From: an uncultured Pseudomonadota bacterium
GTDB taxonomy: Bacteria; Pseudomonadota; Gammaproteobacteria; Steroidobacterales; Steroidobacteraceae
Direction: 5' to 3'
NCBI GenBank assembly: GCA_903885195.1
Contig: CAISHQ010000087.1
Location: 21,135 to 85,134 of the forward strand
Length of the DNA stretch: 64,000 nucleotides
Shown: positions 1-64,000 of the stretch, piece after piece
How positions within the stretch are numbered: position 1 is the stretch's first letter
Layout: the number at the start of each line of letters is the position of its first letter
Translations under genes and position numbers: made by a program
The notes under the pieces: model-generated
What the model was told of the DNA's origin: nothing
The model's input: the letters and a program-made list of their open reading frames with translations, nothing else
Databases searched by the model: none

Positions 1-5
1 CCGAA

Positions 6-563
6 TTGAGTTTTGCCGAACGCGCCTTCGCCCTGCGCATGGCGGTCGCCATCGACCTCGTACCCCGGCTCTGTTTTGCGGTCATGTTCCCGGTCGGCCT
101 GCATGTCACGGCCTCGGGCGGCTTCGCCGTGGTGCCCGTATCGGCGTTCATCGCCGCCTGGGCCGTCTCCCTGGGCTGGATCGCCCTGCTCTTCGCCATC
201 GGCAAGTTCGAGGGCACGCCCCGCGCCGAGCAACTCAACCGCGCGCATCTGGCCTTGCAAGCCTTGCTGCTCGTGATTCTCGGCTATCTGGCCCTCGACG
301 CGCTGAGCGGCAACGGCTGGCTGCCGGGTGCCTGGTTCGGCGCCAAGCTGCTGCTGTTCGCACTCATTTTTGCCCTCGGCATCGGTATCGACTTTGCGTT
401 CCGACCGATCGGCCCTGCCTTTGTGCAACTGGCCACCGAAGGTAGTTCGCCGGCACTCGAGGCACGCATCACCGCCGCCGTCGATGGCGCGATCCGCTAC
501 GTCCTCGGTCTCTACGCCCTGCTGATCGGCATCGCCTTCCTCGGTATCACCAAACCTTTCTGA
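6..563 (+). CDS. Multi-pass membrane protein of unknown function (5' end may lie outside window)
   Basis: ORF track; hydrophobic segments; TTG start at the window edge so start uncertain. Confidence 0.6.
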   Translation: MSFAERAFALRMAVAIDLVPRLCFAVMFPVGLHVTASGGFAVVPVSAFIAAWAVSLGWIALLFAIGKFEGTPRAEQLNRAHLALQALLLVILGYLALDALSGNGWLPGAWFGAKLLLFALIFALGIGIDFAFRPIGPAFVQLATEGSSPALEARITAAVDGAIRYVLGLYALLIGIAFLGITKPF

Positions 564-574
564 CCGGAGCCCTC

Positions 575-1378
575 ATGCCCATTGCACGCATCAACAACCA
601 CGACATGTACTACGAAGTGATCGGTCAGGGCGATCCGGTGCTGTGCATGGGCGGTTGGGGCAGTTTTTGTCGCGACAATCACCACCACCTCGCGCGCGGC
701 CTGACCGAACGCAATCAGGTGATCATTTTCGATTATCGGGGCATCGGCCAATCGAGCGACGATCCGTCCATCCCCTCGACGATGGCCTTGCACGCCGACG
801 ATGCGATCGGGCTGCTCGATCACCTGGGTCTTAGCAACGTGCACCTGATCGGCCTCGTCGGCATGGGCGCCTGCGTGGCGCAGGAGATCGCGATGCGTCG
901 ACCGGATCTCGCACGCAGCATGCTCAACACGGGCGCATGGTGCGAAGTGGACAGTTTCCTTCGCGATCAGCTCGACATGTTCCGCGCCGTGCACCGTGAT
1001 GCCGGATTCTTTGCCTTCCAGAAGTTGGTCACGCTGATGTCCTTCACGCCGGAGTACTACAACACCAACAAGGAAAAGCTCCTTGGGCCTCAGGGCGGCT
1101 GGAAGGAACTGAACGGTCGCTACGAGGCGCACTCCCGCCTCGTTGATGCCTGCATCGCTTTCGATTCGCGCAGTCGTCTCGCTGCGGTGCGCTGCCCGAC
1201 CCTCGTCATTCACGCCGCCCTCGATATCGTCACGAGCCCACGCACGACGCTACCCATCGAGCATGCTATTCCGGGCGCCGTGGGTGAAACCTGGGATGAC
1301 CTTGCGCACGTGGTCGCCGGCAAAGAGCAGAAAATCCGCTTTTGTCAGCGGCTGTTCGCGTGGTTGGACAGTCACTGA
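575..1378 (+). CDS. Alpha/beta hydrolase
   Basis: Alpha/beta hydrolase-fold pattern (DYRGIGQS, HLIGLVGMGACVAQEIA); SD GGAG upstream of ATG. Confidence 0.8.
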   Translation: MPIARINNHDMYYEVIGQGDPVLCMGGWGSFCRDNHHHLARGLTERNQVIIFDYRGIGQSSDDPSIPSTMALHADDAIGLLDHLGLSNVHLIGLVGMGACVAQEIAMRRPDLARSMLNTGAWCEVDSFLRDQLDMFRAVHRDAGFFAFQKLVTLMSFTPEYYNTNKEKLLGPQGGWKELNGRYEAHSRLVDACIAFDSRSRLAAVRCPTLVIHAALDIVTSPRTTLPIEHAIPGAVGETWDDLAHVVAGKEQKIRFCQRLFAWLDSH

Positions 1379-1956
1379 TGTTCGGTGGCATGGGCCCCTG
1401 TGTCCGCGGCCTGCTGCTCGCCAATGTGGGCGTGTTCGCGCTGCAGTTCTGGGACCCCGGCCTGCTCGAGGATTTTGCGCTATGGCCGCTTGGAAACGGC
1501 TTTCAGCCATGGCAGTTACTGAGTTACGCGTTCCTGCATGGCAGCGTGACGCACATCGCCTTCAACATGATCGGTCTCGTCAGCTTTGGCAGCGAGCTTG
1601 AACAATATTGGGGTGCGAAAAACTTCCTGAAGTTCTACTTCGCGAGCGTACTGGCCGCAGCGCTGACCCAACTCGCGGTGACGGCCTCGATCGGCGAATT
1701 GTCCCCGACGGTGGGCGCCTCAGGTGGAATCTACGGGCTCTTGCTCGGCTTCGCGATGATGTTTCCGACACGCAAGGTGGTGCCGCTTATCCCGCCCATT
1801 CCGATGCCGGCATGGTTTTTTGCACTCATCTTTGCAGCAGTGGAGCTCTATCTCGGCGTCACCGGCACGGCGAGTGGCATCGCCCACTTCGCCCATCTTG
1901 GCGGCATGATCGGTGGCTGGGTGATGATGCGTCACTGGCGCAGCGCGCGCCGTTAG
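1378..1956 (+). CDS. Rhomboid family intramembrane serine protease
   Basis: GASGGIYG active-site motif and HFAHLGGMIGG; TGATG overlap with the preceding gene; ORF track start trimmed to ATG 1378. Confidence 0.85.
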   Translation: MFGGMGPCVRGLLLANVGVFALQFWDPGLLEDFALWPLGNGFQPWQLLSYAFLHGSVTHIAFNMIGLVSFGSELEQYWGAKNFLKFYFASVLAAALTQLAVTASIGELSPTVGASGGIYGLLLGFAMMFPTRKVVPLIPPIPMPAWFFALIFAAVELYLGVTGTASGIAHFAHLGGMIGGWVMMRHWRSARR

Positions 1957-1965
1957 TCTTCGCGA

Positions 1966-3405
1966 TCAGTCGTTCGCGGAGGACCGGCTCCCCCACAACT
2001 CGATCTGCTGCCAACGATCAGATCGCCAGCGCATGAACATCAGCGTACCGAGCACTACCACGTAGCTCATCAACGCGAGCCAGCCACCGAGCGCCCCGAG
2101 CCCCCATTGCGGCAAGCCACCCACCCACGCCTGCTCATCGCTGAACACCAGCATGTGTGCGAGTGGAATAAAGAACAGCCACGACAACAACAGCGCGGTG
2201 ATCGCCGGCACTCGCGTGTCGCCCGCCGCACGCAAGCAGAAGCTCGAGCCAAAGTTTAGGCCATCGAATAACTGATAGGCCGTTGCCGGCCACAACAGCA
2301 ACAGCGCAAGCTGCACGGCAGCTCCCGCCGAGGCATCGGCGCTGGAGAGAAACCACGGCAGCACCCATGGCCCAAACAGCAGCAGAAGCAACGCCACCGA
2401 GGTCATGAAGCCGGCACAACACAGGATGATCGACGTACCGAGATGTCGCGCCCACGACCGATCGCCCGCGCCGATCGCTTGACCGACCACGGAGGTGCCG
2501 GCCGTCGCAAGACCGATCGCCGGCAAATAGGCGAGCGAAGTGAGCATCATCACGATCTGCGTGGCCGCCGCACCGGCGGTATCGACCCGCGTCACCATCA
2601 ACTGCATCAACGCGACTCCGAGCACATCGGCCCCGTACATCACGCCGATTGGCAAACCGACCACCAATTGCCGACGGATCATCGATCCCCGCGGTCGCCA
2701 GGTCAGGCGGGTGCGATATCGCGTGGCGATGGGACCCCACCACAGCAGGGCCATGCCCACCAGCAAGCCGACGACTTGCGCGAGGTTGGTGCCCCACGCA
2801 GCCCCGCTCATGCCCCAGCCGAGGTGAAACATGAAAAATTCATTGGCGGGTACGTTGGCCACAGTCGTCACGAGCGCGACGATCAGGGTGATGCGCGTGG
2901 CGCCGATCGCATTGAAGAAACTCATCGCCGCCCAGGTCATTGCACCGAGGAAGGCGCCGGCCATCCGCGGCTCCCAGTAGTCGAGCGCGAGCCGCTCAAT
3001 GCCCGGCGACAGGGCAAAAGCACCGATCAGGGGCGCCCCGAGCGCCGCCGCCAGCAGAAAGAGCGGCAGCGCAAACAACGACGACCACAAGCCGTTCCAA
3101 GCCGCCTGCGAGGCCCGGCGACGCCGTCCGCCGCCCTCGGCCTGCGAGGCAAACGTCTGCACTGCAAGGCCGACACCGCCCAGTACGAGAACGACGCAAG
3201 TCACCAGCCAATAGATCGCGCCGATCGCGGCGACCGCCTCGGTCGACAGTCGGCCGATGTACCAGGTATCGGTGAGACTGAGGATCGACTGGATTGCGTT
3301 GGTCACCATCAGGGGCGCAGCAATGCGCAGCAGCGCCGACCAATCGACGCGCAAACGACCATCGGCGGCCATTCGCGCCGCCGGCAAGCCGGTCGAAGCG
3401 GTCAT
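1966..3405 (-). CDS. MATE family efflux transporter
   Basis: MVTNAIQSILSLTDTWYIGRLSTEAVAAIG; 12-TM MATE pattern; start trimmed to ATG 3405 giving ATGA overlap. Confidence 0.85.
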   Translation of the reverse strand: MTASTGLPAARMAADGRLRVDWSALLRIAAPLMVTNAIQSILSLTDTWYIGRLSTEAVAAIGAIYWLVTCVVLVLGGVGLAVQTFASQAEGGGRRRRASQAAWNGLWSSLFALPLFLLAAALGAPLIGAFALSPGIERLALDYWEPRMAGAFLGAMTWAAMSFFNAIGATRITLIVALVTTVANVPANEFFMFHLGWGMSGAAWGTNLAQVVGLLVGMALLWWGPIATRYRTRLTWRPRGSMIRRQLVVGLPIGVMYGADVLGVALMQLMVTRVDTAGAAATQIVMMLTSLAYLPAIGLATAGTSVVGQAIGAGDRSWARHLGTSIILCCAGFMTSVALLLLLFGPWVLPWFLSSADASAGAAVQLALLLLWPATAYQLFDGLNFGSSFCLRAAGDTRVPAITALLLSWLFFIPLAHMLVFSDEQAWVGGLPQWGLGALGGWLALMSYVVVLGTLMFMRWRSDRWQQIELWGSRSSAND

Positions 3406-4754
3406 CGCGGTGGTGCGGCCGATTCCCGGGCGCCGAACACGGTGCCCAGCCACACCGCAACGGCGAGCATGACCGCACTGACACCCGCCAAAACCCAAGC
3501 CACTCCCGCGAGCCCGAACCCTGCGACGAGCGGATAGGCGATCTGACTCAGGCTGTCGCCGCCACGCTGCAGGAGCGTGTCGATCAGGCTCTTGCTCTTG
3601 AACTTGCTCTCGGGGTTCAGGATGGTGAACAGCATCTCGCGCGTCGGTTTAAACAGGCCATAGTCGACGGCACGACGGAACACTTGGGTCACGATGAGCA
3701 CGACACCTACCGGGATGAGCGCCAGCAGCACGAGCGAAGCGATCAACAAGGCCGGCACCACTCCCAGTGCAGCGCGCAGACCGCCGCGACTGGCAACGAG
3801 CCCAACGACGCCCGCCTGGAACACCAGCGCGAGCAGGCTCACAGCAAGATCAATGCGGGCGAACAACGCGGCACGCTCAGCAAGCGTCTGGTACGCGGAT
3901 TCGACGTATTTCGCTTGCTCCTGATACATGAACCCACCCAGCACCTGACCACCGACGATCAGTGCAGCGATCGCCAGCAGATAGGGCGAAGTGAACAGTC
4001 GGCGCAAATCGTCGATCGCGCGTCCGCCCACCGGTAAGGCGAGCCGGTCACGTCCCTGCTCTCGCCCGCTCGTCACGCCGTATTCGAGCTGCTGCGCCCG
4101 ACGGCCCAGCACGATAGCCAGAGCGATCAGCGCGCAGGCGACGAATATCGTTGGACTCGGCCCCAAACGCTCGACGAACAGCGCATTAAACAACGGACCT
4201 GCAATGGCTCCCGCACTGCCGCCCGCGGCGATGAAACCGAATAGGCGTTTGGCGGACTGCGATCGCCAAGCGTCGACCATCACACTCCAGAACACGGAGA
4301 CGATGAACAGATTGAGCGAGGTCACGGCAACGAAGTACGTCGCCGCGAGCACGCGATTGCCGGGCTCCGCGCCGAGGCCCACTGCCAGCACGCCAAAAAG
4401 CACAACGACGGCCGAATAGATCACCGGAAACAGCCAGCGCCGCGGCAAGCGCGCAACGATGAACCAGTACACGGGAAGGATCACCATCATGACGACGAAG
4501 GTGATGTAGAACAGCGTGGCGATGAAGTCGCGTCCGACTTCGAGTGCGAACGCCTCGCGCAGGCTGCGCAGCATGTAGTAGCCGGCGAGCAGCAAAAAAT
4601 AGGCGCCTGCCGCCGCGAACAGCGCGGGCGCCTCGCCTGGCTCGATCAGACCACGCCATCGCGCGAACAGGCCGCCGGACGACGCTACATCGGGACGCGC
4701 GACCTCACCTGCCCCGGGCGCCTCGGGCGACTGCTCGGAGGCCGGTGGGGTCAC
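3402..4754 (-). CDS. MFS / NTP-NDP exchange (NTT)-like transporter
   Basis: YYMLRSLREAFALEVG and RLFGFIAAGGSAGAIAGPL motifs resemble NTT-like MFS proteins; ATGA overlaps both sides. Confidence 0.65.
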   Translation of the reverse strand: MTPPASEQSPEAPGAGEVARPDVASSGGLFARWRGLIEPGEAPALFAAAGAYFLLLAGYYMLRSLREAFALEVGRDFIATLFYITFVVMMVILPVYWFIVARLPRRWLFPVIYSAVVVLFGVLAVGLGAEPGNRVLAATYFVAVTSLNLFIVSVFWSVMVDAWRSQSAKRLFGFIAAGGSAGAIAGPLFNALFVERLGPSPTIFVACALIALAIVLGRRAQQLEYGVTSGREQGRDRLALPVGGRAIDDLRRLFTSPYLLAIAALIVGGQVLGGFMYQEQAKYVESAYQTLAERAALFARIDLAVSLLALVFQAGVVGLVASRGGLRAALGVVPALLIASLVLLALIPVGVVLIVTQVFRRAVDYGLFKPTREMLFTILNPESKFKSKSLIDTLLQRGGDSLSQIAYPLVAGFGLAGVAWVLAGVSAVMLAVAVWLGTVFGARESAAPPR

Positions 4755-5815
4755 GGCGTCAGACCATCGATCAGCAGGGGTTTGAGGCCATCCTTGCCGA
4801 CGGTGTACGCCACGCGTCCAACCACATCACCGCTTCGAGGTGTGGCGCTGCCGTCTGCGGAAATCTTCGCCGACACTTCGACGCCATCGCCCGCACTGAT
4901 CGCAAGCCCCGGCACCATGCTGTCCTCAGGTCCGAGTTCCACCGTGACCGGCAGAGCGGCCGGCAAGCGTTTGACGGCAAGCGGCGGCCCAGGCTGCCCG
5001 GGCTTACGCACGAATACGAACAGTGTCGCCCCGGGTGTAACTCGCGATGCAAAGGCCGGCGCGATCGCGATGCTGACCCGAACCCGCGCCTGCGCACCGC
5101 TCGCAGCCTGCGCACCGCTCGCAGCCGGCGCGCCGCTCGAAGCCTGCACACCGCTCGAAGCCTGCGGACTGACGGCAGACTGTGCGGGAGCGCCTACCCC
5201 CGCCTGTAGTACGGCGATCTGCTGTTCGAGTATCGGGCGGATATTCTCGGGCGGATTGAGCGCAAGCAGCGACTGGAACCGCGCGATGGCCGTCGCCGCA
5301 TCGCCGCGTCGTTGGGCTGCGACACCTGTAAAAAACAAGGCCCGCTCGGAATTCGGAGCAAGCACGAGCGCCTGCTCAAAGATTCGCCCGGCGCGTTCGT
5401 CCACGACACCATCGGCCTGCAGCACCATCGCCTCAGCCATGCCGATCAGCGCCTCGGCGTTGCGCCCGCTCTCGAGGCGATCTGCACGCTGATAGGCCCG
5501 CAGCGCCAGCGGAAACTGCTCGAGCGCCACATAGGACCGGCCGAGCATCAACCAGCCTGCGACGTCGTTGGGTTCGTTCTCCAATCGCTTGGCCAGACGC
5601 TTCACCATCCCTGCGGGTGTATCAGCGGCGGACGGTGCATCGGCGGGCCAGCTCCAGCGACTCCACAACAAATAGAGACCGATCGCCGCTGCGCAGAATG
5701 CCACTCCGAGACCGAGCGGCAGCCCACGGCTTTGGCCGCTGGACCACAACGGGCGCAACACCCAGGCCGCAGTCAACAAGCCCAGAACGACGGCAACGAT
5801 GAGAAACGTGGTCAT
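4751..5815 (-). CDS. ccmI: Cytochrome c maturation protein CcmI (TPR)
   Basis: N-terminal TM, TPR region (AEALIGMAEAMV, RALFFTGVAAQRRGD), position after ccmH. Confidence 0.85.
   Translation of the reverse strand: MTTFLIVAVVLGLLTAAWVLRPLWSSGQSRGLPLGLGVAFCAAAIGLYLLWSRWSWPADAPSAADTPAGMVKRLAKRLENEPNDVAGWLMLGRSYVALEQFPLALRAYQRADRLESGRNAEALIGMAEAMVLQADGVVDERAGRIFEQALVLAPNSERALFFTGVAAQRRGDAATAIARFQSLLALNPPENIRPILEQQIAVLQAGVGAPAQSAVSPQASSGVQASSGAPAASGAQAASGAQARVRVSIAIAPAFASRVTPGATLFVFVRKPGQPGPPLAVKRLPAALPVTVELGPEDSMVPGLAISAGDGVEVSAKISADGSATPRSGDVVGRVAYTVGKDGLKPLLIDGLTP
5088..5159. repeat. 18-bp tandem repeat (about 4 units) in the ccmI linker
   Basis: GCCTGCGCACCGCTCGCA twice then two diverged copies; encodes (A/S)SG(A/V)(Q/P)A-type hexapeptides. 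Confidence 0.9.
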
Positions 5816-6252
5816 GGTACGGGGTCATCCGGCGAAGAAGTGTCGGTCGCTGCAAGACGTGCACGCTGGCGTATGACGCGCATCGCTACCGCGAGCCCGA
5901 GGAGCAGCAGGATCACCGGAGTGACCCAAAGCCAGGCGTTGCGCCAATTGAATACGGGGCGAAACAGAATGAAGTCACCGTACCGCGCGCGCAGGTGCTC
6001 GCGGATTTCGTCGTCGGTCTTGCCGGACTCCAGCAACTCGCGGACTTCGCGTCGCAGATCTCCGGCGAGCCCCACCGGTGAATCGGCGATCGACTGGTTC
6101 TGGCACTGCATGCAGCGCAGCTCGTGCGTGAGATCCCGATAACGTTCTTGCAACGCAGGATCGGCGAGTTCGATCGGATCGATGGCGAGCGCGTTGCCGG
6201 CAAGCACGAGAACCACTACCCCAGCGAGGAAGCCGCGCACCCAACGCATCAT
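5812..6252 (-). CDS. ccmH: Cytochrome c maturation protein CcmH
   Basis: LRCMQCQNQSIADSP (CxxC) motif; C-terminal TM. Confidence 0.93.
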   Translation of the reverse strand: MMRWVRGFLAGVVVLVLAGNALAIDPIELADPALQERYRDLTHELRCMQCQNQSIADSPVGLAGDLRREVRELLESGKTDDEIREHLRARYGDFILFRPVFNWRNAWLWVTPVILLLLGLAVAMRVIRQRARLAATDTSSPDDPVP

Positions 6253-6854
6253 TTTACCGCCCCGGTCACCGCCCCGGTCACCGCCCCGGTCACCGCCCCG
6301 GTCACCGCCCCGGTCACCGCCCCGGGCAACGCCGCAGCGCGCGGCAGACGCGCCAGAAAATCCCGCTCCCAGACGGCCGGAGTCATGGCGCCGACGTGCT
6401 TGTGCACGACGATGCCTCGATCATCGATGAGAAACGTCTCCGGCGCGCCGTACACACCCCAATCGATGGCGGCTCGGCCGTCGCGATCCGCCACCACGAC
6501 CGAGTAGGGATTGCCGAGTTGCGCGAGCCAATCGAGCGCTGCGGCATCATCGTCCTTCCAGTTGAAGCCAATCAGCGGCAGCTCACCCGAATCGGCGATG
6601 CGCAGCAGCATGTCGTGTTCGACACGACACTCCGGACACCAGGTCCCCCAGACGTTGATGGCATGCCAACGCCCGGCGAGTGATGTCGAACTGAAAGATT
6701 CGTTGCGGCCGAGTACCGGCAGCGTGAACTGCGGGGCTGGCTTGCCGAGCAGGGCCGAGGGAATCACGGTCTTCTGCGGTGCGCGCTGGATGCCGATATA
6801 CAGCACGATCACGAGCAGCAGGAACACACCGCCGGGCAGCAGGTATCGATTCAT
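6249..6854 (-). CDS. ccmG: Thioredoxin-like CcmG/DsbE
   Basis: NVWGTWCPECRVEH (CxxC); start trimmed to ATG 6854 overlapping ccmF stop; C-terminal GAVT repeats. Confidence 0.92.
   Translation of the reverse strand: MNRYLLPGGVFLLLVIVLYIGIQRAPQKTVIPSALLGKPAPQFTLPVLGRNESFSSTSLAGRWHAINVWGTWCPECRVEHDMLLRIADSGELPLIGFNWKDDDAAALDWLAQLGNPYSVVVADRDGRAAIDWGVYGAPETFLIDDRGIVVHKHVGAMTPAVWERDFLARLPRAAALPGAVTGAVTGAVTGAVTGAVTGAVK
6257..6328. repeat. 12-bp tandem repeat (CCGCCCCGGTCA, 5 perfect + 1 variant) in ccmG 3' end
   Basis: Read directly; encodes GAVT units at the CcmG C-terminus. Confidence 0.97.
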
Positions 6855-8767
6855 GCACGCGGCTCTCGCCGATAACGCCGATCGCAGGCGGCCCAGATGC
6901 CACCGAGCGCCATCAGCACGGCGGCGAACCAGACGTAGTTGATGAGCGGACGCACTTGGGCGCGAACGCTCCAGCGGCCAGCGCCCAGGTCTTCGCCGAG
7001 CGCCACGAACACATCGCGCGTCCACTGCATGTCGATGCCGGCCTCGGTCATTACCTGACGCTGCACCCAATAATTGCGCTTCTCCGGATACAGCACGCCG
7101 ACGGGCTTGCCACCCTCGGTGACGACCACTTCGCCGCGCAGCGCGTCGTAGTTGGGGCCCTCGACGCCGCTCAAGCCGGTCAGGCGATATTCAAACTCAC
7201 CCACCTGCCCTGCCTCACCCACCGCGAGTGCGAGGTCACGCTCGCGAGTGTAGGTCTCGACCGCCGTGATCGAGACGACGAACACACCCAGTGAGGCGTG
7301 TGCGAGCGCCATGCCGAGCAGTGCAGGCGTGAGCGTCAACTTGCGACGCCAGCGATCGATCGGATCGACGAGCGAGGACAAGATCAGCCAAACCCCGAGT
7401 GCAAATCCCACCGGGGTCAGAATCTTCGCCCCTTCCCACACGCCGAGCACCAGCAGCAGGGTCACGAGCACCGCAGCGAGCAGCGTCCAGAGTATCGCCG
7501 CGCGGCGATCGCTCACGCGACCGCGCTTCCACCCTGAATGCAGGCCTACCGCGGCGAGCGCCAGCAGCGGCAACGTCGGCAGCAGGAACACGGGATCGAA
7601 GTACTGCCGCCCGACGGAGAGTGTGCCGAGGCCGAGCGCGTCGGAGATCAAGGGCGCCATCGTGCCGGCAAAAATGACCGCCGCTGCCACGACAAGCAGA
7701 ATGTTGTTGAACAGCAAGAAGGATTCGCGCGAGGTGAATTCGAATCCGGCCTCGCTGCGCAGCAGCGGCGCCCGCCACGCGTAGAGCGTCAGCGCCCCGC
7801 CGATGATCATGACCAGGAAAATGAGAATGAACATCCCGCGCGCAGGATCCGCCGCAAACGAATGCACGGATACCAGCACGCCTGAGCGTACGAGGAAGGT
7901 GCCGAGCAACGACAGCGAAAAAGCGAGAATGGCGAGCAGCAGCGTCCAGCTCTTGAACAGACCGCGCTTCTCGGTGACCGCAAGCGAATGGATAAGAGCG
8001 GTAGCGATCAACCACGGCATGAACGAGGCGTTCTCGACCGGGTCCCAGAACCAGTAGCCACCCCAGCCCAGCTCGTAATACGCCCACCAGCTGCCGAGGG
8101 CGATGCCGACAGTGAGGAATGCCCAGGCCACCGTGGTCCAGGGCCGGGTCCATCGCGCCCAGGTCTGATCGAGCCGTCCTTCGATCATCGCCGCGCAGGC
8201 AAAGGCGAAAGCCACCGAGAGTCCGACGTAACCTGCGTACAGCATCGGCGGGTGCGCCGCGAGCGCGGGATCCTGCAACAGCGGATTCAGGTCGCGACCA
8301 TCGGGCACGGCAGGCTCCAGTCGCGCAAACGGATTCGACGTGGCGAGCGTGAAGAGCAGAAAGCCGATGCTGACGAGACCCAAGATGCCGAGCACGCGCG
8401 CGGCGAACCCCTCCGGCAAGCCGCCTGAACGCCACGACACCGCCAGCGTCCAGCCCGCAAGGATCCAGGCCCAAAGCAGCAGCGAGCCCTCGTGTGCACC
8501 CCAGACCGCCGAGACCCGATAGAGCAGCGGCAAGGCGCTGTTCGAGTTGCTCGCGACGTATTCGACCGAGAAATCGTTCTGTACGAAGGCCCAGACCAGA
8601 GCACCGAGCGAGATCGTGACCAGCACGAATTGCGCGCTGGTCGCGGGTCGCACGACCGCAGTCCATGCCGGTTTGTCGACCGCAGGACCAATCAGACCGA
8701 ACGCGGCCTGCATCACGGCTGCAAGTAGCGCGAGTATCAGCGCGAAGTGACCGAGCTCAGCGATCAT
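6851..8767 (-). CDS. ccmF: Heme lyase CcmF
   Basis: WGGYWFWDPVENASFMPWL and WGAHEGSLLLWAW heme-handling motifs. Confidence 0.97.
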   Translation of the reverse strand: MIAELGHFALILALLAAVMQAAFGLIGPAVDKPAWTAVVRPATSAQFVLVTISLGALVWAFVQNDFSVEYVASNSNSALPLLYRVSAVWGAHEGSLLLWAWILAGWTLAVSWRSGGLPEGFAARVLGILGLVSIGFLLFTLATSNPFARLEPAVPDGRDLNPLLQDPALAAHPPMLYAGYVGLSVAFAFACAAMIEGRLDQTWARWTRPWTTVAWAFLTVGIALGSWWAYYELGWGGYWFWDPVENASFMPWLIATALIHSLAVTEKRGLFKSWTLLLAILAFSLSLLGTFLVRSGVLVSVHSFAADPARGMFILIFLVMIIGGALTLYAWRAPLLRSEAGFEFTSRESFLLFNNILLVVAAAVIFAGTMAPLISDALGLGTLSVGRQYFDPVFLLPTLPLLALAAVGLHSGWKRGRVSDRRAAILWTLLAAVLVTLLLVLGVWEGAKILTPVGFALGVWLILSSLVDPIDRWRRKLTLTPALLGMALAHASLGVFVVSITAVETYTRERDLALAVGEAGQVGEFEYRLTGLSGVEGPNYDALRGEVVVTEGGKPVGVLYPEKRNYWVQRQVMTEAGIDMQWTRDVFVALGEDLGAGRWSVRAQVRPLINYVWFAAVLMALGGIWAACDRRYRREPRA

Positions 8768-9234
8768 GTGCGCGGCACGCTGCGCACGTCGGGATTCACC
8801 GGCATCACGCCGCCGTGCTTTTCTTTGATCGCCCGAGCGACCTCGGGCGGCATGTAGTTCTCGTCGTGCTTGGCGAGAATTTCATCGGCCACGAAGGTAC
8901 CGTCAGCACCCAACCGACCATGCGCGACGACACCCTGATTTTCGCGGAAGAGATCCGGCACGATACCCGAGTACTTCACGGACACATCCTTCTGGAAATC
9001 CGTGACCACGAAGCGCATCTCCAAGGTCCCCGGCTCACGTACGACCGTACCCGGTCGAACCATGCCGCCGAGCCGGAAACGTTTGTCGATGGGCGCCTCG
9101 CCCGAGGCCACTTGAGTGGGGTCGAAAAAGAACATCACGTTCTCGTTCATCGCCCGCACCGCCAGCGCCACTGCCGCGGAGACGCCGACCAGGATACCGA
9201 CCACCAAAGTCACGCGACGTTGCCGCGGCGTCAT
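8764..9234 (-). CDS. ccmE: Heme chaperone CcmE
   Basis: VVAHGRL heme-binding His motif, AKHDENYMPPEV. Confidence 0.96.
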   Translation of the reverse strand: MTPRQRRVTLVVGILVGVSAAVALAVRAMNENVMFFFDPTQVASGEAPIDKRFRLGGMVRPGTVVREPGTLEMRFVVTDFQKDVSVKYSGIVPDLFRENQGVVAHGRLGADGTFVADEILAKHDENYMPPEVARAIKEKHGGVMPVNPDVRSVPRT

Positions 9235-9437
9235 GACTGCCCCCGCACTGCGCTGGCGGTGGCGACCGACGACGCGTCGCCCGTCGCCCCGCTCGCGAGG
9301 CGACGGCGTGCCTCGGTACGCGCACGATCAAGGTCGCGCCGCGCCGTGTACACGTTGATGACGATGGCGAGCAGCGTCACCGCGTAGGCCGGCCACAGGA
9401 ACAGGGCGTACCCGCCCATCGAAAAAAATTCATTCAT
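9231..9437 (-). CDS. ccmD: CcmD small membrane protein
   Basis: 68-aa product MNEFFSMGGYALFLWPAYAVTLLAIVINVYTARRDL; trimmed from ORF 9231..9881; ATGA overlaps. Confidence 0.9.
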   Translation of the reverse strand: MNEFFSMGGYALFLWPAYAVTLLAIVINVYTARRDLDRARTEARRRLASGATGDASSVATASAVRGQS

Positions 9438-10168
9438 GTCAGTTCCTCGCGGATCCAGCTCGCATTGCGTTCCCGCCGCAGGATCTCCGCACGCAGGCGG
9501 ATCAGCAGCACCGCACCGAAATACAGACTGAAGCCGAGCAGCATCGCCAGCAACGGCGCCAGCATGTCGAACGGCATGGACGGGCGATCCATTTTCATGA
9601 CCGAGGGGGCCTGATGGATGGAATTCCACCACTCGACCGAATAGCGGATGATCGGCAGGTTGACCACGCCTACAAGCGCGAGCACTGCGCTCGCCCGGTC
9701 GGCCCGCGACACGTCGTCGATCGAGGCCCGCAGACCCATGAAGCCGAGATAGAGGAACAGCAGGATCAACTGCGCGGTCAGTCGCGGATCCCACACCCAA
9801 TACGTGCCCCACATCGGCTTGCCCCACAGCATGCCGGTGAGCAGCGACACCACCGTGAACCAGGCGCCGACTCCGGCGCAACTGGCGGCCACCGCATGGG
9901 CGACCTTCATGCGCCAGATGAGACCGACGCCCGCGGCCGTCGCCATCACCGCATAAATCATCACGGCCAGCCAGGCCGACGGTGCGTGCACGTAAATAAT
10001 GCGGAATCCGTCACCCTGCTGGTAATCGGGCGGCGCGAGGACAAGACCGCCATACAGCGCACCCAAAATGAGCAGCGCCGCAGGCCACGCGAACCAGGGC
10101 GTGAGCAGCCCGGCAAGCCGGTACACGTGAGGCGGGGAGCCGAACTTGTGGAACCAGGTCCAATCCAT
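9434..10168 (-). CDS. ccmC: Heme exporter CcmC
   Basis: WGTYWVWDPRLT motif; start MDWTWFHKFGSPP trimmed to 10168. Confidence 0.95.
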   Translation of the reverse strand: MDWTWFHKFGSPPHVYRLAGLLTPWFAWPAALLILGALYGGLVLAPPDYQQGDGFRIIYVHAPSAWLAVMIYAVMATAAGVGLIWRMKVAHAVAASCAGVGAWFTVVSLLTGMLWGKPMWGTYWVWDPRLTAQLILLFLYLGFMGLRASIDDVSRADRASAVLALVGVVNLPIIRYSVEWWNSIHQAPSVMKMDRPSMPFDMLAPLLAMLLGFSLYFGAVLLIRLRAEILRRERNASWIREELT

Positions 10169-10175
10169 CTGCAGA

Positions 10176-10859
10176 TCACTCCAAACCGATGCGCACGGCC
10201 GCCGCTGCGGCGAGAGGTGCCAGCGTGAGTCCGAGTACCGCCACGGCACCCAGCAGGTACAACGGGGCTGTCAGACTGTCGCCGGCAATGGCGAGTTCCG
10301 TGGCGCGCGCGCCAAAGATCAGCACCGGCACAGCCAGCGGCAATGTCAGCAGCGACAAGAGCACCCCGCCCCGTCGAGAGGCGAGTGTAAGACCCGCACC
10401 GACGGCACCGATCAGGCTGAGCGAAATCGTCCCGAGCACCAACGACGACAGTATGCCGCCGAGCGCCGCGAAGGGCACGCCCAACGCGCCGCCCACAAGT
10501 GGCGCCATCAGCGTCAGGGGCAGACCGGTCAGCAGCCAATGCGTGGCAGTCTTGGCGAGCAGCAGTATCGTCAACGGCTGCCCCGACACCACGAACTGCT
10601 CAAGGGTGCCATCGTCTGCGTCTTCGCGGAACAAAGACTCGAGCGCGAGCATCGAGGCGAGCAACGCGGCCACCCACAGCACACCCGGGGCGATCGCCCG
10701 CAACTTGGCGAGCTCCGGTGTGTAGCCGAGCGGAAAGAGCAAAGTGACCACCGCGAAGAACGCCAGCGGTTGCAGCACCTGCGCGGGCCGCCGCGTGGCG
10801 AGTCGCAAGTCGCGCTGCACGACCCAGACCGCAGCACGAAACACACCGGGGCCGCTCAC
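10176..10859 (-). CDS. ccmB: Heme exporter CcmB
   Basis: WVVQRDLRLATRR, EDADDGTLEQFVVSGQPL motifs. Confidence 0.94.
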   Translation of the reverse strand: MSGPGVFRAAVWVVQRDLRLATRRPAQVLQPLAFFAVVTLLFPLGYTPELAKLRAIAPGVLWVAALLASMLALESLFREDADDGTLEQFVVSGQPLTILLLAKTATHWLLTGLPLTLMAPLVGGALGVPFAALGGILSSLVLGTISLSLIGAVGAGLTLASRRGGVLLSLLTLPLAVPVLIFGARATELAIAGDSLTAPLYLLGAVAVLGLTLAPLAAAAAVRIGLE

Positions 10860-11485
10860 TCGCCGACTCCCGACAACTCGAGGGCGACGAGCCGCCCCGC
10901 CGACAGGGCGAGCGCCTGGTGCGTTGCCGCGACCGAAAGCCCGCCTCCGGCGAGATGTTGCTCGAGCAACTCGCTGACCATCGACTGGCCCTCGGCGTCG
11001 AGGTTGGTCGTTGGCTCATCGAGCAGCCAAAGCCGTGCCGGGTCGAGGTGCAGCGCGGCGAACGCGATGCGTCGACGCTGTCCGGCCGAGAGACTGCGCA
11101 CGGGCCGATCGGCAAACGCCGCTGCGCCCACCCGTTGCAGGGCTGCCCTGACCTGCTGAGCGGTGCAGCGGCGGCGTAGTCCGACTGCGAAGTGCACGTT
11201 CTCGGCTCCCGAGAGCTCGGCTTTCAAGGGAGGTTGATGCGGCAAGTAAGCAAGGCTTGCGAGGAAGCCGCTCTCCCGCCCGCCGATCGCCTCACCCCGC
11301 CACCGCACCACGCCTTCTTCGGCCTGCAGCAGTCCAGCGAGCACACGCAGCAGAGTGGTTTTCCCGGCGCCGTTCGGGCCGCGAATCTGCAGACATTCAC
11401 CGGCGCGCAGAGCAAAGGAGAGGGCTCGGAGGACAGGATAGTCGCCGCGGTAGAACCAAATATTTTCTGCCGTCAATTCAGACAT
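10856..11485 (-). CDS. ccmA: Heme exporter ATP-binding CcmA
   Basis: Walker A GPNGAGKTTLLR, LSAGQRRRIAFA, LLDEPTTNLD. Confidence 0.95.
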   Translation of the reverse strand: MSELTAENIWFYRGDYPVLRALSFALRAGECLQIRGPNGAGKTTLLRVLAGLLQAEEGVVRWRGEAIGGRESGFLASLAYLPHQPPLKAELSGAENVHFAVGLRRRCTAQQVRAALQRVGAAAFADRPVRSLSAGQRRRIAFAALHLDPARLWLLDEPTTNLDAEGQSMVSELLEQHLAGGGLSVAATHQALALSAGRLVALELSGVGE

Positions 11486-11526
11486 TTAGGAAGCAATTCT
11501 CAAGCGACTTCCGCATCAATGTTCAC

Positions 11527-11613
11527 TGGTGCCCCGGGCCGGAATCGAACCGGCACGGCCTTGCGGCCAACGGATTTTAAGTCCGTAGCGTCTACCTACT
11601 CCGCCACCGGGGC
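11527..11613 (-). tRNA. tRNA-Leu (anticodon UAA), CCA encoded
   Basis: Minus strand GCCCCGGTGGCGGAGTAGGTAGACGCTACGGACTTAAAATCCGTTGGCCGCAAGGCCGTGCCGGTTCGATTCCGGCCCGGGGCACCA; acceptor, anticodon, variable and T arms pair. Confidence 0.96.
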
Positions 11614-11696
11614 CGACCAGCGAAGAAGACTACCATGCGTCGGTTGCTGCTATGGTCTCGCCCCAGTGATCTCTCCGCCACGAGGCGCATGCCCTT

Positions 11697-13547
11697 ATGA
11701 ACCGTCGCAACCCACCTCACCGCCCCGCCGCGCTGACGCCCCTGCTGCTGCTCATCGCCCTGTTGAGTGCCTGCACGCCACGCGAGCCGGTCGAACGCAC
11801 CCCCGGTGACCCCGCCAGCAGCCGCCAACTCGATACTGGAGAGATTGTCGGCTACGCCAATCCGGCGGGCGGTTACTCCTGGCTCGGCATCCCCTACGCT
11901 GCGCCACCCACGGGCGAGTTGCGTTGGCGTGCGCCGCAACCGCCAAAGGCCTGGAGCGGCGTGCGCAATGCCCTGCTGCCGGGCGAGCCGTGTACGCAGT
12001 ACGGCTCACAGCTCGGGGGTGTCGGCGCTCCGGGCAGTCAGCAGGGTTCCGAGGACTGCCTGTACGTCAACGTCTACGCGCCGAAACTCAGCGCCGACGA
12101 AGCTCGGACGCGTTCGCTTCCGGTCATGGTGTGGATCCACGGTGGCGGGAATACCGTCGGTCACGGTGCCTTCGTTGATGGCGGCGTGCTGGCCGCGCGC
12201 GAACAAGTCGTGGTCGTTACGATCAACTACCGGCTCGGGCCATTCGGTTGGTTCGTGCCCCCGGGCAATCCCCGGCTTGACTCTCATGGCCCCGAGGATC
12301 TCGATGCGTCCGGAAACTACGGCTCGCTCGATGCGGTCGCCGCGCTGCGTTGGGTGCAGCGCAATGCGCGCGCCTTGGGTGGCGACCCCGGCAATGTCAC
12401 GGTGTTTGGTGAATCGGCCGGTGGAACCAATGCCCTCGCGCTACTTGTCACACCGACGGCCGAGGGCCTGTTCCATCGCCTGATCGTGCAGTCGCTGGGG
12501 TTCGGCTTTTCGAACGTGCCGACCGACGACTCTCCCCTCAGCACCGCAGCCGTCCTGCGCCGGCTGCTCGTCAGCCAAGGTCGCGCCGCGGACGCCGCCG
12601 CCGCCGATGCGCTGGCCCGACGTATGACGATCGAGGAACAAACGGTATTCCTGCGCAGCGTCGACCCCTGGACGCTATACGCCGCCTATCCGAAGCCGGG
12701 CAGCGAGTGGGACCGAATTCCCTCGGTGTTTCAGGACGGCGTGGTGATCCGACGCGGCGAACTTGCCGCGCTGCTCGCCGACCCCGCCACTCACATCGAC
12801 GTACCCACGATTCTCGGCACCAATCGGGACGAGCCCAAGATCTTCATGGCGTTCGATCCGCGCCTCGTGCGCAGTGCCTTCGGGCTGCCGTACGCCTTGC
12901 GCGATCCTGCCAACTACGAGCGCGAGGCGCGTTATCGATCGCTGCTGTGGAAAGCCGACGGCGTCGACTCGATCGCCGAGCGCCTCGCCGCGAATGGTGC
13001 ACCGGCCTACGCATACCGTTGGGACTGGGACGAGCAAGGCAATGCCTACGGAATGATCGACCTATCGATGGTGGTCGGCGCTGCACACGGCCTCGAAATC
13101 CCCTTCGTGTTCGGTTTCTTTGATCTCGGGCCGCGCTCCGAACTCTTGTTCCACGAACGCAACGAAGCGGGGCGCCTCGAGCTGAGCGCGCGCATGATGG
13201 GCTACTGGGCCGAGTTCGCCGCCACCGGAAATCCCGGACGCGGTCGAAGCACCGAGTCGCCGCAGTGGCTCCCCTGGAGTGCAGACGCCGTGGCAGCACG
13301 CATGATGGTCTTCGACACGATGACGGACAGCGGCATTCGCATGCTGCCAAGCAATGTATCACGCGAGACCGTTGTCGCCGTGATGCAAGCCGAGAGTCTG
13401 CCCGATACCGACCGATGCCAGCTGTTCCGCGCCACATTCCGCAATCGGCAAGATCCCTGGGCAGATGCCGCGTGGCAGCGCTACGCCGCGGGTCGCTGCA
13501 GCGGGCCGCGCGTCATGTCGGGGGTGGCGGCGGCATCGAGCGAGTGA
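11697..13547 (+). CDS. Type B carboxylesterase, probable lipoprotein
   Basis: VFGESAGGTNA nucleophile elbow; EDCLYVNVYAP; N-terminal LLLLIALLSAC lipobox-like. Confidence 0.9.
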   Translation: MNRRNPPHRPAALTPLLLLIALLSACTPREPVERTPGDPASSRQLDTGEIVGYANPAGGYSWLGIPYAAPPTGELRWRAPQPPKAWSGVRNALLPGEPCTQYGSQLGGVGAPGSQQGSEDCLYVNVYAPKLSADEARTRSLPVMVWIHGGGNTVGHGAFVDGGVLAAREQVVVVTINYRLGPFGWFVPPGNPRLDSHGPEDLDASGNYGSLDAVAALRWVQRNARALGGDPGNVTVFGESAGGTNALALLVTPTAEGLFHRLIVQSLGFGFSNVPTDDSPLSTAAVLRRLLVSQGRAADAAAADALARRMTIEEQTVFLRSVDPWTLYAAYPKPGSEWDRIPSVFQDGVVIRRGELAALLADPATHIDVPTILGTNRDEPKIFMAFDPRLVRSAFGLPYALRDPANYEREARYRSLLWKADGVDSIAERLAANGAPAYAYRWDWDEQGNAYGMIDLSMVVGAAHGLEIPFVFGFFDLGPRSELLFHERNEAGRLELSARMMGYWAEFAATGNPGRGRSTESPQWLPWSADAVAARMMVFDTMTDSGIRMLPSNVSRETVVAVMQAESLPDTDRCQLFRATFRNRQDPWADAAWQRYAAGRCSGPRVMSGVAAASSE

Positions 13548-14751
13548 CGCGGTAGATCACCCCAGCGTAATCGTCAGAGATGTAGATCGATCCGTCGGCG
13601 GCCTCGAGCACGTCGACGGGTCGACCGATCAAACCGGCCTCGCCGCGAAAGCCCTGTACGAAGGGCCGCTCGCGGATGCGGCCGTCCGCGTCCCAATCGA
13701 GCGCAACGACAGCGTAACCATCCGGCACCGTACGGTTCCACGACCCGTGCAGCGCCACGAGCGCCGTGCGCGCGTAGTCAGACGGCCGCTCGGGATGACG
13801 CAGGAACCGAATGCCAAGCGGCGCGTTGTGCGCGCGGAACTCGTGCGCGGGCGGCGTGGCGGCAGCGATTTTCGCCGCATTGCCAGGGCCGTACTCTGGA
13901 TCAACGATGTTGCGCCCATGGACATAGGGCCAGCCGTAGTCGCGACCCGCCTCGATGCGATTGAGTTCGTCGGGTGGAATGTCGTCGCCGATGAGATCGC
14001 GGCCGTTTTCGGTGGCATACATCGCGCCATCCCACGGCGCCCAATCGAGCCCGTAGGGATTGCGCGTACCCGTGGCGATGATTTCACCGGCGGTGCCATC
14101 GAGATTGAAGCGCATGACCGTCGCGCGTCGCGGGTCGGGCTCGATGCAGACATTACAGGTCGAACCCTGCCCGAGATACAACTTGCCGTCGGCACCGACG
14201 CGCACGCTCTTGCGCCAGTGGTTACCGTCGGCCGTGAGTCCCGTGACGATCGGTTGCGGTGTGCCCTCCACGCGCCCCTGCGCTTCATCGAAGCGGACCC
14301 GCACCACCCGAGAGGCCTCGGCCAGATACAGCCAGCCCTCGTGCAGGTCGATGCCGTTTGGTCGATCGAGTCCTTCGAACAGCACGACTCGGCCATCTGA
14401 TCGACCGTCGCCGTCGCGATCGGCGCGTAGCAGCAGCAAGCGCCCGCCGCGCGGCTGGGTCAGCAAGACATCGCCCGTCGCCGTACCCGCCATCAGACGT
14501 GCGCTCGGTACATCCTCGGCCCACACGCCGATGCGAAAGCCTTCCGGCACCCGCAGCTGCCGCGCGACCACCTCGGCGCTCGGCGTCTCGCCACCCTCCT
14601 CGCGCAGCATCTTCCACAACATCGCCCGATCAGAGATCGCAATTCCACCGAGGAAAAGCAGCCACACGAAGTAGCCGATGGCGATGGCCGCAAGGCCTAT
14701 CGCAGAAGAGACGAGGATTTTTATCCAGCGTGGCCAACGTGTATTCATCAT
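13513..14751 (-). CDS. PQQ-dependent sugar (sorbosone) dehydrogenase-like protein, membrane anchored
   Basis: LRVPEGFRIGVWAEDV, GTRNPYGLDWAP, GRDYGWPYVHG, HGSWNRTVPDGY; N-terminal TM; SD GAGGT before ATG. Confidence 0.82.
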   Translation of the reverse strand: MMNTRWPRWIKILVSSAIGLAAIAIGYFVWLLFLGGIAISDRAMLWKMLREEGGETPSAEVVARQLRVPEGFRIGVWAEDVPSARLMAGTATGDVLLTQPRGGRLLLLRADRDGDGRSDGRVVLFEGLDRPNGIDLHEGWLYLAEASRVVRVRFDEAQGRVEGTPQPIVTGLTADGNHWRKSVRVGADGKLYLGQGSTCNVCIEPDPRRATVMRFNLDGTAGEIIATGTRNPYGLDWAPWDGAMYATENGRDLIGDDIPPDELNRIEAGRDYGWPYVHGRNIVDPEYGPGNAAKIAAATPPAHEFRAHNAPLGIRFLRHPERPSDYARTALVALHGSWNRTVPDGYAVVALDWDADGRIRERPFVQGFRGEAGLIGRPVDVLEAADGSIYISDDYAGVIYRVTRSMPPPPPT

Positions 14752-14755
14752 GACC

Positions 14756-16000
14756 TCAGGCCGCAAGGGCCGCATGGTAGCCACGCTCGAGTTGCGCGAT
14801 ACGATCCTCGAGCGCACCGGTGTAGCCCACTGACAATCTGACGAGACCCGGGCTGATGCCCGCTGCCTCGAGCGCAGCGGCATCGAGTTCACTCGAGGTG
14901 CTCGAGGCACTCGCGCTCATCAACGTGTCGCTGAAACCGAGGCTCACGGCCATGTAGCCGAAATCTTCGACGTTCTGCAGGTGCTCCATGAAGCGGAACG
15001 CCCGCGCCGCCGTGCCGAGATCGAGCGTCAGCAGGCCGCCCGCGCCATAGCCCTCGTTGCACAGTTCGCGAAATCGCGCGTGATCGGGATGCGAGCGCAG
15101 GCCCGGATACATCACCTTGGCACGCAGCGCCTCGAGACACTGCGCGTAGGCCAGCGCCCGGGTCGAATGCTCGCGCATCCGCATGCCGAGACTCGGCATG
15201 CGCGTAGCCACCTCGTAGGCCGCACGGGGATCCATCGCCGGCCCGAGCAACATGAGGCTACCCAGGTGCAGATCGTACAGGCCGTCGATGGTGCTGCCCT
15301 GCGCGCACACACAGCCGGCGACGATGTCCGAGGCACCGTTGATGAATTTGGTCAGGCTGTGCACCACCACATCAGCACCATGCAGCGCCGGCGTGACGAT
15401 CACCGGCGCGAAGGTGTTATCGACGATTAGCTGGGCATCGTGCTCGTGCGCGATCGCGGCCAGCGCCGGCAAGTCGGCGACCTGCAAGGTCGGATTGGAC
15501 ATCGTCTCGCAGTACAGCACCCGGGTCTTGGCGCGAAACGCTCGTCGCACGGCATCGAGATCGGCCAAATCGACGAAGCTTGTCTCGATCGCCGCCTTGC
15601 GAGGCAGGAAGTCATGCAGCAAGGCCCAGGTCCCACCATATAGGGCTTGGCCCGCGACGATGTGCTCACCCGAATTGCAGGCGTTGAGCAACACGCCGGA
15701 AATGGCGGCCATACCGCTTGCCGTGCAATAGGCACTCGGCATCGCCTCGAGCGCCGCCAGATGGCGCGCGAGCACCATGACCGTCGGGTTGAAGTGCCTT
15801 CCGTAGAGAAAGCAGCCGCCCCGCGGCCCGTCCCGCCCCTCGAACATCTCCGGCATCTTGCCGGCCTCGAGAACCGTGAACGTGGCGCTGGTTTCGATCG
15901 ACAGGTTGACCCCGCCGTGCTCCCCAAACTCGTGCCTCGAGCGGGCGATCCGCGCCATGGGGTCGCGGGGCAATGCTGCGGCGCTCTCCATTCGGGTCAT
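14756..16000 (-). CDS. Trans-sulfuration family PLP enzyme (cystathionine gamma-synthase / methionine gamma-lyase type)
   Basis: YCTASGMAAISG, CETMSNPTLQVADL, VVHSLTKFINGASDIVAG (PLP lysine); start trimmed to MTRMESA with SD GGAGA. Confidence 0.88.
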   Translation of the reverse strand: MTRMESAAALPRDPMARIARSRHEFGEHGGVNLSIETSATFTVLEAGKMPEMFEGRDGPRGGCFLYGRHFNPTVMVLARHLAALEAMPSAYCTASGMAAISGVLLNACNSGEHIVAGQALYGGTWALLHDFLPRKAAIETSFVDLADLDAVRRAFRAKTRVLYCETMSNPTLQVADLPALAAIAHEHDAQLIVDNTFAPVIVTPALHGADVVVHSLTKFINGASDIVAGCVCAQGSTIDGLYDLHLGSLMLLGPAMDPRAAYEVATRMPSLGMRMREHSTRALAYAQCLEALRAKVMYPGLRSHPDHARFRELCNEGYGAGGLLTLDLGTAARAFRFMEHLQNVEDFGYMAVSLGFSDTLMSASASSTSSELDAAALEAAGISPGLVRLSVGYTGALEDRIAQLERGYHAALAA

Positions 16001-16056
16001 CGGCGATCTCCATTCACGAGGCTGCGACAAGTATCCCGCAAACCCGGCCGCGCCGT

Positions 16057-16062
16057 TAGAAT
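16057..16062 (+). promoter_or_regulatory. -10-like TAGAAT exactly 6 nt before the M1 peptidase ATG
   Basis: CCGTTAGAATCCGCTCATG; no SD. Confidence 0.5.
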
Positions 16063-16068
16063 CCGCTC

Positions 16069-18540
16069 ATGAAACACGCCCCCCTCGCTCTGGCCGGGTT
16101 GCTGGCCGTCACCCTCCTTCCGGTCACCGCCCCCGCGGCCGTCAAAACCACGCCCGGGCAGGCCGACCAACGCTTCGCCCAGCTCGAGCAGTTATTGCCA
16201 ACGCCGAACACCGTTCGGACGGCATCGGGCGCGCCCGGCGCACAGTACTGGCAGCAACGCGCGGACTACCGCATCAAGGTGACGCTCGACGAAACGCGTC
16301 ATCGGCTCAAGGCTCGCCAGAGCATCACCTACATGAATCGCTCGCCGGATACGCTCTCGTACATCTGGCTGCAGCTTGACCAGAACATCTTCAAGGACGA
16401 TTCGATCTCCAGGCGCTCGGAGGTCGCATCCAACTCGGGGACGCGGCGCGACTCGATCGGCGCCGGCGACAGCCTGAGTTTTGCGGCGCTCCGACGTCAC
16501 CACGCGTTTGAGGACCGCAAGTACGGCTATGAGATCGGCCCCGTGCGTGATGCCGGCGGACGAGTGCTGCGTACCACCCTCAACGACACCATGCTGCGCA
16601 TTGATCTGCCGCAGCCGCTGCGCCCGGGTACCAGCATCGAGATCAACTTCGACTGGGAATCGAACATCGTCGACGAAGCCCCCATCGGCGCCCGCGGCGG
16701 TTACGAGCACTTTCCCGACAGCAACACCTACCAGCACTTCCTCGCGCAATGGTTTCCGCGGCTGGTCGCCTACACCGACTACACGGGCTGGCAGCACAAG
16801 CAGTTCCTGGGTCGCGGCGAATTCACGCTCGAATTCGGTGACTACGACATCGAACTGACGGTCCCCGCCGATCACATCGTGGCCTCGACCGGCGTGCTGC
16901 AGAACCCGGATGCCGTGCTGACGGCGACGCAGCGGGCGCGTTTGAAAAAGGCCGAGACGGCCAAGAGCCCGGTGTTCATCGTCACTCCGCAAGAGGCGGT
17001 GGAGAACGAAAAGACCGGTACCAGCCAGATGCGCACCTGGCGATTCAAGGCCGAGAACGTCCGCGACTTCGCCTGGGCGAGCTCGCGCAAGTACATCTGG
17101 GATGCGATGGGCTATCGGCAGAACGACGCCAAGCAGCCGTTCGTGATGGCGATGTCCTTCTACCCCAACGAAGGTGAGCCCATCTGGTCGAAGTATTCGA
17201 CCCACGCGGTGATCCACACCATGGAGGTGTATTCACGCTTCTCCTTCCCCTATCCCTATCCGGTGGCCATCTCGGTCAACTCCTGGGAACGCGGTGGCAT
17301 GGAGTATCCGATGATCACCTTCAACGGCTACCGGCCGACGCGGGACGAGAAATCGGGCAAGCTCACTTACTCGCGCAACACCAAGTACGGGCTGATCGGC
17401 GTGATCATTCACGAGATCGGCCACATCTATTTCCCGATGGTCGTCAACTCAGACGAACGTCAGTGGACCTGGATGGACGAGGGTCTCAACACCTTCCTCG
17501 AATACATCGCAGAGCTCGAGTGGGAAGAGAACTTCCCGACCTTCGGCGACAAGACCAACGTCCTCGACTTCATTACCGGCTACATGCAGTCGCAGGATCA
17601 AGTGCCGATCATGACCAACTCCGACACCATCGTGCAGTTCGGTCCCAACGCCTACTCGAAGCCCGCCGCCGCGCTCGCGGTGTTGCGCGAGGCCGTGATG
17701 GGCAGGGAACTGTTCGACCACGCGTTTCGTGAATACTCCAACCGCTGGAAGTTCAAGCGACCGACGCCGGCCGACTTCTTCCGCACCATGGAAGATGCCT
17801 CCGGAGTCGATCTCGATTGGTTCTGGCGCGGCTGGTTCTACGGCACGGACTACGTCGACGTGTCGGTCGGCGACATGCGCGCGTATCAGATCTCGTCGCA
17901 GGATCCGGAAACGGAATTTCCGCTGCGCCGCGCCGAGTTCGCGGCCAACTGGCCAGAGTCGTACTCACAGCGACAAAACCGCGCCGAGGGCCGCCAGACC
18001 CGTGTTGATCGTTATCCGGAGCTCAAGGACTTCTATAACGAAAACGATCCGTTCGTGGTCAACAACAAGGACCGCAATCAGTACAAGGAATTTCGCGACA
18101 AGCTCGAAACGTGGGAGCGCACTGCGCTCGATCGTGCCATCAAGGCGGGCGAGCACGTGCATTTCGTCGACTTCCACAATCTTGGCGGACTTGTCACGCC
18201 GCTGCCCCTGACGCTGACCTTTGCCGACGGCAGCACCGAGGAGTACCAGGTGCCCGCCGAGGTCTGGCGCTACAACGCCGAGAAGGTGACGAAGCTCTTT
18301 ATCCGCAAGCAGCGCCTCGTGAGTGTCGAACTCGACCGAAGCCATCTGATCGCTGATGCGGACAAGAGCAACAACATCACGCCTCGACGCATCGAGCAAA
18401 GCCGTATCGAACTGTTCAAGGGGCGCGACAGCGGCCGTAATCAGATGCTCGACGCGCTGGCAGAGTTGAAGGGTGAGCCCAAGAGCGGCGAGAAGACCGA
18501 GACGAAGGCGCTGCCCTTGCAGCCCGCTCCGCCGAAGTGA
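16069..18540 (+). CDS. M1 family metallopeptidase
   Basis: GGMEYPMI plus HEIGH-x18-E zinc motif. Confidence 0.93.
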   Translation: MKHAPLALAGLLAVTLLPVTAPAAVKTTPGQADQRFAQLEQLLPTPNTVRTASGAPGAQYWQQRADYRIKVTLDETRHRLKARQSITYMNRSPDTLSYIWLQLDQNIFKDDSISRRSEVASNSGTRRDSIGAGDSLSFAALRRHHAFEDRKYGYEIGPVRDAGGRVLRTTLNDTMLRIDLPQPLRPGTSIEINFDWESNIVDEAPIGARGGYEHFPDSNTYQHFLAQWFPRLVAYTDYTGWQHKQFLGRGEFTLEFGDYDIELTVPADHIVASTGVLQNPDAVLTATQRARLKKAETAKSPVFIVTPQEAVENEKTGTSQMRTWRFKAENVRDFAWASSRKYIWDAMGYRQNDAKQPFVMAMSFYPNEGEPIWSKYSTHAVIHTMEVYSRFSFPYPYPVAISVNSWERGGMEYPMITFNGYRPTRDEKSGKLTYSRNTKYGLIGVIIHEIGHIYFPMVVNSDERQWTWMDEGLNTFLEYIAELEWEENFPTFGDKTNVLDFITGYMQSQDQVPIMTNSDTIVQFGPNAYSKPAAALAVLREAVMGRELFDHAFREYSNRWKFKRPTPADFFRTMEDASGVDLDWFWRGWFYGTDYVDVSVGDMRAYQISSQDPETEFPLRRAEFAANWPESYSQRQNRAEGRQTRVDRYPELKDFYNENDPFVVNNKDRNQYKEFRDKLETWERTALDRAIKAGEHVHFVDFHNLGGLVTPLPLTLTFADGSTEEYQVPAEVWRYNAEKVTKLFIRKQRLVSVELDRSHLIADADKSNNITPRRIEQSRIELFKGRDSGRNQMLDALAELKGEPKSGEKTETKALPLQPAPPK

Positions 18541-19073
18541 ACGGGGCCGGCGCGCAGCGTCGGCGCCTCCTTCACCTCGCGGTTTCAGCAGCCGCGGGAG
18601 TGTCGCTCGCGGTTTGTCGGCACGACGCCTTTGCGCATCGATCGCACGTCACGCTCACACGCGTCATTCCCAACCCGCGTACGGGTCGTTGGGAGTTCGT
18701 GCACGCCATCCACTATCACGACGCACTGCGACTGCTGGCGGTGCGCGGGGTACGCGATGACGTGCAGCCCGCCTCCGTCGAGGGCCGAGCCCGCCTTGCA
18801 CTCGAAGTCGAACGAGGCTTTCGTTGGCTCGCACCGACCGGAGAGGTGCTGCAGCCCTCGACCGTGGGCGCCGAACTCGAAGGTGACAACGTCTACGTCT
18901 ATCAGGAGTTGCCCGCACCGGCGACAACCGGCCGCTACGCCGTCGAAGCCACTTTGATGCAGGATGTGTTTCCCGATCAGGTGAACAACATCAGCCTCGA
19001 GTTCACCCTGCCGCGCACGACGCTACGGCTGTCACGTCGGCAACCGCGTGGCGAGTTCACTCCGCCTTCGTAG
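18537..19073 (+). CDS. Secreted protein, DUF6702-like
   Basis: Signal-like N-terminus, SHVTLTRVIPNPRTGRWEFVHAIHYHD...DQVNNISLEF; 4-bp overlap with M1 peptidase. Confidence 0.6.
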   Translation: MNGAGAQRRRLLHLAVSAAAGVSLAVCRHDAFAHRSHVTLTRVIPNPRTGRWEFVHAIHYHDALRLLAVRGVRDDVQPASVEGRARLALEVERGFRWLAPTGEVLQPSTVGAELEGDNVYVYQELPAPATTGRYAVEATLMQDVFPDQVNNISLEFTLPRTTLRLSRRQPRGEFTPPS

Positions 19074-21243
19074 ACGGTGCACTAAATTTGCTGGATCGCC
19101 CTGCCTGACGTCGGCCTGGCGCATAGTCTTCGAGCACGTGCGCGGCGAGTTCCGCTTCGGTGAAATACACACGCTTGGTCTGCTGGCTCGCGAACAGTCG
19201 CGCCTGATCGGCATAGTGCGGCGAGCGTTCACGGGATGAGGCCGCGCCGAATTGGTGAACACTTTGGCTGCTGAGGCGTCCGTTGCGATCCCAGCTGACG
19301 AACATCATAAAGCCATCACCCGAGACCGCGCGTAGCCGACCATCGGCCTCGGCGATCGAATGCACCGCGCGCAGCATGTCCGGGGCTCCATCGAGCGGCA
19401 GATCGACCTTGCCGCGGCGCAAACGGCTCACCTCGCCCCACAGCGGATCAAGGCGTCCGAAGCCCGTCATCAATTCGGTCGCCGCGCCGCGCAAGGCCTC
19501 GGTCAATTCACTCTCGGGCATAGGCTGACCCTGTTGACGGGCGCGCTCGCGAGCCTCGAGCACGCGATTCGCTGCCAGCACGCCGATCGCAGCCGACCGA
19601 TTTCGCTGATCGGTGCGTAAGTCCCAACCGGCGAGCGTTCCGAGCGCACTCTGCATCGTCGGATCATCCGCACCCTTCGGGATCGCGAGCAGGTCTCGCA
19701 CGACAGCAGCCAACTCGGACTGCGGACTGATGCCAAGGTCGAACTTGTAGCGCCGGAATTCGTCATCGGAGATCTGTTCGTCCGAGCCGTAGGTCTCGAG
19801 CAGTCGCCAACCACGGTTTGTCTCGCGGGTCTCGACGCCCATATCACGCGCAAAGTTGGCCTCGCCCAGCGCCTCGCGCGGCAGGGTCGCCTGCAACGGC
19901 GTGTTGTTCGCGTTGAAGAGGATCCCCGAGGAGGGATTCCACCACTGCGGTACTTCGCTGAAAGGCCGGTACTCGCTCCAGATGAGCGACGAGCGATCTC
20001 CAGGCAACTCGCCTGTCCAGTCGACGTTACCGACACGTCGCGGAAACAGGGCGTTGTAAACGTAGCCGATGTTGCCTTCGGCATCCGCGTAGAGATAGTT
20101 GATGCTCGGCAAAGCCTGCAAGCCGAGCGCCGCGCGCCACTCCTCGAGATTACGAGCGCGATTCAGGCGATAGTATTGCAACGGCATTCGTAGCTCGTTC
20201 ATGCCTGCGTAACGCACAGCGAATATGCCCTGCGGCGTCTCGATCACCGGGCCATGCACGCTGCGCCGGACTTCCCGGTGCACCGTCCAGCGGAACGGAC
20301 CCCAGAGTCGGACTCTGAGCTTGGCCTCACGCTGCTCGAAATCGACCCAGCGTCCATCGAGTCGATATTGCTCCGGGTCATCAGGGTTGATGGTCAGGCG
20401 GTAAACATCGATGAGGTCGGGTCGATTGACGGTGTTCGCCCAACCGAGGCGCTCGCCGTGTCCGTGCAGCATGAACGGCGAGCCCGGGAAGAACCCGCCC
20501 GCGACGTGCCAACCCTCGTCGCTCTGCAATACGGCCTCGTACCACGCAACGGGTCCCTCGAGCGGCTGATGCGAGTTGACGAGCAGGCGCGTGTGACCGT
20601 CCTCGGAGCGCGAAGGCGCCACGACCACGGCATTCGATCCTCGCGGAGGGTCGTCCGTCACCTGACCGATGAGGCGCGCGAGTTCACGGTCGAGACCGTA
20701 GAAGAGCGGCACTTTGAGGACGAAACCCGCAGCGATGTCCTCGCCCCTGACGGGCAGCAGACCCTCTGGCACTTCGCGTGGGTTCAATGCACCGTAGTAG
20801 TTGAGGCCATCTGCATAGGCCTTGAGCACGGCGCGCACCTCGGCCGGCAGATCGCTGGAATAGCGAGCCTCGACTGCTGGCCATACGCCGAGCAGATGCA
20901 CGAGGTAATCGCCGGCTGCGGCCGATGCCCCGTGCTCAGCGGCACGCGTGCCGCGGGCTGCCATCACCACCTCGGCAATGGTCGGAAAGTCGTCCTCGGA
21001 GTGCGCGAATGCGAGACCGAAGGCCACATCGACGTCGCGCCGACCGCGGATATGGGGCACACCCCACTCGTCGCGGCGAATCCGCGCATCGTAGGTCTTC
21101 GCCACGGACATCAATTGGTCGACGTCGGGCTCAGCAATGCGGTTGGGCCGATCCAGCAGCCACAGGCCGCCTGCCGCGGTGGCGGCGAGCGCCGCTACGG
21201 CGACCACGACCCAGACGATGGTGAAGAGGAGTTTGCGCATCAT
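19057..21243 (-). CDS. Penicillin acylase family protein (Ntn hydrolase)
   Basis: GSNAVVVAPSRSEDGHTRLLVNSHQP (autoprocessing Ser), FMLHGHGERLGWANTVNRPDLIDVYRL. Confidence 0.9.
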   Translation of the reverse strand: MMRKLLFTIVWVVVAVAALAATAAGGLWLLDRPNRIAEPDVDQLMSVAKTYDARIRRDEWGVPHIRGRRDVDVAFGLAFAHSEDDFPTIAEVVMAARGTRAAEHGASAAAGDYLVHLLGVWPAVEARYSSDLPAEVRAVLKAYADGLNYYGALNPREVPEGLLPVRGEDIAAGFVLKVPLFYGLDRELARLIGQVTDDPPRGSNAVVVAPSRSEDGHTRLLVNSHQPLEGPVAWYEAVLQSDEGWHVAGGFFPGSPFMLHGHGERLGWANTVNRPDLIDVYRLTINPDDPEQYRLDGRWVDFEQREAKLRVRLWGPFRWTVHREVRRSVHGPVIETPQGIFAVRYAGMNELRMPLQYYRLNRARNLEEWRAALGLQALPSINYLYADAEGNIGYVYNALFPRRVGNVDWTGELPGDRSSLIWSEYRPFSEVPQWWNPSSGILFNANNTPLQATLPREALGEANFARDMGVETRETNRGWRLLETYGSDEQISDDEFRRYKFDLGISPQSELAAVVRDLLAIPKGADDPTMQSALGTLAGWDLRTDQRNRSAAIGVLAANRVLEARERARQQGQPMPESELTEALRGAATELMTGFGRLDPLWGEVSRLRRGKVDLPLDGAPDMLRAVHSIAEADGRLRAVSGDGFMMFVSWDRNGRLSSQSVHQFGAASSRERSPHYADQARLFASQQTKRVYFTEAELAAHVLEDYAPGRRQAGRSSKFSAPSTKAE

Positions 21244-21291
21244 CGGCCCTCGCCTCTGCTATCGGCCAAGTCGCGCAAATATATAGGGAAA

Positions 21292-21365
21292 TGGAGGCTA
21301 GGGTCGGAATCGAACCGGCGTAGACGGCTTTGCAGGCCGCTGCATGACCACTCTGCCACCTAGCC
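21292..21365 (-). tRNA. tRNA-Cys (GCA), CCA encoded
   Basis: Minus strand GGCTAGGTGGCAGAGTGGTCATGCAGCGGCCTGCAAAGCCGTCTACGCCGGTTCGATTCCGACCCTAGCCTCCA. Confidence 0.96.
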
Positions 21366-21382
21366 GCGCCGAAAAAAAGAAA

Positions 21383-21458
<76 letters not shown>

Positions 21459-21477
21459 CCGGGGACAGAGGCCGAGG

Positions 21478-21505
21478 ATTGTAGTGTCCCCTCCGCCCAA
21501 GTCAA
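21478..21505 (-). promoter_or_regulatory. Sigma70-like promoter for tRNA-Gly/tRNA-Cys
   Basis: Minus strand TTGACT - 16 nt - TACAAT, about 20 nt upstream of tRNA-Gly. Confidence 0.7.
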
Positions 21506-21533
21506 GGCAAACCGACGTCTCCCCTCGCCGCTC

Positions 21534-22094
21534 TCAGGACGCGCCCCGCAGATCCGGCCAGGCTGCCCGAAGGTAGTCGATGGCCGAGACCAGCGTCAGC
21601 ACCGCGGCAATGACGGTTAACACCAAACCGACCTGGTACGTCGGCAGGATCCACACGTCCCAGCGAATCAACATCATCGAGAGGCCAACGATCTGCAGGA
21701 TGGTCTTGAGTTTGCCGAGTCGCGACACGGCGACCTTGCGTCGTTGCCCGATCTCGGCCATCCACTCGCGCAGCGCCGAGATCGCAATCTCGCGGCCGAT
21801 GATCACGATCGCAGGAAGAACCACGACGAAACGCGAATCCTTACTGACGAGCAACACGAGCGCGACGGCCACAATGAGTTTATCGGCCACGGGGTCGAGA
21901 AACGCGCCGAGCCGCGAGGTTTGCCCCCACTTACGCGCGAAGTAGCCATCGAGCGTATCGGTGATACCGGCGATCGCAAACAAGGCGCCCGCCGCCGGAT
22001 CAGACCAGTGATACGGCAGGTGGAACAGGACGACCACGAGCGGAATCGAAAAGATCCGCATCCAGGTCAGGGCATTGGGGACGGTCCAGAGCAT
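21534..22094 (-). CDS. pgsA: CDP-diacylglycerol-glycerol-3-phosphate 3-phosphatidyltransferase
   Basis: CDP-alcohol phosphotransferase motif TDTLDGYFARKWGQTSRLGAFLDPVADK; downstream of uvrC. Confidence 0.96.
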   Translation of the reverse strand: MLWTVPNALTWMRIFSIPLVVVLFHLPYHWSDPAAGALFAIAGITDTLDGYFARKWGQTSRLGAFLDPVADKLIVAVALVLLVSKDSRFVVVLPAIVIIGREIAISALREWMAEIGQRRKVAVSRLGKLKTILQIVGLSMMLIRWDVWILPTYQVGLVLTVIAAVLTLVSAIDYLRAAWPDLRGAS

Positions 22095-22097
22095 GCG

Positions 22098-23942
22098 TTA
22101 CTCGCCGGGGTGCAGCGCATCATAAAGGGTTTGGGCCAATGTCGGGCCCACACCCGGTGCCCGTTCGAGATCCATGCGACCCGCCTTGAGGATGCCCTGC
22201 AGCCCACCGAAGTGCAGCAATAGGGCTTTGCGCTTGGCGGGACCGAGGCCCGGCACCGTCTCGAGGATCGACTCGTTGAAGCGCTTCGCCCGTCGCCGAC
22301 GGTGTCCCGTGATGGCGAAGCGGTGCGCCTCATCGCGGATCTGCTGCAGCAGGCGCAAGGCCGGCGACGCCGGTCCTGGGATCAGCGGCGCCTCCCCGGC
22401 GGGCGCCCAGTGCAGACGCTCCTGACCGGGCTTGCGATCCGGCCCCTTGGAAATACCGACCAACGGCTGGTCCGTGATCCCCTGCTCCGCCAGCACTTCG
22501 CGCACCCCGGCGAGTTGCGCCGGTCCACCGTCGATCACCAACAGGTCGGGCGGCGGGATCTCCCCCGCCTGCACCCGTGCGTAGCGGCGACCGACAGCCT
22601 GGCGCAGCGCGCCGTAATCATCGCCCGGCGCCACGCCGGTGATGTTTAGTCGGCGATAGTCCTTCTTAAGGGGGCCCTCAGGCCCGAACACCACGCAGGA
22701 AGCGACTGTACCCTCGCCCTGGGTATGACTGATGTCGAAGCACTCCATGCGCTCCGGGGGTGCAGGCAACTGCAGCAGATCGGCCAACGCTGCCTGCAAC
22801 TGTTGGTATCCCTCCTTGCGTGACTGACGCATCCGCAGCGCGTTGCGCGCGTTCTCGACCGCCATCTCCACCCAGCGCGCCGCCAGACCTCGTTGGGCTC
22901 GGTGCAATCGAACCGCGTGACCTGCCATGCCACCCAGTGCCTCGCCGAGTGCCGGGGCGTCCTCGAGCTCGAGGTTCGGATAAATGACCGGAGGCGGCGA
23001 CTGCGCGGCGTAGTACTGCATCATGAAGGACGACAGCGCCTCGGCCGGCGTCGCGAGATCGGCCCGCGGAAAGAAGCTGTGAGTGCCGAGGCTGCGCCCG
23101 CCGCGCACCGGCATGACGCTGACGGCGTAATTGCCGGGGTCACCCGCGAGGGCAAACACATCGGCGTCGCGCTCGTCGTCGGCTGCAATCACCTGCTGCG
23201 CCTGCAATTCCTTGATCGCGGCGATCTGGTCGCGCAGCGCCGCGGCACGTTCGAACTCGAGCCGCTCGGCCGCCCACTCCATGCGCGCAGCAAGCTGCTG
23301 TTGCACCTCGTCGTTGCGACCCTCCAGCACCTTCATCGCCGCTTCGACGTCCTTCGCATAGTCGGCCTCGCTGATCAGAGCGACGCAAGGTGCAGAGCAG
23401 CGGCCGATCTGGTGCTGCAGACAGGGTCGACTGCGATGCGCGAATTGGCTGTCACGACAATTGCGCAGCCGAAAGATCTTCTGCAGATGATTCAGCGACT
23501 CGGTCACGGCACCCGCGTTGGGATAGGGACCGAAGAACCGGCCCGGCGCATTGCGCGATCCGCGATAGATACCCAGCCGCGGGAAGGCGTGACCGCCGGT
23601 GAACCAGAGATACGGAAAGCTCTTGTCGTCACGCAGCACTACGTTGTATTTCGGGTGCAGTGCCTTGATCAGGTTGTGCTCGAGCAGCAGTGCCTCGGTC
23701 TCCGAGCGCGTCACCGTGACTTCCATCGCGGCAATCTGCGCCACCAGGGCCTGCACCTTGGGGATCACGTTCGAGGGCACAAAGTAACTGCCGACCCGAT
23801 CGCGCAGACTCTTGGCCTTGCCGACGTAGAGCAAGGCACCGGCGGCATCGAACATCCGATAGACGCCAGGTCGACGCGGCAGGCTCGCTACGAACGCGCG
23901 TGCATCGAACGGGGTTGCCGTCATGGGGGCCGGATCGCTCAC
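22098..23942 (-). CDS. uvrC: Excinuclease ABC subunit C
   Basis: GIY-YIG domain (GVYRMFDAAGALLYVGKAKSLRDRVGSYF), FDISHTQGEGTVASCVVF, HhH C-terminus; GTG start. Confidence 0.97.
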   Translation of the reverse strand: MSDPAPMTATPFDARAFVASLPRRPGVYRMFDAAGALLYVGKAKSLRDRVGSYFVPSNVIPKVQALVAQIAAMEVTVTRSETEALLLEHNLIKALHPKYNVVLRDDKSFPYLWFTGGHAFPRLGIYRGSRNAPGRFFGPYPNAGAVTESLNHLQKIFRLRNCRDSQFAHRSRPCLQHQIGRCSAPCVALISEADYAKDVEAAMKVLEGRNDEVQQQLAARMEWAAERLEFERAAALRDQIAAIKELQAQQVIAADDERDADVFALAGDPGNYAVSVMPVRGGRSLGTHSFFPRADLATPAEALSSFMMQYYAAQSPPPVIYPNLELEDAPALGEALGGMAGHAVRLHRAQRGLAARWVEMAVENARNALRMRQSRKEGYQQLQAALADLLQLPAPPERMECFDISHTQGEGTVASCVVFGPEGPLKKDYRRLNITGVAPGDDYGALRQAVGRRYARVQAGEIPPPDLLVIDGGPAQLAGVREVLAEQGITDQPLVGISKGPDRKPGQERLHWAPAGEAPLIPGPASPALRLLQQIRDEAHRFAITGHRRRRAKRFNESILETVPGLGPAKRKALLLHFGGLQGILKAGRMDLERAPGVGPTLAQTLYDALHPGE

Positions 23943-23948
23943 GGGCGC

Positions 23949-23954
23949 ATTATG
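23949..23954 (-). promoter_or_regulatory. -10-like CATAAT (extended TGA-CATAAT) exactly 6 nt before uvrC GTG
   Basis: Minus strand GCTGACATAATGCGCCCGTGAGC; no SD. Confidence 0.5.
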
Positions 23955-23975
23955 TCAGCCGACGCCCTGCAGGAC

Positions 23976-24617
23976 TCAGTGGGTGCGGGAAAGATCCCGT
24001 GCTTGAGCCAGCACCTCGCGAAACATCTCCGGCGTTAGCCGCCGCGTCTGGGTGTTGTAACGGCTGCAATGATACGAATCGAGCAGCCAGCGATCGGACC
24101 CGAGCGCATGACGGGCCGCGTGCGCAAAGCGGAACTTGCCGCGCGGCAGCGCGAGCGCATCGAGCACCGCATCGTGGGCGATCCGACCAAGCGCCACCAC
24201 CACCCGCACGGTGTCGTGCGCCGCGAGTTCGGCGCGCAGAAACGCGTTACAGGTGCGTATCTCCGCCGGCGTAGGCTTGTTGGCGGGCGGCAAGCACTTG
24301 ACGGCATTGGTGATGCGCACCCCGGTGAGCTGCAGACCATCGTCGCGCGACACAGAGACCGCGGCGCTTGAAACGCCAAGCGCATGCAGGGTGTCGTAGA
24401 GCAGGATGCCGGCGTGATCCCCCGTGAAGGGTCGACCGGTGCGGTTGGCGCCGTGCAAGCCCGGTGCAAGGCCCACGATGAGCCACCGGGGTGCCGCATC
24501 GCCGAATGCCGCGACGGGCGCCGCGTGGTAACCGGGGTAACGCTCCCCCGTCGACTCGCAGAACGTCGCGAGCCGCGGACAGCGCCGACATTGCGGATCG
24601 AACAGTGCGTCGGCCAC
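23976..24617 (-). CDS. Uracil-DNA glycosylase superfamily protein (family 5-like)
   Basis: CRRCPRLATFCE, GLAPGLHGANRTGRPFTGDHAG, HCSRYNTQTRRLTPEMF; GTG start near 24617. Confidence 0.85.
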   Translation of the reverse strand: MADALFDPQCRRCPRLATFCESTGERYPGYHAAPVAAFGDAAPRWLIVGLAPGLHGANRTGRPFTGDHAGILLYDTLHALGVSSAAVSVSRDDGLQLTGVRITNAVKCLPPANKPTPAEIRTCNAFLRAELAAHDTVRVVVALGRIAHDAVLDALALPRGKFRFAHAARHALGSDRWLLDSYHCSRYNTQTRRLTPEMFREVLAQARDLSRTH

Positions 24618-24619
24618 GA

Positions 24620-25948
<1,329 letters not shown>

Positions 25949-25950
25949 GG

Positions 25951-25989
25951 AGAATCCGCGCCCCCGGCTGCTGCGAGGGCGCGGATTCT
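25951..25989 (-). promoter_or_regulatory. 13-bp perfect stem-loop immediately upstream of icd start codon
   Basis: AGAATCCGCGCCC (25951-25963) and GGGCGCGGATTCT (25977-25989) are exact reverse complements, 13-nt loop; ends 2 nt before the icd ATG. Confidence 0.75.
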
Positions 25990-26006
25990 ACCCGAGCCTC
26001 GCTCGC

Positions 26007-27293
<1,287 letters not shown>

Positions 27294-27347
27294 GCGTGTC
27301 TCCTTCCTGTGTCCTTAGGAAATGTACGAGGGGTGGATCAGGGTCAA

Positions 27348-28934
27348 TCAATCGAGCTCGCGATACGCCGCAAGCGTCAAAAACGTGGCGAACTCGGACG
27401 CCGTGGTGATGCCATCGAGCAGCGCCGCAGCCTGCTCGTAGCGGCCTGCCGCATAAGCCGACTCACCGAGCCACTGGCGCAATCGCTGCTGCTCCGCAGC
27501 CAGTTCTGCCCGGAACAACTCCGCGGTGATCTTGCGACCATCCTCGAGCACCCCGCGCGGGTGGTGGATCCACTGCCAGATCTGCGCGCGGGAAATCTCG
27601 GCCGTGGCCGCGTCTTCCATCAGGTTGTTGATCGGCACGCAGCCGTTGCCGCACAACCACGCAGCCATGTACTGCAGCGACACGCTGATGTTGTCGCGCA
27701 GACCCTCCGTGCTGATCGCACCACTTGGGATCTGCAACAGGTCCGTGGCCGCGACCTGCACGTCCTCGCGCAGGCGGTGTAACTGGTTGGCCGTCGGCAT
27801 GAGGCGATCGAACACGTCCATCGCCACCGGCACGAGCCCGGGGTGCGCCACCCAAGTACCGTCATGCCCGTCGCCCGCTTCGCGTTCCTTGTCCGCTCGC
27901 ACTTTGGCGATCGCAGCCTCGTTGGCCACCGGGTCGTGCTTGATCGGGATCTGCGCCGCCATGCCGCCCATCGCGAATGCGCCGCGCCGATGGCAGGTAC
28001 GGATGCAGAGCAGCGAATAGGAGCGCATGAAGTGGGTCGTCATGGTCACGAGCCGACGCTCGGGCAGCACGAAGTCGGCTCGTTTCGCGAACTTCTTGAT
28101 GAAGCTGAAGATGTAATCCCAACGCCCGCAGTTCAGTCCGACGATGGAGTCGCGGAGTTCAAAGAGGATTTCGTCCATCTCGAACGCCGCGAGTATCGTC
28201 TCGATGAGCACGGTGCATTTGATCGTGCCGTGCGCCAGACCGAGGCGCCGCTCGGTGAAATCGAACACCTCGGCCCACAAGCGCGCCTCGCGGTGACTCT
28301 CAAGTTTCGGCAGGTAGAAGTACGGTCCCGTGCCGCGCTCGCGCAGCGCCGCGTGGTTGTGAAAGACGTACAGCCCGAAATCGACGAGAGCGCCCGGCAC
28401 AGCCCGCCCATCGTGCAGCAGGTGCTTTTCTGCGAGGTGCCAACCCCGCGGGCGCACGATAAGCACAGCGGTCTCCGCGTTGAGCCGATACGCTTTGCCC
28501 TCCGCGGAGGTGAAGTCGATACGCCGCAGCACGGCATCGCGAAGGTTCGCCTGACCGCCGATGACGTTGTCCCAGGACGGGGCAAGCGAGTCCTCACAGT
28601 CGGCCATGAATACTTTGGCGCCGCTGTTGAGGGCATTGATGATCATCTTCCGATCGGTGGGACCGGTGATTTCCACGCGCCGATCGAGCAGATCGGCCGG
28701 AATGCCCGCGATGCGCCATTCGCCCTCGCGAACCGCGCGCGTCTCGGCGAGAAAATCGGGTAGTTCACCGGCATCGAGGCGCTGCTGGCGTTGCTCGCGG
28801 GCGCGTAGCAACTGCTCCACCCGCGGAGCGAAACGCGCGGCGAGCTCTGCGAGGAAGCCCAACGCCTCAGTGGTCAGGACTCCTTCGTCCGCGGGGCGCG
28901 CCCGAGTTCCGCTCGCCAATTCAATTGTCGACAT
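27348..28934 (-). CDS. aceB: Malate synthase A
   Basis: TDRKMIINALNSGAKVFMADCEDSLAPSW, GRWDYIFSFIKKF, GDGHDGTWVAHPGLVPVA. Confidence 0.97.
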   Translation of the reverse strand: MSTIELASGTRARPADEGVLTTEALGFLAELAARFAPRVEQLLRAREQRQQRLDAGELPDFLAETRAVREGEWRIAGIPADLLDRRVEITGPTDRKMIINALNSGAKVFMADCEDSLAPSWDNVIGGQANLRDAVLRRIDFTSAEGKAYRLNAETAVLIVRPRGWHLAEKHLLHDGRAVPGALVDFGLYVFHNHAALRERGTGPYFYLPKLESHREARLWAEVFDFTERRLGLAHGTIKCTVLIETILAAFEMDEILFELRDSIVGLNCGRWDYIFSFIKKFAKRADFVLPERRLVTMTTHFMRSYSLLCIRTCHRRGAFAMGGMAAQIPIKHDPVANEAAIAKVRADKEREAGDGHDGTWVAHPGLVPVAMDVFDRLMPTANQLHRLREDVQVAATDLLQIPSGAISTEGLRDNISVSLQYMAAWLCGNGCVPINNLMEDAATAEISRAQIWQWIHHPRGVLEDGRKITAELFRAELAAEQQRLRQWLGESAYAAGRYEQAAALLDGITTASEFATFLTLAAYRELD

Positions 28935-29013
28935 TCAAGCCACTCCGCGGCCCCAGAACAGGGCGTCGATTGAATTCTAGACCTCGCGGTGAGAGTATTT
29001 ACACAATAGAAAT

Positions 29014-29026
29014 TTCACAGTGTGAA
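29014..29026. promoter_or_regulatory. Candidate operator TTCACAgTGTGAA for the XRE regulator
   Basis: Perfect 6-bp arms around one central base, overlapping an AATTTCAC direct repeat, in the aceB/regulator divergent region. Confidence 0.5.
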
Positions 29027-29034
29027 TTTCACTC

Positions 29035-30546
29035 ATGGCCGGACTGCTGCGACAAGGACATTTTCTCGGCTCCAAGTTGCGCAGCCTCCGCAAGCGCAAC
29101 GGCCTGACACTCGATGAGTTGTCGGCCCGCTGCGTGCAACTCGAGCCCGACCACGCACCGTCCGTGTCCTACCTGAGCATGGTCGAGACGGGCAAGCGCG
29201 TGCCCTCGCCGCAGATGCTCGGCGTCCTCGCGGCAGTGTTCGGCAAGGAGCCGAGCTGGTTTCTCGATCGAACCGAGGCTCTGCCGCCACAGCAACTCGG
29301 CGCCGCGCGACATCAGGGCCCCGTCAACGCCATGGCGCTCGAGCCCGCGTTCCTCTTTTCGAAGGATCTGTTGCAGATGGCCCTGCCGGAACTGCTCGTG
29401 CAAACGGGCACAAGCGGACAACAGTTCGCGCGCCTCTTGGTGCGGGTATGGCAGGAGACGCGCCAGAACGAATTCCCCGACATCGAACGGGCCGCCGAAT
29501 CCGTCGGTCGCCGCAGAATGCCGCTGTCGCTCGAGGACACCCTGCACATCGTCAAGCAGCTGGGCCTATCGATCCGCTGGATCGACAGCGAACGCCGCCA
29601 CGATGGCGATCGACTGCTGCGCGCACGCTTCGAGGCTCCGGACACCATCGTCATCAACCGCCAGTTGCGCGACCAACCCGAGCGCCTCAAATACACGCTG
29701 GCGTTTTTCATCGGTCACCGCATTCTGCACAACGGCGATGGCGCAGTGCCGCCACACAGCGTGACGGGCGCGGCACCGATTGAGGAAGCGGGCCAGCAGG
29801 CCAGCGGAGGCATGGCACCACGCGATGTGCTGATGGCCTGGCGGGACTTCGAGTGCAGTGCCTTCGCCGGCGCTCTGCTCTGCCCGAAGCAGCCGTTTAG
29901 ACAGTTCCTCGTTAGAGAACGTCACGAGATTGCGGCCTGCGAGCGCCTCGGGATCACACCGGCCGTGATGATGCGCCGCATGACGGCGATCTCGCCCTAC
30001 CGGCATTGGCATTTCTTTGACGGCTACGCGCCCGGCTTCCTGCGCGCCGTCTACCGCGGCAACGGCATCGCGCTGCCCTGGGGCAACATGAGTCTCGTGC
30101 CGGACCCCTGCCCGAACTGGGCCGTATTCCGCCTGCTGCGCGAACCGGCGGCTCCGCGTAACCGACCGGCAGAGCCTGTATCGCAGTTATCGATCATGCG
30201 CGATGCCGACGTTCCGCGCCTGTATTGCTGCCACTCCTTGCGTACGCGCGATGCGGCGGATGTCTCGCACGTATTGTCCGTGGGGATCGACCTTGCCCCG
30301 GCCTTCACCGCCCAAGGACTCGATGCGACGGCGATCATCGCGCAGATCGATGCCGCCTGCCGCCAGGGAGGCGGAACGGCGGTCGTTCCCGAGAGTGCAG
30401 CGCAAGCCATTCGCACGGTCAGTCACGTGCTGAACATCGCCTGGGTAGCGCGCTCGCTGGAGTCACCGGCTAGCGTGATCTGTCCTCGCAGCAGCGGCTG
30501 TCCGCGGCCGCAGCCCTGCGCCACAACACAGGACGTTCGGAACTAG
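29035..30546 (+). CDS. XRE-family transcriptional regulator of the glyoxylate-shunt-linked type (DUF3612/ScfR-like)
   Basis: N-terminal HTH (LRKRNGLTLDELSARCVQL...YLSMVETGKRVPSPQMLGVLAAVFGKE), long IrrE-like C-terminal region, divergent from aceB. Confidence 0.8.
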   Translation: MAGLLRQGHFLGSKLRSLRKRNGLTLDELSARCVQLEPDHAPSVSYLSMVETGKRVPSPQMLGVLAAVFGKEPSWFLDRTEALPPQQLGAARHQGPVNAMALEPAFLFSKDLLQMALPELLVQTGTSGQQFARLLVRVWQETRQNEFPDIERAAESVGRRRMPLSLEDTLHIVKQLGLSIRWIDSERRHDGDRLLRARFEAPDTIVINRQLRDQPERLKYTLAFFIGHRILHNGDGAVPPHSVTGAAPIEEAGQQASGGMAPRDVLMAWRDFECSAFAGALLCPKQPFRQFLVRERHEIAACERLGITPAVMMRRMTAISPYRHWHFFDGYAPGFLRAVYRGNGIALPWGNMSLVPDPCPNWAVFRLLREPAAPRNRPAEPVSQLSIMRDADVPRLYCCHSLRTRDAADVSHVLSVGIDLAPAFTAQGLDATAIIAQIDAACRQGGGTAVVPESAAQAIRTVSHVLNIAWVARSLESPASVICPRSSGCPRPQPCATTQDVRN

Positions 30547-31913
30547 CGGCGGCGGGATTCGCGGCTGACGCGATTGCGCTCGGCGATCAGCAGCGCGAGC
30601 TCAAGCGACTGCTCGTAATTGAGCCGCGGATCAACCGTCGACTTGTAGGCCCGCTGCAGGTCGAGATCGGCGAGACCGCGCGCACCGCCCGTGCACTCGG
30701 TGACGTTTTCACCCGTGAGCTCCACGTGCACCCCGCCCAGATGTGAACCGGCGTCTCGATGGATCTGCGAGGCAAGTTCGAGCTCGCGGAGGATGTTCTC
30801 GAAGCGGCGGGTCTTCAGGCCGCTCTGGCTCGTTTCGGTGTTGCCGTGCATCGGATCACAGATCCACACCACGCCATGACCCGTTGCGCGCACGGCCTGG
30901 ATGGCCTTGGGCAAAGCCGTCTCGATGTCCTTGGCGCCAAAGCGGTGGATCAACACGAGCTTGCCCGGAATGTTCTGCGGGTTGAGCGTGGTGACGAGCC
31001 GCTGCAGCCACGCCACGTCCATCGCGGTGCCGATCTTGACGCCCACCGGGTTGGAGATGCCACGGCAATACTCGACATGTGCGCCGTCGATCTGCGCCGT
31101 GCGCATGCCAATCCACGGCATGTGCGTCGAGAGGTTGTACCAGCGATCCTGACGCGGAATGAAGCGCGTCTGGGCCTGCTCGTAGTGCAACACGAGCGCC
31201 TCGTGACTGGCATAGAAATCGGCACGCAGCGATTGGTGCACTTCCTTGGCGCTGATGGTCTCGAAAAACTCGAGGCCATCGGCCACCGAGGCCACGATCC
31301 GTTCGTACTCAAGCTTGAACGGCGAATGACCGACAAAACCGAGATCCCAGTACTCCGGGTGATGCAGGTCGGCAAAACCGCCATCGATCAGAGCGCGCAC
31401 GAAATTGAGCGTCAGGGCAGCCCTCTCATAGCCGCGCAGCAGCAGCAGCGGGTCAGGCTCTCGCGCAGCCGGCGTGAACTCGGCATGGTTAACGATATCG
31501 CCGCGATACGAGGGCAGAGTGACCCCGTCGCGTGTCTCGGTATCAGCTGATCGTGGCTTGGCGTACTGCCCGGCCATGCGACCGACGCGAATGATCGGCT
31601 TCTTGAGTCCGTGCGTCAGCACGAGGCTCATCTGCAGCAAAATCTTCAGCCGCTGGGCGATCTTCGCGGACTCGCAGTCCTCGAAACTCTCGGCACAGTC
31701 ACCCCCCTGCAGCAGGAAGCGCTCACCGCGCTGCGCCTCGGCGAGCTCCTCGCGGAGCTTCTCGACTTCCCAGGACACCACGATCGGCGGCAGGCGCGAC
31801 AACTGCGCGACCGCATCCAGCAACGCTGCCTGATCACGATACACGGGCTGCTGCTGCGCAGGCTTGGTCTGCCAGCTCGTCGGATTCCAGGCCTGATGCT
31901 CGGGCGTCTTCAT
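30543..31913 (-). CDS. Class II 3-deoxy-7-phosphoheptulonate (DAHP) synthase
   Basis: GRMAGQYAKPRSADTE, LQGGDCAESF, WICDPMHGNT, ELTGENVTEC. Confidence 0.95.
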   Translation of the reverse strand: MKTPEHQAWNPTSWQTKPAQQQPVYRDQAALLDAVAQLSRLPPIVVSWEVEKLREELAEAQRGERFLLQGGDCAESFEDCESAKIAQRLKILLQMSLVLTHGLKKPIIRVGRMAGQYAKPRSADTETRDGVTLPSYRGDIVNHAEFTPAAREPDPLLLLRGYERAALTLNFVRALIDGGFADLHHPEYWDLGFVGHSPFKLEYERIVASVADGLEFFETISAKEVHQSLRADFYASHEALVLHYEQAQTRFIPRQDRWYNLSTHMPWIGMRTAQIDGAHVEYCRGISNPVGVKIGTAMDVAWLQRLVTTLNPQNIPGKLVLIHRFGAKDIETALPKAIQAVRATGHGVVWICDPMHGNTETSQSGLKTRRFENILRELELASQIHRDAGSHLGGVHVELTGENVTECTGGARGLADLDLQRAYKSTVDPRLNYEQSLELALLIAERNRVSRESRRR

Positions 31914-31925
31914 AACGTGAGGATT

Positions 31926-32738
31926 CTAGCCTGCTTTCCCGCGCTCCGCCGATTTCGCCTGTTGCCAGAATGCTTCCCACTGCTCCGCGGACAAACCCTT
32001 GAGGTCAAGCCCCTGCGCCGCAGCCTGCGTCTCGATGAAACCGAAGCGCCGCTCGAATTTGGCATTCGTCGCGCGCAGAGCGGCCTCCGGATCGAGGCCG
32101 AGCAGACGCCCCCAATTGGCGATCGTGAACAGCAGGTCCCCGAGCTCCTCGGTCTGCCGCTCGAGCGACTCGCCCTCGGCGAGCGTGGCCTCGAACTCAG
32201 CGAACTCCTCATCGACCTTGTCGCGGATACCTCGAGCATCAGGCCAATCGAAACCGACCGCTCGCGCCCGCTTGCCGAGCTTGGCAGAGCGGGTGAGCGC
32301 GGGCAGCGTACGCGCGACTCCGGCGAGCACGCCCGCCTCCCCCCGGCCCTGGCGCTCCTCGCGTTTCAGCGCCTCCCACGCCGCGGTTTGCTGCGGGGCG
32401 GTGAGTGCCGTCTGCGTTGCGAACACATGCGGATGGCGCCGCACCAGCTTATCGCCCATGGCCACGGCCACGGCATCGAAGTCGAACCAACCACGCTCCT
32501 CAGCGATGCGCGCGAGGAACACCACCTGAAACAACACATCGCCGAGTTCATCGCGGATCGCATCAGGCGCGCCCTGCCCCACCGCCTCGGCGAGTTCGTG
32601 CGCTTCCTCGAGCGTGTGCGGGATGATCGACTCGAGCGTCTGCTCGCGATCCCAAGCACAGCCTGTGGCGGGATCACGCAATTGCCGCATGATCTGCAGC
32701 AATCTCGCGATGGCGGTGGTCGGATCCTGATGCGTCAT
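31926..32738 (-). CDS. mazG: Nucleoside triphosphate pyrophosphohydrolase MazG
   Basis: LRDPATGCAWDREQTLESIIPHTLEEAHELAEA, RDELGDVLFQVVF. Confidence 0.95.
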   Translation of the reverse strand: MTHQDPTTAIARLLQIMRQLRDPATGCAWDREQTLESIIPHTLEEAHELAEAVGQGAPDAIRDELGDVLFQVVFLARIAEERGWFDFDAVAVAMGDKLVRRHPHVFATQTALTAPQQTAAWEALKREERQGRGEAGVLAGVARTLPALTRSAKLGKRARAVGFDWPDARGIRDKVDEEFAEFEATLAEGESLERQTEELGDLLFTIANWGRLLGLDPEAALRATNAKFERRFGFIETQAAAQGLDLKGLSAEQWEAFWQQAKSAERGKAG

Positions 32739-33397
32739 TCGTCGTCACCCCGCAGCATGCGACATAGCGTCATCAACATTCCCGCGGTGGCGCCCCAAAT
32801 GTTGCGCCCCTCGTACGGGAAGTCCGTGAACTCGATGTCCTGATTTTCGAAGCGTCGTACGCGACGCACGTGATTGCGCGTATCGAGCAGGAACGCCAGC
32901 GGCACCTCGAACACCTCGGCGACCTCGGTGGGATCGACGCGGGGCGTGAAGAGCGGATCGACGAACCCCACCACCGGCGTCACCCGATAGCCCGTCACCA
33001 CGAAGTGATCGGGCAGAAATCCGGCGACACGGATGAGCTCACGCGAGACACCGACTTCCTCCTCGGTTTCGCGTAGGGCCGCTTCGACAAAATCCTCCTC
33101 GGGGTGCTCGAGTCGACCGCCCGGGAAACTGATCTGTCCCGGATGGTGGCTGAGGTGCGAAGCGCGCTGCGTTAGCAGGATCCGCAGCCCCTCATCGCGC
33201 TCGACGATCGGCACCAGGACGGCCGCCGGCACGGGTTGCTCGGGAAAAAACTTGCGCAGATGGCGACGACGTTCAGGTGATACCGGCCCATACCGCCAGT
33301 CGTTGTCAGTCTCGGTGCGGGGCGCGGCGAGCACACGGGACTCGATCAGCGCCTTCAAGGCAGACGAGTCGAGCGTGGCGGGGTCGTGCAGGAGCAT
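32735..33397 (-). CDS. Nudix hydrolase (CoA pyrophosphatase-like)
   Basis: Nudix box GGRLEHPEEDFVEAALRETEEEVGV; start trimmed to ATG 33397. Confidence 0.9.
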   Translation of the reverse strand: MLLHDPATLDSSALKALIESRVLAAPRTETDNDWRYGPVSPERRRHLRKFFPEQPVPAAVLVPIVERDEGLRILLTQRASHLSHHPGQISFPGGRLEHPEEDFVEAALRETEEEVGVSRELIRVAGFLPDHFVVTGYRVTPVVGFVDPLFTPRVDPTEVAEVFEVPLAFLLDTRNHVRRVRRFENQDIEFTDFPYEGRNIWGATAGMLMTLCRMLRGDDE

Positions 33398-33401
33398 GGG
33401 G

Positions 33402-33407
33402 TATAAT
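33402..33407 (+). promoter_or_regulatory. Consensus -10 element (TATAAT) upstream of purB
   Basis: GGTATAATTCGC at 33400-33411, 34 nt before purB ATG. Confidence 0.6.
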
Positions 33408-33441
33408 TCGCAGTCTATCACCGCAGCTTCGGGCACCCGGC

Positions 33442-34824
33442 ATGAACCTTGATCCCATCGACGCCCTCTCACCGGTGGACGGCCGCTACGCACGCGCCAC
33501 CGCAGCCCTGCGTGCGCACCTAAGCGAAGCGGCGTTGATCCGCGAGCGGGTGCGGGTCGAAGCGGAATGGTTGCTGACGCTCGCCCGCACGAGACCCGCC
33601 GGGCTCGCCGGAGTGGAGGCCCTCACTCCCGCCGTGCTGGCGGTCGCCGAGTCGCTCGCCAAAGAGCCCCCTGCGGGTGCCACGGCCGCGATCAAGGCGA
33701 TCGAGTCGCGCACCAATCACGACGTCAAGGCGGTCGAGTACTACGTGCGCGATCAACTCGCCACCGCGGGCGCCAGCGCCGCCGCCCTCGAGCTCGTGCA
33801 CTTTGGCTGCACGTCCGAGGACATCAACAACCTCGCCTACGCGCGCATGCTGCGCGGCGCACGCGAGGTGCTCTGCGAGCAGCTCGATGCCGTCATTGCG
33901 ACGCTGCAGTCGTTTGCCAGCCAGCACGCGCAGCTGCCGATGCTCTCGCGCACCCACGGACAGACCGCAAGTCCCACCACGCTCGGCAAGGAATTCGCCA
34001 ACGTCGCCGCGCGGCTGCAACGCGCGCGGACGCGTTGGGCGGCGGTCGCGATCCTCGGCAAGTGGAACGGTGCCGTCGGCAACTTCAATGCACACACAGC
34101 GGCCTTGCCTGCCGCGGATTGGCCGACCCTCGCGCGCGAGTTCGTAGAGTCCATGCAACTGACCTATAACCCGCTCACGACCCAGATCGAGCCGCACGAC
34201 TGGATCGGCGAGTACTGCGACGCACTCGCCGCAGCGGACGTCATCCTCGTGGATTTTTCGCGTGACGCATGGGGGTACATCAGCCTTGGCTACCTGCGTC
34301 AGCGGGCGGTCGCGGGCGAAGTCGGCTCCTCCACGATGCCGCACAAGGTCAACCCGATCGACTTTGAAAATGCCGAGGGTAACTTCGGTATCGCCAATGC
34401 GTTGCTGCGGCACTTTGCCGACAAGCTTCCCATCTCGCGCTGGCAGCGCGACCTCACCGACTCGACCGTGTTGCGCAACCTCGGCGTCGCACTGGGTCAC
34501 GCCTTGATCGCGCTGCGCGCTCTGCAGCGCGGCCTCGGCAAGATCGAGCCCGATCCCGTGCGCATCGCCGCCGATCTCGAGCACGCCTGGGAGGTGCTCG
34601 GCGAGGCCGTGCAGACCGTGCTGCGGGCTGAGGGTATCGCCGACGGCTACGAGCTGCTCAAGGATTTCACGCGGGGTCGCAAGGTCGATGCCGCCGCCTA
34701 TCAGCAGTTCGTCGCCTCGCTGCCCATCAACGCGCTCGCCAAGGCCCGTCTCGCGCAATTGCATCCCGCCGAGTACACCGGCCACGCGGCGACCCTCGCC
34801 ACGGCGACCCTCACCACGACGTGA
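33442..34824 (+). CDS. purB: Adenylosuccinate lyase
   Basis: LSPVDGRYA, SRTHGQTASPTTLGKE, GSSTMPHKVNPIDFENAEGN. Confidence 0.97.
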   Translation: MNLDPIDALSPVDGRYARATAALRAHLSEAALIRERVRVEAEWLLTLARTRPAGLAGVEALTPAVLAVAESLAKEPPAGATAAIKAIESRTNHDVKAVEYYVRDQLATAGASAAALELVHFGCTSEDINNLAYARMLRGAREVLCEQLDAVIATLQSFASQHAQLPMLSRTHGQTASPTTLGKEFANVAARLQRARTRWAAVAILGKWNGAVGNFNAHTAALPAADWPTLAREFVESMQLTYNPLTTQIEPHDWIGEYCDALAAADVILVDFSRDAWGYISLGYLRQRAVAGEVGSSTMPHKVNPIDFENAEGNFGIANALLRHFADKLPISRWQRDLTDSTVLRNLGVALGHALIALRALQRGLGKIEPDPVRIAADLEHAWEVLGEAVQTVLRAEGIADGYELLKDFTRGRKVDAAAYQQFVASLPINALAKARLAQLHPAEYTGHAATLATATLTTT

Positions 34825-35885
34825 AGGTCGTCGTCGGTCTGTCGGGCGGCGTCGACTCGGCAGTCGCTGCGCTGCTGTTGCGGCGCGCCGGTCACGAAGT
34901 GCAAGGCCTGTTCATGGCCAACTGGGAAGAGGACGACAGCTACTGCACCATCGCCGAGGACTACCAGGACGCTCGCGCCGTATGCCGCGAGCTCGATATC
35001 CCGTTGCATCGCGTGAACTTTGCGGCCGAGTATCGACAGAGGGTGTTCGACTATTTCCTGCAGGAGTATCAGGCCGGACGAACGCCCAACCCCGACGTGC
35101 TGTGCAATCGGGAAATCAAGTTCGGCGTGTGCCTCGGCCACGCGCGTCGACTCGGCGCCGAACGCCTCGCCACAGGGCACTATGCCCGTCGCATCGAGGG
35201 TGAACGTGGCGCGGAATTGCACAAGGGCCTCGATACCGAGAAGGATCAATCGTATTTCCTGCATGCGCTCGAGCGCGCACAGTTGGCGGCTGCGTGCTTT
35301 CCACTTGGCGAGTTGACCAAAACCGAGGTGCGTCGATTGGCTCGCGAGGCGGGTCTGCCCGTGCACGACAAGCCCGACAGCACCGGCATCTGCTTTATCG
35401 GCGAACGCCCCTTCCGCGAGTTTCTCGGCCAGTACATCGCCGACACGCCGGGCCCGATCGAAACACCCGAGGGTCAACGGCTCGGCACGCACCGTGGCCT
35501 CGCCTTCTACACGCTCGGGCAGCGCGGCGGGCTCGACATTGGCGGTGTCTCCGGGCGAGCCGAGGAACCTTGGTACGTCGCCGCCAAGGATCTGCCGCGC
35601 AACACCCTCGTTGTCGTCCAGGGCCACGACCATCCTCAGCTGCTCTGCACGCAGGTTCACACTCTCGCTGCGCACTGGCTGATCGACCCGCCCGCGGCGC
35701 CCTTCACCGCAGCCGTGAAACTGCGCTACCGCCAAGCCGACCAGTCTTGCCGCGTGCAGCCGCTGGCCGATGCGCGCCTGCTCATCGAGTGCGACCAAGC
35801 GCAGCGCGCCGTCACACCCGGGCAATTCGCCGTGTTGTATGCAGGCAGCCGCTGTCTGGGCGGCGCGGTCATCGACTCGGTATAA
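34821..35885 (+). CDS. mnmA: tRNA-specific 2-thiouridylase
   Basis: [44 protein letters not shown] start overlapping purB stop. Confidence 0.96.
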
Positions 35886-35886
35886 T
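35881..35886 (+). promoter_or_regulatory. Consensus -10 element (TATAAT) upstream of acnA
   Basis: GGTATAATTCGC at 35879-35890, the same 12-mer as upstream of purB; contains the mnmA stop codon. Confidence 0.55.
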
Positions 35887-35925
35887 TCGCTCGCGTTTCA
35901 ATCGGTTTTCGATTTCGGGGGTCTC

Positions 35926-38850
<2,925 letters not shown>

Positions 38851-38871
38851 GGCCGCACGGAGTCGGCACGC

Positions 38872-39552
38872 GTGGTCGATCCAGATCCACCGCGTGAGCC
38901 GGCCCCGTGGCTGGTGGTCTTCGACCTCGACGGAACGTTGACCCGCAGAGACACCCTCACGGGTTACGCATTCGGTCTTTTGGCCAGGCATCCGACGCGC
39001 TGGTGGCGGATCTTGGGCGTGGTCCCCGCGCTCCTGCGGTTCGCCATCGGCAAAGCGGATCACGGCGAGCTCAAAGGCGCCTTGCTGCACTGTGCCTTGG
39101 GCGGCCTGTCGCGCGAACACCTCGCCGCATGGACGGCGTGCTACGTACCTCGCCTCATCCGCGGCGGGATGTTCGCCGAGGGCCTTGCGGAGGTGAGTCG
39201 GCACCGCGAGGCGGGACATCACTTGGTGTTGATGTCGGCGACCGTCGACCTGTATGTGCCTGCCATCGCCGAGGGCCTCGGTTTTGACGAGTGGGTCTGC
39301 AGTCGGGTTCGCTGGCATGGCGATCGGCTCGACGGTCGGCTCGATGGACCGAACATCCGCGATCGTGAGAAGGCGCAGTGCCTGAGAACCCTTATCGCCC
39401 GCTTCCCGCGACGGCGCATCATGGGGTACGGTAACTCGCGGCCGGACCTGGCCCATCTGCGGCTGGTCGACAAAGCCGTGCTGGTGAATGCGGGCGCAAG
39501 ACTGCGGCAGGCGGCTGCTGATCTTCCCGTCGATTTCAAGACATGGATATAA
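38872..39552 (+). CDS. HAD-superfamily IB phosphatase
   Basis: [53 protein letters not shown] start. Confidence 0.85.
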
Positions 39553-39556
39553 GTCT

Positions 39557-40579
39557 ATGAAAAACAAGGACGACAATCGCATACTTCCCTCCGAGATTCC
39601 GTCGGAGTCGAGTTTCTTCGAACGTCGTGCGCTGCTCGGGGGCCTGCTCGCCGGGGCGACCCTGCCGAGCGCCTTGGTCTCAGCCCAGCAGGCCGCAGTC
39701 TCCGGCGCCAAAGCCGCTGCAGGCGCAGGCACGCCGGCGGGCGGCGGCACGGCCTCCGGCGCAAGCCTGCACGCCACGCCACCCCGCTACACCCGCAATG
39801 CCGCGCTGTCGGTACGGGAGCCGCCCAACTCCTACGAAGACATCACGACCTACAACAACTTCTACGAGTTCGGTCTCGACAAAAGCGACCCTGCGGAGAA
39901 ATCGGGCAGCTTTCGTCCCCTGCCCTGGAGCGTCGAAATCGGCGGGGAGGCTGAGGTGACGGGCCGATATGCCCTAGAGGACCTGCTCCGACCGCACGCG
40001 CTCGAGGAGCGCATCTACCGATTCCGCTGCGTCGAGGCCTGGTCACGCGTCGTGCCCTGGCTCGGGCTGCCGCTTGGCGCATTGCTGCAACGCTTCAAGC
40101 CCACCTCGCGCGCCAAATACGTCGAGTTCACCACCTTGCTCGATCCGCGTCGCATGCCGGGCCAACGCGTCGGCGTGCTGGATTGGCCGTATGTCGAGGG
40201 CCTGCGCATCGACGAAGCCATGCACCCGCTGGCCCTGCTCGTGGTCGGTGTGCACGGGCGCTGGCTGCCGAATCAAAGCGGCGCTCCGTTGCGGCTGATC
40301 GTGCCCTGGAAGTACGGCTTCAAGAGCATCAAGTCGATCGTGCGCATCCGCTTCACCGAGCGTCAGCCACGCACGAGCTGGAACCTGTCTGCACCCGATG
40401 AGTACGGCTTTTTCGCCAACGTGAATCCGGCGGTCGATCACCCGCGCTGGAGTCAGGCCAAGGAACGACGCATCGGCGGCAGTTTTCTCGGTTCCAGAAT
40501 CGACACCCTGCCGTTCAACGGGTATGCCAATGAAGTGGCGAGCCTGTACCGCGGCATGGATCTGCGGCGCTTCTATTGA
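39557..40579 (+). CDS. msrP: Protein-methionine-sulfoxide reductase catalytic subunit MsrP (YedY)
   Basis: Tat-like [25 protein letters not shown] (Mo-ligand Cys), [25 protein letters not shown]. Confidence 0.94.
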
Positions 40580-41202
40580 GCTCGATGCAGGCGCTGATCA
40601 AGCCACTCGTGTGGCTGGGAGCGCTCGCCCCCCTGGCGCTCATCGTTGTCGGAATTTTCGAGCTCGCCGGTCAGTCGCTCGGCCCCAATCCGATTCGCGA
40701 GATCCTGCACGTCACCGGCAAGACCTCACTGAATCTGCTGCTGATCACGCTGTGTGCGACGCCGCTGCGTGAGCTCACGGGGCAGACGTGGTGGGTACGT
40801 CCACGACGGCTGCTCGGCCTGATGGCCTTCAGCTATGCCCTGCTGCACTTTCTGGTCTACGCCGTGCTCGAATTGGAACTGCAGCTCGGCGAACTCGGTC
40901 AGGAGCTCGCACGCCGTCCCTACATTCTCGTCGGCACCGTGGCTCTGCTCGCCCTGATTCCGCTCGCCATCACCTCGACGGATCGCATGATGCGGCGGCT
41001 GGGGCGTCGCTGGCAGCGCCTGCATCGGCTGATCTATCCGATCACGGCACTCGGCATCTGGCATTACTACTGGCAGGTCAAGGCGGACATCCGCGAACCC
41101 TTGATCTACCTCGGGTTGCTCGCCGTGCTGCTTGCGTGGCGCGCTCGCAGCGCATGGCTCAGGCGAAAATCCAGGCAGGTACCCGCCGCCAGCCCTCGTT
41201 GA
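40576..41202 (+). CDS. msrQ: MsrQ heme-binding membrane subunit (YedZ)
   Basis: Ferric-reductase-like TM protein with [51 protein letters not shown]; follows msrP. Confidence 0.92.
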
Positions 41203-41923
41203 GTTGCCGATCGAGCGTCGCCCACTCCGGACAGGCTGCCCCGACGCACGCCCAGTAGGCGCTCGAGTGATTCATGTGACGCGTATGGGCCAGCTCGTGC
41301 ACCAACAGGTAATCGAGTACGGCCGGTGGCTGGAACACCGCACAGACGTTCAGACTGATCACGCCGCGGCTCGAACAAGAACCCCACCGCGTGCGTTGCC
41401 GCCGTACCTTCACAGCGCTGAAACGAAACTCGTGACGCTCGGCAAGCTCCGTCAATCGACGCGACAGCGCGCCCGCTGCGTGACGGCACAACCAACTCCG
41501 CAGCAAGGCACGCCAGCTCTGCCCATCGCCGCGACCCTGCAAGGACAACAAACCCTCGCCGAGGACGAGGCAGCGTGGTCGACCGGCACCCGCCGACAGA
41601 TGCACCCGCCACTGTTCGTCGAGCGCGGGCAGATCCACGATAGGCGGTGGAAATGGCTCCGGAGGCCTCAAGTGCGCCCGACCGGCGCGCTTGCTCTCGA
41701 TCCAGCTCCGATGCCGCTCGACGAACGTCAGCACGACCGGCATCGATACGCCGTTTGGCACAACAATCTCGACGCGCCCATCGGTATGCACGCGCGCGGC
41801 AAGGCGGCGCGCCCGCGCACTTCGACGCAGCGTCCACGGCTGCGCCGCCGCTGCGGAATCACCCCAATCGAGACTCGCCGTGCCCCTGTCCACGTCCACG
41901 ATGATAGCCCGATGCGTTAGCAT
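41159..41923 (-). CDS. YgjP-like M48 metallopeptidase domain protein
   Basis: RTRWGSCSSRGVISLNVCAVFQPPAVLDYLLVHELAHTRHMNHSSAYW; start trimmed to 41923. Confidence 0.88.
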   Translation of the reverse strand: MLTHRAIIVDVDRGTASLDWGDSAAAAQPWTLRRSARARRLAARVHTDGRVEIVVPNGVSMPVVLTFVERHRSWIESKRAGRAHLRPPEPFPPPIVDLPALDEQWRVHLSAGAGRPRCLVLGEGLLSLQGRGDGQSWRALLRSWLCRHAAGALSRRLTELAERHEFRFSAVKVRRQRTRWGSCSSRGVISLNVCAVFQPPAVLDYLLVHELAHTRHMNHSSAYWACVGAACPEWATLDRQLNEGWRRVPAWIFA

Positions 41924-41932
41924 TCGCGCCCG

Positions 41933-42967
41933 ATGGCACGATATTTCAAAAGCGACAATACGGCGCCCGTCGCACCGCAGATTCTCGATGCGCTGCGCGA
42001 GGCCAATACGGGATTTGCGCGGGGCTACGGCGACGACCCCCTGAGCGAGCAACTCGATGCGCGCTTCAGTACTCTATTCGAGCGTCCGGTCCGGGTTTTC
42101 CCCGTGACCACCGGCACCGCAGCCAACGCACTGGCGCTTGCGACCCTGGTGCCGCCTTACGGCGCGGTGCTGACGCATAGTGAAGGGCATATCGTTCGCG
42201 ACGAATGCGGAGCGCCCGAGTTCATGTCGGGCGGTGCGCGGCTGATGTTGATCGAGGGCATCGGGGCCAAGGTGACGGCTGCAGCACTCGGCGGCGTGCT
42301 CGATGCGAACCCCACTTCGGTGCACACCGTGCAGCCGCGGGCGCTGTCGATCACCCAGGCCACCGAGTTGGGCACGGTCTACCGACCCGATGAGTTGGCG
42401 GCGCTCTGCACTCTCGCCCACTCGCGCGGCTTGGCCGTACACATGGATGGCGCACGCTTCGCCAATGCCGTGGCCTCGCTCGGCTGCTCGCCCGCCGAGG
42501 CGACGTGGCGCGCGGGCGTCGATGTGCTGTCATTCGGGGCCACCAAAAATGGCGCCATGGCCGCCGAAGCGGTCGTATTTTTCAAGCCCGAACTCATCGC
42601 GGATTTCGAGTTTCGACGCAAGCGTGCGGCGCACTTGATCTCGAAGATGCGCTACATCTCCGCGCAATTGCTGGCGTACATCGAGGACGACTTGTGGCTC
42701 ACCCTCGCAGCACGTGCCAACCATCTCGCTGCTCGCATTGGTGCGGCCGCAGGAGGCGCCCTGCTGCATCCGGTGGAAGCGAACGAGATCTTCGTGCGTA
42801 TCGGCGAGGCGTCAGCCGCGCGGTTGCGTGAGGCTGGCTTCGAGTTTTACGACTGGGGTGCCGCACGCTCGGGCGAGGCGCGCTTCGTGGTCTCTTGGAA
42901 TCAGGCCGAGGAAGACGTCGAAGCCCTGTGCACGGCCTTACGCGCACTCGCGGCGCGTGGCCCATGA
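41933..42967 (+). CDS. Low-specificity threonine aldolase-like PLP enzyme
   Basis: FKSDNTAPVAPQILDAL, TGTAANALALATL, HMDGARFANAVASLG, SFGATKNGAMAAEAVVF. Confidence 0.92.
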   Translation: MARYFKSDNTAPVAPQILDALREANTGFARGYGDDPLSEQLDARFSTLFERPVRVFPVTTGTAANALALATLVPPYGAVLTHSEGHIVRDECGAPEFMSGGARLMLIEGIGAKVTAAALGGVLDANPTSVHTVQPRALSITQATELGTVYRPDELAALCTLAHSRGLAVHMDGARFANAVASLGCSPAEATWRAGVDVLSFGATKNGAMAAEAVVFFKPELIADFEFRRKRAAHLISKMRYISAQLLAYIEDDLWLTLAARANHLAARIGAAAGGALLHPVEANEIFVRIGEASAARLREAGFEFYDWGAARSGEARFVVSWNQAEEDVEALCTALRALAARGP

Positions 42968-43800
42968 CCGAGGCCTCTGCTGCCGAATACATAGACATCG
43001 GCATCAATCTCACCCACGACAGTTACGACGCCGATCGCGAGGCCGTACTGCGTCGGGCGATCGACCGCGGCGTGCGGCAGTTCATCGTCACGGGCGCCTC
43101 AGTACAGGGTTCGCGTGATGCGCTCTCGCTCGCCAAGGCCGCGCCGCGCATCCTGCGCGCCACCGCCGGCTGCCACCCCCACCATGCGATCGATCTCGAT
43201 GCGGCGGCCCTCAGCAGCCTCGACGACATCGCGGCCGATCCTTTGGTCGCGGCGATCGGTGAATGCGGGCTCGACTATCACCGCAACTTCTCGGCCCCGC
43301 GAGAGCAGCGAGCCGCCTTTGCCGCGCAGCTCGAACTCGCCATCCGCCATGGCAAACCGCTGTTCCTGCATTGTCGTGATGCGCATGCCGATTTCATGGC
43401 CATGCTGCGCGAGCGCGCAACGGTCCTGCCCCGCGCCGTATTGCACTGCTTTACGGGTGTCTCGACGGAACTCGACGAGTGCCTCGAGTTCGGACTGTAC
43501 ATCGGCATCACCGGATGGATCTGCGACGAGCGCCGCGGTACGCACCTCAAACCGCTCGTCGGCCGGGTCCCGCGCGGACGCCTGATGATCGAAACGGATG
43601 GACCCTACCTGCTGCCGAGAGACCTGCAGCCGAAACCCGACTCGCGGCGCAATGAACCGATGTACCTGCCGCATATCGCCGCGGTGATCGCCGCGGCACG
43701 CGGTGAGTTGGTCGGGGATCTCGCCGCACACACCACGGCGACGGCTCGCGAGTTTTTCAGTTTCGCGTGGGAAACGAGCTCGGCGGCAGACCCGACCTGA
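42964..43800 (+). CDS. TatD family DNase/hydrolase
   Basis: DIGINLTHDSY, GCHPHHAID, AIGECGLDYHRNFS, HCFTGVSTEL, LMIETDGPYLLPRDL. Confidence 0.93.
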   Translation: MTEASAAEYIDIGINLTHDSYDADREAVLRRAIDRGVRQFIVTGASVQGSRDALSLAKAAPRILRATAGCHPHHAIDLDAAALSSLDDIAADPLVAAIGECGLDYHRNFSAPREQRAAFAAQLELAIRHGKPLFLHCRDAHADFMAMLRERATVLPRAVLHCFTGVSTELDECLEFGLYIGITGWICDERRGTHLKPLVGRVPRGRLMIETDGPYLLPRDLQPKPDSRRNEPMYLPHIAAVIAAARGELVGDLAAHTTATAREFFSFAWETSSAADPT

Positions 43801-44356
43801 TATCCGACCAGGCGTCCCGCCACGGCTCCACCATGCGCTCAGCCGCGCTGCGATCACCGAGCGGGAACTCCGCCTCCAGCGACTCCTCGCGCAACGTCAT
43901 GCGCGGCATGCCTTTTGGAAACATCGACTGCGGGCCAAACACGATGCGCCCATCTACCGGCAGTTCGCCGGCGATCGCGCGCAGCGCAGCCAAGCGGTCG
44001 TACATGGCGCCCTGCGGATTGGCAAAGGTGAACCGGCGTGAACCCGTCATCACGGTCCACTCCGTCATCGAGTCGGACCCGAAAACGTTACCGATCACAT
44101 CCCGCAGATCGAGAATCAGCAGACCCCGGGTAGTCAGCAGCAGGTAATCGACGTGCAGGCCGCTACCGGCGCCATCGGGCAGAAACACATCACGCACCAG
44201 ATCGAGCGAGATGCGTCGCAGTCGCGCCGCGCGGCGCTGCCGCTCGCGGTAAACACGATACGTTCGCCACGCCCAGGTGCCCGCGAGCCCGACCAGCACG
44301 CCGAGCGCCACCGCAAGGATGCCGAGCACCCAGGGACGCTCGAGCACGCCACTCAT
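43757..44356 (-). CDS. NERD (nuclease-related) domain membrane-anchored protein
   Basis: N-terminal TM; VDYLLLTTRGLLILDLRDVIGNVFGSDSMTEWT pattern. Confidence 0.75.
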   Translation of the reverse strand: MSGVLERPWVLGILAVALGVLVGLAGTWAWRTYRVYRERQRRAARLRRISLDLVRDVFLPDGAGSGLHVDYLLLTTRGLLILDLRDVIGNVFGSDSMTEWTVMTGSRRFTFANPQGAMYDRLAALRAIAGELPVDGRIVFGPQSMFPKGMPRMTLREESLEAEFPLGDRSAAERMVEPWRDAWSDIRSGLPPSSFPTRN

Positions 44357-45657
44357 ACGAGCGCGGCACGCAGTGCCTCGAGCGTGGGCTCGAGCGATTC
44401 GACATGGGTCGGGCGACCCAGCAGATCAGCCAGCGCTGGCGGCACCGGCACGGATTCACCAATCAACGGCTCGACGATCTCCGGAAACTTTGCGGGTGAT
44501 GCAGTCGCTACCAGACACCAGCTTCGCCCGCGCCGCACTTCGGCCGGCAATCGGGCCCAGACTTCGGCTGCCACCGCCGTGTGCGGACACCAAATTTGGC
44601 CGAACGCCGCGCGATCCGCCCGGATACGTGCGCCGATGGCGGTATCGTCGACACTCACCGCCGTGACCGCCCGCCGCAGTGCGTCGAGTTCCGGCAATAG
44701 ATGTCGCAGCCGCTCCATGTTCGACGGGTTGCCGACATCCATCGCCGAGGCCAGCGTCGCGCGCGAAGCGCGCGGCTGCCACTCGCCGCGTTGCAGGAAC
44801 TCCGGGACGGTCGCATTCGCGTTGTGCGCGAGGATCACCTCGCCGATCGGCAAGCCCATGTGCCGCGCCCAAATGCAGGCGACCGCATTGCCGAGGTTGC
44901 CGCTCGGAATGATGAAATTCAGCCGCTCGGCACGGGCACGCCAGTGGGCGATGGAGGTCGCTGCGTAGTACACGGCCTGTGGCAGGAGCCGACCCAGATT
45001 GATGCTGTTGGCCGAGGAGAGGTTTTGCCGCGCGCGCAGCTGCGGATCGACGAAGGCCTCCTTCACCATGCGCTGACAGTCGTCGAAGGTGCCGTGAACC
45101 GCAAAACTGCGGACGTTGTCGCCCCAGCACGTCAGCTGGCGCTCCTGCGTCGGCGAGACGAGCCCCTTGGGATAGAGCACTGTCACCGCCATCCCCGGAC
45201 GCCGGTGAAACGCCGCGGCGACCGCGCCGCCCGTGTCCCCGGAGGTCGCGACAAGAATATTCAGCAGCGGATCTCCCGGCGCGCGCAGGCGCTGGAAACA
45301 CGCGGCGAGGAATCGCGCGCCGAAATCTTTGAACGCGGCCGTTGGCCCATGGAAGAGCTCGAGGACCGACAGACTCTCGCCCGCCGCCGCGCCCCGTATG
45401 GGCACCACGGGGGCTTGGAAACTGAAGGCCTCGGTGACGATGTCGGACAGACTTGGGGCAAGACGATCACCGGCGGCGAATGGCGCCACGAGTTGCATCC
45501 CCACCGCTGGCAGGGCGAGCTCTTGCGGAAACTGCTCGGCGTCGTGTCTCGGCCACTCCTGCGGTACGTACAAGCCCCCATCGGGCGCAAGACCACGCAG
45601 CAATGCCGTCGAAAAACCGATGCGCTCCGGCGCCCCTCGAGTGCTGTGGAAGTCCAT
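44353..45657 (-). CDS. thrC: Threonine synthase
   Basis: STRGAPERIGFSTALLRGLAPDGGLYVP, FHGPTAAFKDFGARFL, SSANSINLGRLLPQ; start trimmed to 45657. Confidence 0.96.
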   Translation of the reverse strand: MDFHSTRGAPERIGFSTALLRGLAPDGGLYVPQEWPRHDAEQFPQELALPAVGMQLVAPFAAGDRLAPSLSDIVTEAFSFQAPVVPIRGAAAGESLSVLELFHGPTAAFKDFGARFLAACFQRLRAPGDPLLNILVATSGDTGGAVAAAFHRRPGMAVTVLYPKGLVSPTQERQLTCWGDNVRSFAVHGTFDDCQRMVKEAFVDPQLRARQNLSSANSINLGRLLPQAVYYAATSIAHWRARAERLNFIIPSGNLGNAVACIWARHMGLPIGEVILAHNANATVPEFLQRGEWQPRASRATLASAMDVGNPSNMERLRHLLPELDALRRAVTAVSVDDTAIGARIRADRAAFGQIWCPHTAVAAEVWARLPAEVRRGRSWCLVATASPAKFPEIVEPLIGESVPVPPALADLLGRPTHVESLEPTLEALRAALV

Positions 45658-45667
45658 ACCGGGCGCC

Positions 45668-46615
45668 TCAGTCAACGATTCGTGCGCCGTCAGACTCCAC
45701 GGCAACGATCCAGTGGTCGGTCTCGACGCCGTTGCGGGCGAACTCCGCCACCATGCTCTGCCTGACCGCCTCGGCCTGATCGGCGAGCACCCAGGCGAAC
45801 ATCGTCGGCCCTGCACCCGAAATCGAGCAACCGAGAGCGCCCGCCTGCAACGCGGCCGCGCGCACCGCGGAGAAGCCGGGAATCAACTGCCGACGCTGCG
45901 GCTCGATGACGACGTCGTTGAGACCCTCGCGGATCAAGTCCAGATCGTCGGTGTAGCAACCGGAGATGAAACCGGCGAGGTTGGCGGTCTGCCAGACGAA
46001 ATCCGCCATCGCGACTTCGCGCTTGAGTATCGCCCGGGCCTGCTTGGTCGAGAGGAACATGTGCGGATGCGTGATGACTGCGGCAATACCCCGCGGCACC
46101 GGTATGCGTTTGACGCGCGGATTGTCGATACCCACCGTCAGCACAAGGCCACCGAACAAAGACGGGGCGATGTTGTCGACGTGCAGGGAACCGCTCGCCA
46201 CCGCCTCGCCCTGCATCGCGAACTTGAGCAGTTCCAGCTTGCCGAACGGCTGATCGAGCAGCGCGTTGCCGGCAACGACGGCACCCACGGCCGAAGCCGC
46301 CGAGCCGCCGAGCCCCGAACCGAGCGGAATGCCCTTCTCGATGTGCATATCGAAACCGAAGGCTGGCTTAGCCGCCACGTTGAGCGCCATCAGGGCGCGT
46401 CCCGCGGTGTTCTTCTCAGGCTCAAGCGGCAGATCACTGACGATGCCCGAGCAGCCCGTGATGCGCACCCCTGGCTGCTTTGAGCGCGACACCGTGATGC
46501 GATCACCCACGGCATCGACAGCGAAACCCAGAATGTCGAAACCGATTCCAACGTTCCCCACTGATCCCGGCGCGAAGGCCGTGGCCTTCTCCCGCCCCGA
46601 TTTTGCGGTGCTCAC
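45668..46615 (-). CDS. thrB: Homoserine kinase
   Basis: GHMP motif GIPLGSGLGGSAASAVGA; between thrA and thrC. Confidence 0.96.
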   Translation of the reverse strand: MSTAKSGREKATAFAPGSVGNVGIGFDILGFAVDAVGDRITVSRSKQPGVRITGCSGIVSDLPLEPEKNTAGRALMALNVAAKPAFGFDMHIEKGIPLGSGLGGSAASAVGAVVAGNALLDQPFGKLELLKFAMQGEAVASGSLHVDNIAPSLFGGLVLTVGIDNPRVKRIPVPRGIAAVITHPHMFLSTKQARAILKREVAMADFVWQTANLAGFISGCYTDDLDLIREGLNDVVIEPQRRQLIPGFSAVRAAALQAGALGCSISGAGPTMFAWVLADQAEAVRQSMVAEFARNGVETDHWIVAVESDGARIVD

Positions 46616-49098
46616 AATCGTGCTCCGAGATAGGCCGACAGACGCAGCAGGTCGGCAAAGATTCCGCCCGCGGTCACTTCGGGACCCGCACCGGGACCCT
46701 GAACGATCATCGGGTTGTTGTTGTAGCGACTCGTGGCGAAGCGAACCACGTTGTCGGTCAGCGCAATGTTGGCGAACGGATGCCGCGCGTCGAGCTCGAC
46801 GACGCCCACTGTCGCGGTCCCCTCGGCTGACAGCCGACCGACGTACCGCAGTACCTTGCCACGCGCGCGCGCCGATTCGAAGCGCTGCTGCATGGCCGCA
46901 TCGTACGCGGGCAGCGCCGCCATGAACTCATCGATGCTGCCCTGCTCGAGGCCCGGTGGCACCAGGCTCTCAAGCTTCACATCACCCATCTCGAGCTCAA
47001 GACCCATCTCGCGTCCGAGGATGATGAGCTTTCGCGCCACGTCAGTGCCCGACAAATCATCGCGCGGGTCAGGCTCGGTGTAACCACGCTGCTTGGCCTC
47101 ACGCACGATGTCGCTGAATGAGCGCGTGCCGTCGTAGACGTTGAACAGATAGGCGAGCGTGCCCGAGAAAATGCCCTCGATGCTCGTGACTTCATCGCCC
47201 GTCTCGCGCAGATCGCGCAACGTCTGGATGATCGGCAGGCCCGCGCCCACGGTGGCCTCGTAGAGATAGTGCGTGCCGCCCTGGCGACGAGCCTGCTGCA
47301 AGGCCCGGTAATCGCCCATCGGCGCACTGTTGGCTTTTTTGTTCGGCGTCACGACGTGGATACCCGCAGCCAACCACGTCGCGTAGTGCTTGGCGACCTC
47401 ACCGCTCGCCGTGCAATCGATGATGACCCGATGCGGCAGGTAATCGACGCCAACATGCTTAACGAACGCCTCGAGGTCGGGCTTCGTCTCGGATACGGCG
47501 AGCGCCGCCGCCCAATCGGCACCCGCACCCTTGTCCGAGAGCAACATGCGACGTGAAGAGAGCACACCGCGCACCCGCAGATCGAGTTTGAAATCGCGCC
47601 GCAGTCGCTCGGCCTGCGAGGCAATCTGCTCAAGCAACACCTTGCCGACCGTGCCTGGACCGATGATGCCGACTGAGATGGTGTGATCAGAGAGGTAAAA
47701 GCTCGAGTGAACGGCGCGCAGCGCGCGCGTGGCCGCCTTGGCGGGCACCACGACCGAGATATTGCGCTCCGAAGCACCTTGAGCAATCGCGCGAACGTTG
47801 ACCGCAGCCGACCCAAGCGCGTTAAACACCTTGGCCGCGACGCCAGGGATACCGGCCATGCCATCGCCCACCACCGCGAGGATCGCCAGCTCCCGATCCA
47901 CCTCGACCGCCTGAATCTGTCCATCCGCCAATTCGCGCGCGAAGGCAGCGCGAACTACGTTCACAGCCCGATCAGCCTGCTCACGCGGCACGGCACAACA
48001 GATCGAGTGCTCCGAACTGCCCTGCGAGATGAGTACGACTGAAATCCCTTCCTCGCGCAGGGCACCGAAAAGCCGGTGCGCCGTTCCCGGCACACCGATC
48101 ATGCCGGCTCCCTCGAGGTTGACGAGCGCGATATTCTCGATCGTCGTGATGCCCTTGACCGCAAGAGACGATTGCGGTCGCGCGCAGATGAGTGTCGCCG
48201 GGTGTGTCGGCGCGAAGGTATTGCGAATCCAGATCGGGATCTCGCGGCCCACCGCCGGCGCCATCGTCTGCGGATGAATCACCTTGGCGCCGAAGTACGC
48301 CAGTTCCATCGCCTCGTTGTAGGACAAGGAGTCGATCACCTGCGCATCGGGGACGCGCCGCGGATCCGCCGACAACACGCCGTCAACGTCGGTCCAGATG
48401 TGGATGACCGAGGCGTCGAGCAACGAGCCGAAAATCGACGCTGAAAAATCGCTGCCGTTGCGGCCGAGAGTGGTTTGCACGCCGCGCGTGTCCGAAGCGA
48501 TGTACCCGGTGATGATCAGCGTACCCTGCGTCTCGGCAGGCACGGCCTGCGTGATGCGACGACGCGATTCTTCCCACTGGACCATCGGCCCGAGCGGGCC
48601 CCACTCGATTACCACCACCTCGCGCGCATCAAGCCAGCGCACCGCGCCTTCGCGACTGCCGCGTGCCGCATAGAACTCACGAAACAGACGGGTCGACCAG
48701 ATCTCGCCGTAACCCGAAATCAGATCGGTGACATTGCGCGAGGCGGAGCGGGTCAGTCGTACGGCGTGCAGGATACCGAGTAGGTCGTGACTGTCACGAT
48801 CGAAGGTCGCAAGGTAGGCGTTGGCCGCGGCCTCGCTCAGCAACTCGCGCGCGATACCGGCATGGCGATCCCGCAAGGCTTCGAGCCCCGCGGCATACCC
48901 CGCATCCTGACGCTCGGCCTGCGCCACGAGTCCAAGCAGTGCATCCGTGACGCCCTTGCAGGCGGAGAGGACCACGCCGATCCGCCCTGTTTGCTGCGAG
49001 TCGAGAATGTCCGCCACCCGGCGAAAGCATGCGGCATCTGCGACGCTGGAGCCGCCGAACTTGTGGACGACCCAGGGGGAGCTGGAAGAGACGGACAT
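46612..49098 (-). CDS. thrA: Bifunctional aspartokinase / homoserine dehydrogenase
   Basis: VHKFGGSSVADA and C-terminal HSD domain (SVGIIGPGTVGKVLLEQI, GAGLPIIQTLRDL); start trimmed to 49098. Confidence 0.96.
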   Translation of the reverse strand: MSVSSSSPWVVHKFGGSSVADAACFRRVADILDSQQTGRIGVVLSACKGVTDALLGLVAQAERQDAGYAAGLEALRDRHAGIARELLSEAAANAYLATFDRDSHDLLGILHAVRLTRSASRNVTDLISGYGEIWSTRLFREFYAARGSREGAVRWLDAREVVVIEWGPLGPMVQWEESRRRITQAVPAETQGTLIITGYIASDTRGVQTTLGRNGSDFSASIFGSLLDASVIHIWTDVDGVLSADPRRVPDAQVIDSLSYNEAMELAYFGAKVIHPQTMAPAVGREIPIWIRNTFAPTHPATLICARPQSSLAVKGITTIENIALVNLEGAGMIGVPGTAHRLFGALREEGISVVLISQGSSEHSICCAVPREQADRAVNVVRAAFARELADGQIQAVEVDRELAILAVVGDGMAGIPGVAAKVFNALGSAAVNVRAIAQGASERNISVVVPAKAATRALRAVHSSFYLSDHTISVGIIGPGTVGKVLLEQIASQAERLRRDFKLDLRVRGVLSSRRMLLSDKGAGADWAAALAVSETKPDLEAFVKHVGVDYLPHRVIIDCTASGEVAKHYATWLAAGIHVVTPNKKANSAPMGDYRALQQARRQGGTHYLYEATVGAGLPIIQTLRDLRETGDEVTSIEGIFSGTLAYLFNVYDGTRSFSDIVREAKQRGYTEPDPRDDLSGTDVARKLIILGREMGLELEMGDVKLESLVPPGLEQGSIDEFMAALPAYDAAMQQRFESARARGKVLRYVGRLSAEGTATVGVVELDARHPFANIALTDNVVRFATSRYNNNPMIVQGPGAGPEVTAGGIFADLLRLSAYLGARL

Positions 49099-49219
49099 GG
49101 GGGCGGCAATCCTGCGTGATTTAACCTTCGAACTGTATCGGCCCGGCCCCCGCTCGCGCAAGTTGCGAGACATCGCACGCTGCGCACCGACGTGACTTCA
49201 CCTACACTGCGCGGCGTTT

Positions 49220-50041
49220 ATGGACTTCAGCGCACTCTGGCCCCTGCTGCTCGTCCTGCTCGTTGCCGGCATGGTGGCTGGCGTCGTTGCGGGACTGCTC
49301 GGCGTGGGTGGCGGCATCGTACTCGTGCCCGTCCTCGAGTACAGCCTGCGTTTCAGCGGCGTGCCGCCCGAGTGGTGCATGCACGTGGCCGTGGCCACAT
49401 CGCTCGCCGTCATCGTTCCGACGGCGATCTCCTCGTCACGCGCCCACCACGCACGCGGTGCCGTCGACTGGTCACTGGTGAAGGCCTGGGCACCGGGGAT
49501 GCTGGCGGGTGGACTGCTCGGCAGTCTGCTCGCCGCCAATGCCGCAGGGCCGCTGTTGACGGGGGTCTTCGGGGTGATGGCGGCGCTCGTCGCCGTGAAA
49601 ATGTTCCTGCCGCTTGACCATCTGCGCCTGACCAACCGGGTGCCACGCGGCTGGATTGGCAATCTCATCGCCGCAGTCATCGGAACGTTCTCATCGATGA
49701 TGGGTATCGGCGGCGGCACGCTCTCGGTGCCCATAATGTCGTTGTCCGGTGAACCCATGCACCAAGCCGTGGGAACAGCCTCATTCTTCGGCCTGTTGCT
49801 GGCCGCGCCCGGTACCCTCGGCTATCTGCTCGCAACACCACCGGTCCCTTTACCCGCCTTGACCATTGGTTGGATCAGCATTGCAGCCCTCGTCATCGTT
49901 GCGCCCGCCTCGGCGATGACTGCACCCTTCGGCGCACGACTCGCCCACTCCATCGACAAGCGGCGCCTTTCGAAACTCTTCGGAATATTTCTGTGTCTGG
50001 TTTCGCTGCGCATGCTCTACAGGACCCTGCTCTCGCCATGA
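49220..50041 (+). CDS. Sulfite exporter TauE/SafE family protein
   Basis: GVVAGLLGVGGGIVLVPVLEYSL duplicated GIGGG motif. Confidence 0.9.
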   Translation: MDFSALWPLLLVLLVAGMVAGVVAGLLGVGGGIVLVPVLEYSLRFSGVPPEWCMHVAVATSLAVIVPTAISSSRAHHARGAVDWSLVKAWAPGMLAGGLLGSLLAANAAGPLLTGVFGVMAALVAVKMFLPLDHLRLTNRVPRGWIGNLIAAVIGTFSSMMGIGGGTLSVPIMSLSGEPMHQAVGTASFFGLLLAAPGTLGYLLATPPVPLPALTIGWISIAALVIVAPASAMTAPFGARLAHSIDKRRLSKLFGIFLCLVSLRMLYRTLLSP

Positions 50042-51072
50042 CTGAACACAACGCCATCCTCTTAAGCGGACCCTGGTTCGAAGACTTCCACGTTGGACTG
50101 CAGTTCGATGCCCCAGCGATCACGCTCACCGAAGGTCACGCGAGCCTGCACCAAGCCCTGTTCGGCGACCGTCTGCGCCTGCCGCTCGATCGACATGCCA
50201 GTGCACGCATCACCAGCGTCGAGGCACCACTGGCCCATCCCCTGCTTGTCATCAACGTAGCGATCGGCCAATCGACCTGGGCTTCGCAGCGGGTCAAGGC
50301 GAATCTCTTCTACCGCGGCCTGCTGTTGCAGCGTCCGGTGTTCATTGGCGATACACTCTACACCCGCACACGCGTCGTCGCCTTGCGTCAGAACCGGGTC
50401 CAGGAAGGTCGCGCCGCTACGGGAATTGTGGCGCTCGAAATGACCACCACGAACCAGCGCGGCGAGACGGTGCTGCATTTTTGGCGCTGCCCGATGATTC
50501 CCTGCCGTGACCCGGCCGCACGGACCGGGCACGCCGACGACCTCGACGCGGTCGGACACGCCGCCGACCTCGAGGCCATACGCGCCGCCGTGCCTCGTCA
50601 CTGGAATCTGCGAGACACCACTGGCTGGAGCGGTAGAAACGCGGCTGATTGCCCGCTGCATCGGCGCTTCGAGATCGAGGCACGCGACACGGTCACCCTC
50701 GCCCCCGAACTCGTGCGCGTGTCACTCAACATGGCGATGGCCCACACCGATTCGCGCGCCTCGTATCTCGGCGAGCGACTCGTGTACGGCGGCCACACCA
50801 TTTTCATGGCCTTCGCCCAAATCACTCGTGCACTGCCCAACCTGCTCGGCATCGTCGCGTGGGAAAGTTGCGATCACACGGGTCCCGTGCTCGAAAACGA
50901 CCGACTGCGCACCCACTTCATGGTCACCGAGGCGATCGCACTGCCTGCGGAGCAAGGCGGCCATCTGCTGCGCATCCATGCTGAGTGCTTTGCTTCGCGT
51001 GGTGTGCCGGCGGGGACTGGCGAAGAAGAGAGTCGCGTGCTCGACTGGCAGTTCTGGGTGTGGAGCGCCTGA
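50038..51072 (+). CDS. MaoC-like double-hotdog acyl dehydratase (mesaconyl/itaconyl-CoA hydratase-like architecture)
   Basis: WFEDFHVGLQFDAPAITLTEGHASLHQALFGDR, GDTLYTRTRVVALRQN, GERLVYGGHTIFMAFAQ; 4-bp overlap with TauE. Confidence 0.75.
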   Translation: MTEHNAILLSGPWFEDFHVGLQFDAPAITLTEGHASLHQALFGDRLRLPLDRHASARITSVEAPLAHPLLVINVAIGQSTWASQRVKANLFYRGLLLQRPVFIGDTLYTRTRVVALRQNRVQEGRAATGIVALEMTTTNQRGETVLHFWRCPMIPCRDPAARTGHADDLDAVGHAADLEAIRAAVPRHWNLRDTTGWSGRNAADCPLHRRFEIEARDTVTLAPELVRVSLNMAMAHTDSRASYLGERLVYGGHTIFMAFAQITRALPNLLGIVAWESCDHTGPVLENDRLRTHFMVTEAIALPAEQGGHLLRIHAECFASRGVPAGTGEEESRVLDWQFWVWSA

Positions 51073-51112
51073 GACTGTAAGCGCCTGAGACGCTAATCGC
51101 CTGATGCCTTAG
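51065..51112. repeat. 16-bp degenerate tandem repeat across a convergent gene junction
   Basis: GCGCCTGAGACTGTAA / GCGCCTGAGACGCTAA / TCGCCTGATGCCTTAG. Confidence 0.8.
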
Positions 51113-51425
51113 CGCCCGTCGCCCTCAAGGCATCGAGTTCCTGCTGCAACACACGCAGCAGCCTCGCGATGTACTCCATCTGCCACTCGCCCCGCTCGCG
51201 AGCGGCCTCGGCATCCGGACGATACGCATCGAGGTCGGTTCGTTGCACGACGGCGCGTTCAGCCAGCAAGCGCTCGAGGGTATCGAGGCGCTCGCGAGTC
51301 ACAGCCAACTCCCCCGCCATCGCCCAGACAATGGCGAGCAGACGATCGACATCCGCGTCACCGAAAAAATGCGGTCGTTTGCCGCTGGCCGCGGCATTGA
51401 CGAGCTCGAGCCACTGCGGATTCAT
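51093..51425 (-). CDS. Small conserved-looking protein of unknown function
   Basis: 110-aa product MNPQWLELVNAAASGKRPHFF...; TCAT overlap with the upstream methyltransferase. Confidence 0.6.
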   Translation of the reverse strand: MNPQWLELVNAAASGKRPHFFGDADVDRLLAIVWAMAGELAVTRERLDTLERLLAERAVVQRTDLDAYRPDAEAARERGEWQMEYIARLLRVLQQELDALRATGAKASGD

Positions 51426-52570
51426 TTTGCTGCTCCATCGGCTATTGCCCCGAAGGCGTACCACAGCCCGCCGCGTCCAAAATCCTCGGTCTCGATACCC
51501 ACCTTCGGCATCTCCTCCTCGACGAGGGCGTGGATTTCCGTCTCGAAGATAGACTCTGCCGCAAAGCCCCGCTCCCTGAGCAGAGACGGCAAATGTGTCT
51601 CGTGCAACGCGCTCCAGAATGGCTCGTTGTTGTAATGACAATCCCAGTCGCGCATGAACTGCTCGAAGAGCGTCATGCCACGATACGGCGGCTGCTCGAG
51701 ATGGATCTGGATGCCGCCCTCGGCCAGCAGGCGCGAGGCCTCGCCCAGAATATTGCGCAGCGCCGCGTGCGAGGTCTCGTGTAAAAACATCGTGCTGTAG
51801 ATGAAATCGAAACTCTGCGCCTCGAACGGCAGACCCTCGGCGTTGGCCTGCTGGAATTGGATGTTGTCGATCCCCATGCCCACCGCTCGGGCGTGCCCAT
51901 AGCGCAGCATCGGCGCGGCCAGATCGACGGCCACCACCTGCGCGTCAGGGAACGCGCGTGCCAAGGGAACGGTGTTGTGACCGACACCGCAGCCTAGATC
52001 GAGGATGCGACGCGGGCGCCACGCCGGGCGTGTCTGCTGCAACCAATCCGCCGTACCCCGACCCGCACCGTCGAGGAATCGGCCGAAGAGTCCGGTGGTC
52101 GTGGCGAACATGCCCGCATCGTAGTTGGCCGCCGCCGATACGTCGTCATCGAGGTATTCGGCGTAATAACTGCCGGGCATGCAATGGTTGTCGAGCTCGC
52201 TTTGGTAGCGCGGCACCGTCACGGCGGGATCAAGCTGCAGGCCTGCAGCATGACTCGAACCGAGCTCACGCGCGCGATCACGCAGAGATTCGGCCTGACG
52301 CAACACGAGCGAGCGACCTGCCTGCTGACGCATCTCCATGCCGCAGCGGCGCAATGCACTCCAGAACCGATAATGAGGATCGCTCGCCATGGCTCGGCGC
52401 ACCTCGCCGCGCGTCTGCGGTGGTTCGCCGCGTTCGCGTACCCACACCGGTTCGACACGCTCGCGAAATGCCACGGCGTTGCCCGGGGCGACGACGGTGG
52501 CCATGAACTTGTTGAAGTTGGCGAGGAAGTTGAACCGCGCAATGTCGTCATGCGTCACGGCGGCCGACAT
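51422..52570 (-). CDS. Class I SAM-dependent methyltransferase
   Basis: ILDLGCGVGHNTVPLARAFPDAQVVAVDLAAPML. Confidence 0.88.
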   Translation of the reverse strand: MSAAVTHDDIARFNFLANFNKFMATVVAPGNAVAFRERVEPVWVRERGEPPQTRGEVRRAMASDPHYRFWSALRRCGMEMRQQAGRSLVLRQAESLRDRARELGSSHAAGLQLDPAVTVPRYQSELDNHCMPGSYYAEYLDDDVSAAANYDAGMFATTTGLFGRFLDGAGRGTADWLQQTRPAWRPRRILDLGCGVGHNTVPLARAFPDAQVVAVDLAAPMLRYGHARAVGMGIDNIQFQQANAEGLPFEAQSFDFIYSTMFLHETSHAALRNILGEASRLLAEGGIQIHLEQPPYRGMTLFEQFMRDWDCHYNNEPFWSALHETHLPSLLRERGFAAESIFETEIHALVEEEMPKVGIETEDFGRGGLWYAFGAIADGAAK

Positions 52571-52656
52571 CGGATGCTGCCCGACGTCACTCCAGGGTGG
52601 AGCGCACTGTGAACGTGTGGCGCCTTCCATGCGGCAATTGTAGCATCGACACCCTC

Positions 52657-54042
52657 ATGAACACGCCGAGCTCACTCACCCACCGCCTCGTGGAACACGT
52701 CGTGCAGACGCGTTACGAGTCCATTCCTGAGGCGGCGCACGATGCAGCCAAAATTTTCATTCTGGACTCGATCGGGGTCGCTTTGTCTGGCACCCGCGTG
52801 CCGCTGGTGGACGACCTGAAGCAACTCGCCGCCACCTGGGGACGAGGCGAGGACGCACGGATCTGGGGCACCGGTGAGCGAGTGCCGGCTGGGACTGCCG
52901 CATTCATCAACGGCTATCAGATCCACAATCAGGAATGGGACTGTGTGCACGAGCCGGCCGTGGTGCACCCAATGGCCGTTGTGCTCGCAACGCTGCTGGC
53001 CGACGCGGAACGAACGGGTGGCATCACGGGCCGACAACTTATCAGCGGTTGCAGCATCGCAGTGGATGTCGCCACAGGTATCGGACGCTCGGCGCGAAAC
53101 AAGCTGCGATTTTTCCGACCCGCGATGTGCGGCGCGCTCGGTGCGACCGCCGCACTCGCCCACTGGCGCGGGTTCGATATGCACACGACGCGCAGCGCAC
53201 TCGGTCTGGCGTACAGCCAGCTGTCAGGCACCATGCAGGCCCACGTCGAGGGCTCACCCGTGCTGCCGATGCAAATTGGCTTCAACACGCGCGCCGCACT
53301 CAACGCCGTCGAACTCGCCGCGCGAGGCATCGCGGGACCCATGGAGTTCCTCGAAGGCCCGTTCGGCTACTTCACGCTCATCGATCCGGAATGGGAGCGC
53401 ACAGCCCTCGAGCACATCGACCTACAGCCCGCGATCTGCGAACTGTCCCACAAACCGTTCCCGAGCGGTCGGGCTACCCATGGCGGTGTCGATGGCGCAC
53501 TCTCCTTGTGCGCGCTGCATGCCATTGAGGTCGAGTCCATTCGACAAATTCGGGTTATCGCACCACCCCTCGTGATCCAGCTCGTTGATCGGCCCGCGCG
53601 AGCCGATATGGCCGCCTCGTACGCGCGACTGTGCCTGCCTTACGTCGCAGCCACGGCGCTGCTCAAAGGCAGCGTCGATGTCACCGACTTCACGCCCGAA
53701 TCCTTTGCCGACCCCAAGCGCCTCGCACTCGCCTCGCGTATCGTGGTGCAGCGGGACGCCAATCCGTCGCTCAACGCACTGTCGCCGCAGCGCGTGGAGA
53801 TCTCGCTCGTCGACGGGCGCGAATACGCCATGGATCTGCCGGATGTGCTCGGCGCGCCAGGTCGACCGCTCAGCCGGGAACAGCATCTGGCGAAATTCCG
53901 CCGCGCGGCCGCCTCTGGGCTGCGACCCATGCCCGAGGCCGGCATTCATCGACTCATCGAACTCGTCGATCAACTCGAGACTCTTCCTGACGTCACTCAG
54001 TTAGTCGACGCACTGATTTTCCCCAAGGACACCACCGCATGA
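52657..54042 (+). CDS. MmgE/PrpD family protein
   Basis: AAKIFILDSIGVALSGT, NGYQIHNQEWDCVHEPAVVHPMAVVLATLL, LSHKPFPSGRATHGGVDGAL. Confidence 0.9.
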   Translation: MNTPSSLTHRLVEHVVQTRYESIPEAAHDAAKIFILDSIGVALSGTRVPLVDDLKQLAATWGRGEDARIWGTGERVPAGTAAFINGYQIHNQEWDCVHEPAVVHPMAVVLATLLADAERTGGITGRQLISGCSIAVDVATGIGRSARNKLRFFRPAMCGALGATAALAHWRGFDMHTTRSALGLAYSQLSGTMQAHVEGSPVLPMQIGFNTRAALNAVELAARGIAGPMEFLEGPFGYFTLIDPEWERTALEHIDLQPAICELSHKPFPSGRATHGGVDGALSLCALHAIEVESIRQIRVIAPPLVIQLVDRPARADMAASYARLCLPYVAATALLKGSVDVTDFTPESFADPKRLALASRIVVQRDANPSLNALSPQRVEISLVDGREYAMDLPDVLGAPGRPLSREQHLAKFRRAAASGLRPMPEAGIHRLIELVDQLETLPDVTQLVDALIFPKDTTA

Positions 54043-55451
54043 GCTTCCCGCATTACTTCGAGTCCTTCGATTACGCGCAGATGCTGCGCGACTTTCCGGT
54101 CGGCGATGCCTTCACCGCCGGGTTCGCTCTTCGTTCGCGCGACGAAATCCACGCGCATCAGAATCGCCTCTTCATGCAATGCATGGCCCGCGCCTGGGAG
54201 ATTCCCTTCTACCAACGCCTGTGGAGCGCGCAGGGGCTGACCCCAACCGACGTACGCAGCCTCGAGGACATCGGCCGGCTACCTATTTTCGGCAAGTCTG
54301 ATCTCATGCAAAGCCTCGCCGAGCATCCGCCGTACGGCGACTACCACGGCTGGGATCGCTGGTCCATCGCGCAACGACCGGTCACGGTGGTGCATACCAC
54401 GAGCGGCACGACCGGCCGCCCGCAGGTCGTGCTGTTCAGTCCGAAGTCTCGCGAAGTCCAGGCGCTGCTGGTGGCGCGCATCTGGCGCATGCAGGGCCTG
54501 CAGCCCGCGGATGTCGTGCACTCGGTGTATGGGCACGGCATGATCAACGGGGGTCACTTCGTTCGCGAAGCCGCCCTGCATTACACCAACTGCCTATTTC
54601 TTTCGGCTGGTACGGGCAAAGAAACCCGCTCGGTGACGCAGATCGAGTTGATGCGCGACATGCGCGTCACGGTGATCGTCGGCTTCGTTGATTACATTCG
54701 GCAGCTGGCCGAAACCGCGCGCGGCATGGGACTCGAGCCAGGGCGCGATCTACCCATCCGCGCAATCTTCGGGCACGTCGGTCGTGAGTCACGCGCAGTG
54801 CTTTCGGCAGCCTGGGGGGGCGCCGAAATCTACGACTGGTACGGCGTCGCTGATACGGGCCCCATCGCTGCGGAAGGGCCCGATCGTGACGGCATGTACG
54901 TCATGGAGGATGCCCAGTACCTCGAACTCGTCGACGAACAGACCGGCGCGATCATTGACGATGAGCGACCAGGTGACATGGTGGTGACCTCGCTCTACCG
55001 CGACGACGTTTACCCGCTAATCCGTTTCAACACTCACGACCTGTCGGCGTGGAAGCGAGGCTCCTCGGCGCTCGATTTCAAATTGCAACGTACCGTCGGC
55101 GTGCTCGGACGCAGCGACAACATGGTCAAGTTGCGCGGCATCAACGTCTATCCGCTGGCGCTTGCCGCGATCCTTAACGAGCATCCGGCCTTTGCCGGCG
55201 AGTACATCTGTCGCGCGGTGCGCGATGCGAGCGGTCGCGACGAGCTGACGGTGATCATTGAGGTGCGGCACACGGCAGACCCTAACTCGTCGGAGCTTGC
55301 CGCAGCGTTCGCCGCCTTGTTGACGCGGCGGGTCGGTGTCGACATCCGCGCCGCACTCGTACCGGCGGGTGGCACGGCGGCGCTGACGCAAATCGACAGT
55401 CGACAAAAGCCGGTCCGCTTGCTCGACGAGCGTCCCAAGGGCGGCGCGTGA
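54039..55451 (+). CDS. Phenylacetate-CoA ligase family AMP-binding enzyme
   Basis: VHTTSGTTGRPQVVLFSPKS, IFGHVGRESRAVLSAAWGGAEIYDWYGVADTG, GRSDNMVKLRGINVYP. Confidence 0.9.
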   Translation: MSFPHYFESFDYAQMLRDFPVGDAFTAGFALRSRDEIHAHQNRLFMQCMARAWEIPFYQRLWSAQGLTPTDVRSLEDIGRLPIFGKSDLMQSLAEHPPYGDYHGWDRWSIAQRPVTVVHTTSGTTGRPQVVLFSPKSREVQALLVARIWRMQGLQPADVVHSVYGHGMINGGHFVREAALHYTNCLFLSAGTGKETRSVTQIELMRDMRVTVIVGFVDYIRQLAETARGMGLEPGRDLPIRAIFGHVGRESRAVLSAAWGGAEIYDWYGVADTGPIAAEGPDRDGMYVMEDAQYLELVDEQTGAIIDDERPGDMVVTSLYRDDVYPLIRFNTHDLSAWKRGSSALDFKLQRTVGVLGRSDNMVKLRGINVYPLALAAILNEHPAFAGEYICRAVRDASGRDELTVIIEVRHTADPNSSELAAAFAALLTRRVGVDIRAALVPAGGTAALTQIDSRQKPVRLLDERPKGGA

Positions 55452-56710
55452 GTTCAGTCAGCGCACGCTGTCGCGCAGCGCTCGATGCAGCACAGCGCAA
55501 CACGCTCAATGCGTGGCGCTGGCTCGATGCCGAAGGCGCTCTACAGGCCGCCGCCGAAAGCGACGCTCGCCTCGCACGGGGTGCCGGCCGCGCACTCGAG
55601 GGGCAGCTGTTCGCCATCAAAGCGAACATTGCCGTTAACGGTTGGCCTCATGACGGCGGGCTGCGGGCGCGTCGCTCGTTACGCGCGAGTCGCGACGCCA
55701 CCGTCATTGGCCGCCTGCGGGATGCGGGCGCCGTGCTGCTCGGGCTCACGCAAATGGACGAGGGGGCGCTCGGCGCCACGGGATACAGCATCGACGGGCC
55801 GATCCATCATCCGCTGCGCGAGGGGTGGTCGGTCGGTGGCTCGAGCGGCGGCTCCGCCGCTGCACTCGCCGCGGGCCACTGCGATGCGGCGCTGGGTACC
55901 GACACCATTGGCTCGATCCGGATCCCGGCATCGCTGTGCGGCATCAGCGGCTTGAAGCCAACACCCGGCCTTGTGAGCCTCGAGGGTGTCCTGCCACTCG
56001 ATGCACGCTTCGACCACGTGGGCCCCATGAGCCGCGATCCCGCCGCCCTTTGGCCGTTGTTGTGCTGCCTGCGAGGCCTGCCGATTACCGCGTTGCCGAT
56101 CCGCGAGAACTCACTGGGGGGACGCACGCTCGGCGTGTTCGAGGGTCTCGACAGTCTCGAGTGCACTCCGGCGGTGCTAGAGGCGTACTCGAAGAGCATC
56201 ACGCGCTTGCGCGAATCGGGTGCGGTGCTGCGCAGCATCGATGTGCGCACCTTCGATCTGCCGCGGGTTCGCCGGGCGGTGTTTTCACTGTGCGAGCGAA
56301 CCCTCGCACTCGAGCACGCAACGCAGCGCGCAGCAGATCCCAAGGGCTATTCGCCGGCGATGCAGTCGATGCTCGACTATGGCGCGCGCCTTACCGAGGC
56401 CGACTGCCTGCGCTTCGAGCAACGCATCGCCGACTTTCGTGAAGCCTGGGACGCCAGCACGGCGGGCTTGGAGGCCTGCATTACCCCTATATCACCGGTG
56501 ACGAGCGTCCCGCACGCCTCGCCGCCGCCGACGAACATCGCCGATCTCACCGTGATTGCAACAGCAGCGGGGTGCCCGGCAGCGTCCGTGCCCTGCGAAG
56601 TAGCCGAGGGCGCCCTGCCCGTCGGCCTGCAGATCCTCGCACCGGCCGGTCAGGATGCGCGGGTCTGTTCACTCGGCATGCGCCTCGCGGCAGGATCCAG
56701 CGAGGCGTAG
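55448..56710 (+). CDS. Amidase signature family amidase
   Basis: FAIKANIAVNG (Lys) and GGSSGGSAAALAAGHCDAALGTDTIGSIRIPASLCG. Confidence 0.93.
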   Translation: MSSVSARCRAALDAAQRNTLNAWRWLDAEGALQAAAESDARLARGAGRALEGQLFAIKANIAVNGWPHDGGLRARRSLRASRDATVIGRLRDAGAVLLGLTQMDEGALGATGYSIDGPIHHPLREGWSVGGSSGGSAAALAAGHCDAALGTDTIGSIRIPASLCGISGLKPTPGLVSLEGVLPLDARFDHVGPMSRDPAALWPLLCCLRGLPITALPIRENSLGGRTLGVFEGLDSLECTPAVLEAYSKSITRLRESGAVLRSIDVRTFDLPRVRRAVFSLCERTLALEHATQRAADPKGYSPAMQSMLDYGARLTEADCLRFEQRIADFREAWDASTAGLEACITPISPVTSVPHASPPPTNIADLTVIATAAGCPAASVPCEVAEGALPVGLQILAPAGQDARVCSLGMRLAAGSSEA

Positions 56711-57537
56711 TAACTCGCGATGTCGCAGCGCCGTGCGATCCAGACACGGCTGCCTGCGGCCTGCACGTGCTGAAGGAATCGTTCGAAGGCACCGATGCGT
56801 CCCGGTCTGCCGATGATGCGCAAGTGCACGCCCAGCGACATCATCCGCGGCCGACCGACCGATTCGGCGAGCAACCAATCGAAACTGTCACGCGCGTAAT
56901 CGAGCCAGTGCTGCGGCGTCAACGCCGGCGCGTTCCAAATCTTCATATCGTTGGAATCAAGGGCGTAGGGCAACACCACCATGGGTGTCGGCAGCGAGTG
57001 GTCCATGAAGGGCTCGTCTCGACTGTAATCATCCATGTGGTAGCGATATCCCTCCTCGGCCAGCAAGCGACGCGTGTGATCCGTGTGCAAATAGCGCGAC
57101 AGCCAACCGACCGGGCGGGTCCCTGTGGTGCGCTCGATGCTCTCGGCGGCCTTGCGGATGAACTCTCGCTCGCGCTCCTCGGACATGCCGAGCTGATGCG
57201 CCCACCGATACCCGTGCGCACACACCTCATGCCCGCCAGCCACGATACCGGCCGCGACCTCTGGGGCACGTTCGAGCGCTACGGCGGCCGCGGTGAAGGT
57301 CGCAGGCAAGCCATAACGCCCGAGCAGGCCGAGCACCCGTGGGGCCCCCTCGTTGATGCCGTAAGCGTAGTTGGATTCGTTGCCGTGGTTGCGCACGGGC
57401 TTCTTCAACACGATACCGAGCTCGTCAACCGGATCGGGCCCCCGATCGCCGTCCGTGACGTTGAACTCCGCACCCTCCTCCACATTGACCACCAATGACA
57501 ACGCGAGTCGCGCACCGTTCGGCCACGAATAGCTCAT
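56650..57537 (-). CDS. Polysaccharide deacetylase family (PuuE/allantoinase/imidase-like)
   Basis: NVEEGAEFNVTDGD, GLLGRYGLPATFTAAAVALE, HEVCAHGYRWAHQ. Confidence 0.85.
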   Translation of the reverse strand: MSYSWPNGARLALSLVVNVEEGAEFNVTDGDRGPDPVDELGIVLKKPVRNHGNESNYAYGINEGAPRVLGLLGRYGLPATFTAAAVALERAPEVAAGIVAGGHEVCAHGYRWAHQLGMSEEREREFIRKAAESIERTTGTRPVGWLSRYLHTDHTRRLLAEEGYRYHMDDYSRDEPFMDHSLPTPMVVLPYALDSNDMKIWNAPALTPQHWLDYARDSFDWLLAESVGRPRMMSLGVHLRIIGRPGRIGAFERFLQHVQAAGSRVWIARRCDIASYYASLDPAARRMPSEQTRAS

Positions 57538-58379
57538 CAGTGATACTCCTCGCCGCCGGAAACGTTCATGGCCTCACCGGTGATGTACGACGCCTCGGCA
57601 GACGCGAGGAAGGCACAAGCCTTGGCGATGTCCTCCTGTAGCCCAGGTCGTCCCAACGGAATCCGTGCGCGCATATCGGCGAGATACTGCTGCTCGCTGC
57701 GCCCGGTGGCCGCCGAAAAGAACTGGTTCTGCCACGCACCGAGCCCCGTCGTAACGTGATTGGGGCAGATGGTGTTGACCGTGATGCCTTGCGGGCCGAG
57801 CTCGATGGCGGCGCTGCGAGTCAATCCCACCATGCCGTGCTTGGAAGCCACGTACGCCGAGGCAAACGGGAAGCCAGACTTCGAGGCCTGACTGCCGATG
57901 TTGATGATCCGACCACCCTGGCCCTGGGCGATCATCTGCTTGGCGGCCTGCTTGATGCCGAAGAATGCACCGCGCAGATTGACGCCGAGCACGGCGTCCC
58001 AATCGGCCTGCGTCATCTCGACCACAGGCTTCATGAGATAACCGATGCCCGCATTGTTCACCATGATGTCGAGGCGGCCATACTGACCGACGGCTGCGGC
58101 GACGAGCGCTTCGACCTGCGCCTCCTCGAGTACATCGCAGGCCACACCCATCGCTTCACCGCCTGCGGCGCGAATCGCTGCGACCACGGTATCGATCCCC
58201 GAGCTCGTGCCGATGGCATCGGCGGGAATCTCCTTGCCGCGCGGCGCACCGATGTCGCTCACCACGACCTTGCAGCCTTCGGCGGCGAGGCGCATCACCA
58301 TGGCTTCGCCCAGACCCTTGGCGCGTCCAGAGCCCGTGACGATCGCTACCTTGCCCTCTAGATCCGAGTACACACCCAT
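57537..58379 (-). CDS. SDR family oxidoreductase
   Basis: IVTGSGRAKGLGEAMVMRL, VNNAGIGYL, SAYVASKHGMVGLT; start trimmed to 58379. Confidence 0.92.
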   Translation of the reverse strand: MGVYSDLEGKVAIVTGSGRAKGLGEAMVMRLAAEGCKVVVSDIGAPRGKEIPADAIGTSSGIDTVVAAIRAAGGEAMGVACDVLEEAQVEALVAAAVGQYGRLDIMVNNAGIGYLMKPVVEMTQADWDAVLGVNLRGAFFGIKQAAKQMIAQGQGGRIINIGSQASKSGFPFASAYVASKHGMVGLTRSAAIELGPQGITVNTICPNHVTTGLGAWQNQFFSAATGRSEQQYLADMRARIPLGRPGLQEDIAKACAFLASAEASYITGEAMNVSGGEEYH

Positions 58380-58415
58380 GTCCGTCGTCCCCCTGTGAGA
58401 ACTGATTGGTACTGC

Positions 58416-58421
58416 TAACAT
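58416..58421 (+). promoter_or_regulatory. -10-like TAACAT (extended TGC-TAACAT) exactly 6 nt before the ECH ATG
   Basis: ACTGCTAACATGATCGCATG; no SD. Confidence 0.45.
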
Positions 58422-58427
58422 GATCGC

Positions 58428-59198
58428 ATGAGCGAAGTGCTGAGTAACATAGTGCCGCCCCTCGCACACGTGGTACTGAACCGCCCTGACAAGCGCAATG
58501 CGGTGACCGCGGCGATGTGGCAGTCGCTGCGCGACATCGCCCGACAGCTTGCCGCAGAGCCGTCAGTGCGCGTCGCACTGCTGAGTGGCGCCGGCAGCGA
58601 AGCCTTCAGCGCGGGAGCGGACATCGCCGAGATGCAGCGTAATCTCGCCGACGCGCAGCGTATGAAAACCATGCAGGACGTCGTGCTCGAGGCGCAAGCC
58701 TGCTGGGAGGCACTGCCGATCCCCACGATCGCAGTCATCCGTGGTGCCTGCACAGGCGGTGGCTGCGGACTTGCCCTCGCCTGCGACTTGCGCTTTGCAA
58801 CCCCGGACGCATTCTTCGCCATACCGCCGGCGAAACTGGGCCTCGCCTATTGCCTCGCAGACACCAAGCGTCTGTTCGATCTGGTTGGCCCTTCAAGAGC
58901 GAAGGAGATCCTGTACACAGGTCGCAAGGTGGGCTCTGCCGAAGCGCTGCGGCTCGGCCTGATCAACGACATCGTGCCGGCCGAGGAGCTCGATGCGCAC
59001 GCTCTGCGGGTGGCACACGACATCGCAGCCAATGCCGCCAACTCCGTGCGGGCCGCCAAGGCGGTCGTCAATATGATCTCGGCCGGTACGCGCAACGAGA
59101 CCGCTGAGTCGCGTCGCTACTACGACGAGAGCTTTTCCTCGCCCGAGTTCCTCGAGGGTGCCCGCGCGTTCATGGAGAAGCGGTCGCCGCGGTTTTGA
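58428..59198 (+). CDS. Enoyl-CoA hydratase/isomerase family protein
   Basis: LNRPDKRNAVTAAMW, FSAGADIAEM, GACTGGGCGLALACDLRFAT. Confidence 0.92.
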   Translation: MSEVLSNIVPPLAHVVLNRPDKRNAVTAAMWQSLRDIARQLAAEPSVRVALLSGAGSEAFSAGADIAEMQRNLADAQRMKTMQDVVLEAQACWEALPIPTIAVIRGACTGGGCGLALACDLRFATPDAFFAIPPAKLGLAYCLADTKRLFDLVGPSRAKEILYTGRKVGSAEALRLGLINDIVPAEELDAHALRVAHDIAANAANSVRAAKAVVNMISAGTRNETAESRRYYDESFSSPEFLEGARAFMEKRSPRF

Positions 59199-60147
59199 GC
59201 TCGAGCGGCGTATCCAGATAGCGCCGGATGACTGCGGCACTCTGCTGCGGCGCCTCCTGTACGAGCATGTGCCCGATGCCAGGCAGCACCTCGAGTTGTA
59301 CGGCAGGAGAGTTCTCGAGCAGCGCGCGCGTCTCATAGGCCAGAGACAGCGGCACGCGCTTATTCCTCTCGCCCCACATCAGCAGCACGGGAACACGAAT
59401 CGAGCGGATTTTCGCCTCCACGCCACCAGAGACGTACTGGCGCAGCAAATCGATCATGGCCTGGCGATTGCCTTCACGCATCCACATTAAGTACCACTCG
59501 TCGATCACCGCGTCCGTGACGCGCGCCGGATCGCCGTAGTCGTTGCGCAGCAGGTAGGCGGTGAACGCTCGCGGCGTCACCCAGGCGAGCAGATCAGCGA
59601 TCTTCGGTACGTTGGCGGGCGTCGTCCGCCCTCGAACGCGCGACTCGAGTGATCCCGGCGAAATCATCACCAGCCGCTCGATGCGCTCGGGATGATCGGC
59701 TGCATAGCGCATCGCCACCGTGCCGCCGATCGAGGTGCCGACCACGACGAAGCGCTCCAGACCGCGTGCATCCACGAATTGTTCGAACAGCGACTGGATG
59801 CGCTGGAGCGAGTAGTCGCCTGAGGGCTCGGGTCCGGTAAGACCGTGCGCCGGCAAGTCGACCCGGATGACCCGATAACGATCCTTGAGCGCAGTCGCCC
59901 ACGGCTCCCACATAAAAAGGCTCGCATAGTTGGCGTGCAGCAACACCACCGGGGAACCACTACCTTCCTCGCGGTAGTGCAGTCGTACGCCATCGACGAT
60001 CACGAACTGCGAGGGAGGCTTGGCCCAACGCTTCTCCACCGCCGCAACCGGGTGATCGCGATAGACCACCGCCGCCACGAGCAGCCCGACTACGAGGGCC
60101 GCCATTCCCCAGAACAGGCCTTTGCTCAATCGGACCCACCATGTCAT
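59170..60147 (-). CDS. Membrane-anchored alpha/beta hydrolase
   Basis: RYREEGSGSPVVLLHANYAS, VVGTSIGGTVAMRYAADHPERI; start 60147 or 60153. Confidence 0.88.
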   Translation of the reverse strand: MTWWVRLSKGLFWGMAALVVGLLVAAVVYRDHPVAAVEKRWAKPPSQFVIVDGVRLHYREEGSGSPVVLLHANYASLFMWEPWATALKDRYRVIRVDLPAHGLTGPEPSGDYSLQRIQSLFEQFVDARGLERFVVVGTSIGGTVAMRYAADHPERIERLVMISPGSLESRVRGRTTPANVPKIADLLAWVTPRAFTAYLLRNDYGDPARVTDAVIDEWYLMWMREGNRQAMIDLLRQYVSGGVEAKIRSIRVPVLLMWGERNKRVPLSLAYETRALLENSPAVQLEVLPGIGHMLVQEAPQQSAAVIRRYLDTPLELKTAATASP

Positions 60148-60226
60148 GCACAACCCCCAGGCGCCCTGCTCACCATAGGCGCGCGGCAGTCACGCCGACA
60201 CACGCCCTACTGGCAGATATACTCCG

Positions 60227-61552
60227 ATGAGTTCCAATCCAAAACAGGCGGACGCCCACTTGACCACTTCAGCGCGTACCTCGGCCCACCCTGTCTATGC
60301 ATGGTTCGTCGTGGCGGTGCTCGCGCTCGCCAATTGCGTCTCCTTCATTGACCGCCTGATCCTCTCGCTGCTGGTGCAGCCCATCAAGGCCGACCTGCAG
60401 ATTTCCGATACGGCCTTCAGTCTGCTGGCCGGTGCCGCGTTCGCCATCTTCTACTGCGGTATGGGCCTCGTCATCGCGCGCTGGGCCGATCGATATAGTC
60501 GTAAATGGATCATCACCACAGGCGTGGTGCTGTGGTGCGCCATGACCTCGCTCGCCGGCACTGCCCGCTCCTACGCACAACTGTTCGCCTATCGAATCGG
60601 CGTCGGTGTTGGCGAGGCCACGTTGTCGCCCTCGGCCTACTCCATGCTCGCCGGATACTTCCCGCCGCAGCGGCTCTCGCTCGCGATCGGCGTGTTCAGC
60701 GCCGGCGTCACGGCAGGCACAGGCATCGCGTATCTGCTCGGGGGCGCGGCGATCGGCTGGGCGTTTTCTCAAGGTGCGGTCGCAGTGCCGTTGCTGGGAG
60801 AACTTGCTGGCTGGCGGCTCGTCATGGTGGTGGTGGGACTGCTCGGGCTGCCGGTCGCGTTGCTCATGTTGTTGGTTCGCGAGCCGGCGCGCCCCGCGGG
60901 CTTTACGCCCGCCTCGTTGGCCGAGGTGTGGGGGCACTTTCGGCGCAACCTCGGCGTCTACGGCTATGTTTTCGCCGGGTATGGCACGACCTCGGTCACC
61001 GCGTTTGCGGTGATGACCTGGACGCCCGCGCTGTACCAACGGCAGTACGGCGCTAGCATTCCTGAGGCTGCAGTCGTGCTCGGTACGGTGGCGCTCGTCG
61101 GTGGCCTGCTCGGTGCCTTCGCGGGTGGCGCGCTGTCGGACTGGCTGGAGTCACGCGGCGATCGACATGCGAAGCTTCGGGTCCTGTTCGGCTGCGGTCT
61201 CGGCCTCGTGCTGCCCTCGATCCTCGCCCCGCTCATGCCGACCATGCACAGCCACGCGGCACTGATTTTTTTCACGTTTTTCTTTGGCACGGCTGCTACC
61301 GGGCCCGCGGGGGCCTACGTACAGTCGATTACACCGGATGGGATGCGCGCCCAATTCGGCGCCGCGTATCAGCTCGCGCTCGTGCTGGTAGGCGCGACCG
61401 TAGGTCCGTTCGCCGTCGGGTTCACGACAGACTTCGTATTCGGCGACGAGCAGAAGATCGGCTGGTCGATGATTCTCACGTCTCTGATCGCCAACCCGCT
61501 CGCCGCATGGCTGCTGTGGCGGGCGCTCAGCTCAGCACGTGCACGGCCTTGA
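60227..61552 (+). CDS. MFS transporter
   Basis: 12-TM protein; RWADRYSRKWIITTGVVLWCAMT motif. Confidence 0.92.
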   Translation: MSSNPKQADAHLTTSARTSAHPVYAWFVVAVLALANCVSFIDRLILSLLVQPIKADLQISDTAFSLLAGAAFAIFYCGMGLVIARWADRYSRKWIITTGVVLWCAMTSLAGTARSYAQLFAYRIGVGVGEATLSPSAYSMLAGYFPPQRLSLAIGVFSAGVTAGTGIAYLLGGAAIGWAFSQGAVAVPLLGELAGWRLVMVVVGLLGLPVALLMLLVREPARPAGFTPASLAEVWGHFRRNLGVYGYVFAGYGTTSVTAFAVMTWTPALYQRQYGASIPEAAVVLGTVALVGGLLGAFAGGALSDWLESRGDRHAKLRVLFGCGLGLVLPSILAPLMPTMHSHAALIFFTFFFGTAATGPAGAYVQSITPDGMRAQFGAAYQLALVLVGATVGPFAVGFTTDFVFGDEQKIGWSMILTSLIANPLAAWLLWRALSSARARP

Positions 61553-62981
61553 GACGCGAGTAACTCAAGAGCTCCTCAAGGCACTCCTCGCCTCCGAGGC
61601 CACTGTCTTTCCAACCACCGAACGGCGTGCCGACAAAGTGCTGGCCTGCCGTATTGATCCACACGGTGCCAGCCTCGATCTGGCGGATCATGCGCATGGC
61701 GAGGGGTAACTCCCGTGTCCAAACAGCGGCCGTAAGGCCCAGCTCGCTGTCGTTGGCGAGCGCCACGGCCTCGGCCTCATCGCGAAACTTGAGCGCGCAG
61801 ACCACGGGGCCGAACACCTCCTCGCGTGCGAGGCGCATGGTGGGCGTGACGTCGGCGAACAGGGTCGGCTGAACCCAGTAGCCGTTCTCGAAGGCAGCGC
61901 CCGGAGGCCGGCCGCCACCCGTGACCAAACGAGCCCCCTCGCGCCGTGCAGAGTCGATGAGTTCAAGCACTCGTGCATGTTGGCGCGCCGAATTCACCGG
62001 GCCCATTTCGGAGTGCGGATCGAGCGGGTCACCGACGCGCAGCGCCGCCATGCGTGCGGCCACCCGATCGACGACCTCATCGTGTACCAACTCGTGCAGC
62101 AGCAGACGACTCGTGGATCCGCAGGACTGCCCCGCCCAGGCGAAGTTCATGCCACTCACCGCCGTCTCCACCACCCGATCGAGATCGGCGTCGGGAAAGA
62201 CGACGAAGGGATTCTTGCCGCCGAGCTCCAGCGTGACGTGCTTCACGGAGTTCGCCGCCGCTGCGCGTTGGATGGCGAGCCCCGTAGGCACAGAGCCCGT
62301 GAAGCCGATGCGTCGGATCAGCGGATGGCGCACGAGCGCATCACCCGCGGGCGCACCGCGACCATGGACGATATTGACGAGCCCTCGCGGCAAATAATCA
62401 CGACACAGTTCGCCGAGTATGGAACCGCTAAGCGGACTCGTTTCCGGCGTCTTGATGACCACACCGTTGCCCGCCATCAGGGGCGCAGCCAGATGTGCCG
62501 CCGCGAACATGAAGGGGTGATTGAAGGGCACGATGCGCGCGACCACACCATAGGGCTCGCGCAGCGTCAGGTGCAGCCCCGTGGCTGTGGCAGGAACCGT
62601 TTCGCCCTTCAGCTCGCTGCCGAGTCCTGCGAAGTACTCGAGATACCCGGCTGCAATCTGCACATCCGCCTGCAGTTTGGCGAGCGTGTTGCCGGTATCA
62701 CGCGCCTCGAGTTCGAGGATTTCACTGCCACGCGCACGGATCCCCGCGGCAAGCCCCCGCAGCGCCGCGGCACGCGCCCACACAGAAAGCGCCGCCCAAT
62801 CACGCTGCGCCGCCGCGCAAGCCCGCACGGCGCGATCGACATCTCCGGCCGTCGCGTTCGGCACGCGACCCAGGGGCTCCAAGGTTGCGGGACTGTGCGA
62901 GTCGATCCAATCACCCGCGGCGCCCCCCTCGCCCTCGGTTAAGGACCCATCGATCAGCATCAAGCGGTCGGCGTTGGACAC
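61527..62981 (-). CDS. Aldehyde dehydrogenase family protein
   Basis: VTLELGGKNPFVVFPDAD, FAWAGQSCGSTSRLL; GTG start at 62981 proposed, 5 nt after the upstream stop. Confidence 0.92.
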   Translation of the reverse strand: MSNADRLMLIDGSLTEGEGGAAGDWIDSHSPATLEPLGRVPNATAGDVDRAVRACAAAQRDWAALSVWARAAALRGLAAGIRARGSEILELEARDTGNTLAKLQADVQIAAGYLEYFAGLGSELKGETVPATATGLHLTLREPYGVVARIVPFNHPFMFAAAHLAAPLMAGNGVVIKTPETSPLSGSILGELCRDYLPRGLVNIVHGRGAPAGDALVRHPLIRRIGFTGSVPTGLAIQRAAAANSVKHVTLELGGKNPFVVFPDADLDRVVETAVSGMNFAWAGQSCGSTSRLLLHELVHDEVVDRVAARMAALRVGDPLDPHSEMGPVNSARQHARVLELIDSARREGARLVTGGGRPPGAAFENGYWVQPTLFADVTPTMRLAREEVFGPVVCALKFRDEAEAVALANDSELGLTAAVWTRELPLAMRMIRQIEAGTVWINTAGQHFVGTPFGGWKDSGLGGEECLEELLSYSRLKAVHVLS

Positions 62982-62986
62982 TGCGC

Positions 62987-64000
62987 TCAAGGCCCCGCTT
63001 CGACGATGCGCAGCGTCTGGCGCAGCGCAGGTTTCTCGATGACCTGTACGGCTCCCGATGGCCATCGCACCTCCACTCGATCCACTGTGGCGCGCGATCC
63101 CACACCAAAGATCATCACAGGGTCGTTGGTAGAGTTGTAGCCGTGAGCGCTTTGCAGCACCTGATGCTGCACCAGATCGCCGGCTACGACAGTCACGCGA
63201 GCCCCTAAGGGGCTTCGTGGACTACGCTTGCCCTCTAGCGCCACCTTCAGCCAGCCGTTTCGGTTCGCACGGTTGACCAGCAGGCGATTTCGACCCGCCT
63301 GTGCGCTGACCTGCTTGCCCATGGCGTAGTAGGTCCGCTCAGTGACGAAGAGATCCGCAAAACCATCATCATTGAGATCCGCAGCGCCGACGCCTGAGCC
63401 AATGCCGAGACCTTCTGCTCCTGAACCGCGGGTCACATCTTCGAACGTGCCATCGCCGCGATTTCGCAGCAGCGTATTTTCCGCGGGCTCCCACGCAATG
63501 TAGAACTGCACAAACGGCGGAAAGTCACTGATCACGTCGTTGATGAGTACGTTCGAAGGGCCTCCGTTATTCAGATAGAGATCGACATGCCCATCGTTAT
63601 CAAAGTCCGCCGCAACGCAGCCTCGCGTACCGCGGACGACGCCAGCACCAGACCGCGCGGTGATGTCCTCGAACGCCAGAGTGCCGCGCTCGCGCAAACG
63701 GTTAGCGATCATGCGTCCGGCCTGATCCGCCATGGGCAAGAACACGTCCATATCGCCGTCATGATCAAAATCGGCGATGCAGGCGCCCTGCGCGTTGCCG
63801 GGATTGAGAAACGGCAAGCCATTGGGTGGGCGTCGTGCGCGGGTGATGTCCTCGAACCGGCCATCACCCATATTGCGAAACAAGACTTTGCTGTCACGTT
63901 CGTTGGTCACGAGCAGGTCGATGCGACCGTCCTCGTCGAAATCGATCCAGTTCGGTGAACCTTGCGCGTTCGAGTCCTTGAGCTTGCCCTGCAGCGCAAC
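62987..64000 (-). CDS. FG-GAP/VCBS (CRTAC1/ASPIC-like) repeat protein, truncated by the window end
   Basis: Repeated DFDNDGHVDLYLNN, DLNDDGFADLFV, DFDHDGDMDVFL; frame stays open to the window edge (WIDFDEDGRIDLLV). Confidence 0.85.
   Translation of the reverse strand, partial: VALQGKLKDSNAQGSPNWIDFDEDGRIDLLVTNERDSKVLFRNMGDGRFEDITRARRPPNGLPFLNPGNAQGACIADFDHDGDMDVFLPMADQAGRMIANRLRERGTLAFEDITARSGAGVVRGTRGCVAADFDNDGHVDLYLNNGGPSNVLINDVISDFPPFVQFYIAWEPAENTLLRNRGDGTFEDVTRGSGAEGLGIGSGVGAADLNDDGFADLFVTERTYYAMGKQVSAQAGRNRLLVNRANRNGWLKVALEGKRSPRSPLGARVTVVAGDLVQHQVLQSAHGYNSTNDPVMIFGVGSRATVDRVEVRWPSGAVQVIEKPALRQTLRIVEAGP

Follow-up and report, generated by a model that had tools for sequence, protein, structure and literature searches.

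The 64,000-nucleotide stretch analyzed here (the window), from an uncultured member of the Steroidobacteraceae, carries a long perfect hairpin in the short spacer between the isocitrate lyase gene aceA and the isocitrate dehydrogenase gene icd, which raises the question of what such a structure does immediately in front of a start codon. The spacer measures 58 nt from the aceA stop to the icd ATG and reads, on the minus strand, ...CTCGGGT-AGAATCCGCGCCC-TCGCAGCAGCCGG-GGGCGCGGATTCT-CC-ATG. The stem is perfect in 13 of 13 pairs around a 13-nt loop, with the icd ATG 2 nt past its 3′ arm, exactly as a preliminary description of this DNA had stated, and one 13-mer matches both arms exactly. The same description placed the hairpin over the translation start region of icd, which is borne out by the 3′ arm, as it holds a GGA and lies 2 nt from the ATG. 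The Pfam assignments listed in Table 1 support the calls of icd, aceA and aceB, a gene of the uracil-DNA glycosylase (UDG) superfamily comes after icd, and no mobile features were seen in the genes around the site.

Table 1. Coordinates of the genes, hairpin parts and promoter features at the aceB-aceA-icd locus, numbered from the first letter of the window
Feature	Positions	Strand	Remarks
aceB, malate synthase	27348..28934	-	PF01274; opens the probable aceBA unit, 54 nt before aceA
aceA, isocitrate lyase	26007..27293	-	PF00463; proposed source of read-through RNA
-10-type box of icd, TAGAAT	25985..25990	-	five of its six bases (25985-25989) within the 5′ arm
5′ arm (AGAATCCGCGCCC)	25977..25989	-	-10 box plus G+C-rich discriminator
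Inferred icd transcription start	25978	-	7th nt after the box, from the 6-nt box-ATG spacing of the family
Loop, 13 nt	25964..25976	-	length and sequence differ among relatives
3′ arm (GGGCGCGGATTCT)	25951..25963	-	holds the sole Shine-Dalgarno-like motif, GGA, 6 nt upstream of the ATG; covariation with the 5′ arm
icd, isocitrate dehydrogenase	24620..25948	-	PF00180; second ICDH paralogue of the genome
UDG superfamily gene	23976..24665	-	PF03167; ORF limits, true start uncertain

The stem is both stable and rare. The 111-nt hairpin region was predicted to fold at -49.4 kcal/mol, compared with -38.4 kcal/mol (sd 3.45) for shuffled sequences, none of which was as stable (z -3.2, 0/200), so that RNA folding agreed with the structure initially described. 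In a count of perfect stems with loops of 3-25 nt, for which 400 kb of a congener served as the background sample, the 64-kb window yielded the icd hairpin as its only stem reaching 12 bp, compared with seven such stems in the congener; stems of at least 13 bp numbered one and two, respectively, and one of the latter two was the orthologous site. An Rfam search returned no match to the hairpin at E <= 1, which gives no sign of a riboswitch or another curated RNA family. Moreover, a simple scan retrieved zero terminator-like sites, none separating aceA from icd, and no U-tract follows the stem; a simple intrinsic terminator was consequently rejected, as had already been suggested from the letters of the spacer.

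The hairpin was conserved among relatives, many of which are represented by fragmented and incomplete assemblies. It was present in 16 of 17 leaders of the genus, comprising 11 icd leaders and six further leaders behind aceA. When the 5′ part of each leader (box and discriminator) was kept fixed and the 3′ part was shuffled, 10 of the 11 icd leaders folded better than their shuffles (p <= 0.006); the exception, L010, had no stem (p = 0.84) and showed a strong but separate hairpin ahead of the box. All of the six further leaders (L151-L155 and L158) had the stem. Four of them precede a UDG gene, and in three of these four the 3′ arm extends into the ATG; of the remaining two, one precedes icd and the other an icd remnant. 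When the arms were aligned in 12 rows, pair 12-25, at the sixth discriminator position, occurred as C-G, G-U, G-C, A-U and U-A and was paired in 12 of 12 rows; the percentage paired in this alignment is biased, the arms having been trimmed by hand with pairing in view. The covariation score of this alignment was 0.229 versus 0.124, with 0 of 500 shuffles as high, and it exceeded that of every slid register, whereas the number of pairs changed on both sides did not go beyond shuffles (107/500). Shuffling with a fixed 5′ part is a cleaner test of the stem than the hand-cut arm alignment. The covariation in relatives that the preliminary description had suggested looking for was thereby found.

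Since the clades of the genus are about 80% identical in aceA DNA, conservation of the hairpin is not mere recent ancestry, even with many forks of the tree left unresolved. A chance self-complementarity between the G+C-rich discriminator and its surroundings, inherited in close relatives, might be suggested by the G+C-richness of the sequences and by the close relatedness of the three nearest genomes. It is, however, extremely unlikely and already nearly refuted, because 16 of 17 leaders have the stem even though their arms have changed, all of the shuffle tests back it and it is unique in the genome.

A feature overlooked in the preliminary description is the TAGAAT box, similar to a -10 element and followed by a G+C-rich discriminator, inside which the 5′ arm begins. 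A two-hexamer σ70 promoter scan of the hairpin region scored no site, because there was no -35 match, and no clear -35 element was seen upstream of the icd box; TAGAAT was recognized as a promoter box from its conservation among relatives and not from the scan. In fact, a TANAAT motif within the 60 nt before the icd ATG was carried by 10 of the 11 members of the genus, by 25 of 48 members of the rest of the family and by four of 12 more distant loci, mostly from other families of the order; the numbers expected from shuffles were 0.0, 0.5 and 0.2, respectively.

Outside the genus but within the family, the distance between the end of the box and the icd ATG was exactly 6 nt for 22 of the 25 box-bearing loci, and the icd mRNAs of such loci are probably leaderless, with the A of the ATG as their first base. 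Judging from this spacing, leaderless icd mRNA appears to be widespread in the family. Because the same 6-nt spacing was so common in those loci, we infer that icd transcription in the window starts near 25978, within the hairpin. The leader from this predicted start would be 30 nt long and would keep just 2 nt of the 5′ arm. Some further observations concern boxes of this type. Among the loci L111-L150, from other genera of the family, those with a box at the 6-nt distance present TACAAT or TAGAAT before icd, often in the context TTGCCGGTACAAT. Elsewhere in the window, at about 16058-16072 on the plus strand, TAGAATCCGCTCATG shows the same type of promoter; its box is followed 6 nt later by an ATG, a further candidate for a leaderless start.

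The inverted repeat could alternatively act at the DNA level, either by binding a dimeric regulator as an operator that overlaps the -10 box or by serving as a bidirectional promoter. The arms do form a perfect inverted repeat over that box, and pseudo-symmetric promoters are common. Nevertheless, this explanation is quite improbable, given that the arms changed by compensation and that their spacing varied (the distance from box to ATG was 26-40 nt), which would be intolerable for a sequence-specific dimer; a protein operator is unlikely for the first of these reasons. The bidirectional promoter was rejected, since the reverse complement of the 3′ arm had no -10 box in several species (L007, L008 and L009).

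We consider it moderately probable that the icd hairpin is a promoter-in-hairpin translational insulator, working like that of T4 gene e. Under this proposal, the own promoter of the downstream gene would supply the 5′ arm, through its -10 box and discriminator, and the 3′ arm would cover the start region. Putative read-through RNA from aceBA would contain both arms and fold into a stable stem, so that the start of icd (or of UDG) would be hidden and remain untranslated. Conversely, a start inside the hairpin implies that the gene's own transcript lacks nearly all of the 5′ arm, and the full stem could therefore be formed solely by the read-through aceBA-icd RNA, while the RNA from the internal promoter would be open to ribosomes. 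The downstream gene would thus follow its own promoter only and not the upstream aceBA unit, being probably translatable only from own-promoter messages and not from the run-on of the upstream gene.

The predicted energies are consistent with such an effect on translation. Opening the start region (-15 to +6) was 5 to 15 kcal/mol dearer in the read-through RNA than in the own-promoter RNA in 16 of 17 leaders; the extra cost was 9.3 kcal/mol in the window and 1.8 kcal/mol in L010. The own-promoter RNA keeps some residual structure, which would take about 6-14 kcal/mol to open. Moreover, GGA is a weak Shine-Dalgarno match, and translation of the own-promoter RNA may consequently be independent of it. 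The leaderless arrangement of other genera may insulate icd differently, as a run-on RNA would present no Shine-Dalgarno sequence at the start.

The most serious rival is that the hairpin belongs to the 3′ end of the aceBA mRNA, where it could act as a terminator (weak or assisted by Rho), block exonucleases or, as a ribosome termination structure (RTS), prevent re-initiation beyond the aceA stop codon; its overlap with the box would then be an economy of space. In the window the hairpin lies about 18 nt past the aceA stop, a short U-run (ATTTTT) occurs at the end of the stem in L004 and L005, and RTSs are common in bacteria (PMC7518266). Similarly, in the related genus g14 (L012 and L111) the icd -10 box, which is 6-7 nt from the ATG, was directly preceded by strong hairpins behind aceA; these hairpins may represent another way of parting aceA from icd.

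However, the position of the stem across the genus points elsewhere. The distance from the aceA stop to the stem ranged from about 15 to 97 nt, and the stem was always placed between the box and the start codon; in L006, L008 and L011 the stop was about 55-97 nt upstream, yet the stem was still at the ATG, and in L151, L152 and L158 the 3′ arm included the A and T of the ATG itself. The stem thus tracks the start codon, and its position is not fixed relative to the upstream stop codon, as it would be in an RTS. Furthermore, the U-tract is missing in most members (L001, L007, L008, L011 and L151) and the terminator scan was negative. A 3′-end function leaves the start-codon tracking and the location of the box within the stem unexplained, and it is rather unlikely; as the sole explanation, an RTS or other 3′-end function was rejected, the position following the start codon and not the stop.

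What the hairpin serves was further indicated by genomes in which icd is gone. In L151, L152, L153 and L158 icd is cleanly absent and aceA is directly followed by the UDG gene, the start of which is preceded by the same box and hairpin. Similarly, L154 (G004:C54:2136-2411) retains only an icd remnant, matching residues 1-41, 319-360 and 422-442 with large internal deletions, and its promoter and hairpin are intact. With icd lost from between aceA and UDG, the promoter and hairpin that once preceded icd now stand immediately before the UDG gene. The hairpin tracks the start codon, and neither aceA nor icd. The maintenance of the element after the loss of icd separates insulating the next gene from regulating icd.

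These observations bear directly on the idea, raised in the preliminary description, of an isocitrate branch-point switch, in which a regulated RNA structure would adjust the translation of icd relative to aceA as the metabolic state changes. The hairpin does lie over the icd start, and the gene order is aceB-aceA-icd, with aceA preceding icd on the same strand in all 11 icd loci of the genus examined. Still, congeners without icd retain this hairpin in front of UDG, the 5′ arm is promoter sequence and is probably absent from the icd mRNA, and neither an Rfam match nor a ligand-binding architecture was found.

Moreover, the genome encodes another ICDH, 61% identical, as part of an overlapping gene pair with aceK (L197, G000:C16:15000-19300; a 435-aa ORF overlapping the 596-aa aceK ORF). 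This gene presents a promoter-like TAAAATCCGC box of the same kind as that of icd and an ordinary AAGGAG Shine-Dalgarno leader, which has no hairpin like that of icd. AceK exerts the classical branch-point control and acts on the ICDH protein; the aceK-linked ICDH is thus the usual place for such control, to which the icd hairpin has no tie. A branch-point switch is accordingly very unlikely. The Icd protein of the window reads GTAPGFAG at the cofactor-determining site, the counterpart of GTAPKYAG in E. coli Icd, in which K344 and Y345 determine the cofactor, and the cofactor use of this paralogue may differ from that of the E. coli enzyme.

The preliminary observation was therefore confirmed and its interpretation partly supported. 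A structure controlling translation stands insofar as it acts after aceA, probably by silencing the read-through mRNA, and falls as a branch-point switch; control of the icd transcript itself is disfavored by the likely start inside the hairpin, an outcome that the preliminary description had itself named as contrary to its proposal.

The arrangement is also singular in the genome. The box-plus-hairpin pattern occurred once in the window genome (G000), where the same architecture was not found elsewhere, and the icd hairpin was the outlier among 40 box/start pairs in 464 kb. In 24 genomes of the genus there were 12 matches to the pattern, 10 of which were this site. The other two, G008:C107 and G003:C51, have their ATG at 6 nt from the box, like the plus-strand candidate of the window, and look leaderless.

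Returning to the translational insulator, it is quite possible, though put forward here tentatively, that this lineage evolved a chromosomal promoter-in-hairpin, kept by compensatory mutation, which restricted translation of the gene behind aceBA to messages from that gene's own promoter, replaced a leaderless arrangement and outlived the gene it first served. If so, same-strand bacterial neighbors would be uncoupled purely in cis without a terminator, the promoter sequence itself being the antidote to translation of run-on mRNA. Such a chromosomal case in central metabolism, supported by covariation, would provide a searchable signature, with a -10 box in the 5′ arm and a start codon at the 3′ arm.

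Several known systems resemble this arrangement to different extents. Intrinsic terminators share a G+C-rich stem after a gene and differ in the U-tract, which is absent behind the stem in the window and in most relatives; the terminator scan was likewise negative. RTSs are stable mRNA structures between a stop and the next start that act as translational insulators (PMC7518266), but they are defined relative to the stop codon, whereas the icd structure keeps its place relative to the -10 box and the following start codon. Searches of the literature for promoters in hairpins returned phage cases only, with no chromosomal precedent, and a search on the aceA/icd intergenic region retrieved no title or abstract on this structure.

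In the fold-back inhibition of IS10/Tn10, read-through RNA from outside sequesters the transposase start, and transcripts of the internal promoter are without the 5′ arm. This is like the case proposed for icd, in which the read-through RNA would hide the start and the gene's own RNA would be devoid of the 5′ arm; the IS10/Tn10 arms, however, are the ends of a mobile element, and nothing mobile was seen around icd. The closest likeness is with the T4 lysozyme gene e, in which the start region of long transcripts coming from upstream folds into a hairpin and translation of these transcripts is poor, while a promoter in the 5′ strand of the inhibitory hairpin gives rise to short, translatable mRNAs (PMC3014915); soc, 49 and I-TevI are further T4 genes of this kind (review PMC3014915). 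There is no homology between gene e and the icd site, and gene e uses a phage late promoter (TATAAATA, recognized with a phage sigma factor) and has a role in lysis timing, whereas the icd site carries a σ70-type -10 box, is chromosomal and lies behind a metabolic operon. In both, the promoter is found in the 5′ strand and the start region in the hairpin, the former being recognized at icd by purely sequence-based marks (TAGAAT, the conservation of the box and the 6-nt calibration) and the latter by the GGA within a 3′ arm lying 2 nt from the ATG.
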